58,409 nt of DNA, taken from the NCBI GenBank assembly GCA_022616535.1, contig JAKEEM010000015.1, positions 1 through 58,409 on the forward strand, in the 5' to 3' direction. The notes beneath the pieces were generated by a model that saw nothing but the letters and a program-made list of their open reading frames with translations, was not told where the DNA came from and made no database searches. Source of the DNA: Chlorobiota bacterium (GTDB lineage: Bacteria > Bacteroidota > Ignavibacteria > Tepidaquicellales > OLB5). A program made the translations under genes and the position numbers. This document shows positions 1 to 58,409 of the stretch, piece by piece (positions within the stretch are counted from its first letter, which is position 1; each line of letters begins with the position of its first letter).

Positions 1-776
1 GCATACCCTGTATTACCGCCCGAAAAATCAATACCGTTTAGCGCGTTTGCAAAAAGCTGGGTCGTCCAGTTTGTTCCGCCGTTGGACGTGAATGAAATTG
101 CCCCCTGTCCATTCCAAACATTTGATACTGCAAAGCCCGAACTTGCATTAAGGAAGTGGATTCCCCTGATATTTCCCTCATTATTATTTAAATAAAAAAC
201 CGAGTAGTTCCAATTTGCTCCGCCGTTTGTGGTTTTTGCAATTAACGGCTGGAAGATTGTGTTGACTCCCCCCGCATAAGCGACAGACGCAGAAACCATA
301 TGAATACTGTAATATGTAGTTATAAAACCGTCAACAGCAACAGTCCAGTTAAGCCCTCCGTTTGTTGAGAACAGAAGCGTTCCGTTAGTTCCGGTGCAAA
401 CACCGTTAACATTATTGAAAAAGGAAATTGCAAACAGATTAGCACTCACTCCGCTTGGAACAGTATTCCACGAATTGCCGGAATTTGTTGTAATGATTAT
501 ATTCCCGGAGTTAGCACACGCAAGTCCGGTTGATGCATTATAAAAGTAAATGGAGTTTATATCAACGCCGAGTCCGCTTGAGAGTGAACTCCAATTAACC
601 CCACCGTTTGTTGTTTTAATAATAACCCCGCCTGAGCCGCAAACGTATCCTGTGGAAGCAGAGGTAAAGTAAATTGATTTAAAATTCGAGCCGGAACCCG
701 AGTTTAATAGCGTCCACTGGGAAAAAGATTGTTGGGCAAAAAGAAAAATTATCAGTAGTTGAATAATTTTAATCAT
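1..776 (-). CDS. Secreted YCF48-like propeller protein (partial, C-terminus off window)
   Basis: The reading frame opens at an ATG at 774-776 and runs off the left edge, so about 258 residues are visible. The N-terminus is a signal peptide (MIKIIQLLIIFLFAQQSFSQ). It is followed by repeated units of roughly 43 residues, each with a KTTNGGVNW or STNGGLNW turn and a TGYVCG-type strand. This is the pattern of YCF48/BNR-like beta-propellers that are common as secreted proteins in this lineage. The C-terminal sorting domain would lie outside the window. The substrate or binding partner is unknown. It is followed on the same strand upstream by the similar gene at 882-2120. Confidence 0.8.
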   Translation of the reverse strand, partial: MIKIIQLLIIFLFAQQSFSQWTLLNSGSGSNFKSIYFTSASTGYVCGSGGVIIKTTNGGVNWSSLSSGLGVDINSIYFYNASTGLACANSGNIIITTNSGNSWNTVPSGVSANLFAISFFNNVNGVCTGTNGTLLFSTNGGLNWTVAVDGFITTYYSIHMVSASVAYAGGVNTIFQPLIAKTTNGGANWNYSVFYLNNNEGNIRGIHFLNASSGFAVSNVWNGQGAISFTSNGGTNWTTQLFANALNGIDFSGGNTGY

Positions 777-813
777 AATTCTCAAATTTAAGGATTAAGT
801 GCTCAAATTGCAG

Positions 814-859
814 TAAAAAAATCCCGCCTGCCTGCAGCGGGCAGGCCTAAAGCGGGATT
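814..859 (-). terminator. Rho-independent terminator with nested hairpins
   Basis: The outer stem AATCCCGC (820-827) pairs with GCGGGATT (852-859). An inner stem CCTGCC/GGCAGG (827-832/840-845) can form inside. Read on the minus strand, the stem is followed by seven T. It lies 22 bases beyond the stop of the 882-2120 gene and should end that transcript. The CCTGCC..GGCAGG core recurs inside the composite insertion in queG (29690-29706), so the hairpin may be a captured repeat. Confidence 0.75.
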
Positions 860-881
860 ATAATTTAAAATGTTATTAAAT

Positions 882-2120
882 TTACTTCAACAAAATCATT
901 TTCTTCGTCTGAGTAAAATCACCTGCAACCAGCTTATAAAAATACACTCCGCTCGGAACTTGTCCGCCCCCTGGCGGATAATTTGAAGCATCCCAATCGA
1001 CCTCGTAAGTGCCGGGATTTAACTCATCATTTACAAGTGATGCTATTTCTCTGCCGAGTGCGTCGTACACTGTAAGGGAGACTCGGCGAGTCGCTCCCAC
1101 AGGCAACTCGAAACGAATTTTTGTAACCGGATTAAACGGATTGGGATAGTTTTGATAAAGGGAAAATTCATTTGGGATTTGATTTGAAACTGATTTAATA
1201 CCCGTAAGCTCGCTAAGGGGTCTCCGGTAAACGCCGTAATTAGTCGCTGCAAATACGAAACCATTAAAAGTACATAAAGCATTTATAGTAAGGTCACCTA
1301 GGCCCACGTTCCACTGAACCCAATTTGCTCCATTATTAGTTGAGGCATAAACGCCGTAATTATAAGTTCCTCCAAAAACATAATACCCGCTTACAGCTAT
1401 GGCAAACACATTGCGATTATTTAAAGATGTTGAAGTCCAGGTCGTTCCGTTATTAGTTGATAAATATACACCCGTAGGATACATCCAGTTAGCAGTTCCG
1501 GCAAAGACATTATTTGTATTTAGTGCTAAGGATCTGACCGCTTGATTACCCAATCCCAAATAGTTCCAGTTTACACCGTAGTTTGTTGATAACCATACTC
1601 CATTTACTCCCCCGCCAAAAATATAATTCCCTCTTACAGCTAATGAACTAGGACCGCCCGAGTTAGTTTGAACCCAGTTTATACCGTTGTTTGTTGATAT
1701 AAAGGTGCCGTTACCAGTTCCGGTTAGAACTATACTATCAACAAAAGCTAATGACAAAATACCTGCAGATTGCAAACCGGAGTAAGTCCAGCTTCCTCCG
1801 TTATCAGTGGACCTATAAACACCCATTGATACGTGAGTCCAGATTCCTGCGAAAATATTATTTCCGTTTACAGCAAATGCACTGATGGAGCCCCAATTCT
1901 GAGAAGTCTGAATCCAGTTTACACCATTGTTAGTAGATAAAAAAACACCGTATCCTCCATAGGCGCCCGCACCACCTGCAAAGATAGTATTCACATTCGC
2001 TGCTAATTCATTAGTTGCCTGGCTACCTAATCCATTAGACATTAGAACCCATTGAGAATTAATAATATTAATTGATGATGCAAGGAGCAATAAAACCAGC
2101 AAAAAAATGGAGTTTTTCAT
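882..2120 (-). CDS. T9SS-exported propeller-like protein
   Basis: 412 residues. A signal peptide (MKNSIFLLVLLLLASSINI) is followed by about eight blades with STNNGVNW/STNYGVNW turns, where Y or N often replaces the second G. A T9SS type A sorting domain occupies about 328-412 and ends in KKMILLK. The protein is expected to cross the outer membrane by T9SS; its ligand is unknown. Two in-frame insertions sit in the sorting domain: a palindrome at the first turn (VGATRRV, 1078-1106) and PPGGGQV at the SNYP/SGVYFYKL turn (958-978). A terminator follows at 814-859. The start is an ATG directly before a normal signal peptide. Confidence 0.85.
   Translation of the reverse strand: MKNSIFLLVLLLLASSINIINSQWVLMSNGLGSQATNELAANVNTIFAGGAGAYGGYGVFLSTNNGVNWIQTSQNWGSISAFAVNGNNIFAGIWTHVSMGVYRSTDNGGSWTYSGLQSAGILSLAFVDSIVLTGTGNGTFISTNNGINWVQTNSGGPSSLAVRGNYIFGGGVNGVWLSTNYGVNWNYLGLGNQAVRSLALNTNNVFAGTANWMYPTGVYLSTNNGTTWTSTSLNNRNVFAIAVSGYYVFGGTYNYGVYASTNNGANWVQWNVGLGDLTINALCTFNGFVFAATNYGVYRRPLSELTGIKSVSNQIPNEFSLYQNYPNPFNPVTKIRFELPVGATRRVSLTVYDALGREIASLVNDELNPGTYEVDWDASNYPPGGGQVPSGVYFYKLVAGDFTQTKKMILLK
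958..978. repeat. 21-bp in-frame palindromic insertion, sorting-domain turn 2
   Basis: It contains the palindrome TCCGCCCCCTGGCGGA. It adds seven residues (PPGGGQV) between SNYP and SGVYFYKL compared with the other sorting domains in the window. The identical 21 bases sit at the same place in the gene at 5660-6990 (5754-5774). It is bounded by GGA on both sides, which looks like a target duplication or an arm of the element. Confidence 0.75.
1078..1106. repeat. In-frame palindromic insertion, sorting-domain turn 1
   Basis: The palindrome GACTCGGCGAGTC and its flanks (CTCCCAC) encode VGATRRV between FELP and SLTVYD. Uninterrupted sorting domains have only a short KDSFV-type turn there. The arms resemble the intergenic repeat at 19433-19466, which reads GGGTTCGACCCGCCGGGTCG. 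Confidence 0.65.
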
Positions 2121-2192
2121 AAATCCCCCGATTTTATTTACATAATATAAGGATAAAAATCAGTTTTTGAAGTGATTTATAGTATCACAAAT

Positions 2193-2223
2193 AAAAAAGG
2201 CGCCCAAAATGAACGCCTTTTTT
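2193..2223. terminator. Bidirectional-looking terminator
   Basis: The stem AAAAAAGGCG (2193-2202) pairs with CGCCTTTTTT (2214-2223) around an 11-base loop. It lies 18 bases past the stop of the minus-strand gene at 2242-3984, and on that strand it ends in a T run. Confidence 0.75.
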
Positions 2224-2241
2224 AAAATATGTTAAACGAAT

Positions 2242-3984
2242 TTACTTCAACAAAATCATCTTTTTTGTTTCCGTAAAAACTTGTCCTGAGCTCGACGAAG
2301 GATCCCCTGCAATCAGTTTATAAAAATATACTCCGCTTGGATATCCAGTTGCGTCCCATGTAATTTCGTATGCCTTCGGCTTCAGGTCAGCATTAATAAG
2401 CTTAGCGACTTCTCGTCCCGTAATATCATAAACTGCAAGCGTAACGAATCTTTCATCCTTAATCTCAAAACCGATTTTAGTAGTCGGATTGAACGGATTG
2501 GGATAATTCTGCTTCAGCGAAAAATTCTTCGGAGCCGAGCCATTTTCAACAACACCGGTTAAAATATCTACGCCTACAGTCCACGCCTGCTGAACACCGC
2601 TGAAGTCATCCATCCACAGAGGCCATACCTTGCCATTGCTTGAAGTTATTCCAATATAATCTCCCTGATAACCGGATTTGGGTCTGGACTTATGGTCGCT
2701 GACAATAATATCAACCCAGGTATTACCTCCATCCGTTGAGCGTGAAACAATGACTTCGACCGAATCGTTAGTCGGAGTATTTCTTGAATCATAATATACT
2801 ATATTGATATTGGAAGCCTCGTCAACCCTGATGGCGGGGAAAACCTGATACTTCCCGTTTCCGGGCGTGTCCTGGTTTACTCTGATACCGTTTGACCATG
2901 TTACACCGCCGTCTGTGGAGCGGTGAAATATTACATCTGCTAGGTCAGTTGCAGGAGCGGTGAATCTTTCGTTTGTAACAATGTAAATCCACCCATTTCT
3001 GGGTCCGCCGCTTCTATCAACGTCAATTCTCGGAAAGTGGAAATATCTCATTCCGTTAATTGTTGAACTTGTCGGCAAGCCGTCAATATTAAACGCTGTG
3101 TTGGTAGCATTTGTCCAGTTTATTCCGCCGTCAGTTGATTTAGCAAAGCCGATTGAATCGGGTATGCTTCCCGTATTTATGTAGTTATTCCATATAACAT
3201 AAATCTCTCCTCCCGGTCCGGTTCTTGACGGCATATCAGACCATGCAGCATAATGACCTGATGAAGACACCGGGCTGATAGTAATAGGCGCGCTCCAGCT
3301 CATAGCTCCATCAGTCGTGTGGACAAACTGAACCCGGCGTATTCCCGAAACATTAGTATATGTAGTATAGCTCCGCCCGTAAAAAGGACTCCACGGGGTA
3401 TCGTCAGTTCCTGTCGATGCTTCATGCTGAAGAAGGCTGCCGGCTTCGATTTGAATGCTGTTAGACCATGTTAAACCGTTATCGGTTGAAAAGTTCGAAG
3501 CCATTCCTGGCACGGAGCCGCTGCCGATGTGCACCATAATAAATACTCCGTTTTTATCAATTACAATTCCCGGGTCGCCGCCGTGAGTGTTTAACGGCAA
3601 ACCCATAAGGGTATCACTGCCGAACCAGTTAACACCGTTATTTGTAGTTACATAAACCCCTTCGGAAATACCCGGACTTTGCACATTAGCTGAGCCGAAC
3701 ATCATACTTTGATTAAGGGGATGCCTGACAATTACAGTTTCGGTTTGCCTGTTACTTGTCGGGTGAACTCTAATATTGGGCGGGATAAGGATCGTTTCAG
3801 TCGGAGTATGGAAGACCCTTGTCTCTTTATTAGGATTGATAAAATTCTCCTGAGGAAGCAAAGTATACTCTCCGCTTGTGAGATCAGGCGTATAGGGAAG
3901 CATGTAGTAGGACTGGTCCTGGGACCTTGTTTGATTTAATGCGAAAAACAGAGCTAATGAAAAAATAGTAATAGCAATTCTCAT
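2242..3984 (-). CDS. Sialidase-like (BNR-repeat) T9SS-exported protein
   Basis: 580 residues from an ATG at 3984. A TTG four codons upstream is open, but a GGAGG site lies between the two and points to the ATG. A signal peptide (MRIAITIFSLALFFALNQ) precedes a sialidase/neuraminidase-like six-blade fold with Asp-box-like repeats: STDNGLTW, STDGGINW, STDGGVTW, STDGGNTW. A T9SS sorting domain begins at NYPNPFNP near residue 495. Whether it cleaves sialic acid cannot be told; no arginine triad could be assigned. The closest relative in the window is the gene at 14739-16343, which shares the FIVRHPLNQ and THGGDPG stretches. A 24-base repeat is inserted near the C-terminus (2279-2302). Confidence 0.8.
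   Translation of the reverse strand: MRIAITIFSLALFFALNQTRSQDQSYYMLPYTPDLTSGEYTLLPQENFINPNKETRVFHTPTETILIPPNIRVHPTSNRQTETVIVRHPLNQSMMFGSANVQSPGISEGVYVTTNNGVNWFGSDTLMGLPLNTHGGDPGIVIDKNGVFIMVHIGSGSVPGMASNFSTDNGLTWSNSIQIEAGSLLQHEASTGTDDTPWSPFYGRSYTTYTNVSGIRRVQFVHTTDGAMSWSAPITISPVSSSGHYAAWSDMPSRTGPGGEIYVIWNNYINTGSIPDSIGFAKSTDGGINWTNATNTAFNIDGLPTSSTINGMRYFHFPRIDVDRSGGPRNGWIYIVTNERFTAPATDLADVIFHRSTDGGVTWSNGIRVNQDTPGNGKYQVFPAIRVDEASNINIVYYDSRNTPTNDSVEVIVSRSTDGGNTWVDIIVSDHKSRPKSGYQGDYIGITSSNGKVWPLWMDDFSGVQQAWTVGVDILTGVVENGSAPKNFSLKQNYPNPFNPTTKIGFEIKDERFVTLAVYDITGREVAKLINADLKPKAYEITWDATGYPSGVYFYKLIAGDPSSSSGQVFTETKKMILLK
2279..2302. repeat. 24-bp in-frame insertion, sorting-domain turn 3
   Basis: It encodes PSSSSGQV between KLIAGD and FTETKKMILLK. 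The DNA is an imperfect palindrome with arms TTGTCC and GGA around GAGCTC. Its left end, ACTTGTCC, and right end, GGA, match the ends of the 21-base insertion at 958-978 and 5754-5774. The two therefore look like variants of one element at different turns. Confidence 0.6.
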
Positions 3985-4166
3985 TTGAACCTCCAATTTG
4001 TTTTCCGAATATAATAAGAAAAAAAGAGATTTGAACTATTATTTTAACAATATTATTTACAGATATCCGGTTAATCGATGAACATTAGATTATTTATATG
4101 ACCAAAATCAGTGTATTTACTCAACCAGTGATTTATATTTGAGTTATTAATTTAATAAATAAAAAA

Positions 4167-4508
4167 ATGACGGAAAAAATTAAACCAACAGATAAGCTAA
4201 TATTGGAAAAATCAAATCTCAACGGGCTAATAGATTATCAGTCCGGAGCCGTTGTGAGCCGTACTATTATTAATAAAAAAACGGGTACCGTGACACTCTT
4301 TTCATTCGATGAGGGAGAAAGCTTAAGCGAACACACTGCGCAACACGATGCGCTTGTCTATATAATAGAGTGTGAAGCTGAGATAATTATTTCCAGCAAT
4401 AAAAATGTTCTGAAAACGGGGGAAATGATTGTAATGCCTGCAAACGAACCGCACTCATTAAAGGCAACAACAAAATTTAAAATGATGCTGGTTATGATAA
4501 AATCGTAA
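4167..4508 (+). CDS. Cupin-domain protein
   Basis: 113 residues forming a single small cupin barrel. Cupin motif 1 is visible as GESLSEHTAQHDALVYIIECEAEI (His, His and Glu-like metal ligands). Motif 2 is GEMIVMPANEPHSL, with the last ligand His. Such stand-alone cupins bind a metal ion and are often cytoplasmic sensors or isomerases; the substrate cannot be read from sequence. It is a lone plus-strand gene between T9SS cargo genes and is convergent with the next gene, 9 bases away. The ATG is preceded by an A-rich leader with no clear Shine-Dalgarno site. Confidence 0.8.
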   Translation: MTEKIKPTDKLILEKSNLNGLIDYQSGAVVSRTIINKKTGTVTLFSFDEGESLSEHTAQHDALVYIIECEAEIIISSNKNVLKTGEMIVMPANEPHSLKATTKFKMMLVMIKS

Positions 4509-4517
4509 TTAAAAAAA

Positions 4518-5647
4518 TTATTTCAACAAAATCATTTTTTTAGTATCTGAGTAATCTCCGGCAATCAGCTTATAATAATATACCCCGCTTGGGTAATTAG
4601 ACGCATCCCAATTCACTTCATAAGTTCCAGGTTGGAGCTGTTCATTCACAAGAGTTGTTATTTCTCTGCCGAGAATGCCGAAAATAATAATTCGGACTGT
4701 TCGGGGAACAGTCCCTACATTAGTTATATCAAATCGAATTTTTGTCATTGGATTGAATGGGTTGGGGTAATTTTGATATAAATGAAATTCATTCGGTATT
4801 TCATTTGATACGGGATAAATATAAGTTACACCCCATTAGTAGTTTTAAGTATTATTCCGCTTTGTCCTACGCAGTAGCCTGTATTTAAATCAGAAAAAAA
4901 TATTTCAGAAAGATAATTATTTACATTCGAAATCTGGAAAATCCAGTTAACTCCCCCGTTAGTGGTTTTTAGTATCCTGCCCATATCACCAGCTGTATAT
5001 CCCGTATTGGCATTTATAAAATGAATTGTACGTAAGAAAAAAAAAGAAGTGTCGGACATCTGGGTAACCCAGCTATTTCCGCCATTGGTTGTTTTGAGAA
5101 TTATAAACACATAAAATTTTAAAACAACACCTGCACCGCATATATAACCTGTGCCAGCATTTGGAAAGAAAACCGAATAAAGGTTTAGGGTTGTGTTTGA
5201 AACCAGGGTATTCCAGCTAAAACCGCCATTGGTGGTCTTAATAATTTTTCCACCATTGCCGCAGATATATCCGGTATTTGCGTCTGTAAAATACACTGAA
5301 TTCAGATTCCCGGATGTACCGCTTTGAACGAGCCAATTTAACCCGCCGTTCGATGTTTTTAAAATCGTATTATTTGTGCCGCATGAATATCCATTGTTAG
5401 AATCTACGAAATGAACGGAGGAAAGACCATTACTTGTTCCCGATACCTGGCTAAACCAGTTTATCCCGCCATTAGTTGTCTTTAGGATTGTAGCATTAAA
5501 ACCCACACAATATCCAGTATCTGTATTTATAAAATATACTGAAGAGAGTGGTTGAGTTGTACCAGATACCTGCTGAAACCAGCCCTGAGAATTACTATTT
5601 GGAGAATTGATAACAAGAACAGTAATCAATAAAATTACTTTTCTCAT
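4518..5647 (-). pseudogene. Frameshifted YCF48-like T9SS protein
   Basis: Two adjacent frames form one gene. 4826-5647 encodes a signal peptide (MRKVILLITVLVIN) and six YCF48-like units (LKTTNGG...W). It ends at KTTNGV followed by TAA. The -1 frame resumes as GVTYIYPVSNEIPNEF and runs into a T9SS sorting domain ending at 4518. The break is at the G run read on the minus strand from 4831-4834, where four G stand where five would keep the frame. This is either an assembly error in a homopolymer or a true truncation that removes the sorting domain. A palindrome is inserted in-frame at 4693-4718. Confidence 0.8.
4693..4718. repeat. In-frame palindromic insertion, sorting-domain turn 1
   Basis: A 26-base unit with perfect core ACTGTTCGGGGAACAGT and outer GTAGGG-type end. 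It encodes NVGTVPRTV. The same 26 bases occur at 8000-8025, at the same codon position of a different sorting domain. Confidence 0.8.
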
Positions 5648-5693
5648 TTTAGTAATTATTTATTTTATAAGAACCATCTTCTTCGTTTCAGTA

Positions 5694-5727
5694 AATCCCC
5701 CGTTGTTGGTGTTGTCACCAACAATTA
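5694..5727. repeat. In-frame palindromic insertion, sorting-domain turn 3
   Basis: The palindrome GTTGGTGTTGTCACCAAC (arms GTTGGTG/CACCAAC) encodes DNTNNGG between KLIVG and FTETKKM. The uninterrupted equivalent is KL-AGDFTETKKM. Confidence 0.65.
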
Positions 5728-5753
5728 ATTTATAAAAATACACCCCGCTTGGA

Positions 5754-5774
5754 ACTTGTCCGCCCCCTGGCGGA
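5754..5774. repeat. 21-bp in-frame palindromic insertion, sorting-domain turn 2
   Basis: Identical to 958-978 (core TCCGCCCCCTGGCGGA). It gives PPGGGQV between SNYP and SGVYFYKL. Confidence 0.75.
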
Positions 5775-5875
5775 TAGTTCGATGCATCCCAACTGACTTC
5801 ATAAGTTCCGGGATTTAATCGTTCGTTAACAAGAGTTGTGATTTCTCTGCCCAACATATCAAACACAATTAATTG

Positions 5876-5905
5876 TACAGACGAAATGCTGTGCGTCTCT
5901 GCAGG
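5876..5905. repeat. In-frame palindromic insertion, sorting-domain turn 1
   Basis: An imperfect palindrome with arms ACAGACG/CGTCTCTG around AAATGCTGTG. It encodes ETHSISS between FVIPPA and VQLIVFD. It is similar in build to the GAGGCAC..GTGTCTC insertion at 16147-16172. Confidence 0.6.
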
Positions 5906-7001
5906 AGGAATTACAAAACGGATTTTTGTAACCGGATTAAACGGATTGGGATAGTTCTGCCCTAAATAAAATTTTTCGGGGATACTTCCCTCGACCATTT
6001 TTATACCCTGTACAAAAACCTGTTTGTATGATATACCGCCGTTGGTTCTAACGGCAAAAGCAAGGTATGGAAAATTCGGAATACGGTCCGTAGCAACATG
6101 CCGATATGTTCCAGCCGGGGCTGTATTATCTATCATCCACTGGCCTGTACCGAAGCCGAAGTAAATTATCGGGCTGCCACTGCGTACATACCAAACATTA
6201 CCTCCCCACATAGTAAGACCCGCCACACCGAAAATCAAACCGGTACCCGGCCCCCCGATGCTGAACCAGTTTGTTCCGTAATTTGTGGTTTTCAAAATGC
6301 TGTCCCCGCCGCAGTAACCTGTAGAACTGCCGTTTTCATCAAACCAAATTGATGTAATGCTTGTGTATGGGCTTACGTTCTGAATTACCCAGCTTGCACC
6401 GTTATTCGTTGTGTTGTAAATACGTGTGTTATTTGTACCAAACCATATTCTGCTTCCTGCAACGGATAAGCAATTATTATAGCCGGCTTCACTTCCCGCC
6501 TGAGGCAGATACAGCCCTGTCGAATCCCAGTTTGCACCGCTGTTAGTCGTTCTCCATAATGACCATCTGCCCCCGACGGGGTCGCCATCATTAAGCCGGT
6601 GCCGTCAAGCCCGATATGGACAGCATTAATAAATCCGCCGATTTGAGTAAATACTTGAACCCAATTTGCACCCGCATTTGTTGTGCTGTAAACCCATGTG
6701 TTTGACCCGATATAACCCGCAGTGAGAGCCGTAGTCTGGCTTATTCCGAAAATGTTTATTAACTGGATTGTTGCCGGTATACCGTTGCCGCTTACGTTAA
6801 GCCAGTTGGTTCCCCTGTTTGTAGTTCTGAGCACAACCCCGCTGTAGCCGCAAATCCATCCGTTCAAATTGTCGATTACAGAAATGGATGTAAGCTGAGT
6901 TGTAACACCCGAAACCTGCTCCGTCCAGGGCTGAGCGAAAGTTACTCCAAAACACAAAAACAAGAGTAAAAAGATATTTATCTTTTTCATTGCTGTAAAA
7001 A

Positions 7002-7799
7002 TTATTTTATTAAAATCATTTTCTTTGTGTCAGAATAATCTCCGGTACTTAGCTTATAAAAATACACTCCGCTGGGATAGTTCGAAGCGTCCCACCGGAT
7101 TTCGTGTATGCCGGCATGAAGATTCCCGCTTACAAATGTTTTTATTTGTTTTCCAAGTATATCATATATTGAAATATCAACAAATCCGAATTCCGTAATC
7201 CGAAATTCGAAATTGGTTACCGGATTAAACGGGTTTGGATAATTTTGATGCAGTTCAAATTTCACTGCTGAAGAATTATTTATTATACCCAGAGGACTTC
7301 TCACAAAAATAATTTTACCGGGAGAAAAATTCCACTCATCTCCTGCGCTTGAATTATCAAAATTAACACTGTTGCCGCATGCATAAAATGTATCCCTGCC
7401 GGAGGTCTGCGGCGCAGTGTAGCGAAACGGAAAGTTTACACTGTTTCCTGAAGGCATCTTGGGAGTGCGGTGAGTCAGTTCTCCGCTGATTTTAATTAAT
7501 CCTGAAAAGGGCAATGTATCGATAGTTCCCCTTCCGATAGCAATGTCCGTTCCGCCCCTTATAAGCGGGCCCCCTGTTATTGTTAATATATAAACCGCCG
7601 TATCGCCTGCAGTTACTGTATCCGGTCCCGAAAACGACACCGTTACATTAGCAGAAGCCGAGCCGTGGCAGTAACATCCTGAGCCGGTTGTTTTTGGCGT
7701 TAAGCCTATGATTCCGAATGAATAGCCGTAAATTACAAAAGAAACCAAAGCAAGAGCAAGAAGGACTTTAAGTAATTTTATGGAATAAATTTTTTTCAT
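7002..7799 (-). CDS. Choice-of-anchor-V-like T9SS-exported protein
   Basis: 265 residues. A hydrophobic N-terminal segment (about 8-29) is a signal peptide or anchor. It is followed by a short Cys/His site, SGCYCHGS (about 40-47), and an Ig-like beta domain (about 48-165) with the layout of the choice-of-anchor-V family. In that family a C-x-x-C-H haem-like motif is usual; here the spacing is C-x-C-H, so haem attachment is doubtful. A T9SS sorting domain starts at NYPNPFNP and ends KKMILIK. In this domain, turn 1 reads FRITEFGF and its DNA is made of alternating CGAATT/CGGATT-type words. It is the third gene of the close-packed minus-strand run. Confidence 0.75.
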   Translation of the reverse strand: MKKIYSIKLLKVLLALALVSFVIYGYSFGIIGLTPKTTGSGCYCHGSASANVTVSFSGPDTVTAGDTAVYILTITGGPLIRGGTDIAIGRGTIDTLPFSGLIKISGELTHRTPKMPSGNSVNFPFRYTAPQTSGRDTFYACGNSVNFDNSSAGDEWNFSPGKIIFVRSPLGIINNSSAVKFELHQNYPNPFNPVTNFEFRITEFGFVDISIYDILGKQIKTFVSGNLHAGIHEIRWDASNYPSGVYFYKLSTGDYSDTKKMILIK

Positions 7800-7809
7800 T
7801 AATAATTTA

Positions 7810-8820
7810 TTATTTTATTAATACCATCTTTTTCGTATCAGCGTATTGTGTTAACTGCTCACTATTAACTGTCAACTGATAATAATACACCCCGCTTGGA
7901 TAGTTTGATGCATCCCAATCAACTTCATAAGTGCCGGGATTCAATTCTTCGTTAATAAGTGTTGTGACTTCCCCCCCTAACATGTCGTAAATTATCAAAC
8001 GGACTGTTCGGGGAACAGTCCCTACATTGGGGATTGCAAAACGGATTTTCGTCACCGGATTAAATGGGTTTGGATAGTTTTGATGTAGTGAAAAATGAGA
8101 AGGGATTTCCGTTCCGATATTTATTAACCCGATGGGATTACCAGTTGGGTTGCGTTTGTAGTATATCTCCCAGTTCCCATCGCGGTTATCATGCCAGACG
8201 ACATGCACCACTTGACCCGAAACAGTAATGGAAGAAATTTGTGATATCGCAGAATTATTTGTAAGTCTCTCATCTGGTCCCCAGCTTGTTCCTCCATCTG
8301 TTGAGCGTTTGTAGTATACTTCATAATTCCCCTCACGATCACCGGTCCACACAACATGCACAACTTGACTGGATACACAAATAGAAGGTAATTGTGAAGA
8401 ATTAAAGTTAAACGTGAGCCGTGTATCCGCCCCCCAGTTTACCCCTGCGTCAGTTGAGTGCTTATAGTATATCTCAGGGGTAGTGTCGCGACTGTCAGAC
8501 CATACCACATGAACAACATTACCAGTTGATGTTATTGAAGGATTTCTTGAGGGAGAAGGATTGTATGTCAGCCGCGTATCTGTGCCCCAGCTTACACCAT
8601 TGTCCGTGGAACGTTTGTAGTATATCTCCCAGTCATCTTCATCATACCATACAACATGCACATTATCCCCATTTACTGCTACACACCGGGCATTATTGCG
8701 TGGGATCAAAGAAATGGCAGGGTCATTCGTAAGCCACACATCAGGCTCCCACTGGGCTTTACAGATACTAAATAGCAAAGAGTAAATAACAAATAATAAG
8801 AGAGTTATTATTGTTTTCAT
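7810..8820 (-). CDS. BNR-repeat (sialidase-like) T9SS-exported protein
   Basis: 336 residues. The signal peptide ends near SICKAQ. Four near-identical units of about 53 residues follow (WEIYYKRSTDNGVSWG, then a T-RLT strand, then VVHVVWxDxRD), each with an Asp-box-like STDxGxSW turn. The repeats are similar enough at DNA level to suggest recent internal duplication. A T9SS sorting domain ends KKMVLIK, with insertions at turn 1 (8000-8025) and turn 3 (7843-7880). Four or five units are too few for a full six-blade sialidase, so catalysis is unlikely. Confidence 0.8.
   Translation of the reverse strand: MKTIITLLLFVIYSLLFSICKAQWEPDVWLTNDPAISLIPRNNARCVAVNGDNVHVVWYDEDDWEIYYKRSTDNGVSWGTDTRLTYNPSPSRNPSITSTGNVVHVVWSDSRDTTPEIYYKHSTDAGVNWGADTRLTFNFNSSQLPSICVSSQVVHVVWTGDREGNYEVYYKRSTDGGTSWGPDERLTNNSAISQISSITVSGQVVHVVWHDNRDGNWEIYYKRNPTGNPIGLINIGTEIPSHFSLHQNYPNPFNPVTKIRFAIPNVGTVPRTVRLIIYDMLGGEVTTLINEELNPGTYEVDWDASNYPSGVYYYQLTVNSEQLTQYADTKKMVLIK
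7843..7880. repeat. In-frame repeat insertion, sorting-domain turn 3
   Basis: It encodes TVNSEQLTQYA between YYYQL and DTKKMVLIK. The DNA is a run of CAGTTAAC-like words in both orientations (GTTAACTG ... ACTGTCAACTG), forming an imperfect inverted repeat. Confidence 0.55.
8000..8025. repeat. In-frame palindromic insertion, sorting-domain turn 1
   Basis: Identical 26 bases to 4693-4718 (core ACTGTTCGGGGAACAGT). It encodes NVGTVPRTV between FAIP and RLIIYD. Confidence 0.8.
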
Positions 8821-8833
8821 TTTAGATTATGAT

Positions 8834-11232
8834 TTAATTCTTTGTACTGCCTATATACTCACTTGAGGTTTTTACCGTCTGCTCAAACAGCTTTTCGTCA
8901 TCGGATTTATCGATTACCAGATTGCTGTTTACGGAAACACGCAGCGCCTTCAAGCCATGAATGCCCTGCATATCTGCAAGCTCAAGGCCTTCAACATCGC
9001 CTTTAATATAGTTCTTCGTTTTAAGGAATGCGATATACTGCTTGTACTCCTCTGCTTCGGTTTCCTGCGAGTAAACAATTGCAATTTTCCCGGGGCATGA
9101 AAGGCGTTCACCGCTTCCTTTAATTTCTGCTTTGTCGATTCTCTTCTTTATTATCTCATGTCTTACATCAAAAGTGTTTGCGATATCGAATTTCTTCTCA
9201 TCATACAAAAACTTTATGCTTAATGTTGAATTCTGAACATAAATAAGGTGAGTAGTATCAAGCTGCTTAGCCGGTCTTTAAGCTCAATGCATTTTTTGGC
9301 GATTATGCATATCGTTACAAGCTGCCATAAACGGAGACTTTTCAAATGCATCGGGTTAAATTTTTTATCGGCAACAAGCGAATCCCCCATATAAATATTA
9401 TGCTCAACGCCGTCTGACTTGTATTTTTCAAAATAATGTGGAAATATCCTCTGCGCCTTATCCTGCTGAATGTCAAGCTCGCTTGCAATTGTTTCATTAA
9501 TTAACATAATGCTTTCTTCGACTTCCTTGCGTTTTTTGAAAAGGAAACCGGACATCGGGTCAAGCTTATCCCTGTATCCTGTTATCATGCTCATTGCCTC
9601 TGGGCTTGTATCCTGCAGAAACCCGAATGTCGACACAACTTCGTTACGGAGAAAATCGATAACGTCAACCTCGCCGCTTGAGCTTAACCCTTTGGAGAGG
9701 TTCTCTATTTGATTATTAATCCTGAACGAAAGCTCCTCGAGTATCGGCATCGAGGTTTCCGATGATATTTTTAAAACAATTTCCTGCGCTAATTTAAGAT
9801 TTTCGATTAAATCCGACTGGATTGCGGAGTTTCTGTAAACAGACGAATCCTTAACATCCGAGTAGCCGTAGAATGGATAAACGTTTTCAAAGACAATGTC
9901 TTCCATCTCTATTATAATATCATTTCTTATGTTATTTAGATATGCCATCGCAGCATCGCGGAATCTCCATTCAACCGAAGGATGAATTGCAGTGCATTTT
10001 TCCTTTATTACGGATTGGACCGACTTGTTAAGGTCGTCAAGACTTGACTCAATACAAATCGCAAAAAGCGGGTAAACATCAATCAGCTTTAAAACGTTTA
10101 CCTTGTTCAATTCTCCGGGAATCGATGAAGCAATCTCAAGGATTCCAATCAGCTCGTCCTTGTAAATCAGCGGCGCAATGAGTAAATTCCTTATTCCCGC
10201 ATTCATAAACGCTTCTTCAACTCTGGGCGAACAACCGAAATCCTTTACATCATAGATTATCTTTACTTCCCTTCTTTTTAAAACCTCGTCATACATTTTA
10301 CAATCGCCGACGATTTCGTTTTCAATAAAGGTATCCTGCAGAACTATACTGCTTCCCATTTTTAAAGCATACTTCATGCTTTTATTTTCGGATGGAAAGG
10401 CAATAAGTCCAAGCTTTATTTCCGGTTTCTTCAGCAGAGTTCTGAGCTTATGCTGCAGGGTTTCGAATTTGCTTAAGGACATAATGGATTCCTTCTGAAT
10501 CAGGTCAAATTTAAGCGAGGAAAGTGTTTCCTGGTCGGTTATATCGACAGCATTAAAAATAAAAAAACCCTCAAGCTCAAAATTTTCCGGCGGGATAATT
10601 TCCGTTAAAACTTTTACATTGTCGAGATTATCAAAAAGCCGTTTCTTTTCCGCTTCAGAAATTTCTCTCAGCTTTCCGGAGTTTTTGAACTCGCAGAACC
10701 ATGAAAATATCCTGATGCGGTAGTGCCTTTCGAGCCCTGTTTTTTCGTCCGTTCGGGTGTATATTATAGGATATTCATAGCTGACATTCAATCCGCAAAA
10801 CCCGCTGATTATTCCGGCATAACCGGCAACAATTCTCCCGTCCTGTGTTAAACAGCAGTTTTCGTTAAACGCCTGCGACCTCATTTGGTTTTCAAAGAGT
10901 CCAAGACGCTTAAACCCGGGAGTTTCGTAAAAGCTTTCAAGACTCTCCGGGAAAACGGCTGCATAATATTCATGGTCTTGAATAGCAGGGGGAAAGCAAA
11001 TGTTAAGCAGCTCCTCAACCAACCCGTAATTTTTTTCAACAAGGGACTTGTCAGCTATCGGCTCGAGAAGCTCGGGAGAGGATTCTAATTTTTTCTTAAT
11101 GGTATCATAATGCGATGCGAAAACTTTGTTTGTCGCCGCTCTTTTTTCCCAATATTTAATTAAAGGCCTGAAACTGAACGAACCTTTGAATGTGCCTGAG
11201 TAATTAATAACCTTTTGTATATTCTTATTCAT
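8834..11232 (-). pseudogene. Frameshifted GAF-domain protein
   Basis: Two frames form a protein of about 798 residues. 9220-11232 covers most of it; a GAF-like domain lies at about 255-400 (LIAPLIYKDELIGILEIAS), with helical regions on both sides. The frame is lost after IELKDR, and the -1 frame continues as AKQLDTTHLIYVQNSTLSIKF into 8834-9208 (YDEKKFDIANTFDVRHEIIKKRIDKA). The join lies at GG 9273-9274, where one missing G explains the shift. Full-length proteins of this kind are, from memory, widespread in Bacteroidota, and the C-terminal part includes a conserved RYEIVKKRIDKA-like helix. There is no signal peptide, so it is cytoplasmic. It sits 13 bases upstream of the T9SS cargo run and is divergent from 11408. 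Confidence 0.75.
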
Positions 11233-11346
11233 TTAATTGAATTTATTTTATTAAATTGATAGCTCAAAGCCCGTTTACCGTTTACAAATTATTGGATTTT
11301 CATAACAATTTGATATTTGTATTTTTAATATGCAAGTCTTATTTCA

Positions 11347-11378
11347 TTTGCATAAATACGGATTAATTCTTATTTTTG
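11347..11378 (+). promoter_or_regulatory. Bacteroidota-type promoter
   Basis: TTTG at 11347-11350, a 20-base gap, then TATTTTTG at 11371-11378. This matches the -33 TTTG / -7 TAnnTTTG consensus of Bacteroidota primary sigma factors. Transcription would begin near 11385, about 20 bases before the ATG at 11408. Confidence 0.6.
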
Positions 11379-11407
11379 CATATCGATAAAAATTAACCAA
11401 AAAACGA

Positions 11408-11935
11408 ATGAGTGAATTAAATTCCAAACTGCAAACCGTTAAATCAAAAGAGAATTTTCTTGAAAAAATTGTAAGGTTTATCCCTGGCTACGACGGCTAC
11501 GTGAACAGGGATAACTCAAGGGAGCTCGACACACTGCTGAGAAACACTCTTGCAACTAAGCTGGATTCAAACCACACAAGGCTTAAAAACACGATTTTAA
11601 ATCTTTCGAAATCCGGAAAGCTTTTTGAATCGGGCGGAATCGACAAGCTTGATAAGAAGCTTCAGCAGTGCGTTGCAAAGTTTAAAGCGGCTGCGAAAGG
11701 ATATTCCGGAGCATTTGATGTTGTTAAGGTAAAAGAGGATAAGCTGAACCAGCTGTATGAATTCGATGCAAACTTACTGGATAATGTTGAATCGATATCA
11801 GCTGCTTGTACGGAAATGGAAAATAGCTCAAAATCAGGAGGGGACTTATCAACTGCATCCGACAAAGTAAGCGCTCTTCTTGACGAGCTTGTTAAACTGT
11901 TTGACGAAAGAGAAAACATTTTAAATGCTGTTTAG
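11408..11935 (+). CDS. Hypothetical helical protein
   Basis: 175 residues, predicted almost wholly helical, soluble, with no signal peptide. An N-terminal stretch, FIPGYDGYVNRDNSRELD, resembles the IPGY-GY-x-READK opening seen in an uncharacterised family of helical proteins. The rest has heptad-like leucine and lysine spacing (IDKLDKKLQQCVAKFKAAAKG). The function is not recognised. It is divergent from the GAF-domain gene and has the best promoter in the window (11347-11378), so the pair may be co-regulated. Confidence 0.75.
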   Translation: MSELNSKLQTVKSKENFLEKIVRFIPGYDGYVNRDNSRELDTLLRNTLATKLDSNHTRLKNTILNLSKSGKLFESGGIDKLDKKLQQCVAKFKAAAKGYSGAFDVVKVKEDKLNQLYEFDANLLDNVESISAACTEMENSSKSGGDLSTASDKVSALLDELVKLFDERENILNAV

Positions 11936-11956
11936 TTTACATATTTGCTTGTTTAG

Positions 11957-12319
11957 TTGAAAAAACTTCTAAAATATCTTCATAAAACATGCAAAAGTTT
12001 TGATATTTCCCCGCTAAACTGCGGAGGGGTGCCAAAAACCTTTATATACATTATATGGGGACTTAACGCTGTCATATTCCTTGACGAAGACATTATTTTC
12101 AAACACTTTGTAACCGACTCTTATCAGCAGGCATCAACTGCTTCCTTCTGTACGGTTTTAAAAAAGGTAAAATCTGAAGCGGATTTAACCCAAAACGTTG
12201 AAATTGTAAAATCAAATGAGTTCGTTGCTATTTTCTCCCATGATTACGAGCTTGTAAAATTTGATGTCATTTTAAACCATTCCTCTAGAGGACCCCCTTT
12301 TACAGGGCTCTCTGCATAG
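11957..12319 (+). CDS. Doubtful ORF built partly from repeats
   Basis: A 120-codon frame from a TTG, with no Shine-Dalgarno site and no recognised domain. Residues about 18-27 (SPLNCGGVPK) are encoded by the palindrome at 12009-12029. The last twelve (SSRGPPFTGLSA) are encoded by the hairpins at 12281-12324. The centre (SYQQASTASFCTVLKKVKSEADL) has ordinary composition. It could be a decayed gene, a repeat-carrying small protein, or untranslated leader of the TonB receptor gene. Confidence 0.3.
   Translation: MKKLLKYLHKTCKSFDISPLNCGGVPKTFIYIIWGLNAVIFLDEDIIFKHFVTDSYQQASTASFCTVLKKVKSEADLTQNVEIVKSNEFVAIFSHDYELVKFDVILNHSSRGPPFTGLSA
12009..12029. repeat. Short palindrome
   Basis: CCCCGC and GCGGAGGGG arms around TAAACT. 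The build is like the other GC-rich palindromes scattered in this AT-rich window. Confidence 0.55.
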
Positions 12320-12324
12320 AGAGC
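12281..12324 (+). repeat. Two adjacent palindromes upstream of the TonB receptor
   Basis: TCCTCTAGAGGA (12281-12292) is a perfect 12-base palindrome. GCTCTCTGCATAGAGAGC (12307-12324) is a perfect 7-bp stem with a GCAT loop. Between them lies ACCCCCTTTTACAG. They sit 66 bases upstream of the receptor ATG and could be a leader structure or a repeat. No known riboswitch motif was recognised. Confidence 0.5.
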
Positions 12325-12389
12325 ATAACTCTTAAAGAAACGCATTATTAAAACTTAATGTTAATCCCAAAAGGGTTAAGGAGGTGAGA

Positions 12390-14546
12390 ATGAAGGCATT
12401 TACAAAGCTTGTTGTTCTACTCTTGTTTGTTGGGTTTTTTGCTGATACGCTCTTTTCACAGGAAGAACCCTCTGATACGGTAAAATATCAGACCGATGAA
12501 ATCATAATTACTGGAACAAGGATAGAGCAAAAAATTATCGATATACCATACCCTGTTACAAGAATAAACCAGACAAGCTGGATAACAAGCCGCAAGGTCG
12601 GCGTGCAGGATGTGCTGCTTACCGTGCCGGGTTTATTTCTTCAGCCGAGATACGGCAACCACGATACAAGAATCACCATACGCGGTTACGGAAGCCGCTC
12701 TAACACAGGCATTCGCGGGGTAAGAATCCTTCTTGACGGAATTCCTGAATCAGAGCCCGACGGGCAGACAAGAATCGAAGCCATCGATTTCGATGCTATC
12801 GGGAGGATTGAAGTTGTAAGGGGTTATTCGTCATCACTGTATGCAAATGCGCCGGGAGGTGTTATTAACTTTTTAACCGATAAATTCTTCCCAATTTCAT
12901 TTGTTCAGCTTAACAATGAATTCGGCTCATACGACTTGCGGAAAAATGGCATAAAAGTCGGAGTAAACGGAAAAAATTCACGCTTTATGACATCATACAG
13001 CTACCAGAATTACCGCGGTTACCGCCAGCATAGCCAGGAATACCAGCACCGGCTGAACAGTCTGTTTGAAGCGGATTTCACATCTCAATCGAAGATTTCT
13101 GTTTACGGATATTATGTTACCGGATTAATAAAACTTCCGGGGTCGCTTAGACTTGATCAATATAACGAAAATGACACAATGGCAAATCCCCAATCGGTGA
13201 GCCGAGATGAAAAAAGAATTTCAAAAAAGGGACGCGTAGGCGTAACGCTTATATCCAGCATTGAAAAAGGAAATATGAAACACACGCTTGAAGCAACGGG
13301 ATACGGAACGATCAAGATATTTGACAGAACTGCAAGAACTTACCGCTTATTTACAAGATACGGAATAGGCGGAACGTTCAGGTATGTTAATAAATATGCA
13401 TTCGGGAAGAAATCAAATAAAAGAACAAATGAATTCACAATCGGAACAGATTTATTCTATCAGGACGGGCCTATAAGAGAATTTGAGAACTTTAACGGAC
13501 AAAAAGGTGACGTTTTGCTGGGACTAAACACGGAAATAATTTCTAATATTGGTGCCTATGCATTAGACCAGATTGAAATCGTTCCTTCAAAGCTTTCGCT
13601 TCTTTTGAGCGGAAGGTATGACAGGGTTGTGTTCGATTTTAAGAACGAACTCGAAGGATTTAGAGATACAAGCAGGGTATTTGCTGAGTTCACACCGAAA
13701 GCAGCTTTAAACTTTAAGCTTAGCCCGCATATTGCGTTATATACTTCATTCGGCTTCGGTTTCGATTCACCAGCAGGGAATGAAGTCGATAACCATATTT
13801 ATACTTCTGATTTCGGTGTGCATACTATAAATCCGGATTTAAAGCCGCAACAATCGACAAGCTTTGAAGCAGGCATTAAGGGAGAGGTCCTGGGGATTGA
13901 GAAAAGAAAGTATTTTAACAATACTTTTTTTGAGTTTTCATTCTACAATACAAAAATAGAAGACGTAATTGTGCCATTTGTTGTTGATAATGACGTCTAC
14001 TTCAGAAACGCGGCAGTTTCAAAAAGAACAGGCATTGAAATCGGGCTGAACACCGAATTTTTCAAAGGGCTGACTTTGAAGAGTTCTTTCACATACCAGG
14101 ACTTTAAGTATGATGAATACCTTGCAGGTGTAGTTGATTCGGCAGGAAATCTAACGAACAAGGATTACAGCGGCAATATAGAGCCTTCGAATCCAAAGAC
14201 CATTTTCACGGGCGAGCTGATGTACCAGCATATATTCGATAAGAAATATACTGTTTACATTAAATCGAATATTCAGAATGTGGGTGAAATGTTCGTTGAT
14301 GACGCTAATACTGACAGTTTGAAAACAGAGCCGTATACCTTAATCAACGCGCAGATAGGAGTGGACTTGAATTTCAATAAATTCAGAGTTCTAGCTTACG
14401 GAGGGTTAAACAATATTGCGGACAAAAAATACGTTGCATTTATAAACATAAACGATGCCAACGGCAGGTTTTATGAGTCAGGTCCTTTAAGAAACTTCTT
14501 CGGAGGACTGACTTTGGCATATATGTTCAGGCAAGCCACGTTTTAA
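12390..14546 (+). CDS. TonB-dependent outer-membrane receptor
   Basis: 718 residues from the ATG at 12390. An in-frame GTG at 12384 overlaps the AAGGAGG site (12378-12384), so the ATG is preferred. The signal peptide is MKAFTKLVVLLLFVGFF. A TonB-box-like segment (DEIIITGTR, about 32-40) is followed by a plug domain with RGYGSRSNTGIRGVRILLDGIP and IEVVRGYSSSLYANAPGGVINF. The 22-strand barrel ends in Phe. It moves a ligand such as a siderophore, metal chelate or cobalamin across the outer membrane, powered by TonB-ExbBD; the ligand is not evident. No carboxypeptidase-like N-terminal domain is present, so it is not SusC-like. A strong hairpin follows at 14571-14659. Confidence 0.9.
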   Translation: MKAFTKLVVLLLFVGFFADTLFSQEEPSDTVKYQTDEIIITGTRIEQKIIDIPYPVTRINQTSWITSRKVGVQDVLLTVPGLFLQPRYGNHDTRITIRGYGSRSNTGIRGVRILLDGIPESEPDGQTRIEAIDFDAIGRIEVVRGYSSSLYANAPGGVINFLTDKFFPISFVQLNNEFGSYDLRKNGIKVGVNGKNSRFMTSYSYQNYRGYRQHSQEYQHRLNSLFEADFTSQSKISVYGYYVTGLIKLPGSLRLDQYNENDTMANPQSVSRDEKRISKKGRVGVTLISSIEKGNMKHTLEATGYGTIKIFDRTARTYRLFTRYGIGGTFRYVNKYAFGKKSNKRTNEFTIGTDLFYQDGPIREFENFNGQKGDVLLGLNTEIISNIGAYALDQIEIVPSKLSLLLSGRYDRVVFDFKNELEGFRDTSRVFAEFTPKAALNFKLSPHIALYTSFGFGFDSPAGNEVDNHIYTSDFGVHTINPDLKPQQSTSFEAGIKGEVLGIEKRKYFNNTFFEFSFYNTKIEDVIVPFVVDNDVYFRNAAVSKRTGIEIGLNTEFFKGLTLKSSFTYQDFKYDEYLAGVVDSAGNLTNKDYSGNIEPSNPKTIFTGELMYQHIFDKKYTVYIKSNIQNVGEMFVDDANTDSLKTEPYTLINAQIGVDLNFNKFRVLAYGGLNNIADKKYVAFININDANGRFYESGPLRNFFGGLTLAYMFRQATF

Positions 14547-14570
14547 TGTTACTTTTTTCATTTGTGATTA

Positions 14571-14665
14571 AAGGAGGCAGGACGCTGACCGACCGCGAAG
14601 CAGCGACGAAATCAATCACTTTAAGAGCGTGATGGACTCTACTAACAACCTGCCTCCTTTTTCTT
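14571..14665 (+). terminator. Long branched hairpin with T run (terminator or structured RNA)
   Basis: The perfect 11-bp stem AAGGAGGCAGG (14571-14581) / CCTGCCTCCTT (14649-14659) is followed by a T run. The 67-base loop holds two further hairpins, GCTG/CAGC and ATCAC/GTGAT, making a three-way junction. It ends the receptor transcript, yet it is far larger than a normal terminator and lies just upstream of the promoter-like box of the next gene. Confidence 0.6.
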
Positions 14666-14713
14666 AGTTGGAATTAAAAACCTGTTTTACCTATTAAATA
14701 TTTTAAATAATTG

Positions 14714-14721
14714 TATATTTG
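14714..14721 (+). promoter_or_regulatory. Bacteroidota-type -7 box
   Basis: TATATTTG fits TAnnTTTG and stands 17 bases before the ATG at 14739. No clear TTTG was found at the -33 position. Confidence 0.4.
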
Positions 14722-14738
14722 TTAAAAAATTAGATCCA

Positions 14739-16343
14739 ATGAAAACTGCATTTGTATTATTTGTATTCATTTTTGTTGCTTCAGAGGATAGTTTATATTC
14801 TCAGTATGCAAACTACAGACCCTATCCTTCTAACCGCCACCAAATTGAACCGTTTATTGTCAGACATCCTTTGAATCAGCAAATATTATTTGCAAGCGCA
14901 TATACCATTTCTAATCTTGGTTTTAGAAGAGAGGGGGTTTATGTATCTACAAACGGTGGTCTAAACTGGTGGGGTGCAGATTCTGTAATAGGGACAAACC
15001 AAGGCACACACGGGGGTGACCCCGGGCCCATTATTGATAAGGACGGGAGATTTATTCTTACTCATCAGGGTGGTTTTCAAACCGGAATGTTCTCAAATTA
15101 TTCAACTAACCAGGGATTATCATGGTCAGAAACTTATCCAATTTTAACCGGTGACCAGGACAAGGGTTCTCCAGGAACAGATGATGCGCCGACAAGCTCT
15201 TTTTACGGAAAAACATATCTTGCCTGGACAAGGTTTTCCCCGCCTTATCCTATTGTAATTTCTTACACAAGCAACGGAGGTGTTAACTGGTCAAGCATTA
15301 TTCAGATAAATAACAGTTGCGGAAGCAACCGTTCTTTCGGTCCTTCAATTGGAATAAGCCCGACAGGAACTGTTTATGTTGCCTGGTCTTCTGCTATTCC
15401 AACTTCACCTTTTACAGAAGACTGGGTTGGTTTTGCCAAATCGACAAACGGGGGCATAAACTGGTCTGTTACCGAGTGTGCTATTGACTGCAACGGAATA
15501 AGAACCTCGATTCTTTCGCCATGGAATATAAGAGCTAACAGTTTCCCCACAATCGATGTAGATAAAACAGGGGGTTCTCGAAACGGATGGATTTACATTG
15601 CGATTACAAATAAAAACCTGGCACCTGCAGGCAGCGACCCCGATATAGTTTTCCACCGCTCAACCGACGGAGGAAACACGTGGTCGGCAGGCGTCAGAGT
15701 CAATCAGGACCCTATTAACAACGGACGAAACCAGTTCTTTCCTGCTTTAAGAGTGGACGAGGACGGTGGGGTAAATATAATTTATTATGACAGCAGAAAC
15801 TTCGCTGATTCTGTCGATATATATCTTTCACGTTCAGACAACGGTGGGATAAGCTGGAATGATTACAGAGTTACTCAAAGCAGATTCAGACCAGTTCCCG
15901 TTTCCGGCGCCGGCGGCTCAGGAAATATGGGCGATAATATCGGCTTAACTTCAGGAAACGGCAATCTTTATCCAGTATGGATGGCTAATTATACGGGAAT
16001 TTTTCAGGTGTGGTCTGCAATTATTGATTACACAACGATTGGCATTAAGCGGATTGGAACGGAAATACCAAAGGAGTTCGAATTAAAGCAGAATTACCCT
16101 AATCCGTTTAATCCTGTGACAAATATTCGTTTCGATGTTCCTATTATAGAGGCACATCGCAATGTGTCTCTACAAATTTACAATGTTTTGGGAAGAGAAG
16201 TCACCACTCTTATTAATGAACAGTTAAATCCCGGAACTTATGAAATCCAATGGGACGCTTCAAATTATCCGAGCGGTGTTTACTTGTACCAGCTAAAAGC
16301 AAGTGAGTTTTCAGAAACAAGAAAAATGGTTGTGGTTAAGTAA
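14739..16343 (+). CDS. Sialidase-like (BNR-repeat) T9SS-exported protein
   Basis: 534 residues. The signal peptide is MKTAFVLFVFIFVASEDSLYSQ. The six-blade sialidase-like body has Asp-box-like turns STNGGLNW, STNQGLSW, SNGGVNW, STNGGINW, STDGGNTW and SDNGGISW. The T9SS sorting domain starts near 452 and ends KKxVVVK-like (RKMVVVK). It is a paralogue of 2242-3984 with the same FIVRHPLNQ and THGGDPG stretches. A palindrome at 16147-16172 adds IIEAHRNV at sorting-domain turn 1. Catalytic residues were not assigned, so the enzyme role is only possible. Confidence 0.8.
   Translation: MKTAFVLFVFIFVASEDSLYSQYANYRPYPSNRHQIEPFIVRHPLNQQILFASAYTISNLGFRREGVYVSTNGGLNWWGADSVIGTNQGTHGGDPGPIIDKDGRFILTHQGGFQTGMFSNYSTNQGLSWSETYPILTGDQDKGSPGTDDAPTSSFYGKTYLAWTRFSPPYPIVISYTSNGGVNWSSIIQINNSCGSNRSFGPSIGISPTGTVYVAWSSAIPTSPFTEDWVGFAKSTNGGINWSVTECAIDCNGIRTSILSPWNIRANSFPTIDVDKTGGSRNGWIYIAITNKNLAPAGSDPDIVFHRSTDGGNTWSAGVRVNQDPINNGRNQFFPALRVDEDGGVNIIYYDSRNFADSVDIYLSRSDNGGISWNDYRVTQSRFRPVPVSGAGGSGNMGDNIGLTSGNGNLYPVWMANYTGIFQVWSAIIDYTTIGIKRIGTEIPKEFELKQNYPNPFNPVTNIRFDVPIIEAHRNVSLQIYNVLGREVTTLINEQLNPGTYEIQWDASNYPSGVYLYQLKASEFSETRKMVVVK
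16147..16172. repeat. In-frame palindromic insertion, sorting-domain turn 1
   Basis: The arms TAGAGGCACAT and ATGTGTCTCTA are imperfectly complementary around CGCA. It encodes IEAHRNVS between FDVP and LQIYNVLGRE. The plus-strand right end is GTCTCTAC, so the GTAGAGAC end lies on the other strand, the same GTAG start as the GTAGGG elements. Confidence 0.7.
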
Positions 16344-16411
16344 GGCTGACTCTAGAGTAGTTTGTTCCGGGGAAAGGTTTTGCTCACCGAAGCGTCTTTA
16401 TGAGCTTTACA

Positions 16412-16440
16412 AACTTTATGAACTTTATGAACTTTATGAA
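16412..16440. repeat. 9-bp tandem repeat
   Basis: Three head-to-tail copies of AACTTTATG plus a partial one, with degenerate copies back to 16396 (CTTTATGAGCTTTAC). It lies in the short spacer between convergent T9SS genes; no function is evident. Confidence 0.7.
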
Positions 16441-16444
16441 ACTT

Positions 16445-17737
16445 CTACTTAACTATCACCATTTTCTTCGATTCAACAAAATCACCAGCTTCGAGCTTGT
16501 AAAAATACACTCCGGATGCAAGTCCAAAGTTTGAAAATTTAAGTTTATGGTAGCCAGCGGGTTTTGTTCCCTCGAAGAAAACGTGAAGCTGTTTGCCAAG
16601 CAAATCATAAATTGTAATTTTCACGTACGACGCCTTGGCGATATAATAGCTAATTGTTGTAGCAGGATTAAAAGGATTTGGATAATTCTGAAACAGAGCA
16701 TTTCTTACAGGAACTTGGTTTTGAGGAATTCCAATTACACCCGAATTATATTTCAAAATCGCGCCGTTAGAACCAACTGCCCAGCCGAATGTGGGTGTAA
16801 CAAATTGCGCATAATAAACCGAAGTGCTGTCCGGCGTATCGATTAACAGCCAGCTTGTGTTAATATCGGCCGAGTCCAGATGCAATCCCCATTTTTGTGC
16901 AAATGAAAGCGGCACCCAAACTTCAGTAGTGGTTCTGAATGCAAGCGACCCGCCGACCCCAAACAGTTCGGTGTTGTGGTAAATCCACGTATTGCCCGAA
17001 TCCCATGAGACAGCCAATGCCATACCGTACTCAAAATCACCGCCTGTAGCAAGAATTTTTGCAGCATTAATAATTTTAATATTGTATAAAGGTTCGGGTG
17101 TTACGCAGTAAGTTTTCCAGTTGAGTCCCCCGTCTGTGGTTTTCCACATCATTCCGGCTATATCTATCTGTCCTCCGCAGGCATAACCGGTGTTTACATT
17201 CAAAAATGCAAAATCATACTTTGGGAAAAGGTAAAGATACGGGCAAAACGCCGTATCAATATTGCACTCAAACCAGTTAGCCCCGCCGTTTGAGGTTTTA
17301 AATATTTTCCCCGGGAAGCTGCCGCCCAAAAATCCTGTTAATGAATCAAGGAAATAAACCGAATAAATTACAACCGAAGTATCACCAAATCTTGAATTTG
17401 TCCAGGTCTGTCCTCCGTTGGTAGTTCTTAAGATTATTGTCCCCGTGAAAAGGTAATCATTCGATAAAGCCCATCCGTTATATTTGCTGGTGAAAAAAAT
17501 GTCATCAATGGAGAAGCTCGAAATTTCGGAATTTTGCACTACCCAGTTCACCCCGCCGTTTGAAGTATGGATTATCGCACCCAGCTCTCCGCAAGCCCAT
17601 CCGTAAACCGTGTCTATGAAGTGGCATTTTAAAAGCCATTTTGTCGTTGGAGAGGGTACTCTAATCCAATACTCCTGTGAAAATAAACCGGTTAATAATA
17701 CCACAGAGAATAACTTTATAAGAATGAATTTCCTCAT
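16445..17737 (-). CDS. YCF48-like T9SS-exported protein
   Basis: 430 residues. The signal peptide MRKFILIKLFSVVLLTGLFSQ is followed by seven YCF48-like units (IIHTSNGGVNW, ILRTTNGGQTW, IFKTSNGGANW, MWKTTDGGLNW) with GWACG/GYACGG strands between them. The T9SS sorting domain is near 355-430 (ends KKMVIVK). Its turn 1 is short (IAKASYVKITIYD) and carries no palindrome, so it shows the uninterrupted form. The gene is convergent with 14739-16343 across a 9-bp tandem repeat. Confidence 0.85.
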   Translation of the reverse strand: MRKFILIKLFSVVLLTGLFSQEYWIRVPSPTTKWLLKCHFIDTVYGWACGELGAIIHTSNGGVNWVVQNSEISSFSIDDIFFTSKYNGWALSNDYLFTGTIILRTTNGGQTWTNSRFGDTSVVIYSVYFLDSLTGFLGGSFPGKIFKTSNGGANWFECNIDTAFCPYLYLFPKYDFAFLNVNTGYACGGQIDIAGMMWKTTDGGLNWKTYCVTPEPLYNIKIINAAKILATGGDFEYGMALAVSWDSGNTWIYHNTELFGVGGSLAFRTTTEVWVPLSFAQKWGLHLDSADINTSWLLIDTPDSTSVYYAQFVTPTFGWAVGSNGAILKYNSGVIGIPQNQVPVRNALFQNYPNPFNPATTISYYIAKASYVKITIYDLLGKQLHVFFEGTKPAGYHKLKFSNFGLASGVYFYKLEAGDFVESKKMVIVK

Positions 17738-17863
17738 ATTCTAATATAATTATTAAACAATTTTAAGATTAGGCATTTCAAAATATCTTATAATTTGACT
17801 ATATTAAGCATTACAGTGAGTCTTTCATTGAATTAAAAATCCTTTATAGCTAACTTTACGTTT

Positions 17864-19219
17864 GTGTTTGATATAAACTTCATCCGGGAAGAATTTCCCA
17901 TAACCAAAAAATGTTTTAACGTTTACGGGTCAGAGACTCCGAGAAACCTGATTTATTTAGACCACGGCGCTTCAACTCACCCCTGCCAGAGGGTTTTAAA
18001 CAAGTATATAGATTTTATAAAAAACTATTATGCAAACGTTCACCGCGGAAGGCATTTTCTTTCAATGATTTCTACGGAGCTGTTTGACAGAGTGTATGAA
18101 ACGATATTTAACTTCATTAAGGCAGATAAAAACGAAAATGCAATAATACTGACCTCCAACACAACCACCGCACTTGATATGGTTGCCTGTTTTATGCAGG
18201 GAACCGACGGCATTACACTTGTTTCACTTATGGAGCATCACTCAAATGATTTACCTCACAGGCATAGGGGGAAAGTACTGCATTTCGGCGTTAATCCCGA
18301 CGGCACCCTTGGTATGGCTGACCTTGAGCAGAAACTAAAGAGCAATAAAGTCAAACTTGTAGCGGTAACGGGTGCATCAAATGTAACTGGTTTTTTAGTC
18401 GATATCCATAAAATCGCAAAGCTTGCACACGAAAACGGAGCAAGGATTCTTGTAGATGCCGCTCAGCTGCTTGCACACAAGCAAATTGACGTAAAGCCAA
18501 ACAGCGACCCCGGGCACATCGATTTCTTTGCAGCGGCAGGACATAAGGCATATGCACCCTTCGGCTCGGCATTTCTCTTCGGTCCGAGAGAAATTTTAGA
18601 CCGCGCCGTTCCCTACGTTCCGGGCGGGGGAACTGTGATGTTTGTCAGCGAGGACGACTACGTTTACGCAAACTCACCCGAAAGACACCAGGGCGGAACG
18701 CCGAACATTGCAGGCGCTATTGCTCTTGCCGAATCGTTAAGCTTCTTAAGCACAATCGGGATGGATAACGTCAGGGAGCACGAAATAGAGTTAACCGAAT
18801 ATGCATTGAAACGCCTCAAAGAAATTCCCGATATCAATGTACTTGGAAGTATTCCCTCGCGTAACAGACTCGGAGTAATCACATTCAATATCGGCGATTT
18901 AAACAACGGGCTTGTGGCTAACATACTCAATAATGAAGGAGCAATCGCAACCCGCAACGGGAGATTTTGCGCACATCCGTATTTAAGCTTTCTTATGGGA
19001 AGAGAAGACTCCGCAGAAATCATACGGCGCCTGAAAAACGGCGAAAAGTTTGATATCGGCGGAGCGGTCAGGATTTCATTCGGCTTATATAATACCATAG
19101 AGGAAGTTGATTACGTGATTGATATGCTGAAAATGATAGCAAACCGCAAATGGAAAGCTGACTATGAAAAAAGCGATGTTTACTTTAACTGCAAAGATGT
19201 GGTTTTGAGCGCATCGTAA
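17864..19219 (+). CDS. Class V aminotransferase-fold PLP enzyme (cysteine-desulfurase-like)
   Basis: 451 residues from a GTG; no in-frame ATG lies nearer the conserved N-terminus. Fold-type I PLP signatures are present: YLDHGASTHP, a DAAQ aspartate (about 204-207), the Schiff-base lysine in AAAGHKAYAPFG (about 228), and RNGRFCAHPY with a candidate catalytic Cys followed by HP. GGAVRISFGLYNT near the end carries the substrate-binding Arg. The family includes SufS/Csd-type desulfurases and related lyases. There is no SufE/SufU or Fe-S gene beside it, so a specialised role is possible. It is monocistronic, bounded by a repeat-rich spacer. Confidence 0.8.
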   Translation: MFDINFIREEFPITKKCFNVYGSETPRNLIYLDHGASTHPCQRVLNKYIDFIKNYYANVHRGRHFLSMISTELFDRVYETIFNFIKADKNENAIILTSNTTTALDMVACFMQGTDGITLVSLMEHHSNDLPHRHRGKVLHFGVNPDGTLGMADLEQKLKSNKVKLVAVTGASNVTGFLVDIHKIAKLAHENGARILVDAAQLLAHKQIDVKPNSDPGHIDFFAAAGHKAYAPFGSAFLFGPREILDRAVPYVPGGGTVMFVSEDDYVYANSPERHQGGTPNIAGAIALAESLSFLSTIGMDNVREHEIELTEYALKRLKEIPDINVLGSIPSRNRLGVITFNIGDLNNGLVANILNNEGAIATRNGRFCAHPYLSFLMGREDSAEIIRRLKNGEKFDIGGAVRISFGLYNTIEEVDYVIDMLKMIANRKWKADYEKSDVYFNCKDVVLSAS

Positions 19220-19432
19220 ACTTCTATCCCTCATTTTTCCTCCATTTTCATCAAAAATAACACGGCAAAATGGCAGTGCAAAATTTCTCCGAATTGAGCA
19301 AAAATAACACGGCGGAAAAAAAACCGTGACTCAAATCCGATATTATGTAAAGTTGGCAATTTAGAAACTTTAATTTTAGTTCATTTTTGCTATGTTGATA
19401 TTTTGACATTTTGTCATTTTGCATATTGCAAA

Positions 19433-19466
19433 TGTAGGGTTCGACCCGCCGGGTCGCTCCTGCAAT
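19433..19466. repeat. Intergenic GTAGGG-type palindrome
   Basis: GTAGGG is followed by CGACCCGCCGGGTCG and a TCCTGCA end. It has the same layout as the in-frame insertions in sorting domains (GTAGGG end, GC-rich inverted arms). Confidence 0.7.
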
Positions 19467-19512
19467 TTCTGAATCCGTTATAATATACTGAGCAATGAAG
19501 GATTTCTAATCC

Positions 19513-19530
19513 CCTTTTCCCCCCTTTATA
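19513..19530. repeat. Intergenic palindrome
   Basis: CCCCCTTTATAAGGGGAC. It resembles the CCCCCTTAACAAGGGGGG core of the queG insertion at 29671-29688. Confidence 0.6.
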
Positions 19531-19649
19531 AGGGGACTAATAATTCGTGGTAAATTTAATATATCTTAATATCTTTGTCAAGCCCATGTTGCTACTTTCA
19601 CCTCATATATGCTATATAGAGTAAAATCAGATTTACAGGTAGCGGAAAT

Positions 19650-19674
19650 TTGTAGGGGCGAGGTCTCCTCGTCC
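19650..19674. repeat. Intergenic GTAGGG-type palindrome
   Basis: TGTAGGGGCGAG followed by its near-complement CTCGTCC around GTCTC. Third member of the spacer cluster. Confidence 0.7.
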
Positions 19675-19681
19675 AAAAAAT

Positions 19682-19709
19682 AAAGGAACGGCAGTAAAGC
19701 CGTTCCTTT
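19682..19709 (-). terminator. Rho-independent terminator
   Basis: The stem AAAGGAACGGC (19682-19692) pairs perfectly with GCCGTTCCTTT (19699-19709). On the minus strand a T-rich tract follows. It terminates the gene at 19731-22302. Confidence 0.8.
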
Positions 19710-19730
19710 TTAATGATTTTTAATATAGAT

Positions 19731-22302
19731 TTACTTTATTAATACCATTTTTTTGGTATCCTTGAAACTACCTGCTTCAATAGTATAGAAGTAAATACCC
19801 GATGCAAAGTTTGTTCCGTCAAAAGAAACACTGTATCTTCCTATTGCTTTCCATTCATTATTAACGAGGATTGCGATTTCTTCGCCGAGTGCATTAAAGA
19901 TTTTAATCGTAACGAAGCTGTTTTTAGGAAGCTCATATTTTATCTCTGTAGAAGGATTAAACGGATTTGGGTAATTTTGCAGTAAAGCAAATTCTTTAGG
20001 AAGATTGTTATTGAAACCAAACAGATTATCATCCTCACCCGGAGTGCCGCCGCCGCTTGAAGTATTGTAGGTGAAAACCGATGCAAAGTCTGATTTTACC
20101 GATGATGTATTATGCACATCTACAGCCTCCACTCTATATCTTGATGCATGCAAAACCCAGCATATTGGAGGACAGGCAGCATTTGGGTCACCCATACAAC
20201 CCGAGGGTTCGCTTACATCTAAATATGAAGGCGTCTCGTTTTCAATAATGTCAACAGTAGAAAGCAACGAATAATTATTTTCATCCGGCAAATCAATCAT
20301 ATTAGCGGAAGACGATTTATATACTTTATACCTTTTAGCGAAAACACCTGGACTTATTTCCCGCCTCATATCAGGTTCTCTATTATGGTTCCAGGTTAGC
20401 TTGTTATATAAATAATAAGGTGGCGGATTTGGATTTTCAAAGCAATGTTCTACCTTCAAATTCATCGGTTTTGCAGGAGGAGTCCATTGCAGGATTTGCT
20501 CCTCGGTTCCGTTTACGCCAACCTTGTAAATTTTAAAATTTGCTATGGTGCTAATCTGGCTTTCAAGGTAAATGAAAATTCCTGAATTTTGGTTATCCCA
20601 ATTTACTGTAGATGGGCTTGAGTAAGGCGAGAAGACCTCGTTATAACCAACTTTCCAAGCATCCCATCTGTCTCCTTTCCATTCCCTCGAAGTCCAAACT
20701 TTATAGGGAGCGGGATGCGCATATATCCACGGCGCGCCCTCAATAAGATTAGTCCAATATCTATCGGTTCCATCACCTCCCTCACACGGCGGAGTATCGC
20801 CTAAGCCAAACCATGAATAATAAGGTTTTCCAAATCCCCCCTTCATTAAAATGTAAGTTTGCACTCTTGCCGTCTCTACTCTGCAAGCCGTCTGACTGAC
20901 CGAATGTATTAAAAGTAGTCGGGTCATTCATTGAATATACAACATTATTGGTTCGTCTGTAATATGGAACGGGCTGAACACAGCTCCAGTCAGGGTTCCT
21001 GTCTTCAACGTATTCCCAGTTCCACAATCCGTCTGCGCATTCCTGGTCAAAAGGAACCTGCCACTGATAACCGGAACCTATTGCACCAGGGTAGGCATGA
21101 TAGATATATACTCCTTTTCCATAATTTGGGGATTCGCCATGTTCTAATTTTCTATAAGGTTCATCTCTTGCTGTATCACCCCACATTATCTTATCATACG
21201 TGGACACCTTTTGTCTGTTGACAATCAGAAAAAATTCATTTCTGCTCGCATCACCGATTGGTACTTCAAGTATTTCATCCGGGTCAAGATAGGGAGAAGT
21301 ATTATTTCTTGTAGTCCAGTCATCGAGCTGATAAGTTGACGAGACGCTGTAGTCAACCTTTTTGGTTTGAAACCAGCCATGCCGGATTAATTCATAAGGA
21401 CTAAAAAACTCTTCGAATCCAAAATGATTATTTACTTTGCCGTAGACCTGGTGACCTCCAAACCAATTCCCGTCCCTTATCCCTAGAGTGTAATGACCAT
21501 GTTCTGCGGGTATAAAACTTACAGCTGCCCATTTCTCAAGAGGACTGGGACCGTTGGAAATTTGGAATCCGCTGCCAAATTCATCATAAGCTGTGCGTAT
21601 TGTCTTCGTAACTCCACCCTGGTTATAAATTATGTGATTTTGACCATGGATACAATCACTCATTCTTGCATTTGGTGTTCCTATTATACCAGTCCCGCTC
21701 CTGAAAATAAAATAAATCATATCAATATATCCGTCTCCATCACCGTAAATAAAATTGCTTCCGCTTTTTTCCCATTTGTCATATAATGGCCAGTTAATTG
21801 ATAAATCGGCAGCCAGAATTTCATACAAATCCTCCATAGCCCTCGCCGAGCCGCCATTTAAGACATACCAGTTATTATCGTGCGGTAAAATTTTATGGAC
21901 TTCCATACCTATTACATGAAACTCACCTCTTGAAACTTCCATCCAATAATCGCTCATTCTTGCTGTTGTTTCGTCATATGTATTCCACCACTCAGATGTA
22001 GTTTGCTTCGATTCTGCAAGCAGCTCACCGAAATATTCCGGCTCGGAACCTCTGGGCCAATGTGTATAACTTGGATTCGGATCATTTTGCAGCTGAACAT
22101 AAACAATAAGTACCCTGAAAACTGCGTCAGGGTCATTTGTATATCTGCTTATTCTTTCGGGCTTGCACTGACCGCCGAGAAATGAGGCGTCATAGCAGTA
22201 GGCAGGCGGAGAATCGAAGCAGCTTTCTATGTGCGGAATAGATTCCTGCGAATTAATGCCGAGCGAAATCAGCATTAAAATAATGATTGCTTTTGTTTTC
22301 AT
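19731..22302 (-). pseudogene. Frameshifted M6-like secreted peptidase with T9SS domain
   Basis: One gene in two frames. 20782-22302 gives a signal peptide (MKTKAIIILMLISLGINSQ) and a body like M6 (immune-inhibitor-A type) peptidases: RVLIVYVQ, DYWMEVSRGEF, DGDGYIDMIYFIFRSG. The frame breaks at LHFNEGG and continues in 19731-20840 as FGKPYYSWFGLGDTPP, followed by a fibronectin-like region and a T9SS sorting domain. The break is a C run at 20836-20841: six bases where five keep the frame. At the expected zinc site the sequence is AEHGHYTLG (about residue 270). The first His of HExxH is Ala, so the copy may be inactive even if the frame is intact. Confidence 0.75.
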
Positions 22303-22358
22303 AGGTTTAATTATTTGAATTTATTTAGAAATTCTGTTTATTTAAGTTTGTATAATGA

Positions 22359-22434
22359 AGCAGGCAAAAAGGGGCTTTTTCGGCTTTTTGCCGAAAAATA
22401 AACGTACGACCGTTTGACTGCCCCTTAGCCTGCT
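22359..22434 (-). ncRNA. Structured RNA candidate (three-way junction)
   Basis: Minus-strand reading: the outer stem AGCAGGC/GCCTGCT continues into AAGGGGC/GCCCCTT. Two hairpins branch off inside, AACG..CGTT and the long TTTTTCGGC/GCCGAAAAA. The element lies between the stop of 22481-23740 and the ATG of the peptidase gene at 22302, so it would sit in that leader or at the end of the upstream transcript. No known riboswitch family was recognised. Without a long T run it is a poor simple terminator. Confidence 0.4.
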
Positions 22435-22480
22435 GTTATTTTAATTCCATGGCGGAGTAAGCATAACAACCCCTCCTTTT

Positions 22481-23740
22481 TTATTTTATTAATACCATAG
22501 TTTTAGATTCCTGAAATTTTGATGTAATTAATTTGCATATGTAAATTCCGCTGCTTAAGTTGTCACCTCTAAAATTCACTTTATATTTGCCTGTGTTCAG
22601 CTTTTCATTTACTAAAATTTCAACTTTTCTTCCTAAAATGTCATAAACAATTATTTCAACATTGTCTTCAAAAGCAATTTCAAAGATTACATTAGTAACC
22701 GGGTTGAAAGGATTTGGATAATTTTGATATAGCTTAAAATTCTCCGGAATTAAGCTACTAATTGGCTCAACTGAGACGTATGTACCCCCATTAGTTGTTT
22801 TAAATATATGCCCGCCGCCTCCAATAGACCAGCCAACGCTGTCATTAACAAAATAGAAATCACCTCTATAGCTGTTTGACGGTACTACCTGCTGATTCCA
22901 GCTAAATCCTCCGTTTGTTGTCTTATATGTAAAACCTGACGTGCCACCGCAGTAACCTGTGCTTAAGCTTGGAAAAAAGACTGAGTAGTTAAACTCATTA
23001 TTTGGATATTGTACTCTTCCGATTGTATCCCAATTACTGCCAAAGTTTGTCGTTCTAAATACTAGTTTGCCTAAACCCGAATTATCACCTTCACCTACTG
23101 TCCAGCCAAAAGAATTATTAACAAAGCTTAATCTGTAAAAATTAGGTTGCTCCCCTTGATATAGCGGAATCGTTATTAAATTCCAAATCACGCCGCCATC
23201 GGTTGACTTCATAATTCTCGCGCCATCAGCGCATAAAACTCCCGTCAATGCATCTTTAAAGTAAATATCCCAAAGGAAAGTGAATACTGTGTTTGTTGAA
23301 TCGAACGTGGTCCCTCCATTTGTTGTTCTTAATATATAATTGCTTTTTAACAGCCATCCCGCGTTTGTGTTAAGAAAGAAAACCTTTCTAAATGTAGGTG
23401 AGCTGGTTGGTCCGTCTCTTAACACAATCCAGTTGTTCCCGCCGTCCGTTGATTTTAATATTGTATTCCACTGGCCCACACACCAGAGTAAATTCTCATC
23501 AACAGCATCAATTCCCCACAGTATTTTCGAAACTCCACTTGATTGCTGGAACCAGTTAACACCGCCGTTGGTGGTTTTTAGGATTACTCCATTATTGCCA
23601 CAAACCCAGCCAGTGTTTTGATTAATAAAATCGCAATCTTGAAGGCCGTCGGTGATACCGCTTACCTGCTGTAGCCACTGTGAAATGGCAAACGGGTGAA
23701 ATAGTGAAATAGCGAAAAGTGTATATATTATTTTTTTCAT
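22481..23740 (-). CDS. YCF48-like T9SS-exported protein
   Basis: 419 residues. The signal peptide MKKIIYTLFAISLFHPFAISQ is followed by seven YCF48-like units (ILKTTNGGVNW, ILKSTDGGNNW, ILRTTNGGTTF, IMKSTDGGVIW, VFRTTNFGSNW, TYKTTNGGFSW, IFKTTNGG) with GWVCG/GYCGG strands. The sorting domain (about 345-419) ends SKTMVLIK, with Thr in place of the usual Lys. Its turns are all short and free of palindromes. Ligand unknown. Confidence 0.85.
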   Translation of the reverse strand: MKKIIYTLFAISLFHPFAISQWLQQVSGITDGLQDCDFINQNTGWVCGNNGVILKTTNGGVNWFQQSSGVSKILWGIDAVDENLLWCVGQWNTILKSTDGGNNWIVLRDGPTSSPTFRKVFFLNTNAGWLLKSNYILRTTNGGTTFDSTNTVFTFLWDIYFKDALTGVLCADGARIMKSTDGGVIWNLITIPLYQGEQPNFYRLSFVNNSFGWTVGEGDNSGLGKLVFRTTNFGSNWDTIGRVQYPNNEFNYSVFFPSLSTGYCGGTSGFTYKTTNGGFSWNQQVVPSNSYRGDFYFVNDSVGWSIGGGGHIFKTTNGGTYVSVEPISSLIPENFKLYQNYPNPFNPVTNVIFEIAFEDNVEIIVYDILGRKVEILVNEKLNTGKYKVNFRGDNLSSGIYICKLITSKFQESKTMVLIK

Positions 23741-23969
23741 AGACTTAACTTGGGGATAGTTTTTCTCTTTCGAGGTGAGGGCAGGAATTATTTTTCATAA
23801 AAACTAAAGTTTTATTTTCTGGAGGGAGACAAATGAATTCCCAGTTAAGACAATTTAATCAATTTTTTCAGGTTTGTCAAATTAAATCACCTTCATTAAA
23901 TCTTTGTAAAACTTTCCTAATAACCATTGATAAATCACTATTTTTTAATTATATTTCAAATTCTTTGAG

Positions 23970-24950
23970 ATGTTTAAGGAAATTGCGGAATTAATTAATA
24001 AAAATCAAGAGTTTATACTGACAAGTCACGTTAACCCCGATGGCGACTCAATAGGCAGTGAAATTGCTCTTTACATATACTTAAAAAAACAGGGCAAGCA
24101 TGCCCGCATAATAAATTTTTCCGAAACCCCTGCGAATTTTACATTCCTTGATAAGGATAACATTATAGAGCAATTCGACGAAACAAAGCATAAAGACGCT
24201 ATTGAAAAAGCGGACGTAATTTTTATATTGGACACAAATGAATATGAGCGAGTCCGTACAATGGCTCCCCATATTAAGGCGAGCAAAGCTAAAAAAGTCG
24301 TAATTGACCATCATCTCGGATTCAGCGATAACGGCTTTGATTATTATATTTCTGATACCGATTCACCCGCAACAGGTGAAATTATTTACCGCTTTTTGAA
24401 AAACTCCGGTTCAGATGCAATCGATAAGGATATAGCTATCGCGCTCTATACAGCAATAATGACCGATACCGGCTCATTCAGGTTTGACAGGACTGATTCA
24501 GAAACGCACAACATAACAGCCGAGCTTTTAAAGTTCGGCGCAGACCCGTTTGAGATATACTCGGAAGTTTACAATAAAGCTACAATCGGCAGGCTTCATC
24601 TGCTTGGAAGGTTTTTAAATAACATTCAGCTCGTTCAGGGTAACAGCATTGTTTATTCGACGGTCTCGCAAAAAGATTTTGCCGAAACCCAAACCGATGA
24701 ATACGCAATTGACGGGTTCAGCTCACATTTAATGAGCCTTGAAACGGTTAAGCTTGGGATTGTGATAACCGAAGCCAAGCGCGGCGTGAAAATCAGCTTC
24801 CGCTCCAAAGGCGAGATTTACTGCAATGAGCTTGCAAAAGAGTTCGGAGGCGGAGGACATCAGAATGCGGCAGGTGCATTTGTTTTAGGAGCAAAGGTTG
24901 AAGAAATTTCCAAAGACGTAATAGAAAAAGCAAAAAATTATATTAAATAA
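23970..24950 (+). CDS. nrnA: DHH-family phosphoesterase (NrnA-like)
   Basis: 326 residues, the usual NrnA length. The DHH domain has motifs HVNPDGDSIGSEIAL (II), DTNEYER (III) and VIDHHLG (the DHH box, about 112-118), then DTGSFRFDRT. The C-terminal DHHA1 domain ends with GGGGHQNAAGA, which grips the substrate. The family degrades short oligoribonucleotides and dephosphorylates pAp in the cytoplasm using Mn ions. The aminopeptidase gene follows after 20 bases, so the two are probably co-transcribed. The start ATG overlaps a small out-of-frame ORF preceded by GGAGGG. Confidence 0.85.
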   Translation: MFKEIAELINKNQEFILTSHVNPDGDSIGSEIALYIYLKKQGKHARIINFSETPANFTFLDKDNIIEQFDETKHKDAIEKADVIFILDTNEYERVRTMAPHIKASKAKKVVIDHHLGFSDNGFDYYISDTDSPATGEIIYRFLKNSGSDAIDKDIAIALYTAIMTDTGSFRFDRTDSETHNITAELLKFGADPFEIYSEVYNKATIGRLHLLGRFLNNIQLVQGNSIVYSTVSQKDFAETQTDEYAIDGFSSHLMSLETVKLGIVITEAKRGVKISFRSKGEIYCNELAKEFGGGGHQNAAGAFVLGAKVEEISKDVIEKAKNYIK

Positions 24951-24970
24951 ATACTAATCTAAAGACGTAA

Positions 24971-26485
24971 ATGAAAATAAAATTCGAGGTAAAGAAAATT
25001 AAAGATATAAGAGCAGAGGTGGTTACTTCTGTTACTTTCGAAGATTCATCGGACCAGAAGCTTCAGTGGCTTAACACTCTATACAAAGGCAGTCTTGAGC
25101 CATTAATGGAGACCAAAGACTTTAAAGGAAGCGTTAACCAGACAATAGTCACATACGTTGGGGGGGAAACGAAAAGCAAGAGACTCCAGGTTCTGGGGCT
25201 AGGAAATTCTAAGGAAATATCGCTTGAAAAGCTCAGAATTGCATATGCATCGGCCTCAAAAAAATTAAATGCCTTAAAACTAACTTCCGTTGCATTTGAG
25301 ATTCCGGATTTATCTTTTATAAAATCCATTATAAACCATTCACATTCGGATATACTTCAGGCAATATGCGAAGGGGTTTTTCTTTCACAATATACAACAA
25401 AAAAATACGTATCAAAAAATGATTTTGCACCCTTTGATGAAATAGTATTCTTTACTGACTCGCCTAAATACACAAAAGAAGCCGCAGACGCAGTCAAGAA
25501 CACTAGAATTATAAGTGATGCTGTTTTAATGGCGCGTGAGCTTGAAAATGAACCTTCGAATATGCTGACCCCTGAAAAATTTGCTGAGTTTGTTAAAAAA
25601 TCTTCTGTTAAAGCCGGTTATAATGTTACTGTATTTGATGAAAAGAAAATATACCAGCTTAATATGGGCGGCGTTATAAACGTTTCAAAAGGAAGCAATA
25701 ATCCGCCTAGATTTTTAATTCTACAGTATTTCGGCAGCAATAAATCTGAAAAACCCTATGTACTGGTTGGCAAGGGCGTTACATTTGACTCCGGAGGTAT
25801 ATCTTTAAAGCCTGCACAGGGAATGGAAGCTATGAAAATGGATATGGGCGGAGCGGCTGCCGTGGTTGGAGCTTTTGAGGCAGTATCTAAACTTAAGCTG
25901 AGAGTTAACCTTATCGGATTAATTCCCGCAGTTGAAAATATGCCCAGCGGCACTGCTTATAAACCCGGGGATGTTATTAAAAGCTATTCTGGAATAACGA
26001 TCGAAATAGATAATACCGACGCAGAAGGAAGAGTAATACTTGCGGATGCTTTAGACTATGCTGCAAACTACAAGCCTAAAGCGGTTATAGATATTTGCAC
26101 ACTGACGGGCGCAGCTATAATTTGTTTCGGGCATCTGCTTGCAGGGTTGATGGGAAATGACAGCGAGCTGAAGAAAAAAATATTTAACGCCGGGGAAAAA
26201 ACATACGAAAGAGTGTGGGAAATGCCTCTTTACGACGATTACGATAAGCTTATGAAAAGCGATGTAGCAGAAATTAAAAATACCGGTCCAAGCAGACAGG
26301 CGGGTACAATAATGGGCGGCATTTTCCTGAAAAAATTTACTGGTGATAAATACCCGTGGGCTCACCTTGATATTGCTAGTGTCGGATTTAATGTTGCAGA
26401 ATCCATTACAGAATACCAGACTCCGGGAGCAACCGGGTACGGTGTAAGGCTCTTTGTTGAGCTGTTAAAAAATCTTTCGCACTAA
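24971..26485 (+). CDS. pepA: Leucyl aminopeptidase (M17)
   Basis: 504 residues. The N-terminal macrodomain-like part is about 1-170. The catalytic domain shows VGKGVTFDSGGISLKPA (metal-binding Lys and Asp), MDMGGAAAVVGA, the family signature NTDAEGRVILADAL (about 341-354) and the late ITEYQTPGATGYGVR. Cytoplasmic two-metal exopeptidase that removes N-terminal residues from peptides; some family members also bind DNA, which cannot be judged here. Downstream of nrnA in the same direction, and 36 bases before the MFS gene. Catalytic residues appear intact. Confidence 0.9.
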   Translation: MKIKFEVKKIKDIRAEVVTSVTFEDSSDQKLQWLNTLYKGSLEPLMETKDFKGSVNQTIVTYVGGETKSKRLQVLGLGNSKEISLEKLRIAYASASKKLNALKLTSVAFEIPDLSFIKSIINHSHSDILQAICEGVFLSQYTTKKYVSKNDFAPFDEIVFFTDSPKYTKEAADAVKNTRIISDAVLMARELENEPSNMLTPEKFAEFVKKSSVKAGYNVTVFDEKKIYQLNMGGVINVSKGSNNPPRFLILQYFGSNKSEKPYVLVGKGVTFDSGGISLKPAQGMEAMKMDMGGAAAVVGAFEAVSKLKLRVNLIGLIPAVENMPSGTAYKPGDVIKSYSGITIEIDNTDAEGRVILADALDYAANYKPKAVIDICTLTGAAIICFGHLLAGLMGNDSELKKKIFNAGEKTYERVWEMPLYDDYDKLMKSDVAEIKNTGPSRQAGTIMGGIFLKKFTGDKYPWAHLDIASVGFNVAESITEYQTPGATGYGVRLFVELLKNLSH

Positions 26486-26521
26486 TTTATAAATTAGTTT
26501 AAGAAAGAAAAGAGGACCGCT

Positions 26522-27751
26522 CTGAAAAACATCGAGTCCCCCTCTAAGATACTGCTTGTTTTAACGCTGATTGAATTCTTTAATTATTTCGACAGGCAGA
26601 TCGTATTTCCCCTATTCAGCTTTCTGAAAGAAGATTTCACACTAAGCGATTTCCAGCTTGGACTGGTTGGGACTGTTTTTATGATAGTTCATGCTACATT
26701 TTCAGTTCCGCTTGGCATTTTAGCAGATAAGTGGATTAGAAAAAGAATTATTGCAATCGGAGTTTCAATATGGTCGGTTGCAACATTTTGCACCGGACTT
26801 GTTCAGAACTTTGCCCAGCTGCTAACAGCACGCGGCTTTGTCGGAATAGGTGAAGCTTCTTACGCCCCTTCGGCAACATCGCTGATAGCAGATAACTATC
26901 CGCGGGAAAGACGCGCCAGAGCAATATCAATATTTCATCTGGGAATGTTTTTCGGAGGAACTCTTGGAATGATCCTGTCCGGAATTCTGGGCACGCATTT
27001 AGGCTGGCGAGCTTGTTTTTTCATCGTTGCAATTCCCGGAATAATACTCGCCTTCTCAGCTTTAAGAATTAAGGAAACCAAGCATGAACATCATAATGTG
27101 GAGGAAGTAAATTTTAAAAACATTCTTCAGCTTTTTAAGACTCCCTCTTATATTGTAACGCTTGCTGCGGGAGTTATGCTGACTTTTACCTCATCTGCAA
27201 TAATAAGCTGGATGACACAGTTTTTCATACGCTATCATGATTATAATGTTGACCAGGCATCGATCACAATCGGGCTCGCGGTGTTAATTGGCGGACCACC
27301 CGGAATTTATACCGGCGGGCACATATCTGACTATTTATTTACAAAACACAAGCTTCCCCGCTCGGTATCAATGGCATTTGCCTTTTTGCTTGCAACTCCC
27401 CTTATGTATATAACGATTACTACCAAAAATGAAACGCTAATGCTCGTATCCCTGGTTATTGCTACTTTCTTAATGACCTGGTATTATGGACCGATGGTGG
27501 CGCTGATTCAGGATATTGTACCTGGCTCGCTTAAGGCAACTGCGTTTGCATTTTATTTGTTTGTTGCCCATATGCTCGGAAGCACCCCAGCCCCCGCATT
27601 AATTGGCAGGGTATCGGATTTATATAATCTTCAAACTGCTTGTTATTTAATGGTAGCCACTAATTTTATGGGTTCGGTGTTTTTGTTCATAACCACTAAG
27701 CTAATGTTAAATAAACTAACGCCAAGCAGGATGAGAAACCTTAGAAATTGA
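26522..27751 (+). CDS. Major facilitator superfamily transporter
   Basis: Called from CTG at 26522 because the only ATG in frame (26681) would delete the first transmembrane helix. The frame upstream of it reads LVLTLIEFFNYFDRQIVFPLFSFLKED, typical of the first MFS helix and loop. An AGAGGA site stands 6 bases before the CTG, and no ATG, GTG or TTG occurs between the upstream stop and 26681. About 410 residues and 12 helices, with the MFS motif GILADKWIRKRI after helix 2 and PGIYTGGHISDYLF in the second half. Similar to spinster/ACS-type members; substrate unknown. Confidence 0.75.
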   Translation: MKNIESPSKILLVLTLIEFFNYFDRQIVFPLFSFLKEDFTLSDFQLGLVGTVFMIVHATFSVPLGILADKWIRKRIIAIGVSIWSVATFCTGLVQNFAQLLTARGFVGIGEASYAPSATSLIADNYPRERRARAISIFHLGMFFGGTLGMILSGILGTHLGWRACFFIVAIPGIILAFSALRIKETKHEHHNVEEVNFKNILQLFKTPSYIVTLAAGVMLTFTSSAIISWMTQFFIRYHDYNVDQASITIGLAVLIGGPPGIYTGGHISDYLFTKHKLPRSVSMAFAFLLATPLMYITITTKNETLMLVSLVIATFLMTWYYGPMVALIQDIVPGSLKATAFAFYLFVAHMLGSTPAPALIGRVSDLYNLQTACYLMVATNFMGSVFLFITTKLMLNKLTPSRMRNLRN

Positions 27752-27828
27752 CTAAATTCTTAATATTCTTTGAGATAAATTAGTGAAACAATAACACAGT
27801 ATTTTGTATTTAAGTATTAGAGCAGCTT

Positions 27829-29193
27829 TTGAAAGAAAAAGAAGTAAAAAATATAAAAAAAGAAGGCGAAAAAACCCAGCCAAACGGAAATTTTTTAAGG
27901 TGCATTAATATTGACTGCGTTTTTAACAGCTCAAACGAACGCGGTGCTGTGCGCAATACCTGTAATCACCCTAACGTTATTGTAGAAAGCCGCTTTGCCG
28001 ATATTACAATCGCTATTTGTTCGGAATTCCGCTCGAAGAAGGATTACATTTTCGAGAAACCCTCAACTCTGATAGAAAAAAAGACCCGCGAAAAAACAGA
28101 AATAATCGGCAAGCCTGACGTTGGTGCAACTACTGTTGAAAAAGTTACAACAAAAGAGCTTGAGCAGGAAGTATCACATAGGAGGGGCGGGAAAACATCC
28201 TCGGTAAAAGCTGAGAGAACCGGCCTTAAGCCGATCGTTATTGAGTCACACAATGAAAAAAAAGAGGAGCTATTACCGAGTGAGATATACAACTTAACCG
28301 ATAGGCCCGGAACGGATTTCTTAATACTAAAGAAACTCTACCAGCCGTACACAAAACGGGGACTGGCAGGTTCAATTGCATTTCACATCTTCATGCTGTT
28401 TATAATGTATCTCTTCCTTGTGCCGAAGGAAGGAAAACCCAACGGAGAAAACCTGCAGCGAATTGTAATTGTGGAAGACCTTGAAATGCCTAAGTTCAAC
28501 CCTCCCGATATCGATAAAATGAAGGAAGAGGAAAAACTCAAGGAAATAGAAGGCGATGTTAAAGATGTTCGTCCGAAGATTACAAGAAAAAACGTAACAC
28601 CGAAGATAACCCGACCTAAGGATAACACCGAACAGCCCGATACAAATAAAAATGTGGCTGGTGATACTACCAAGCCGAAATTTGATTCAACATTAATTTC
28701 CGGCTCGCGCGATACATCAAGAATATTTGTGCCAGATTCGCTCAGAACAACCTTTGACCAGAACGATGTGGGCTTAAAGCTGTGGTTCCCCGCCGGGTGG
28801 AAATTAATTGATAACAGGCAGATTAACCTGACACAGAAAGAGTTCAACGGAGTAATTATCAGCACTGATTCGCTTAGCGAAGACCCGGGGGCAGTTAATA
28901 TGTTCATTTTAATTGACGACCCTCAGCACAGCGCATATAATAAGGCAACCTATAAGAATCCGTTTCTTATGGATGACAGCGTGATTGTTGCCTACGTAAC
29001 TGACCCAATCAAATCGAGCGGCAAGAAATTTTCAACAAAGTATTATTTGTTCACTGACCCGACAGGAATAAAGAACATCCAGGTGAATGTTGACTTTGCT
29101 TCTCAGGCAATGATGGAAAAATACCAGAAGCTTGTAGATGCAGTTGTCCGCTCAATAAAAATCGCCGAGCCCCCGAAACCGAATAACCCGTAA
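27829..29193 (+). CDS. Membrane protein with Cys cluster and TonB-like linker
   Basis: 454 residues from a TTG; no better start is visible. The order is: a Cys-rich segment (CINIDC...C-HP...C, about 25-66) that may bind zinc, a charged linker, one transmembrane helix (about 184-203, IAFHIFMLFIMYLFLV), a Lys/Pro-rich periplasmic stretch (PKITRKNVTPKITRPK), and a C-terminal domain of about 140 residues (from LKLWFPAGWKL) that recalls PsbP-like folds. The helix plus Pro/Lys linker is TonB-like in layout, but the C-terminal domain is not a TonB domain. Function unknown. Confidence 0.6.
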   Translation: MKEKEVKNIKKEGEKTQPNGNFLRCINIDCVFNSSNERGAVRNTCNHPNVIVESRFADITIAICSEFRSKKDYIFEKPSTLIEKKTREKTEIIGKPDVGATTVEKVTTKELEQEVSHRRGGKTSSVKAERTGLKPIVIESHNEKKEELLPSEIYNLTDRPGTDFLILKKLYQPYTKRGLAGSIAFHIFMLFIMYLFLVPKEGKPNGENLQRIVIVEDLEMPKFNPPDIDKMKEEEKLKEIEGDVKDVRPKITRKNVTPKITRPKDNTEQPDTNKNVAGDTTKPKFDSTLISGSRDTSRIFVPDSLRTTFDQNDVGLKLWFPAGWKLIDNRQINLTQKEFNGVIISTDSLSEDPGAVNMFILIDDPQHSAYNKATYKNPFLMDDSVIVAYVTDPIKSSGKKFSTKYYLFTDPTGIKNIQVNVDFASQAMMEKYQKLVDAVVRSIKIAEPPKPNNP

Positions 29194-29581
29194 AAAGCAC
29201 CACCTGTCACCCTAAAGGATGACAAGTATAATCAACCAAAATATTAAAAATCTTATAATTGATAAAGCAAAAGAGCTTGGCTTTGTGAAAATTGGCTTTG
29301 CCAAATACGAATTGCTTGAAAATGAATCTGGGAAACTCCGCAAGTGGCTTGATTTGGGTTATGACTCAGATATGGCGTGGATTGAAAAAGGATTTGAAAA
29401 GCGTAAAGATATAAGATTAATAATGGAAGATGCAAAGAGTGTGATTTCGCTGGCTTACAATTATTACACTCCTTTTACACATGAAGAGGGAAAGCCGAAA
29501 ATTTCACGCTATGCATGGGGGAAGGATTATCACAAAGTCTTAAAGAAAAAATTGAACGAACTGTGCAGGTTGATTGAAAAG

Positions 29582-29721
29582 ACCTCCCCCTACCCTGTTA
29601 CGTTGCTGAGAAATCGCAACAGCCCTTCGGGTCTAGCTAAGGAGTGGACGATGAGCAGTCTCCCCCTTAACAAGGGGGGTGTCCGCCCGCCTGCGGAACG
29701 GGCAGGAAGGACGAGGGGGTC
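29582..29721. repeat. Composite nested palindromic insertion in queG
   Basis: Order: GACCTCCCCC arm, hairpin GTTGC..GCAAC (29612-29630), GCTAAGGAGTGGACG arm, then CTCCCCCTTAACAAGGGGGG (29670-29689), hairpin CGCCTGCGGAACGGGCAGG, and a GAGGGGGTC end. It looks like two palindromic elements, each carrying another inside its loop. It leaves the queG frame shifted. Confidence 0.65.
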
Positions 29722-30150
29722 AAGACAAAATATTACGTCGATGACGGACCGGTGATGGATAAAGTGTGGGCTCAGAAATCCGGCGTTGGCTGGATGGGTA
29801 AGCATACTAATATCATAAATCCCGAATACGGCTCATGGCTGTTCTTATGCGAGATAATTACAAATATCGAGTTTGGAAATTATGACATGCCGATTGAAGA
29901 TTTATGCGGAAGCTGTTCGCTTTGCATCTCTGCTTGTCCCACCGGAGCAATTACGGAAGAATACATCGTTGATGCAAATAAATGTATCTCTTATCAGACG
30001 ATTGAAAACAAAGGTGAAATTCCCGATAGCATTGATTTAAGCGGTTGGATATTCGGCTGTGACATTTGCCAGGATGTTTGTCCATACAACTCGCCGAAGT
30101 ATAACCACATAACCGAAGATACGAGCTTTTACCCGAAGGAAGAGCTTTTA

Positions 30151-30239
30151 AGTCCCCCTTCTAAGGGCGATTTAGGTGGATGTGTAATTCAGACCTCCCC
30201 CAACCCCCTCCTTGCTAAGGAGGGGACGAAAGGCGAGCT
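30151..30239. repeat. In-frame palindromic repeat pair in queG
   Basis: AGTCCCCCTTCTAAGGGCGA and then GACCTCCCCC..CTCCTTGCTAAGGAGGGGAC. These are the same two element types as at 29582-29721, in the opposite order. They encode the stretch SPPSKGDLGG ... SPNPLLAKEG just after the second Fe-S motif, without breaking the frame. Confidence 0.7.
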
Positions 30240-30418
30240 CATTATACCAAAGGGGTTCGCAGCCAAAGCCGAGCTTGAAGCTATAACCGAGGAACAATTC
30301 AACTATGCATTTGCCGATTCACCGATTAAACGGACTAAGTTTAAGGGTTGGAGAAGAAATTTGGAGAGAATAAAATAATTATTATTAATATTTTCAAATG
30401 AATTAAATTAAAAAGAAT

Positions 30419-31152
30419 ATGTCAATTCCTTTCTTTGAATATGAAATACCTCTCTTACAAGCCTTAATGCAGTTGGGAGGTTCTGCAAGAACAAAGAAGT
30501 ATATCCGACGGTTGAACAAATAATGTTAGCAAAATTAAAGAATCACCCTGAAGAGTATAACCACTATAAAAATCCAAATGATATTGTGTGGGAAAATAAA
30601 ATAAGATGGGCAAGAGAATACTTAAAGAGAAAGAATCAATTAGATGGATCTAAACACGGAATTTGGATAATAACAGAAACTGGAAAAAAAAGATTAGAAA
30701 CCTATCAATATAATTTACAGGATCCTGATGAAGGAAAAGCTGTTTTGGAAGGAATTGATTCATCGATAGCAGAAACAACAGAAGAACCAGAAGAAGTCTT
30801 TTATAAAATAGATAAACTTCAATCCCATGGTGACATTCTAGGTGTAAGAGGAATCGTTTACGAACCAATAAATGAGCAAGGTGTCATTCTATTATTTGCG
30901 GCTCTTTGTTATGATCTAAATTTTAGAATTGAAGGGATCAGAGCTAAATTTCCAGATGCTTTGCTCACAAGAAGAAATGAAAGAGGTACTTTCGACAAAT
31001 GTCTTGCAGAATTTGAATTTAAAGCAAGTAACTATTTATTACATAAGCATCCACTGAAAGGGTGCGACTTGATAATTTGTTGGGAGAATGATTGGAAAGA
31101 TAGCCCAATCGAAATATTAGAATTAAAATCCATATGCAAAGATTTTAAATAA
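30419..31152 (+). pseudogene. Frameshifted Mrr-like winged-helix / PD-(D/E)xK nuclease
   Basis: The frame from ATG 30419 reads MSIPFFEYEIPLLQALMQLG, the winged-helix opening of Mrr-type N-terminal domains. It is lost at SARTK. One base later the frame resumes as VYPTVEQIMLAKLKNHPEE (the 30523 piece), with VWENKIRWAREYLKRKNQLD and ITETGKKRL completing the domain. The C-terminal part has FPDALLTRR, then AEFEFKASNYL and CDLIICWENDW, a PD-(D/E)xK nuclease pattern. A missing G in AAGGAAGTA near 30496 explains the shift. The role could be restriction of modified or foreign DNA. Confidence 0.7.
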
Positions 31153-31210
31153 TTTTATTCTATTTTACCCTTTACAAGATGTGAGCAAAGAAATTAAATA
31201 CAATTAATGT

Positions 31211-31218
31211 TATATTTG
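31211..31218 (+). promoter_or_regulatory. Bacteroidota-type -7 box
   Basis: TATATTTG, 33 bases before the ATG at 31252. A strong GGGGAGG site (31240-31246) follows. No clear -33 TTTG was found. Confidence 0.4.
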
Positions 31219-31251
31219 CATAAATCCATCTAAACTACCGGGGAGGAAATT

Positions 31252-32064
31252 ATGGCAGCGCTTACGCCTGAAATGCAGGCAATAAAGGAAAAAATGAAAG
31301 CCGTCTGGTCAGCGGGTGATTTTGGTATTATTGCAAAACTCATCGAGGCGGAAGGGGCAGATTTTATAAAACGGTTAAACATACCAAAAGGCGCAAAAGT
31401 GCTTGATGTTGCCTGCGGGACGGGAAATCTCGCAATTCCGGCGGCAAGAAGCGGAGCTGATGCTTGCGGGATTGATATTGTTGCCGATTTAATAAGACAG
31501 GCAAATGAAAGAGCCGCCTCGGAAAAGCTAAACGCTAAATTTGAAGTCGGTGATGCCGAAGCACTGCCCTTTAATGATAATGAATTCGATTACGTTGTAA
31601 CAATGTTCGGCGCGATGTTTGCTCCAAGGCCGGAAGTTACTGCAAGCGAGCTCGTAAGGGTTACCAAGCCGGGCGGAACAATAGCAATGGCAAACTGGAC
31701 ACCGCAGGGATTTGTCGGACAATTTTTCAAACTCGGGGCTTCCTACGCTCCCCCGCCGCCCGTGCCTCCGCCGATTTTATGGGGCGATGAAGCAATGGTT
31801 AAGCAGCGTTTCGGCAGCAGAATTTCGAATTTAAATATGAGGAGGTGGACATTCAGGCAATTTATCCCGATGTCTATCAATGAGGCAGCTGTACATTTTA
31901 TTACTTACTTCGGTCCTACCAAAACTTTGTACGAAATGCTTGATGAACCCACCCGCGAAAGATTTAAAAACGATTTAAAAAATCTTTGGGCTCAAAATAA
32001 CGCGGCAACAGACGGAACGCTGGCTTTTGATTCTGAATATCTGGAAGTAGTGGCCAGAAAATAA
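31252..32064 (+). CDS. Class I SAM-dependent methyltransferase
   Basis: 270 residues. SAM-binding motif I is VLDVACGTGNLAIPAA (about 46-61), motif II is GIDIVADL with the acidic ribose contact, and the post-motif segment is AEALPFNDNEFDYVVTMFGAMF. This UbiE/Coq5-like layout covers quinone, lipid and small-molecule methyltransferases; the acceptor is not evident. A strong GGGGAGG ribosome site and a promoter-like box precede it, and a small membrane protein follows after one base, so 31252-32827 is probably one transcript. Confidence 0.85.
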   Translation: MAALTPEMQAIKEKMKAVWSAGDFGIIAKLIEAEGADFIKRLNIPKGAKVLDVACGTGNLAIPAARSGADACGIDIVADLIRQANERAASEKLNAKFEVGDAEALPFNDNEFDYVVTMFGAMFAPRPEVTASELVRVTKPGGTIAMANWTPQGFVGQFFKLGASYAPPPPVPPPILWGDEAMVKQRFGSRISNLNMRRWTFRQFIPMSINEAAVHFITYFGPTKTLYEMLDEPTRERFKNDLKNLWAQNNAATDGTLAFDSEYLEVVARK

Positions 32065-32065
32065 A

Positions 32066-32296
32066 ATGCACAAAGGAAAATTCCTAAAAATGTTTGCTTT
32101 GATTGAGCTATTGACTGCGTTTGTGTTTATAACGCTTGCAATAATATTTTATTTCTCTATAGATGCAATTGGCGGTGATTTGATGCTTCCCATTATCTTC
32201 GGCTCAATCGGCGGATGTGCATTGATAGCATCACCCGTAATATTTATTGCTGCAAAAAGGCATGAAGGAAAACATCCTTCCCCAATTGAATATTGA
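32066..32296 (+). CDS. Small two-helix membrane protein
   Basis: 76 residues. Two hydrophobic helices (about 8-31 and 38-63, with FVFITLAIIFYFS and IIFGSIGGCALIASPVIFI) are separated by a short acidic loop. The C-terminus is charged (KRHEGKHPSP). The ATG follows the methyltransferase stop by one base, which argues for translational coupling. No family recognised. Confidence 0.65.
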   Translation: MHKGKFLKMFALIELLTAFVFITLAIIFYFSIDAIGGDLMLPIIFGSIGGCALIASPVIFIAAKRHEGKHPSPIEY

Positions 32297-32308
32297 AAAC
32301 TTAAAAAA

Positions 32309-32827
32309 ATGAGCACCGGGCTGGTAATAAAAGGCAATCCCAAAATTTTAAGATTTATAGCATTTGCAATGCTTGCAGTATCGATGGTTTTGATAATACT
32401 GGGTATATATTATTATATGGAAAAAGATAAAAGACTGAAAGCAGAATACAAGCTGATAAAATGCAAAATCACTAAAATTGAGGAAATCGACCGCGGAGAT
32501 GTTGAGCTGACACTGCGTGATGTAAGCGGCAGCTACCCGCCATTTAAATATTATGTGAGCTATGACCCGAGTGAAGATGAACTTGAAGACATTGATTATA
32601 AGCTCAATGAGATTCGCGAGGTTTATTATTATCCTAAAGACCCGAGCAAATCGGAAATGAAATTTTTTATAGAAAACTATGAGACGGGCTTTATCCTCCT
32701 TATGATAGGAATTGTGTTTCTAATAGACTTTCCGATAATGCTTCTGGTCTCCAGCTTCGGCAGAAAGCAAAAAAACGAAGCCGGGTCCCAGCATTATGGA
32801 ATAAAAGACTCAGTAATTAGTGAATAA
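32309..32827 (+). CDS. DUF3592-like membrane protein
   Basis: 172 residues. Helix 1 is about 14-36 and helix 2 about 128-152. Between them lies an extracytoplasmic beta domain of about 85 residues (KLIKCKITKIEEI...YVSYDPSEDEL...REVYYYPKDPS). This layout, and the YYPKDPSKSE segment, resemble DUF3592 proteins of unknown role. Twelve bases downstream of the small membrane protein and in the same direction. Confidence 0.6.
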   Translation: MSTGLVIKGNPKILRFIAFAMLAVSMVLIILGIYYYMEKDKRLKAEYKLIKCKITKIEEIDRGDVELTLRDVSGSYPPFKYYVSYDPSEDELEDIDYKLNEIREVYYYPKDPSKSEMKFFIENYETGFILLMIGIVFLIDFPIMLLVSSFGRKQKNEAGSQHYGIKDSVISE

Positions 32828-32944
32828 TGGTTTGATTTTGCCTTTATATGCACAATTATGGGAACTATTTATCATATTTTAATATGACAGTTGTCATTTA
32901 AAAGCGCACCCGATTACCCTATTTTTGTGACTTAAAAAAGCGAA

Positions 32945-34408
32945 ATGAAAAGAATTACCATCAGTTTACTATTTCCATTAATAGCTTTATTTGCGGGTTT
33001 AATTAACCTCGCAGCTTGCAATGACTCACCTGTTGAGCCAAAACAAAGTGTTTCATTTTCGCAGGACATACTGCCGGTATTTGAATCAAACTGCAATTTC
33101 CCAGGCTGCCATAATTCGGTTGATAAGCAATCGGGAATAGATTTAACAAGCTGGGGTTCACTCATGCTCCGCGGCTCAACTTTCGGGGCTGAGGTAATAC
33201 CCTATAACTCAAAATGGAGCCATCTTGTTCAGCATATTAACGTTGATACAAATCTTGCCCCCTCATCGGAGCCGCTTATGCCCAAGCCATTGCCGCCCTA
33301 TACAAACGGCAGCCCCCTGCCTGAAAACATTGTAAAGCTTTTAATGCAGTGGATTGACCAAGGAGCAAAAAATGATTTCGGTGAAGTCGCCTACAGCAAC
33401 ATAACCAGAAAAGCATTCATCACTAACCAGTCGTCGGATTTTGTAGTTGTGGTAAATCTTGATAATAATTTTGTTACAAGATATGTGAAAGTCGGAACGC
33501 TTGTTAATACGCCTGCATCTCCCCATAATGTTGCTGTTGATAACCAGGGTAGATATTTTTATACAACACTTATCCGTGAAGGCAGCGTCGAAAAATACGA
33601 TGAATTTACTTATGAAAAACTGGGAAGTCTGCATGCGGTTACATCTCCTGCACACGTAATCATTACTCCCGACGGAACAAAAGGGTACATTACTAATTAC
33701 AACATCAACGGAACGGAACGTTTTATCAAGAGTTTTATTACTGCAGATATGACTGTGCTAAACACAATTGCAGATATTACGATGAACGCCACTCACGGCG
33801 GAAGGATTACAAGCAACGGAGAGTATTTGATTACAGTCAGTGAGCTTGGTGAATACATACAGATAATACGAACAGCCGATGATGCACTGGAACAAACCAT
33901 TCCTGTTGCAAACATTGTCCCCCCAAACGGAAACGGAACGGGGTTATTCAGACCGATTGCCGTGTCACTCTCGCCGGATGACCGCTATGCGTTTGTCACC
34001 TGTGACAAGTCAAATGATGTGCGGGTGCTTGACCTTAACTCAAGAACGATTACACATATTATCCCAACGGGACTCTTCCCAATCCAATCGGAATGCACAC
34101 CGGACGGCAGGTGGCTTTATGTTGCAAACAGAAACAGCAATTCAGTTACCGTTATTGACCTCAACACCTTTACAGTTGCCAAAACCATCCCAAGTGTCGG
34201 AGTTCAGCCGCACGGGGTTGCATTTACTCCAGACGGAAGATATGCATATGTTACGTGTGAATCGCAAAGCGGAACGTTTGTTCATCATCCTGCAGCAGGG
34301 AGCTCAAGACCCGGTACAACGGCAGTTATTGATGTTATTAATAATCACACGAAAATTAAAGATATAGAAATGGCATCGTTCCCTGCAGGAATTTCGATAA
34401 CGAAGTAA
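32945..34408 (+). CDS. Lipoprotein with cytochrome-like N-domain and YVTN propeller
   Basis: 487 residues. The signal peptide ends in the lipobox LAAC (Cys25), so the mature protein is a lipoprotein. A haem-like C-x4-C-H motif (CNFPGCH) at about 50-56 begins a short PSCyt1-like domain ending LMQWIDQGAKND. It is followed by a seven-blade YncE/YVTN-type propeller with repeats such as SVTVIDLNTFTVAKTI and FTPDGRYAYVTCES. A role in binding a ligand or moving electrons at the membrane surface is possible, but no substrate is evident. The haem spacing differs from the usual CxxCH. Confidence 0.75.
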   Translation: MKRITISLLFPLIALFAGLINLAACNDSPVEPKQSVSFSQDILPVFESNCNFPGCHNSVDKQSGIDLTSWGSLMLRGSTFGAEVIPYNSKWSHLVQHINVDTNLAPSSEPLMPKPLPPYTNGSPLPENIVKLLMQWIDQGAKNDFGEVAYSNITRKAFITNQSSDFVVVVNLDNNFVTRYVKVGTLVNTPASPHNVAVDNQGRYFYTTLIREGSVEKYDEFTYEKLGSLHAVTSPAHVIITPDGTKGYITNYNINGTERFIKSFITADMTVLNTIADITMNATHGGRITSNGEYLITVSELGEYIQIIRTADDALEQTIPVANIVPPNGNGTGLFRPIAVSLSPDDRYAFVTCDKSNDVRVLDLNSRTITHIIPTGLFPIQSECTPDGRWLYVANRNSNSVTVIDLNTFTVAKTIPSVGVQPHGVAFTPDGRYAYVTCESQSGTFVHHPAAGSSRPGTTAVIDVINNHTKIKDIEMASFPAGISITK

Positions 34409-34427
34409 ATATTTTCCACCTGTCACA

Positions 34428-34922
34428 ATGCCTTTTCAACCCTGTCTAATGTTTATGACAAACATCTTAATTCCATTAGCCCTCCTAGTGACAGTATCAG
34501 CAAATTCGCTTTCTCAAACAGATTTGCAAAAGGAAAAGGAGACACTTAAACAAGTGGACATTGATTTTTCCAATCAGTCAAAAGAAAAAGGAATGCGCGA
34601 GGCTTTTTTAGCTTATGCTGCAGATAACGCGGTATTACTAAGACCTCACAGCTATCCCATTGAGGGACTTGAAGAAATAAAAAAATTTTTGGGAGATGAA
34701 AATCCTCCTTTTACTCTGACATGGACCCCAGAATTTGCTGATGTCAGCGTATCCGGCGAACTCGGCTATACTTACGGGATTTACGAACTTACTGATAAAG
34801 ACGAAAACGGTAATGAAATTGCACACAAAGGAACGTATTTATCGGTCTGGAAGAAAGATAAAAAAGGAAACTGGAAATGGATTTTAGATACAGGCAACCC
34901 GGGTTTAGAGCCTAAGAATTGA
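34428..34922 (+). CDS. Secreted DUF4440/SnoaL-like protein
   Basis: Up to 164 residues. The hydrophobic segment (about 11-26) is a signal peptide; starting at Met8 or Met10 would give a more usual one, so the start is uncertain. The remainder matches the NTF2-like fold of DUF4440/SgcJ proteins: EKETLKQVDIDFSNQSKEKG, FLAYAADNAVLLRPHSYPIEG, then WTPEFADVSVSGELGYTYG and WKWILDTGNP. Ligand or reaction unknown. It follows the propeller lipoprotein by 19 bases. Confidence 0.75.
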   Translation: MPFQPCLMFMTNILIPLALLVTVSANSLSQTDLQKEKETLKQVDIDFSNQSKEKGMREAFLAYAADNAVLLRPHSYPIEGLEEIKKFLGDENPPFTLTWTPEFADVSVSGELGYTYGIYELTDKDENGNEIAHKGTYLSVWKKDKKGNWKWILDTGNPGLEPKN

Positions 34923-34995
34923 AGCGGTCATTTTTGACCCCTGTTACACTTTTCTTCAAGCGTAAAACCTCGGCAACAATTGTATTTAAAATTCG

Positions 34996-35020
34996 GTAGG
35001 ACAGACATTCCTGTCTGTCA
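34996..35020. repeat. Intergenic GTAGG-type palindrome
   Basis: GTAGGACAGACATTCCTGTC and continuing arm, with ACAGACA/TGTCTGT complementarity around TTCC. Convergent spacer. It is related in sequence to 37472-37499 and to 35042-35070. Confidence 0.75.
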
Positions 35021-35041
35021 AAAAAATTGGAATTTACTAAA

Positions 35042-35070
35042 TAGCACAGACAAGAATGTCTGTGCTACCT
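35042..35070. repeat. Intergenic palindrome
   Basis: TAGCACAGACA and TGTCTGTGCTA are perfect complements around AGAA. It sits 22 bases from the previous palindrome. Confidence 0.8.
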
Positions 35071-35118
35071 GGATTAATTGAGGTATATTGTTTCACCTAA
35101 TAAAAAAAAATAAAGCGG

Positions 35119-35961
35119 TCATTTTTTTAATCTGCTTTGAATTTCGGCAATGACATGTTTTGCCCAGCCGTGATGGGCAATTTCCTTTGCATCAGGCAAT
35201 GAATTAATTTCAAACCACCTGTTTTCTGCAATCTCGGTGTTTGGCTTTAGTTCAACCCCGCCGTCAATTGAAACATGGTAATGGAAAATCAAATGCCAGC
35301 TTCTGTCGCCGCCTATGAATGATTCAATGAAGCTGAGCTTGGGTGAAAGATTTTCCAGTCCCAGCTGTTCCTTCAGAATTCTTTTAGCCGCATCGTCGGG
35401 ATGCTCGGCCCGAAGCATTAAATCATCCGGAATAAACCAGCCCCTTTGATGGTCATATTTATTTACCTCTTTATATTTCACAAGAAGTGTTTTACTGCCT
35501 CGAAAAAGCGCAACATCTGCGACAGGCTTAACCGCGCTTTCGGTAAGCATAATCTTTAACCTGCTGAGCAAATCTCTCCAGCCGTCTGCTGAATTGTCCC
35601 TCCAATACTCCCCTTTTTCAGTATCGGATTCAAATCCTGAATGAGTTAAAGTCAGCTCGGTTATACCTTTATTGTCAGCGAGTTCTATTGAAACGAGAGT
35701 TTCGCCATTCATAAGCTCAAACTGCCAGGTGAACGAAATCTTTTTATTTAAAACAAGTTCTGTTATTTTACATCTTATGATTTTATCCCACTCGCCGAAT
35801 TTGCCTTCTGAGTCAGTTTTAAACTCAAACTCATGTCCAAGCTCTGCTTTTATATTGTTGGGCATAGTTATCCACTCTTCAAGCAGTTTCGGCTCGGTGA
35901 CTGCCTTCCATACTTTATCAACGGGAGCATCAATGCTTACCTTTTTCACAATGGGAGTCAT
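35119..35961 (-). CDS. SRPBCC (AHSA1-like) and Nudix-like fusion protein
   Basis: 280 residues. The N-terminal AHSA1/SRPBCC domain (about 1-138) begins VSIDAPVDKVWKAVTEPKLLEEW and ends DGWRDLLSRLKIML. The C-terminal Nudix-like domain (about 145-280) has HQRGWFIPDDLMLRAEHPDDAAKRILKEQLGL. The Nudix box G-x5-E-x7-RE-x2-EE-x-G is degenerate: the RE/EE pair is replaced by KR/KEQ, so metal-dependent hydrolysis is doubtful. It overlaps the ArsR gene by four bases (ATGA), and the smaller SRPBCC gene precedes that. The three form one operon. Confidence 0.75.
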   Translation of the reverse strand: MTPIVKKVSIDAPVDKVWKAVTEPKLLEEWITMPNNIKAELGHEFEFKTDSEGKFGEWDKIIRCKITELVLNKKISFTWQFELMNGETLVSIELADNKGITELTLTHSGFESDTEKGEYWRDNSADGWRDLLSRLKIMLTESAVKPVADVALFRGSKTLLVKYKEVNKYDHQRGWFIPDDLMLRAEHPDDAAKRILKEQLGLENLSPKLSFIESFIGGDRSWHLIFHYHVSIDGGVELKPNTEIAENRWFEINSLPDAKEIAHHGWAKHVIAEIQSRLKK

Positions 35962-36272
35962 TTTTTCCCCTCCACGAATAATTTAAGTGAGTTAAGCTTT
36001 CTATCCCAGAAATTATCGAAATACTTTAGCCAGTCAAACACCGCCTTCATGGGTTTAGGGTTAAAAGTGTAATAATTCTCCCTTCCCTCTTTATTATGCC
36101 TGACAAGCTTTGACCGTTCGAGTATTCTTAAATGTTTTGAAACTGCCGGGCGTGAGATTTTGAAATTTTCCGCGATTGCATTAACATGCATGGTTTCCTT
36201 TGAGAGCAGCAATAGAATACGCCTGCGGCTGTCATCAGCCAATGCTGAAAAAATATCGTTAGCTTGTTTCAT
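35958..36272 (-). CDS. ArsR-family transcriptional regulator
   Basis: 104 residues with a winged-helix HTH: DIFSALADDSRRRILLLLSK, then NAIAENFKISRPAVSKHLRILERSKLVRHNKEGRENYY. No Cys pair of metal sensors is visible, which fits the ArsR group that pairs with SRPBCC proteins. It probably represses its own operon through the palindrome at 36737-36756. It is the middle gene, eight bases after the first SRPBCC gene and overlapping the fusion gene. Confidence 0.85.
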   Translation of the reverse strand: MKQANDIFSALADDSRRRILLLLSKETMHVNAIAENFKISRPAVSKHLRILERSKLVRHNKEGRENYYTFNPKPMKAVFDWLKYFDNFWDRKLNSLKLFVEGKK

Positions 36273-36280
36273 TTTTTGAT

Positions 36281-36706
36281 TTATTTTTCCAAATACTCTT
36301 TGATAGATTTTTCAATAATCGAAGTCCAGCCTTCATTAAAGTTATTCCTAGCGAAATCAGGATTGTCAGCCGGAAACGTTTCAATTCCGGAATGAGTGAG
36401 CCTAAGCCGAGTCTTCTTCCCCTCTTCGAAAAGCTCAAAAGTAACGTATGAAATCCCCTCATATCCGTCATACTTCCAGCTGTAGGATAGCTTTTTGGTG
36501 GGGACAACCTCTATAATTTTGCATATATGAAGATATTTCCTGTCATCGGGACCCCCTTCGAACTGAAACTCAAATCCAACCTCAAGTCTGAACTCCGCTA
36601 AATCAAAATACCAGTGTTTCATTTCACTTTTATCCGTAATTGCCTTCCAAACCTTTGAAACCGTTGAGGTTATAACAACTTCTTTAACTATTGGTGATGT
36701 TTTCAT
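36281..36706 (-). CDS. SRPBCC (AHSA1-like) protein
   Basis: 141 residues covering a complete AHSA1-type START-like fold: VVITSTVSKVWKAITDKSEMKHW, then FQFEGGPDDRKYLHICKI, VPTKKLSYSWKYDGYEG and FNEGWTSIIEKSIKEYLEK. Members bind hydrophobic ligands or assist chaperones; the ligand here is unknown. It is the first gene of the SRPBCC/ArsR operon; the ATG stands 31 bases from the operator-like palindrome. Confidence 0.85.
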   Translation of the reverse strand: MKTSPIVKEVVITSTVSKVWKAITDKSEMKHWYFDLAEFRLEVGFEFQFEGGPDDRKYLHICKIIEVVPTKKLSYSWKYDGYEGISYVTFELFEEGKKTRLRLTHSGIETFPADNPDFARNNFNEGWTSIIEKSIKEYLEK

Positions 36707-36736
36707 ATTTTAAGCTGAAAAATTTAATACAAAAAT

Positions 36737-36756
36737 ACGTAACCGAATGGTTACGT
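36737..36756. promoter_or_regulatory. Perfect 20-bp operator-like palindrome
   Basis: ACGTAACCGAATGGTTACGT: 8-base arms around GAAT, with no mismatch. It lies just upstream of the first gene of the ArsR operon (36706). An ArsR dimer is the natural candidate to bind it. Size and symmetry fit a winged-helix dimer. Confidence 0.7.
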
Positions 36757-36803
36757 GTCAAGGGCAAAAAATAATACACTAAAACGAGTTTTAAAAAAAT
36801 TAT

Positions 36804-36811
36804 TATATTTG
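36804..36811 (+). promoter_or_regulatory. Bacteroidota-type -7 box
   Basis: TATATTTG, 24 bases before the ATG at 36836, with a strong AAAGGAGG ribosome site (36823-36830) between them. Confidence 0.4.
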
Positions 36812-36835
36812 TGAAATTCACTCAAAGGAGGCAGC

Positions 36836-37465
36836 ATGATTCAGCAATTTGTTAACCCGCAAGTCTACATTTCATTACAGCAAAGACTTAAAAGGGTTTT
36901 TTTATTTTTGTTTTTCACAATCTTTATTTTCAGCGGTCTAAACTGCGGTTCTTCGGGTTCGGATTTGTTTAAAGATATCCTGCTCAGCTTAACAGGCGAC
37001 CCTGTAACAGTCCCAGCTTCGGATTCATCGCCTCCTGTCGTGAAAATTATTGTTCCCTATCTTGGTTCCGGCGGCTCAAACGTTACGATTACAAATACTC
37101 CAAAAACAATTAAACTTACGCAACAGCTTATTAATGACGGATTTCACGTAATTGCCGTTACAGAGGACCTCCAGGGAGCAAAATCAATTAATATTCCTAT
37201 ACATGATGTTACAGTGGTCTGCGTCAGCGGAAACGTTGGACAGAATAAGTATTATGCATTATCCGGTCCGGGGAGCAGCTCAAGCGCGCAGATAGGTGAA
37301 ACAGCAACGACAAAAATCTGGGTTGACTATTTTGTTCATTTAGCCGGTTATACGTGCAATCCCGGATTCAATTTTAAGTCGATATCCATATCATTCAAAG
37401 CCGAAGGGAAAAATTTCCAAAACACAACGGTATCGACTGCTTATGTTACATTTGTTTATCCGTAA
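36836..37465 (+). CDS. Hypothetical exported protein
   Basis: 209 residues. A positively charged N-terminus and hydrophobic stretch (VFLFLFFTIFIFSGLNCG, about 21-38) look like a signal peptide. The Cys after LN could be a lipidation site, but Asn at -1 is unusual. The rest is predicted beta-rich, with Gly/Ser-rich turns (GSGGSNVTIT, GPGSSSSAQIG), and no known domain was recognised. A strong ribosome site (AAAGGAGG) supports the start. A GTAGGG-type palindrome follows and ends in a T run, so it may serve as its terminator. Confidence 0.65.
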   Translation: MIQQFVNPQVYISLQQRLKRVFLFLFFTIFIFSGLNCGSSGSDLFKDILLSLTGDPVTVPASDSSPPVVKIIVPYLGSGGSNVTITNTPKTIKLTQQLINDGFHVIAVTEDLQGAKSINIPIHDVTVVCVSGNVGQNKYYALSGPGSSSSAQIGETATTKIWVDYFVHLAGYTCNPGFNFKSISISFKAEGKNFQNTTVSTAYVTFVYP

Positions 37466-37471
37466 ATAAAA

Positions 37472-37499
37472 AGGACAGACATATTGGTCTGCCCCTACA
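37472..37499. repeat. Intergenic GTAGGG-type palindrome, possible terminator
   Basis: GGACAGACATATTGGTCTGC followed by CCCTAC. Arms CAGAC/GTCTG, then a T7 run on the plus strand at 37500-37507. It is an example of the repeat acting at a gene end. Confidence 0.65.
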
Positions 37500-37534
37500 T
37501 TTTTTTATGACTGTAAATGGACTTTTTTAAAAAC

Positions 37535-40500
37535 TTAATCCGTTATTTCAATCGAGAGCTCTTCGCTAGAACCGCGGACATCGGGATAATACATTAACAT
37601 ACCTGTTGCAGGTATTACATTATACTTGCCGGGTATTTGCGCCCTGATGATATAGCTGAATTCATATGTATCGCCGTACATATAAGTTGCAAAGAATGTT
37701 ACTCTGTTATCGCGGATATCCTTATCGGAATACCACCATCTCCACCAGTAATATGACCAGCCCTGGTAGTCTTTTTCATCCTCGATTGTATAAGCCCAGT
37801 CGTCCTTAATTACTTCAACTCCTGCGGGAATCGGGTCTTCGAGCATAAAGTACTGGTTATTGCTTTCCTTTGCTGTGACCCTGACCTTTACAAGAATCTC
37901 ATCACCTGATTTAACGCTTCCGTCGAAATACCTTTTACGGTAGGAAATCTGGTCGTCGTTATACTTTGTATATTTTTCAAGCTTAAAGTATTCTTTTTCT
38001 ACTCTGAATCCGTTTTCTCTCGGCTGGATTTTGCCTTCTGATGTGTAATATCTTAAATCACTTGAAACATACACCTTTCCTGCTCCGCTTTTTTCAATGC
38101 GGATTTCATTGTTACCTGTTTTAAGCTTTACTCCGTCTAAAACAAATTTCAGGTCTTTCTGGAAAATGTCATCCTTAGTCATGCGTTTATCAAGAAGCAT
38201 CTCGTTGTTTACAAAAACTTTTACGGAATAATCCGGCTCAAGCTCTTTGGAATTTTTAAGGTAATCAACCATAGCGTAGATTATAAACGCCGTCGATTGC
38301 GTGTTCCACCATCCGCCGCCCTGGCGCTGCTGCATAAGCCAGCGGATTGCCTTGTTAAGAAGCTCGGGATTATCCTTCAAGCTTACAGGGTCAGCAAGCA
38401 ATGCTTTGACTGCCATAGCGGTTGTCTGAACTTTATCATCCTGCCAGGTGTATTTGAATATCTGTCCGCCCCAGTAAGCCCCTGATTCACCCAAATCCTG
38501 CGCGTGAGTAACTAAACGCTGGGAGAATTTGTTTGCGGTTTCAGTATCACCAACATTTCTTGCAGCCATAGAAAGCAGTGCTATTGCGTAATCGTTTAAA
38601 TCCGTTACATCGCTTAATATCTGCAGCTGTTCCTCAAAAAGCTTGGTATCGGAGCCGTCTGCATACGACAATGCATACAGCATATAAGCGCGCGTAGAGG
38701 GGTCAATATCTTTGTTTTTGAGCAGTGTCTTTATTGCCGTTATGCCTTTTTTATAAACATCCTTGCGGACAGGATAGCCCGCTTTTTCACCAAGCGTTAA
38801 GCCGTAGATTACATAAGAAGTCATAAACGGCTGTGACTGGTCATTGGTCCACCATCCCCAGCCGCCGTCATAATGCTGCATTGAATAAAGTCTGTTATAG
38901 CCGGCTTCAACCATCTTCGGCAAATCTTTCTGTGTTGCCTCGCTGATTGGAGCGTTTAAATCCTTAAATGCATTTGCAACAATTACGGTTGGTAAGAATC
39001 TGCTCATTGTCTGTTCAACGCAGCCGTATGGATAGCCGACAAGCTCATCAAGAGCAGTCAGCATTGTGGATGAGAGTGAAGGTGCAACATTCAGAGTCAG
39101 CTTGGTTGAGCGTAAATCGGTGTACTGCGGAATTTCGACGAATTTTACTTCGGTTTTTTCAACATCTGAAACATCCATTGACTGGTATTTTGCAAGCTGC
39201 AAGCCGTGCGGCTGAAGCGGAACTTTAAGCTCGACCGCATCGGATTCTTCATTAGTTAGTGCGGTTGCAGTGAGTTTTGCAAAGCCGGTAGGATTATTAA
39301 CCTTTACACGCCAGTCAATTCTTTTTTCTTCATTCTTGCCCATTGTTATAATCTGCTCTTTTGACTCGCCCACTATCTCAAGGTTTTCAACCTTCAAGCT
39401 AAGCTTTGTTTCCTTATCGGTTTCAAGATAGTTATGAATTATAGTTGAAATTGTTACCTCGTCCTCCTGCTGGAAGAAGCGCGGTGTCTCCATTCTTACA
39501 AGAAGGTCCTTGCGCGTTATAATTGTATTCACTTCCTGGCCGACTTTCGTATCATTTGTAATTACGCGCGAAGTCATTCTCCAAGTTGTAAGGTTATCAG
39601 GGAATTGAACTTTAACTGTTGCATAGCCGTTTTCATCTGTTTCAACAGAAGACATCCACAAAATTGCATCGCGGAAATCGCTTCTGGTTTCGGCCTCAAC
39701 AAATTTTTCGCCATTTTTAAAATCTCTTTCAAGTTCATCATCATCTTTGCCTTTTTCTTTCTTTAACGATCTATCTTCGCTTGTGGGAGCATTCATCGTT
39801 TTGGTTTCGGAAAGTTTTCCGTTAAGCATTACTTCACCGCTTGTAATATCCAGGGCACTCTGCTCATTTTCCGTAACAAGCCCATCTATTACCAACCCTT
39901 CGGAACTTGTCCTTAAATTTACTTCGATTGTCTTCCCTTTTTTAACAACGAGCTCCTTATCGCTTTCTTTGGAATTCTTATTTTTTACAACACCGATTGT
40001 ATAGCTTCCCTCAGGCAGCATGAATTCATAGCTTCCGTCTTCGCCTGTTGTGCCGGCAACAAAATCGCCGTCAATAACAATCGTAGCGTAAGGCATAGCA
40101 TTGCCGTTTTTATCGGTCAATCTTCCTTTAATCGTTCCAAGCTCGGTTTCGCTCAGCGATTTAACGTTAAATCTTTCGTATATTGTTATTAATCTGGAAT
40201 AACTGTAATATGAATAAGCATTGCTGTAGTGAACGCTTACGGAATTCCATTTTGGCGCGTAAAAAAACTTCTTGATGTCTTTTGTATTGTCCGGCTTAAT
40301 TGCGTATATGCTTTCATCAACAATGCCAAGTGAAACGTCTGCATTTGCGACAGGATTGCCGTAGTTATCGGTTACTTTAATTAAAACCGTTCCCTCTTCT
40401 TTCGGCTTATAAGTGGTTTTATCGGTTCCGATTGAAACGGTCAAAAATTTCTTTTCTGGAATAACCATAACGGATTTGCTTGAAGAATAAAACTGTCCAC

Positions 40501-42592
40501 CCGTTACATAAGCAACAGAAATAAAGAAATTCGGTGCAGCATTTTCCTCAACTGGAATTTCAATAATTTCTGATGTTCCTTCGATTTTCTCGACTTTATA
40601 GGTCAGTATATTATCGTTCTGAGTTGTAATTAATACGTTTGCTCCGGGCGCAGTCGTAACAATCAAAGCTTTGCAAATCTCGCCGGGTTTGTATGAATCT
40701 TTATCCGGGAATATCTGCACAGCACCTGACTCATTATACCACCACCACATATCGCCTTTTGATACATAGCAGTAAGTATAATCGGTTACCTTTTTCCCGC
40801 GCTCGTCATAGGAAACAATTTCAATTGAGTAATACCCTTCATTCGAGGCGTCAAAGCTTACCGTACCAACACCCTGCGCATTTGTGCGTCCCGAAACAGA
40901 AGTTACATAATCTTTTCTCTGCTTATAATCCGGATACCCGCCCCATGTGAGCTTATTCACAACAGCTTCGAAGCTTACTTCGCGGGGTTTATCGGAAAAA
41001 TCCATAGCTTTGACTTCAAGAGTAATTTTCTCATCGGGCTTGTAGAGATACTTGTCGGTTTTTGACGACATAAAGAAATCCGCACGGGTTACGTAAACCG
41101 TTTTTGTTGAGGTAATTTCCCTGCGTGATTTATCCGTAACCTTTGCCTGAACAATGTAAACAAAGTCCGTTTCATAAGTTCTCTCATCATCCCAATACCA
41201 CCAATAATTATATTTAGATTTAAAATCCTCTTTAATTTCGTAATCAAAATCGAATCTTCCTTCTTTATCAAGCTTTCCTTCTCCGCTGAAAATAAATTCG
41301 GCATCGTTATATTTATAATTATCATCCATGTTTGAATAATACTCTTCGTACCACCAGCGGTATTCGCTGAAATACCACCACGGCTTGTAAAAGGTCTTTT
41401 TGTAAACGTTGTATTCAACTGCTGCTTCATGCACGGGACTGCCGAAATAATAGTCAGCCTGCATCACACCTTTTATATTGTCACCGTTTGTATACTGGTC
41501 TTTGTCAAGGGTTATGCCGACTTTATACTCGGGCTTTTTGTATTCTTCAACAAAGAAAGAGCCGGTATACTGCTGACCCTGGTCAAGCTCAGCATAAATG
41601 TAATACTGCCCTAAAGCGGAGTTCTCTGCAATATCAAATTCCCCGCTGAAGCTTCCCTTATCGTTGGTTTTAACAACCTGCTTGAACACTTCCGCACTTT
41701 TTGAATCCTTAATCTTAACGGTTATATCTCTTGAGCCGATATTTTCAAACCCGCCTTGTGTTGATTTCCTGATTGTTCCTTTAAACTCAACTTTTGATTT
41801 GGGTCTGTAAACCGGCTGGTTGGTATAAATATAAACTGAATACATATTTGCACCGTATCCGAAATAAAGATACGGGTCCGAGACGGCAATGTCATCACCT
41901 TTTCTGCCGATTATTAACGGATATGAAACGCTGTTGGATGCTGCATATTCTCTGTCAATATTTTCAAGGGCTTTGTAGAATAATCCGCCTATTGTTTTAC
42001 CAATTCCTATTTTTTTCTGTCCCAGGAAAAAGCTCAGGTCAACATCGTTAATAGGCTCTCCGGTTTTCCTATCCACTGTTAAAGCAAGCAATGCGTTATT
42101 TGATGCTTCGGTAATTGTTCCGATATCTGTAACGAAAAATCCGGTATATGCGACCCTGTTTTTATATGAAGCCCGGACTACGAAAGCGCCTTTTTGAGTG
42201 AGTTTATAAGTAATGGTTTCATAACTGTAATAATAATCGGAAGAACCCTCGGTCTTTAGCTTCTTATCAAAGCTGTCAACTTCCTCGCAAAGGCTGAGAA
42301 GATTCATGCTGTCTTTGCTTAAGACGTCAATCTGGTAATTTGAAGTCTGCCTTGAGAAAAATCCTTCAATATCATTTATCTTGTAAATTTTAAAATTAAA
42401 CACTGTATTTTTTTTGAGGTAATATGCATAAACGTTAATCGAGACATCCTGCCCTGAAGCATACATATTGTTAGTATAAAGAGTAAATGATACATTATAG
42501 TCATCCCATTCATTTTGTGAAAACAGTGAGAATGGAGATAACAGAAACAGCGAAAACATCCCCAAAATTAAAGATTTTAATGTGTAAGACAT
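37535..42592 (-). CDS. Alpha-2-macroglobulin family protein
   Basis: 1685 residues from the ATG at 42592; a TTG upstream is open, but an AAAGGAG site points to this ATG. A signal peptide (LILGMFSLFLLSPFSLFSQ) is followed by MG domains (DKYLYKPDEKITLEVKAMD, GTDKTTYKPKEEGTVLI). A carboxypeptidase-regulatory-like insert lies at about 820-890 (GTIKGRLTDKNGNAMPYATI), with the thioester site YPYGCVEQTMS at about 1190 in an alpha-toroid, then a C-terminal beta domain. The thioester traps attacking proteases, and bacterial forms act in the periplasm. No lipobox Cys and no PBP1C gene is beside it, unlike the common bacterial arrangement. An unusual aromatic stretch, KPWWYFSEYRWWYEEYY, lies near residue 405. 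Confidence 0.9.
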   Translation of the reverse strand: MSYTLKSLILGMFSLFLLSPFSLFSQNEWDDYNVSFTLYTNNMYASGQDVSINVYAYYLKKNTVFNFKIYKINDIEGFFSRQTSNYQIDVLSKDSMNLLSLCEEVDSFDKKLKTEGSSDYYYSYETITYKLTQKGAFVVRASYKNRVAYTGFFVTDIGTITEASNNALLALTVDRKTGEPINDVDLSFFLGQKKIGIGKTIGGLFYKALENIDREYAASNSVSYPLIIGRKGDDIAVSDPYLYFGYGANMYSVYIYTNQPVYRPKSKVEFKGTIRKSTQGGFENIGSRDITVKIKDSKSAEVFKQVVKTNDKGSFSGEFDIAENSALGQYYIYAELDQGQQYTGSFFVEEYKKPEYKVGITLDKDQYTNGDNIKGVMQADYYFGSPVHEAAVEYNVYKKTFYKPWWYFSEYRWWYEEYYSNMDDNYKYNDAEFIFSGEGKLDKEGRFDFDYEIKEDFKSKYNYWWYWDDERTYETDFVYIVQAKVTDKSRREITSTKTVYVTRADFFMSSKTDKYLYKPDEKITLEVKAMDFSDKPREVSFEAVVNKLTWGGYPDYKQRKDYVTSVSGRTNAQGVGTVSFDASNEGYYSIEIVSYDERGKKVTDYTYCYVSKGDMWWWYNESGAVQIFPDKDSYKPGEICKALIVTTAPGANVLITTQNDNILTYKVEKIEGTSEIIEIPVEENAAPNFFISVAYVTGGQFYSSSKSVMVIPEKKFLTVSIGTDKTTYKPKEEGTVLIKVTDNYGNPVANADVSLGIVDESIYAIKPDNTKDIKKFFYAPKWNSVSVHYSNAYSYYSYSRLITIYERFNVKSLSETELGTIKGRLTDKNGNAMPYATIVIDGDFVAGTTGEDGSYEFMLPEGSYTIGVVKNKNSKESDKELVVKKGKTIEVNLRTSSEGLVIDGLVTENEQSALDITSGEVMLNGKLSETKTMNAPTSEDRSLKKEKGKDDDELERDFKNGEKFVEAETRSDFRDAILWMSSVETDENGYATVKVQFPDNLTTWRMTSRVITNDTKVGQEVNTIITRKDLLVRMETPRFFQQEDEVTISTIIHNYLETDKETKLSLKVENLEIVGESKEQIITMGKNEEKRIDWRVKVNNPTGFAKLTATALTNEESDAVELKVPLQPHGLQLAKYQSMDVSDVEKTEVKFVEIPQYTDLRSTKLTLNVAPSLSSTMLTALDELVGYPYGCVEQTMSRFLPTVIVANAFKDLNAPISEATQKDLPKMVEAGYNRLYSMQHYDGGWGWWTNDQSQPFMTSYVIYGLTLGEKAGYPVRKDVYKKGITAIKTLLKNKDIDPSTRAYMLYALSYADGSDTKLFEEQLQILSDVTDLNDYAIALLSMAARNVGDTETANKFSQRLVTHAQDLGESGAYWGGQIFKYTWQDDKVQTTAMAVKALLADPVSLKDNPELLNKAIRWLMQQRQGGGWWNTQSTAFIIYAMVDYLKNSKELEPDYSVKVFVNNEMLLDKRMTKDDIFQKDLKFVLDGVKLKTGNNEIRIEKSGAGKVYVSSDLRYYTSEGKIQPRENGFRVEKEYFKLEKYTKYNDDQISYRKRYFDGSVKSGDEILVKVRVTAKESNNQYFMLEDPIPAGVEVIKDDWAYTIEDEKDYQGWSYYWWRWWYSDKDIRDNRVTFFATYMYGDTYEFSYIIRAQIPGKYNVIPATGMLMYYPDVRGSSEELSIEITD

Positions 42593-42692
42593 AACTAAGT
42601 TCTCCTTTAGCAAGTATTCAATTCTTTACTTAATTTATATGCAAATTACTGAAAAATGTTCCCAATCTCAAAACGGCTGCAATTTAGTAATG

Positions 42693-42725
42693 AAAAAAAA
42701 AGCCCGAAGCTTGCAGCCTTCGGGC
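42693..42725 (-). terminator. Rho-independent terminator
   Basis: The stem GCCCGAAG (42702-42709) pairs with CTTCGGGC (42718-42725). Read on the minus strand, nine T follow. It lies beyond the stop of the T9SS tail remnant at 42752, which shows that a complete gene once ended here. Confidence 0.8.
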
Positions 42726-42751
42726 AGTTGGGGTAATTAAATAGAGAACTA

Positions 42752-42826
42752 CTACTTAACAAGAACCATTTTTATATCGGTAAATTGACCTGCTTTAAGC
42801 TTGAAGATTAAACCGTTAAAATAGTT
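42752..42826 (-). pseudogene. Remnant of a T9SS sorting domain
   Basis: Twenty-four codons read NYFNGLIFKLKAGQFTDIKMVLVK followed by TAG, the last part of a sorting domain. A TGA stands just upstream in frame, and nothing of the body remains. Its terminator is intact. It is the trace of a deleted cargo gene between the alpha-2-macroglobulin and the two-component genes. Confidence 0.7.
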
Positions 42827-43122
42827 ATCTCAACTGAGAGATAGTATAAGAACTATTTTGATTAATAATGAGCAAATAGATTTAAATTCATAAGGTTATT
42901 ATCCTTTTATTACTAAGTGAATTAGCAATAATGAGTGTAAGATTTTGTCCATATTATTAAAGGAAAATAACGGATTGATAAACAGTTAGTTTAATCAGTT
43001 ATACATTTTTTTAATTAGAAAATTAGAGTTAATCTATTTCGTATAGGAATTACAACTATTAAAAAAAAAGCCTGAGCTTTAAACACAGTCTGCAATTTTT
43101 TATTCGTATTTAGATTCAATTA
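42827..43122. other. AT-rich spacer with no supported feature
   Basis: About 296 bases, mainly A and T. No frame of useful length, no clear hairpin and no promoter box could be supported; it may be the eroded body of the T9SS gene whose tail is at 42752-42826. Confidence 0.6.
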
Positions 43123-43764
43123 TTAAGGGTGAGGTATTATCTTATGTTTTATAGCATAATGTGAAAGCTCAACATTAGACCTTAAATTGAGTTTTTCAAA
43201 TATCCTTGCCCTGTATGTACTCACTGTTTTAATACTGAGAAGCAGTTCGTTGGCAATTTGTGTAAGTGAGTTACCCGAAGCTATCAGGCACATAACCTGA
43301 AACTCCCTTTCGGAAAGCACTTCATGGGCTGAACGGTAAACATCTTTATCAATTGAAGAGTAAGCTATCGACTCTGCAATAGATTCGCTTAAATATCGTC
43401 CTCCGGAGCAAACCTTTCGTATAGCCCTAATGAGCTCTTCGGGAACACTTTCCTTGTTCAAATAGCCTGAAGCCCCGGTTTTCAAAGCCCTAATTGCTAT
43501 TTCTTCATCGGGATGCATTGAAAGGATAAGAACTTTTAAATCAGGTTTTCTCTGTTTTATTTCGATTAAAGCATCCAAACCGCTTTTCCCCGGCATTGTT
43601 ATATCAAGTATGAGCAAATCCCAGTCATGTTCAAACAACAGTTTCATTACTTCATCCGAATTTGATGCTTCGCCCAGGACTTCCATGTCCTTCTCTTCGG
43701 AAAGGATTTGTTTTATCCCCCGTATTACTACAGAGTGGTCGTCAGCGATTAATATTTTAATCAT
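43123..43764 (-). CDS. LuxR/NarL-type response regulator
   Basis: 213 residues. The receiver domain (about 1-120) has the acidic pair IADDHSVV, the phosphoacceptor Asp in LLILDITMPGKSG, Thr/Ser region LSMHPDEE and Lys in ALKTGASGYLNKES. The C-terminal LuxR HTH is about 145-205 (LSEREFQVMCLIASGNSLTQIANELLLSIKTVSTYRARIFEKL). It is activated by the kinase gene upstream, which it overlaps by eight bases. Target genes unknown. Confidence 0.9.
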   Translation of the reverse strand: MIKILIADDHSVVIRGIKQILSEEKDMEVLGEASNSDEVMKLLFEHDWDLLILDITMPGKSGLDALIEIKQRKPDLKVLILSMHPDEEIAIRALKTGASGYLNKESVPEELIRAIRKVCSGGRYLSESIAESIAYSSIDKDVYRSAHEVLSEREFQVMCLIASGNSLTQIANELLLSIKTVSTYRARIFEKLNLRSNVELSHYAIKHKIIPHP

Positions 43765-44848
43765 ATTTCAAATGTTCGTTTATAGGAATTCTAACGCTGA
43801 CCTCAGTCCCTCCATCGGGGGCTTCAGCCACACTCAAAATTCCTCCTAATGACTGAGCACGTTCTTTCATTCCCAAAATCCCAAGAGATGTTTTTTTACT
43901 GTTAAACCCGTTCGATATGCCGATACCGTTATCTTTAATTTTAATTTCAAGTGAGTTATTATCTTTTACTTCAAGGCTTAGTTTCACTCTTGATGCTTCT
44001 GAATGTCTGGCAACATTTGTCAGTGATTCCTGGAATATTCTAAACAATGCAGATGAGGCAAAGGGATTAAGTTCAATTGTTCCATTAATATCCAGGTCGC
44101 ATTTAATTTTTGTCCTTTTCGAAAATTCCTTAACTTGCCATTCGATTGCAGGTAAGAAACCCAGCTGGTCAAGCAGCTTTGGCCTAAGGTTAGCTGAAAT
44201 TTTTCTTACATTCTTTATTGTATCATCTACTGTTTCGCTGATTAACAGCAGACTTTGAACCAACTTAGGATTATTTGAATTTTTTTTACAAATCCACATA
44301 AGCTCCATCTTAATTGCAGTTAACGATTGCCCCAGTTCATCATGGATTTCACGCGCAATCCTTGCATTTTCCTCTTCCCGAACGTTTTGGAGTCTTTTGG
44401 TCAGCTCGCTTAACTGCTCTGTTTTATTTTTTAACTCATCGGTTGTTTTCTTTCGCTCGTTAATTTCTTTGAGCAAGTCTGCTGTTTTTTCCTTTACCTT
44501 TTCTTCAAGATTATCTTTAAATGCCTTAATTTCATGAATTAATAACACAATTATGGTAAAAAATGAAAATCTGACCAAACCGTTCCAGTAAGGAATTGCC
44601 GGGCTGGCGTATCTGGATAAATCCTGTATATCCGCAATTACCCACATAGCAGTTCCCAAAACTGAAAGAATTAAACCAAGGTTTTTATTCGAATACCATG
44701 TAACAATTGAAATTGGAATGAGATAGAATACGGAAAACGAGATTTCAACACCTGTAATAAAATCTATAGAACCGATTAATGCTAAAAGGATAAATCCAAT
44801 AAAAAAAACCTTGGATTTGCCTGTAATATTCAAATAATCCAATTTCAT
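43757..44848 (-). CDS. Membrane sensor histidine kinase (HisKA_3/NarX-like)
   Basis: 363 residues. About four hydrophobic helices (about 12-110, with no large periplasmic domain) are followed by a coiled coil (about 115-160) and a HisKA_3 phosphotransfer helix with the His in AREIHDELGQSLTAIKME. The HATPase domain has N-box FRIFQESLTNVARHSEA, G1 DNGIGIS and GILGMKERAQSLGG. The signal is probably membrane-derived or intramembrane. It overlaps the response regulator gene, so the two are translated together. Confidence 0.9.
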   Translation of the reverse strand: MKLDYLNITGKSKVFFIGFILLALIGSIDFITGVEISFSVFYLIPISIVTWYSNKNLGLILSVLGTAMWVIADIQDLSRYASPAIPYWNGLVRFSFFTIIVLLIHEIKAFKDNLEEKVKEKTADLLKEINERKKTTDELKNKTEQLSELTKRLQNVREEENARIAREIHDELGQSLTAIKMELMWICKKNSNNPKLVQSLLLISETVDDTIKNVRKISANLRPKLLDQLGFLPAIEWQVKEFSKRTKIKCDLDINGTIELNPFASSALFRIFQESLTNVARHSEASRVKLSLEVKDNNSLEIKIKDNGIGISNGFNSKKTSLGILGMKERAQSLGGILSVAEAPDGGTEVSVRIPINEHLKYD

Positions 44849-44979
44849 TCTTATAAGAAATGATTACCTAAATATATAAAACGGGAATTTAAAGTATTAT
44901 CCAAATTTACAAGGCTTGGTAATGTCTTAATTTGGCTTTAAAGATAAATTAGTTTACTGATTATTAAAACCATAAAAGC

Positions 44980-44987
44980 TAAATTTG
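44980..44987 (+). promoter_or_regulatory. Candidate -7 box with almost no leader
   Basis: TAAATTTG fits TAnnTTTG and stands 6 bases before the ATG at 44994. If real, the ABC-F mRNA would be leaderless or nearly so. No -33 TTTG was found at the right distance, so this is weak. Confidence 0.25.
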
Positions 44988-44993
44988 GATAAT

Positions 44994-46967
44994 ATGCTGT
45001 CTGTTTCTAACATAACTGTGCAATTTGTAGCTAAAAGGCTGTTTGAGGATGTATCTTTTATAGTTAATCCACGGGGCAGGATTGGTCTTGTTGGCTCCAA
45101 TGGAACAGGCAAATCAACACTGCTCAAAATCATTAATGGACAGATTGAAGCAGACAAGGGAGAAATTGCCCTGTCAAAGCACACGACGGTTGGATATCTT
45201 CCCCAGGACGGGATTACTTACAGCGGCAAATCGATATACGAAGAGGTTTATTCAGCTATAGGCGATATTGCCGCCTTAAAAGAAGAAATTGATGACGTTA
45301 ATAAAGAACTTGAAAAGCATCCGGATAAAAATTCAGAAGATTACTTAGAGCTTGTTGAAAAACTTGGAGAGCTTCAGCATAAGTTTGAGGACCTGGATGG
45401 ATTCAGAATTAAATCAAATATAGAAAAAATTCTCGAAGGATTGGGGTTTCATTCGGGCGACTTTGACCGCTTAACGGATGAATTTTCGGGCGGGTGGCAG
45501 ATGAGAATAGCTCTTGCAAAGCTGCTTCTCAAAAGTCCTTCGGTTCTGCTTCTTGACGAGCCTACTAACCACCTTGATATCGAATCTCTGCTTTGGGTTG
45601 AGGACTTTCTTAAATCATACGAAGGGGCAGTAATTCTTGTTTCACATGACAGAACATTTCTTGATAACATAACTCTTAAAACTATCGAAATTTATACCGG
45701 CAAAGTTACGTTGTATCAGGGTAATTATTCATTTTATATAGGAGAAAAACAAACAAGAAAAGACCTTCTCTTAAAAAGCTATGAAAACCAGCAGAGATAT
45801 TTAAAACAGCAGACAAGATTCATTGAGCGTTTCAGATATAAGGCATCCAAAGCAAGCAACGTCCAGAGCAGAATTAAGCTGCTCGAAAAAATTGATAAAA
45901 TTGAAATCGAAGACGAAGAATCAGCAATCCATTTCAAATTTCCGCCTGCAACTCACTCCGGAAGGAAAGTATTGGAGCTGAAAAATGTTTCAAAAAGCTA
46001 CGGTGATAATCTTGTGCTCAAAGCAGTTGATTTGGAAATCGAAAGGGGCGAGAAAATCGGATTGGTTGGACCTAACGGAGCGGGAAAATCCACTCTTGCA
46101 AGAATAATTCGCGGAACTGAGGAAATCCAGCAGGGAAAAAGAAAGCTCGGCCATAAAGTCGATTTGGAATACTACTCCCAGCATCAGGCGGATTCATTGG
46201 ACCCGAGTAACACGGTTTTAGGAATTCTTGATTCAGTTGCAGAGGGTGATATAAGAAAACAATTGCGCACGATTTTAGGAAGCTTTTTATTCAAAGGTGA
46301 TGACGTATTTAAATCGGTTTCGGTGCTCTCAGGAGGCGAAAAATCACGCCTTGCTCTTGCAAGAATGCTGCTGAAACCATCAAATTTTTTAATCCTTGAC
46401 GAGCCGACAAATCACCTCGATATGAACTCCAAAAAAGTCTTAATGAATACTCTGAACAATTACGGGGGGACCATTTTAATTATATCTCACGACAGGGAAT
46501 TCCTTGACGGAATCGTTAACAAAATTATCGAAGTGAAAAATAAGAATATAAAAACCTATCTTGGAAACTGCTCATACTACCTGATGAAAAAAAACGAAGA
46601 AAAAGGGGAAGTTCAGCCGGCAAAAACAGTCAATGCAGCAAATGAACCAAGTGTTAATGGAATACTTAAAAAAACAAAAAGGCAAAAGCGTCTTGAAGCA
46701 GAAGCAAGGAACACGTTTTACAGAAAGTCAAAGCCGATAAAAGATAAAATTTCAAAAATTGAAAAAGAGATTAAAGAAAAAGAAAATAAGCTCAAAGAAA
46801 CCGAAAATATAATGGCATCTGAAGATTTTTATAAAAATCCGGATGGTGTGAAAAAGACGAATTCCAATTATAAAGAAATTAAAGAATTACTTAATGAACT
46901 TTACCACCAGTGGATGAAAGAAACCAATAAATTAAACGAACTTGAATCTGAATTATCTAATGCATAA
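44994..46967 (+). CDS. ABC-F family ATPase
   Basis: 657 residues from the ATG at 44994; a TTG three codons upstream (44985) is open. Two ABC domains are present. Domain 1 has Walker A GSNGTGKST, signature FSGGWQMR and LLLDEPTNHLDIES. Domain 2 has VGPNGAGKST, LSGGEKSRLALA and LILDEPTNHLDMNS. They are joined by a linker with YLKQQTRFIERFRYKASKA. A C-terminal coiled coil (about 545-655, rich in Lys and Glu) resembles Uup/YdiF-type members. There is no membrane domain: ABC-F proteins act on the ribosome, resolving stalls or protecting against antibiotics. Which role applies here is not clear. Confidence 0.9.
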   Translation: MLSVSNITVQFVAKRLFEDVSFIVNPRGRIGLVGSNGTGKSTLLKIINGQIEADKGEIALSKHTTVGYLPQDGITYSGKSIYEEVYSAIGDIAALKEEIDDVNKELEKHPDKNSEDYLELVEKLGELQHKFEDLDGFRIKSNIEKILEGLGFHSGDFDRLTDEFSGGWQMRIALAKLLLKSPSVLLLDEPTNHLDIESLLWVEDFLKSYEGAVILVSHDRTFLDNITLKTIEIYTGKVTLYQGNYSFYIGEKQTRKDLLLKSYENQQRYLKQQTRFIERFRYKASKASNVQSRIKLLEKIDKIEIEDEESAIHFKFPPATHSGRKVLELKNVSKSYGDNLVLKAVDLEIERGEKIGLVGPNGAGKSTLARIIRGTEEIQQGKRKLGHKVDLEYYSQHQADSLDPSNTVLGILDSVAEGDIRKQLRTILGSFLFKGDDVFKSVSVLSGGEKSRLALARMLLKPSNFLILDEPTNHLDMNSKKVLMNTLNNYGGTILIISHDREFLDGIVNKIIEVKNKNIKTYLGNCSYYLMKKNEEKGEVQPAKTVNAANEPSVNGILKKTKRQKRLEAEARNTFYRKSKPIKDKISKIEKEIKEKENKLKETENIMASEDFYKNPDGVKKTNSNYKEIKELLNELYHQWMKETNKLNELESELSNA

Positions 46968-47421
46968 TTTCACGCAAAGACGCAAAATCGCAAAGATACC
47001 ATGGATGAAAATGCTTTATCGAAAATAATAGTTGATTGCTGTTACAAATTACATGTTAACCTCGGACCAGGATTACTTGAATCTGTTTACGAGGAGGTCT
47101 TGAGTTTTGAGCTCAGCCGGCATAAATTATCATTCGAAAGGCAAAAGCCTATTCCAGTTATATACGAAGATATAAAATTAGATATCGGATTTAGAGCTGA
47201 CCTTATTGTTGAAAATAAAGTTATTATTGAAATTAAATCAGTTGAAACCTTAGCCCCTGTTCACCACAAGCAATTACTTACCTATTTAAAATTAACAAAC
47301 TTAAAATTAGGTCTGCTTATTAACTTTAATGTTGATTTGATTAAAAACGGAATTAAAAGAATAGTAAATAAACTTTAAGCCGCAAAGTTTTAACTTAGCG
47401 CCTTTGCGTCTTGGCGAGAAA
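46968..47421 (+). mobile_element. GxxExxY cassette with terminal inverted repeats
   Basis: About 454 bases holding one ORF (47001-47378). Left end TTTCACGCAAAGACGCAAAA and following bases (46968-46995). Right end, read from the other side, TTTCTCGCCAAGACGCAAAG (47394-47421). These align over 28 bases with about six mismatches, as inverted repeats. It begins one base after the ABC-F stop codon and ends five bases before the next ATG. The repeats and the single nuclease-like ORF suggest a small mobile or formerly mobile unit. No target duplication was seen. Confidence 0.6.
47001..47378 (+). CDS. GxxExxY protein (PD-(D/E)xK nuclease-like)
   Basis: 125 residues, the usual size of the family. The name motif is visible as GPGLLESVYEEVL (about 19-31). 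A PD-(D/E)xK-like core follows: RADLIVENKVIIEIKSVE (Asp, then Glu-x-Lys at about 63-78), then HHKQLLTYLKLTNLKLGLLINF. The family has no settled function. The nuclease-like core is an inference from pattern. The gene is the only occupant of a cassette bounded by inverted repeats (46968-47421). Confidence 0.85.
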   Translation: MDENALSKIIVDCCYKLHVNLGPGLLESVYEEVLSFELSRHKLSFERQKPIPVIYEDIKLDIGFRADLIVENKVIIEIKSVETLAPVHHKQLLTYLKLTNLKLGLLINFNVDLIKNGIKRIVNKL

Positions 47422-47425
47422 TATT

Positions 47426-48280
47426 ATGAAAATAGGAAATTACAAAATCTATGCAATACAAACAGGACTTTTCAAACTCGACGGCGGGGCAATGTTCGGT
47501 GTTGTGCCTAAACCGCTTTGGTCGAGAACAAATCCGCCCGACGGCAGAAACCGAATCAATATGTGCATGCGCTCACTTCTGCTCGTTTCGGATAAAAAGA
47601 AAATAATAATCGATAACGGTGTCGGTTATAAGCTCAGCAGTAAGCTTAACGATATATACGGAGTTGACCACACTAAGTTTACGCTTGAGGGTGAGCTTGC
47701 AAAGCTCGGCTATAACACGGGTGACGTTACAGATGTAATTATCACTCACCTGCATTTTGACCATGCGGGCGGTTCTACAAAAATCGACGAAGAGGGCAAG
47801 CTTCAGCTGATGTTCCCGAATGCAACATATTTTGTACAGAAAAAACACTGGGAGTGGTCGCAAAACCCAAGCGAACGCGATAAGGCAAGCTTTTTCCCGG
47901 AGAATTTTAATCCGATAAAAGAACAGGGACACTTAAAGCTTTTGGACGGCGATACAAAATTCGACGAGTATATAAACCTCTACGTTGTAAACGGACACAC
48001 TCCCGCAATGCAGCTTGTAACCGTAAAAGATGCCGATACAATTCTTTTATACACAGCGGATTTATTCCCCACCACTACCCACATTTCACCGCCGTATATT
48101 ATGGGTTATGATTTGTTTCCCCTAACTACACTTGACGAAAAGAAAAAATTTTTACCGGTGATAGCCAAGGAAAACTGGCTTTTATTTTTCGAGCATGATG
48201 CATTTACTGAAACCTGCAGAATCCAGCAAAATGAAAAGGGTTTTACTGTTATTGACAAAATGGAATTAAAAAACAGATAA
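47426..48280 (+). CDS. MBL-fold metallo-hydrolase
   Basis: 284 residues from the ATG at 47426; a TTG five codons upstream falls inside the neighbouring inverted repeat and is less likely. The metal-binding motif HLHFDHAGG (about 112-120) is the HxHxDH signature. Later ligands are His in VNGHTPAM, Asp in LYTADLFPTT and His in FFEHDAFTE. This is a metallo-beta-lactamase-fold hydrolase, probably cytoplasmic since no signal peptide is visible. Reaction unknown; lactonases and quorum-quenching enzymes share this layout (NGHTPAM), among others. Confidence 0.8.
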   Translation: MKIGNYKIYAIQTGLFKLDGGAMFGVVPKPLWSRTNPPDGRNRINMCMRSLLLVSDKKKIIIDNGVGYKLSSKLNDIYGVDHTKFTLEGELAKLGYNTGDVTDVIITHLHFDHAGGSTKIDEEGKLQLMFPNATYFVQKKHWEWSQNPSERDKASFFPENFNPIKEQGHLKLLDGDTKFDEYINLYVVNGHTPAMQLVTVKDADTILLYTADLFPTTTHISPPYIMGYDLFPLTTLDEKKKFLPVIAKENWLLFFEHDAFTETCRIQQNEKGFTVIDKMELKNR

Positions 48281-48315
48281 AATGTTATTATATTGTAACA
48301 ATAAAATTTTATTAT

Positions 48316-48555
48316 ATGACAACTGAAGAATTAAAATCAGAAATTCAAAACGATATTGACAAAATTCAGGATGCTGAATTATTAGAAGTATTAAAGATTT
48401 TTATTGAAACACATATTTTGAATCCAAGTGAACCTAAGCTTTCTGATTGGCAATTGAAACGGATTGAAGAAAGCAGAAAGCAAATCAAGGAAGGGAAATT
48501 TTACACGGATGAAGAAGCAAACAGATTGACAGATGAATGGCTCGATGGAAAATAA
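48316..48555 (+). CDS. Type II antitoxin candidate
   Basis: 79 residues, acidic and helical. The N-terminal half (TTEELKSEIQNDIDKIQDAELLEVLKIFIE) may dimerise. The C-terminal half (LKRIEESRKQIKEGKFYTDEEANRL) looks like the toxin-wrapping tail of short Bacteroidota antitoxins. It overlaps the toxin gene by 19 bases, which is usual for co-translated pairs. Confidence 0.7.
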   Translation: MTTEELKSEIQNDIDKIQDAELLEVLKIFIETHILNPSEPKLSDWQLKRIEESRKQIKEGKFYTDEEANRLTDEWLDGK

Positions 48556-48845
48556 AGTGGTCCGCAAACTCCCTTGAAGAAAAGCTTTCTATAATGGAGT
48601 TCTGGTATAGAAAAAATGGGAATTCAAGTTATGCCCGTAAATTAGATGCTGAAATAAGACAAATTGTGTCACACTTAAGAAATTTTGATAAATTAGGGAA
48701 AAAATTTAAAAATGAAAATCTGAGATATATTTTTAAGGGAGATTTCTCAATCTATTATGAAATCTCTGATGAATATGTAGAAATCCTTCACATTTGGGAT
48801 AACAGGCAGAACCCGGATAGCTTACCTTTACTAACCAATGAATAA
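48537..48845 (+). CDS. RelE/ParE-family toxin
   Basis: 102 residues. The RelE/ParE fold is recognisable from IKWSANSLEEKLSIMEFWYRKNG, the central FDKLGKKFKNENLRYIFKGDFSIYYEI and the closing YVEILHIWDNRQNPDSL, which ends in an IxxIxxxR-like strand. Members either cut mRNA at the ribosome or inhibit gyrase; the sequence alone does not decide. It is paired with the preceding antitoxin gene, and its end overlaps the Rieske gene by eight bases. Confidence 0.8.
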   Translation: MARWKIKWSANSLEEKLSIMEFWYRKNGNSSYARKLDAEIRQIVSHLRNFDKLGKKFKNENLRYIFKGDFSIYYEISDEYVEILHIWDNRQNPDSLPLLTNE

Positions 48846-49188
48846 CTATTTCAAAATTTGCAAAGTATCCGACCTGACCAACAAACGGGGCAGAAAGTTT
48901 ACAATCGATGAGGATACGGATATTGCAGTATTCAAAGTAGAAGGCAAAATTTACGCTGTTTCCAATGTTTGTCCGCACAACCATTCGGAGGTGATGTATG
49001 ACGGATACATTGATGAAGACCTATTCCTCGCCTGTCCCATACACGGCTGGCAGTTCCACTTGGAGACGGGGGAAGTCCCCCCTGAATGCAAAGGGTTATC
49101 CGCAACACTTGAAACTTACGATGTTAAAATTGAAAACGACGAGGTGTGGGTCGAAGTAAAAGAAAAGAGAAAAAAATGGTTTTGGTGA
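48838..49188 (+). CDS. Rieske 2Fe-2S ferredoxin
   Basis: 116 residues, a single Rieske domain. The cluster ligands are visible as CPHNH (C-x-H) near residue 43 and CPIHGW (C-x2-H) near 62, separated by about 17 residues. The loop GEVPPECKGLSATLETYDVKIENDEVWV ends the fold. It is like NirD-type or dioxygenase-type small ferredoxins. No oxygenase or reductase gene lies beside it. Its ATG overlaps the toxin gene, although the two products are unrelated in role. Confidence 0.85.
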   Translation: MNNYFKICKVSDLTNKRGRKFTIDEDTDIAVFKVEGKIYAVSNVCPHNHSEVMYDGYIDEDLFLACPIHGWQFHLETGEVPPECKGLSATLETYDVKIENDEVWVEVKEKRKKWFW

Positions 49189-49216
49189 AAACAAATAGTA
49201 AATATCAAATAACAAA

Positions 49217-50713
49217 TTACTTTAATACTATCATCTTTTTAACTTCGTTATAACTGCCCGCTCTTAAGCTGTAAAAATAAACTCCCGATGAGAACCTCGA
49301 AGCGTCGAATTTTACTTCATAACTGCCGGGTGATAACTCCTGATTTACAAGAGTTTCAATTTCCTGACCCGAAACATTATATACTTTCATTTGTACGGGT
49401 CGCATATATGCGACCCCTACGGGTATATCAAAACTTATACGTGTTGTTGGATTAAAAGGGTTGGGATAATTTTGATATAATTTAAACTGCTGCGGAATTG
49501 ATGTACCGATAACATTAATTCCAACCAGATTCTGCATTCTTGCCTTGTAAAGCTTGCCTGTATATCCGCCTCCTCCTCCCGTTGAGCCGACACACCAAAT
49601 GTCCATCGAATCTGCAGAAACAGCTTTATAATCAAGCGAAAACATTTCGGCGGATGTACTTATATCGAGGTTCCAATTTAAACCGCCGTTTGAAGTGCTG
49701 TAAATTCCCCCCGCTTCCTGAAAAAGATTGCCTCCCACAGCAAACCCTGTATTTTGATTGAAAAATTTTACCGCACGTATTGGATACGGAAAAACCATCT
49801 GGCGCGGACCCCACGAAATCCCTCCGTCTGTTGTTTTGTGAGTCCACCCTGACACAGGATTGCTGATTTGTCCTCCTCCCGTCCAGCCGAATAAAATATT
49901 ATTGTCAAGAAAATCCACTCCCCCGTCGAAGACATTATCCGCAGAAGGTCCGCTTACCCAGCTTACGCCGAAATTAGTGCTTGTCGCAAAATGAATTCCC
50001 GTGGCGTAGACCCTTCCGCTTGGCATCGCATCAATGTTTCCCGCAATCCATGCTCCGTCTGTGTTAATCACGGAAAAGCTCCATGAAGAAGTATCCTTGC
50101 CTCCCGTTGTTGTTGTAAAGCATGCACCTGAAAGTGCATTAAATACAATCCCCCTGAGCGATGTGAAGAAATGAACTTTGTCAAGCCACCCTACCCCGCT
50201 TCCCTGTCTCCTTAAAATAATATCCTGCGTCCAAGTTACACCTCCGTTAAGTGTCCACCTTACAACACCTGAGTTAATCGGTCCCTGATTATTAAAACCG
50301 GAAATTATCACAGTATCTTCAGATATGGCATCAACACCGTACCAATAGTAAGGAAAACCCAAATTCATCACCGATACCCAGTTATCGCCTCCGTTTGTAG
50401 TTTTGTAAACCCCTCCAAGCTCAGTTACAATGTAACCTACCTGAGTGTTCACAAAAGAAACATCTTTAAACACTCTGTTTGGAGCCGTAAACTTTAATAT
50501 CCAGTTGAAAGGAAGTAAATCGGTTTGATTTTCATTGGGCTGTTTAATATTTTGCGAAAACGAGCCGGGATATAAATGCGGAATCTTTGAAACCATTCCG
50601 TTTGAACTTAACACCTCAACAATATTTACACTCCCAAATTTACTAACTGAAATGGATTGAGGAAAAATGTTTAAAGTGCCGAAACAAATTAAAATTATTA
50701 TATTTTTTAACAC
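49217..50713 (-). CDS. YCF48-like T9SS-exported protein
   Basis: 498 residues. The signal peptide (IIILICFGTLNIFPQS) is followed by a region with VYKTTNGGDNW, THKTTDGGISW and IYSTSNGGLNW turns and GYIV/GFAVGG strands, a YCF48-like propeller. The T9SS sorting domain (about 415-498) ends KKMIVLK. Turn 1 (VGVAYMRPV) is encoded by the palindrome at 49393-49420. It is the third gene of a minus-strand group with the permease and PIG-L genes, 30 bases after the permease. Confidence 0.85.
   Translation of the reverse strand: MLKNIIILICFGTLNIFPQSISVSKFGSVNIVEVLSSNGMVSKIPHLYPGSFSQNIKQPNENQTDLLPFNWILKFTAPNRVFKDVSFVNTQVGYIVTELGGVYKTTNGGDNWVSVMNLGFPYYWYGVDAISEDTVIISGFNNQGPINSGVVRWTLNGGVTWTQDIILRRQGSGVGWLDKVHFFTSLRGIVFNALSGACFTTTTGGKDTSSWSFSVINTDGAWIAGNIDAMPSGRVYATGIHFATSTNFGVSWVSGPSADNVFDGGVDFLDNNILFGWTGGGQISNPVSGWTHKTTDGGISWGPRQMVFPYPIRAVKFFNQNTGFAVGGNLFQEAGGIYSTSNGGLNWNLDISTSAEMFSLDYKAVSADSMDIWCVGSTGGGGGYTGKLYKARMQNLVGINVIGTSIPQQFKLYQNYPNPFNPTTRISFDIPVGVAYMRPVQMKVYNVSGQEIETLVNQELSPGSYEVKFDASRFSSGVYFYSLRAGSYNEVKKMIVLK
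49393..49420. repeat. In-frame palindromic insertion, sorting-domain turn 1
   Basis: GGGTCGCATATATGCGACCC is a perfect palindrome of 20 bases with a GTAGGG end (minus strand). It encodes VGVAYMRPV between FDIP and QMKVYN. Confidence 0.8.
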
Positions 50714-50730
50714 TTTAATAATTTAATTGA

Positions 50731-50763
50731 TAATTCTTAATTCTTAATTCTTAATTCTTAATT
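50731..50763. repeat. 7-bp tandem repeat overlapping a stop codon
   Basis: Four head-to-tail copies of TAATTCT plus a partial one. The array spans the last codons and the stop (50744-50746) of the permease gene. Because seven is not a multiple of three, a copy-number change would alter its C-terminus. Confidence 0.75.
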
Positions 50764-52204
50764 TAACAAAAGGCCATTGTTTTTTTCTCCACGCCCGCCA
50801 GAAATACAGAATAGTGCCGACAACCAAAAGCACAAGCGCGTATTTAATTTCCTTCTGGAAATTCTGCCTTGAAAATAAAACATAAACGAAACCAATAAAA
50901 GCCAAAACCGCAGGCAGCGGATAAAGCCACATTTTAAAGGGTCTGGCTATGTGCGGATGTTTTATGCGAAAATAAACAACACCTATTGTCTGCGCAAGGA
51001 ACTGCACTATCAGGCGGATAACCACAAGCGCAGCGATAATATCCTTAAGCCGGAGAAAACAAAATGCTATGGCAACAAGTCCGAGCACGATTAACGAAAC
51101 ATAGGGAAACTTATGCTTAGGGTGAACTTTAGAAAATACCTTAAAATAATCACCCTGCACAGCGGCTGCGTAAGGAACGCGCGAGTAACCCATAAGCAGT
51201 GAAAACACCGATGCAAATGCAGTCCACACAATCAGCAGAGTAACAAGATTCCCTGCCCAGCTTCCGTAAATCTTCTGCATAAATACCGATACTATGTATT
51301 TCCGAGCATCGCTTCCGGCGGTTTCGCTGACCTCTCTCCACGGAAGAACGCCGAGTATGCTGATGTTCATTACAATGTAAAGTCCAGCAACGGCAAGTAT
51401 TGAATAAATTATAGCTCGTGGAATGTTCCTTGTCGGATTTTCAACTTCCCCGCCGAAAAAGTTTACATTGTAATATCCCCAGTAGTCATAAAGAGCAATA
51501 AGCATAGCTGAGCCGAGCCCGAGAAAAAAACCTGATTCAAAGCTAAATGCGTTAGGGGGGAAATCAAATGCCAATTGGGGGTTAAAGTTAAACACACCGG
51601 ATACAATTATCCAAATAACGGTAAGAATTACCCCGCCCCACAGCAATTGAGAAAAACGACTTATGATTGTAACTTTCCTGTAAAGCAAAAATACGGCAAG
51701 CAGCACCGTTCCGATTGCAACAAAGGTTCCGTTTGCAGCGGTGACGCTTGCTTCAAGAGAGCCGAGAATTGGTAGCGGAATATTAATGTCATAATTGAAG
51801 TATGTATTATTTAAGGCAGGAAAAATGTAACTTGAATACATTGCAAGTCCCACGCACCCCGAAGCCATTGAAAGCGGCGCGCTGAAAGTCAGCTGAAAAA
51901 TAAACAGAAACGAAACCAGCTTGCCGAAGCTGTCTTTTCCGTAGATTTCCCTTAAATAATTATAGGAGCCCCCTGCATGAGGCATTGCCGCGCCAAGCTC
52001 AGCCCATACGAGCCCGTCGCAAAGGCAAATTAACGCGCCAATTACCCAGCCAATCATCGCCTGCGGTCCCCCCATTGCGGCAATGATTAAAGGTATGGTA
52101 ATAAAAGGACCGACGCCAATCATATCTATCATATTCAGCGCCGTCGCTCCTTTTAGCGATACACCGCGTATTAACTGTTTATCGGCTTTGTTATCGGTGA
52201 GCAA
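50744..52204 (-). CDS. APC-family amino-acid permease
   Basis: 486 residues from a TTG, the only start that keeps the conserved N-terminus. The APC opening LKGATALNMIDMIGVGPFITIPLI (helix 1, with the GxG-like substrate-binding break) and GLVWAELGAAMPHAGGSYNYLRE (helix 2 and the loop after it) are clear. About 12 helices are predicted. It imports or exchanges amino acids across the inner membrane; the substrate is not evident. It starts 15 bases after the PIG-L gene and may be co-transcribed. The C-terminus is made from a tandem heptamer. Confidence 0.85.
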   Translation of the reverse strand: MLTDNKADKQLIRGVSLKGATALNMIDMIGVGPFITIPLIIAAMGGPQAMIGWVIGALICLCDGLVWAELGAAMPHAGGSYNYLREIYGKDSFGKLVSFLFIFQLTFSAPLSMASGCVGLAMYSSYIFPALNNTYFNYDINIPLPILGSLEASVTAANGTFVAIGTVLLAVFLLYRKVTIISRFSQLLWGGVILTVIWIIVSGVFNFNPQLAFDFPPNAFSFESGFFLGLGSAMLIALYDYWGYYNVNFFGGEVENPTRNIPRAIIYSILAVAGLYIVMNISILGVLPWREVSETAGSDARKYIVSVFMQKIYGSWAGNLVTLLIVWTAFASVFSLLMGYSRVPYAAAVQGDYFKVFSKVHPKHKFPYVSLIVLGLVAIAFCFLRLKDIIAALVVIRLIVQFLAQTIGVVYFRIKHPHIARPFKMWLYPLPAVLAFIGFVYVLFSRQNFQKEIKYALVLLVVGTILYFWRAWRKKQWPFVKLRIKN

Positions 52205-52219
52205 AATTAATCGCTATTT

Positions 52220-53809
52220 TTACCTGCTTTGATTAGGATCAAGAGATCTCGTTGAGATCATATTCATAAAAAGCTTCAGTGCACCCTCATTAAAAACTCT
52301 TAGCTGCCTGTATAAAGCTAGGGAACAATAAATATACGTACCACTTCCACACACTGCGTATAGAAGAGAGGTTGATGGAACTGGGTCGTTTTCATCATTC
52401 ATTGATAAAAGTTTATGATATTTCGAAGAAGTCTTTAATGTGTCATCCGAAGGAAGGTAAACGCTTCTTTCCTGCACCCAGCCATCCCAATCACTTTCAT
52501 AAATTACATTTGGAGACCTAAAAAGCCTGAGATAAGGTTCTAGCACTTTTACTTCTGTATCTTCTTCGGTAACTCTTTCATTTGTTAAATAAATCGGGAA
52601 TGGCCCAAAATTAAAACCATTCCAATCCTGCGGCTTATTATAGAATACTATAAGATTCCCTCCATCTTCAACGTATTTTAATAATTTTTCATTGAACTTC
52701 ACTACATCAGGTCGGTAAAAATAAGCGCGTAAATCTAAAATTATTGTTTGATATATGAGACTGCTTAATTCTCCTTTCTCAACATCAAACGGTGTTACCA
52801 CACTATAACCTACGTGAAAAGCATTTAGAATTCGTACCAATGTATTATCGTAAGTACTAACAAGTCCTACTGCCCATGTTGTATGTTTAACAGACTTCAA
52901 TATCCTCAAACTGTCTTCGGGGTTTACTTTGTAATATGAGTAAATCGTTGGATAAGATTTCAACTCAAAATTAACTGATTTTTCAATAGGTTCTAATCCT
53001 TCAAATAAGTCACTGCCTTCAACAGGATACATTTTATCACTTCTAACCAGCTCGTAGCGTCTTTGGTTTGCTACTTCCGGTATGTTCTCCCAATCAAGTT
53101 TATCCATACCTTGTGTTCTGTGTTTTGAAAGAGCATCTATGGCTATCTGTTTGATTGTTTTCCCTGATAAGTCTTTTTGATAAACATCAATAGAAAATAA
53201 TCCGTCTGTTCGGGTTGTATCATATACACGGAAATACAGTTTTTTAATCTGCCACGGTTCAACTCCGTCTACCAGCTGCTCAGGATGATAATTCGGGTCA
53301 GAAGCTTTTTCAAACGCATTGTAAATTGTTATCCCGCAGACCTGGTGGTGCCCGTGCTGCCTTTTGGGCTTGGTTGTAATAGTATCGTGGTTAGTTATAA
53401 CCACATCGGGTCTTATTAACCTAATCATATAAACAATTCTTTCTAAAATGGAGTCCCCCCCGCCCCAGAACCTAAATGTTTCCTTAGCGGTCTTTGAGTA
53501 GCCAAAATCCAAAAACCCAAGAAAATAAGCTTTTGAGCCCTGAATTTCTGCGGCCTCGTAGCACTCCCGTTCACGGAGCTTACCAAGCTCGTCGTAAAGC
53601 TCAGGTCCCGTTTCGTTTTGTCCGCCCTCTCCCCTTGTGTAAAATATCGTATAAGCGTTGTATTCTTTTATTCGTGAATAATACGCAAGTGTCGCGCCGT
53701 CTTCGTCATCGGGATGAGCGGCAATGCAAAGGATAGTAAAATTAGAATTTTGAGAGAAGACGCTTAAAGAGATGAAAACAAACAGCAGAGGTAAAAATTT
53801 TTTCACCAT
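52220..53809 (-). CDS. Secreted PIG-L/LmbE-family deacetylase
   Basis: 529 residues from the ATG at 53809; a TTG three codons upstream is open, but GGAAG lies between. Signal peptide MVKKFLPLLFVFISLSVFSQ. The catalytic motif is AHPDDEDGATL (about 29-39) with a later zinc ligand in RQHGHHQV (about 150-157). The family removes acetyl groups from N-acetyl-sugar-type substrates using zinc. The C-terminal half (about 290-525) is a separate region, perhaps a glutamine-amidotransferase-like or flavodoxin-like fold (LIVFYNKPQDWN). No sorting domain is present, so it should stay in the periplasm. Confidence 0.85.
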   Translation of the reverse strand: MVKKFLPLLFVFISLSVFSQNSNFTILCIAAHPDDEDGATLAYYSRIKEYNAYTIFYTRGEGGQNETGPELYDELGKLRERECYEAAEIQGSKAYFLGFLDFGYSKTAKETFRFWGGGDSILERIVYMIRLIRPDVVITNHDTITTKPKRQHGHHQVCGITIYNAFEKASDPNYHPEQLVDGVEPWQIKKLYFRVYDTTRTDGLFSIDVYQKDLSGKTIKQIAIDALSKHRTQGMDKLDWENIPEVANQRRYELVRSDKMYPVEGSDLFEGLEPIEKSVNFELKSYPTIYSYYKVNPEDSLRILKSVKHTTWAVGLVSTYDNTLVRILNAFHVGYSVVTPFDVEKGELSSLIYQTIILDLRAYFYRPDVVKFNEKLLKYVEDGGNLIVFYNKPQDWNGFNFGPFPIYLTNERVTEEDTEVKVLEPYLRLFRSPNVIYESDWDGWVQERSVYLPSDDTLKTSSKYHKLLSMNDENDPVPSTSLLYAVCGSGTYIYCSLALYRQLRVFNEGALKLFMNMISTRSLDPNQSR

Positions 53810-53846
53810 ATCTTCCAAAGATAATTATAAAAATGTAAATAAAACA

Positions 53847-53870
53847 GAAAAAGGGAGCATTTGCTCCCTT
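53847..53870 (-). terminator. Rho-independent terminator
   Basis: The stem AAGGGAGC (53851-53858) pairs with GCTCCCTT (53863-53870) around ATTT. On the minus strand a T run follows. It is downstream of the 53896-56327 gene. Confidence 0.8.
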
Positions 53871-53895
53871 TATAACTTTTTAAAAAAATGAATGA

Positions 53896-56327
53896 CTATT
53901 TTAAAAGAACCATTTTCATCGATTTTGTGTATTTTACATCGCCCGAATTTTTAGCTGCAATTTTATAAAAATATACACCGCTTGCAAAATTTCTCCCGTT
54001 CCAAATGACTTCATACTCTCCCGCAAATTTTCTTTCATTTACTAAAATTGAAACCTCCCTCCCGAGTACATCATAAACAGTGAGAGTAACGTCTATTGGT
54101 TCTTTAATACTGTACCTTATAGTTGTCAGCGGATTAAACGGGTTCGGAAAATTCTGTTTCAAAGAATATTCGTAAGGTATGAAATCCCTGCATTCAGGCA
54201 AATATAAGTTTGCAAAGCAATTTTCATAATTTTCACGGGCTATGACAGACGCTTCCCTCAGCTTTGTTATACTGTTCAAATTGCTGTTCCCGCGGGCAAT
54301 TACCTGTGCGATAACAATAATCTGTGTATCGCCCGGATTAACGTCTAAACTACCCGACGCCATTAAAAAATAACGGTCATCACCCCCGCTCATTACCCAC
54401 CCCTGATTAGTAACAGGGTCACCTGAGTGTGAAAACTTAGTAGGAAAATTACCGACAGGATTGATAAATGGGCGGCCCGTATTCTGAAGCCCTTTTAATA
54501 CTCTGTAAGATTCAGCATAATTGAGAGGAAAACCAAAATGCTTGGGCACATTCACCGATGCTGTTACTTTTTTATCAGTATATCCAGTGTATGCTATTTT
54601 ATTTTTACCTGAACACAAGAAATACGTTTCAGAACTGTCTATGGTTCTTTCCCTTAGCCCTCTCAAAAAAACCGTTCCAACTGCGGGAGGATTTAATCCA
54701 TATTCACCGTCATTATTATTGCTGTTATAAACATAACCCAAACCCAATGAAGAATCACAACCATAGTTGTCATCGGTAGCATTACCAAGGTCATCATCAA
54801 AAAAAACACCCGCGATGAAGTTCTTCCATATTTTATTGCTTCTGTTGATTATTTTAAATTCTGAATAAATAGTATTATTTATATAGCCGTTATCATTATA
54901 AGCCCAGTTAATTTGTATAATATCAGCATTTAATGGTTTTGTCCCGCCATGATTAGCCCAGTGATAATTCGTATCGGAATCTGTATACCTGTAAAACATC
55001 GTTTGGTGGCCATAATCTTTTGCCGTGTATCTGTTATTCGAATAATCAAAACATACGGGAGCATTTTGGTCGGAATTTCCGAGCTTTATACTTGGCCAAA
55101 AGAATCTTTCGATATCGTTAATGCCTAAACTTAATTTATATGTTCTGTATAAAGTATCCTTGCCATCGGGTTCACCCGCGGAATTTGTATAGCCGGGCAT
55201 ATATTCATATGTAAAATCCGAAACTGCGACAAGTGTGTCGTTATCAACAATTGCTCCGAGCCATAACCTGAAGAATATCTTGCGAATTTATTTTCCCCTT
55301 TCGGCCATTCAAACCCTGTATTACCTGTAAATGGATTTCTGTTGAAATTGCCGTTATTTCTGAAATAAGTGGCGATTGTATTAACATCAATTTTTTTGGG
55401 AGTAGCAAAATAATTTTCCGAAACGTTTTTAAAAATTTTCCCGTTATCTGAAATCAATATTCCGGAATATTGCGTAAAAAAATGTATAACTGAAATTCTA
55501 CCTGCACCGGGAATATTTTGAAGTAAAAAATCACCGCCGTTTATTGATTTTAAAATTTTTCCATTACTAAGACAGCTATAAAAAATTGAATAAGGGGAAC
55601 CACCTGTAATTGTAATTCCGTATATAGTTTCATTTGTATTTGTTTTAATGATGTTCCAAGTGGTATCGGAAGCATTGTGTAAAAGTGTCCCATCTTTCCC
55701 GGAAATGTACCTGTAGCCGCTACTAATGAAAAATAAGTCACTATTTATTCCAAGATTAATGTTATACCATGTTGAACCACCATTGTTAGATTTAAGGACC
55801 GTTCCATTTGCACCTACAATCATATAGCCGGCTACACCATAATAAAGATTAGCGGTCGTATTGCTTTCTCTTATTGTAAAACTATTGCCGTTATTTGTAG
55901 AACCAAGGATTAACCCGTCGTCACCAACTATATATACCCGTGTACCACCAAAAAAAGCGCAATTCAGCTTTTTGGAAGTATTAGTGTTAAGCTGCATCCA
56001 GCTGTCACCACCGTTTGTTGAGCGGAAACAAGTTCCGCTATCTCCAACAATAAAAATTTTTAAACCATCTTTTAAAATATAATTAAGATTAGCGTTCGTA
56101 AATTTTTGAAATGCAAGCCAGGTTTTGCCGGAATCAATGGATTCAATTACGGTTCCATTGTTACCGGCTACAATAACATAGCCATAACTACCGTACATGC
56201 TGTTTAAGTTTTCCATAGTGCCGCTGTTGACAAGATACCATTGGGCAAAAATAGGGTGTCCGGTATAATAATTTATTATAATTAGAGATGAATAGAGAAG
56301 GGCTTTAATTGCAGTGTTTTTTAACAC
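53896..56327 (-). pseudogene. Frameshifted propeller-type T9SS protein
   Basis: Two overlapping frames form one gene of about 810 codons. 55131-56327 gives a signal peptide (LLYSSLIIINYYTGHPIFAQ), YCF48-like units (SIDSGKTW, STNGGDSW, SNNGGSTW), then GFEWPKGENKFARYSSG. It breaks at LWLG: the sequence reads YGSEQ instead of LWLGAIVDNDTLVAVSDF. The other frame supplies that segment and continues through 53896-55200 (YEYMPGYTNSAGEPDGKD) to a sorting domain ending KMVLLK. One missing T at 55265-55266 explains it. The middle region (about 360-720) is a different secreted domain that often follows FARYSSGLWLG in this lineage. Confidence 0.8.
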
Positions 56328-56432
56328 TTAATTCTGTAGAATTCTTAAGAACAAAATAATCAATATTTTATTATAATGCAATTATTTTTTAAGTAACTGC
56401 ATTAAGTTAAAGGCAGTTAAAAAGGTTATAAT

Positions 56433-58409
56433 TTACTTCACCACAACCATTTTCCTAACTTCGGAGTATTTATCATCAACGCTCAGCCGGTAGAAATAAA
56501 TTCCGCTAGCAATGCTGTTTGCGTTGAAATCAACTTCATAGACTCCTGACCGTTGCTGCTGGTTAATCAGTTCAGTGACCTCTCTGCCTGTAACATCATA
56601 TACAACAAGCTTAACATTATGAAGTGAGCTGCTTTGGAAAGGAATCGAATATTTTATTTTAGTCGAAGGGTTGAAAGGATTCGGATAATTCTGATAAAGC
56701 GAAAACTTATCTGCTATCAATGATATTTGCTTAATGCCGAAAATATCATAAAAAGAAATTCTTGCATTGGTTTCAACCTCAGCCAGTCCCGCCACAGACT
56801 GGCCTTCAATAAGCCCGGTAAAAGCTTTCACAATGACTTTCATTTCATCTATTTTCGGAGTTCCCGCTACATTGAATGTTGAACCGTTAACGCTTATTAC
56901 ACCCGTGCTTGGAATACCTGCAACCTGATTGCTGAGATAATAAAATAAAACCTCGCAATCACTTACCTGTATATTAGTATTATTTGAAGTATTGGGCCGG
57001 ATATTATAAAGAATCACCCTTCTCACATCAATCGGCACATTCCATTTCAGATTAACGAATTCGTTATTTGAGCCCGTCGCAATCCAGTTAACTGTTAATG
57101 TGTCGTTTCTCGCTTTACGGTCAATAACTTTTTTGCCCGGATACTGCAATGAATCATTAACAAACTTAAAAGAACTTTGGGTTACAGTTGCAGATGTTGA
57201 GGTATTAAAAAACTGTCCTTCGGATAAATTCGGCGGAACGGGAATCGTTGTGTGCCCCGCATGGCACCCGACGCATTTTGTTCCTATTCCGAATCTTGCG
57301 TAATTCATCCCCACAACGTGTGCAACTTGCCCGTTTGAGCCGACTATCACTTTCCCTGCGGAGTCAACCACCTGTTCAAACATCGGAACATCAGCCGGCG
57401 CATTATCAAAGCTAATCTGTCCCGAATGAAATACCGAAATCTGAGCAAGGAATAAGGCAGTATCCCTGCCGAGTGAATCCATCCTTTGAAAATTCAGAAA
57501 GAACTTAATCTTTGCATGCTTCCTGATTGGCGGTGCGTCCTGCATTGGTTCATCAACATCGCCGTTTGTGAACATATTAACACAGTCAAACCTGAACCCG
57601 CCGTTTTTATACCAAGTCTGCGGGTCAGCTGTCGGCGGTAATTCATCGCTTATTTCTGTTACTAAATCAGGCAGAACAGGAGGAGCTTGTTTCGCAAGAA
57701 GAAGCTCGGCATTCAGCTCAAGCTTCCCGGGGATATCAAAGTAAAGCTGAAGTCCGCTTCCGTCAAGATTAACTGTATATAATCCGTAGTCCTGATTTTC
57801 AACCTGCGCTGCATATGAAAATAAAATCTTCCCGTTTGGCAGCTGGGCGGGGTCAGCTGCATAAGGCGGCTGCATTGTTCCGTAAGAGGGGGGATTTTGT
57901 ATATAAAGCTGCATAGTGCTTTGGTTAACGCCGATAATGTGATTAGGATAATCAACGCCCTGGTTGAACCATCTTAAGCCAGTGCTGCCGGATGTAAAAT
58001 ACATAGGCGTGTGGGGAACAAATGTTCCGATTAGCCGGCCGTCACTCATAACATAAGGTTTATAATTATGCAAACCGTTCCTGAAATTCCCTGTCCCGGC
58101 GTAAAGCTCTAAAACATCACCATCGGGTCTTATTCTGGCTGACTGCCAAACGTTTGCTATGTCGTTAGTAACTGCCAAAGCTGAATCACGCGTAAGTCCG
58201 TTTGGAGTAATCAGCGAAGGACGGTCAATGTTCAGCCACCACCTTGAGAAAACTATTTTACCTGTGAGCGGGTCAATTGTAGGTTCTTCAGCACTGTTTC
58301 GTTCGGTTGTAATTCTATGAAGATTCGTTAAGTCTGCGTTAATAATATATAAATTTGTCGTCCTTGCTCCGCCGAATTCAGAAAGACTCGGATAGCGCGT
58401 GCTTGCAAA
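56433..58409 (-). CDS. Secreted CxxCH-containing T9SS protein (partial, N-terminus off window)
   Basis: The frame is open to the right edge, so the start is not in the window; the visible part is about 658 residues. The first part has TolB/propeller-like segments (VWQSARIRPDGDVLELYAG, LPNGKILFSYAAQ). A c-type haem motif CVGCH (about residue 370 of the visible part) follows, then a domain with QYPGKKVIDRKARND, and a T9SS sorting domain from QNYPNPFNP ending RKMVVVK. The layout resembles hydrazine-synthase-alpha-like or PSCyt proteins, but the function cannot be assigned. Turn 1 of the sorting domain is slightly long (FQSSSLHNV), without a clear palindrome. Confidence 0.8.
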   Translation of the reverse strand, partial: FASTRYPSLSEFGGARTTNLYIINADLTNLHRITTERNSAEEPTIDPLTGKIVFSRWWLNIDRPSLITPNGLTRDSALAVTNDIANVWQSARIRPDGDVLELYAGTGNFRNGLHNYKPYVMSDGRLIGTFVPHTPMYFTSGSTGLRWFNQGVDYPNHIIGVNQSTMQLYIQNPPSYGTMQPPYAADPAQLPNGKILFSYAAQVENQDYGLYTVNLDGSGLQLYFDIPGKLELNAELLLAKQAPPVLPDLVTEISDELPPTADPQTWYKNGGFRFDCVNMFTNGDVDEPMQDAPPIRKHAKIKFFLNFQRMDSLGRDTALFLAQISVFHSGQISFDNAPADVPMFEQVVDSAGKVIVGSNGQVAHVVGMNYARFGIGTKCVGCHAGHTTIPVPPNLSEGQFFNTSTSATVTQSSFKFVNDSLQYPGKKVIDRKARNDTLTVNWIATGSNNEFVNLKWNVPIDVRRVILYNIRPNTSNNTNIQVSDCEVLFYYLSNQVAGIPSTGVISVNGSTFNVAGTPKIDEMKVIVKAFTGLIEGQSVAGLAEVETNARISFYDIFGIKQISLIADKFSLYQNYPNPFNPSTKIKYSIPFQSSSLHNVKLVVYDVTGREVTELINQQQRSGVYEVDFNANSIASGIYFYRLSVDDKYSEVRKMVVVK

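Follow-up and report, generated by a model that had tools for sequence, protein, structure and literature searches.

The queG locus and its two reading frames

The window, a stretch of 58,409 nucleotides from a Chlorobiota bacterium (genome G000) that groups with metagenome-assembled genomes of the class Ignavibacteria, carries a queG gene (epoxyqueuosine reductase) that is divided between two reading frames and contains palindromic repeats at two places. The features of this locus, in window coordinates, are as follows.

29219..29755, forward strand: 5' part of queG, 178 aa, matching TIGR00276 positions 1-117 and PF08331
29580..29721, forward strand: site 1, a compound repeat in which hairpins A and B form a head-to-head dimer between outer arms (29581-29589 and 29713-29721) that are complementary to each other; intact at L004, L006, L008, L034, L054, L055 and other loci
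29593..29634, forward strand: module N1, in place of the 5' arm of hairpin A; 5 copies in G000, 0 in 14 other genomes searched
29660..29679, forward strand: hairpin B, CTCCCCCTT-AAC-AAGGGGGG, with a run of six G (G6) at 29674-29679; site of a one-base shortfall relative to related genomes
29671..30378, forward strand: 3' part of queG, in another frame, matching TIGR00276 about 119-263 and PF13484
29680..29712, forward strand: hairpin slot C (TGTCC...GGAC), where other copies have palindromes that vary in sequence
29686..29706, forward strand: module N2, 21 nt, within slot C, frame kept; 5 places in G000 (4 exact) and 1 in G004
30150..30181, forward strand: first unit of site 2, AAGTCCCCCTT..AAGGGCGATTTAGGTGGAT, distinguished from B by its flanks (compare L015)
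30191..30228, forward strand: second unit of site 2, a single A unit with tail AGACCTCCCCCAAC, hairpin at 30205-30225 and ACG head, in frame

Homology in the 5' part runs as far as LCRLIEK and is followed by element-encoded residues and then by out-of-frame sequence. The 3' frame, which is open from 29671 with its first listed start codon at 29752, includes the YVDDGP motif and the 4Fe-4S clusters. The protein reads TSPYP...LPLNKGG before the shift and, in the other frame, CPPACGTGRKDEGV after it (longer stretch CPPACGTGRKDEGVKTKYYVDDGP); the counterparts in G010, TSPNP...LPLTKGE and CPKDEGV, are homologous. The two halves score 88.5 and 180.8 bits against TIGR00276 in their different frames, and neither reaches the curated cut-off of 200 bits, which was applied to intact single-ORF queG. 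A QueG match was obtained in all 39 genomes searched, above this cut-off in 37 of them. Both halves are otherwise undamaged, with no additional stop or shift.

Anatomy of the insertion sites

The palindromic elements noticed at both places by the first-pass annotation are members of genome-wide families. Site 1, described there as two separate elements, is instead one compound unit, found whole at C20, C47 and C62 of G000 and also in relatives. Its layout, as given by other copies in the genome, is AGACCTCCCC, hairpin A (CCCCTCCTT..AAGGAGGGG), ACG..CGT, hairpin B (CTCCCCCTT..AAGGGGGAG), slot C and GAGGGGGTC. In the window copy the outer arms are GACCTCCCC and GAGGGGGTC, with the third hairpin slot (C) inside them. 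Neither half of the unit has a hairpin nested in its loop, as had been supposed: N1 takes the place of the 5' arm of hairpin A, the 3' arm of which (AAGGAGTGG) persists at 29639-29647, and N2 lies downstream of hairpin B, in slot C, the loop of B being a clean 3 nt. All five N1 copies in G000 occupy one identical place in unit A, so that N1 belongs to a composite subfamily and does not represent an event specific to queG. The other G000 places of N2 are all outside the compound unit. The notion of repeat-within-repeat growth holds in that the N1 and N2 modules sit inside a larger repeat and that tandem copies occur at the queG site of G005, but not for the arrival of N1, which came within a pre-existing composite subfamily.

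The arms of slot C vary from copy to copy (GTCC/GGAC, GGCC/GGCC, GGTC/GACC, CCGC/GCGG, GCCCT/AGGGC, GGGCT/AGCCC or longer palindromes) and are still complementary, indicating that pairing is maintained while the sequence changes; this evidence consists of stems listed copy by copy. Compared with 200 shuffled sequences, the queG copy of G010 (z -4.5, RNA) and one copy of G005 (z -3.3, DNA) fold more stably, whereas the window copy of site 1, in which N1 has displaced the 5' arm of hairpin A, is not distinct from the shuffles (z -1.2). An Rfam search of the queG region gave no match at E<=1.

Site 2 (30150-30228) had been taken for the site-1 types in reverse order. It is made of a unit of a different family followed by a lone A unit: the first unit has its core in common with hairpin B but has its own flanks, like those at L015 (AAGTCCCCCTT..GGGCGATTTAGGTGGAT).

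Dispersion of the repeats

The pattern GACCTCCCC-NNANN-CCCCTCCTT-NNN-AAGGAGGGG, with up to 3 mismatches, occurs at 3 places in G000 and at up to 18 in relatives, and the reversed-pattern controls all gave 0 matches; the elements are therefore genome-wide families and not chance occurrences. In a 400 kb random sample of G001, which is ~87% coding, none of 10 intact elements lies within an ORF, so that they are normally extragenic; the zero is a lower bound, since the strict patterns used miss degraded intragenic copies such as the insert in the PurL of G001 itself. The A-unit pattern was found in 115 stretches of species-representative genomes, many of them Ignavibacteria bins. Stretches with this 35-nt palindrome pattern (L102-L181) also come from bins assigned to Scalindua, Nitrospinota, Patescibacteria, Chloroflexi and Armatimonadota. 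In the G001 sample (L238-L257), the word repeated most often inside genes, according to an unbiased k-mer scan, encodes NYPNPFNP-like C-terminal tails and is not a REP.

Y1 transposase genes are present in 33 of the 39 genomes. In 20 stretches, most of them around Y1 genes (G000, G001, G005, G008), none of these genes is flanked by queG-type elements; a Y1_Tnp/RAYT protein was discarded as the mover, the Y1 genes examined being flanked by hairpins of their own. Several such loci are bounded by similar hairpin pairs, for example CCCACGACTTTAGTCGTGGG, CCCCGCCATTTATGGCGGGG and CGATGGGCTAAAGCCCATCG (L222, L223, L226, L227, L229, L230, L231, L235), some with extra solo hairpins close by. A separate array in G005 (L232:953-1384) consists of five units of the ACCACCCCTxG-CCCCTCCTAATATAGGAGGGG type, spaced by about 80-140 bp.

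Occupancy of the queG loops in related genomes

The comparison covered 13 other family members with a readable queG (G001-G014 without G012). In the sister genus g2, an in-frame insert is present at site 1 in 12 of 12 genomes with a readable queG and at site 2 in 11 of 11. The site-1 interval between anchors measures 32-155 aa in g2, longer in all 12 than in G002 of genus g3, where it is empty (21 aa), and is near-constant in the 24 genomes of the sister family f2 (23 aa; 27-28 in one genus). The site-2 interval is 37-39 aa in f2 and 39-69 aa in g2. Wherever measurable in relatives, both intervals are multiples of three, site 1 of the window being the sole exception. In the solved QueG homologues 5d08 and 5d6s, the alignment has small length differences at the site-1 position, as would be expected if site 1 were a tolerant turn.

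The occupants differ. At site 1, A/B dimers are found in G000, G001, G010 and G014, in G010 and G014 at the same codon and frame as in the window (TSPNP..LPLTKGE..EGV); hairpins of the CCCTCTCC type in G003, G005 (in tandem), G008 and G013; hairpins of the CCCTCCCC type in G006, G007 and G011; a CCCCCCTTT hairpin in G004; and a GAGATTGCCTCGTC repeat in G009. This amounts to at least 5 element families at site 1, named by eye from their core sequence. The A, C and D families, which have a GACCTC-like tail in common, may be related, in which case the independent events would be fewer. Site 2 holds other types, TCATCCTGAGCG in G009 and CTTCGACTACGCTCAG in G001 and G004, with a variant in G005. 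Even the closest sisters (G008/G010, G004/G013, G001/G005) have different families at site 1. On a tree built from QueG and PurL only, some nodes of which are weak (support 0.45-0.69), the site-1 types change 7 times for 5 states and the site-2 types 8 times, like shuffled labels. At site 1 of the G005 queG (L084), a hairpin unit (CCCTCTCCT) with its flanks has been amplified in tandem, adding about 130 residues, all in frame.

Other genes are affected in the same manner. The PurL gene of G000 (L265:14419-16767, reverse strand; L290) contains two in-frame palindromic inserts, the first at a spot that is also filled in G001 and G005 and empty in others. A CxxCxxCC protein of G000 (L259:15133-15801, reverse strand) has an insert of roughly 55 residues composed of three palindromic elements, in a loop that is variably filled among relatives. 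Both cases come from sample stretches of G000. The queG gene is the most saturated of those seen, and the pattern is common to several genes.

Origin of the broken frame

Site 2 is in frame and site 1 is not, as the first-pass annotation had observed, and queG consequently extends over two frames. The attribution of the shift to the composite at site 1 has to be abandoned. N1 leaves the first queG frame intact, and N2, being exactly 21 nt, amounts to seven residues in the second. Because both modules are frame-neutral, the site-1 interval must lack one base, when compared with relatives, at the 3' arm of hairpin B, beside the G6 run; this single missing base therefore argues that repeat growth is not the cause of the broken queG. 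From the sequence, the frame break is best read as a separate one-base event, the repeats at both sites being frame-neutral. It reflects a recent mutation or else a local error in the sequence. Among the 14 family members compared, the window copy alone is out of frame and the 13 others read through. The proposal that site 1 marks a threshold between tolerance and gene loss fails on size, because G005 keeps its frame with a site-1 interval of 155 residues, where relatives with an empty site have 21-23.

A sequencing or assembly error at a G6 run within a strong hairpin, leaving queG in reality intact with its inserts in frame, has an even chance of being correct: the shortfall is exactly one base and adjoins both the run and the hairpin arm, the frame is kept in 13 of 13 relatives, and with QueA intact and no QueH the loss of QueG would leave the pathway incomplete. 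It has to be set against the absence of any general excess of broken frames on the contig; with a coding fraction of 0.92 and ORFs averaging 364 aa (G001: 0.89 and 344 aa), the window is normal in coding density and ORF length, so that an assembly frameshift-prone overall is not indicated. The same normal ORF lengths, a genome that is 98% complete and the frame as given speak for a real and recent loss that has inactivated QueG in the G000 strain, to which slightly less than an even chance is accorded. Short runs of G and hairpins are prone to mutate, and laboratory bacteria tolerate the loss of QueG; the otherwise undamaged state of both halves would fit a very recent loss or an error alike. 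A real break should halt the pathway at epoxyqueuosine, since no second QueG was found in the G000 genome, where queG is single, and QueH, absent from 20 of 20 genomes searched, is ruled out as a backup. A third reading would have the ribosome join the frames: they overlap at 29671-29755, the G6 run lies within this overlap, and a candidate -1 slip site, G_GGG_GGT (codons AAG GGG GGT), directly precedes a predicted hairpin in slot C/N2, so that a slip could give full-length QueG. Such a bypass is highly improbable, there being zero spacer between slip site and stem and none of the relatives being arranged in this way, all of them plainly in frame.

Probable turnover of palindromes in protein loops

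In the genomes compared, the same queG loops are occupied recurrently by REP/RPE-like DNA of different families. The explanation that we consider probable is that short REP/RPE-like palindromes have spread in this family, that a few protein loops have been refilled repeatedly, and that queG has been split by a separate one-base change. The elements would be short non-coding palindromes, namely two hairpins dimerised head to head, whose long tails are complementary, and other hairpin families, which spread through the bacterial family and land mostly between genes. Two loops of queG, one just 5' of YVDDGP and one after the iron-sulphur domain, would be refilled with different families, selection purging the copies that break the frame or carry stops. 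The peptides of the surviving inserts would be flexible, TSPNPLLxKEG and TSPPSPLLKGEGG being examples. A resident palindrome may itself act as a landing pad, into which new palindromes insert or with which they recombine; such events would lead to elements that are nested, amplified in tandem, or replaced by others with orientation and frame unchanged. The stronger proposal, that a palindrome-recognising machinery keeps inserting or swapping palindromes of any family at a resident palindrome, in the same sense, and so continually rewrites the loops, is tentative and rather doubtful. It agrees with published cases of REPs nested within palindromes (PMC3733652) and with the constancy of sense and frame at the two queG sites, but plain tolerance of two loops together with a high insertion rate could yield the same picture. 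Turnover was read from comparison between species, and no target-site duplication was established.

A single ancestral insertion per site, inherited by genera g1 and g2 and then diverged, would account for junctions that agree to within about 3 residues, for the recurrent frame and orientation, for the A/B dimer common to G000, G001, G010 and G014, and for the empty site 1 in genus g3 and family f2. It is nevertheless unlikely, given at least 5 hairpin cores at site 1, the differences between closest sisters and the lack of phylogenetic signal. One ancient first insertion followed by replacement is compatible with the data and forms part of the preferred explanation by repeated refilling. Still less credible is the idea that the inserts serve the protein, for instance as partner-binding loops, and are selected as peptides. 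The recurrence of one frame (TSPxP.. / ..KGE) and one sense, although other frames of the elements are also open on inspection of the sequence, speaks for it, but the length of the site-1 interval differs widely between related species (32 to 155 residues), and PurL and the CxxCxxCC protein, which are unrelated, contain similar peptides.

In-frame palindromic repeats within genes have been described for the most part in Rickettsia and in scattered REP-rich genomes, and they may be either chance survivors or targeted to particular positions. The queG gene offers a natural series: two sites can be followed through 13 related species and many element families, the outgroups are empty, and the product of the enzyme can be measured. 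Such a series allows site preference, turnover and tolerance to be tested, both by comparison and by complementation of a laboratory queG mutant. If the landing-pad proposal is true, mobile DNA continually rewrites loops in a few conserved proteins of a genus.

Comparison with known repeat systems

The Rickettsia palindromic elements (RPE-1 etc.; PMC3733652, PMC2635572) are likewise palindromic repeats found in frame in housekeeping proteins, inside and outside genes, at times with two inserts per gene. In the present genomes, in-frame inserts occur in conserved proteins (QueG, PurL, CxxCxxCC), with site 1 empty in f2 and G002. The situation differs in that several families occupy the same two sites across a genus, that the hosts are Ignavibacteria with 2-4 Mb genomes rather than obligate intracellular bacteria, and that the units are composite, nested and tandemly amplified, the RPEs being compared here by description.

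A structural parallel is offered by the CGTC-tagged REPs (Di Nocera et al. 2013, PMC3733652), which have 9-bp stems, occur predominantly as head-to-head dimers of unlike units and include intragenic members, and for which no transposase is known. The stems CCCCTCCTT/AAGGAGGGG and CTCCCCCTT/AAGGGGGAG measure 9 bp, within the 8-9 bp of that class; 16 head-to-head dimers were extracted by a dimer-selecting pattern, single units also existing (L010, site 2); and no transposase gene is flanked by the elements in the 20 stretches examined. That class bears, at one of its ends, an unpaired CGTC (or TGTC/CCTC) tag; here ACG/CGT adjoins the stem in most G000 copies, with the last C of the tag inside the stem, whereas in many copies of relatives the tag has drifted (ACTT, TGT, ATC). 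Further differences are the third hairpin slot, the loop of 3, and the tails, which are 10-15 nt long (GACCTCCCCTAAAT) and complementary between the two units, in place of a short CCA-like tail of about 3 nt. The REPIN/RAYT system shares the inverted hairpin pairs and the presence of Y1 transposases in the same genomes; the units described here lack its GTAG tag, and the Y1 genes examined bear their own, different terminal hairpins, so that no RAYT flanked by queG-type elements was seen.

In Xanthomonas, REP inserts lie at about the same recB site in two species (PMC3733652). The likeness resides in different REPs occupying about one site of one gene; in the present case, the phenomenon extends to two sites, 13 species of two genera and at least two other genes.
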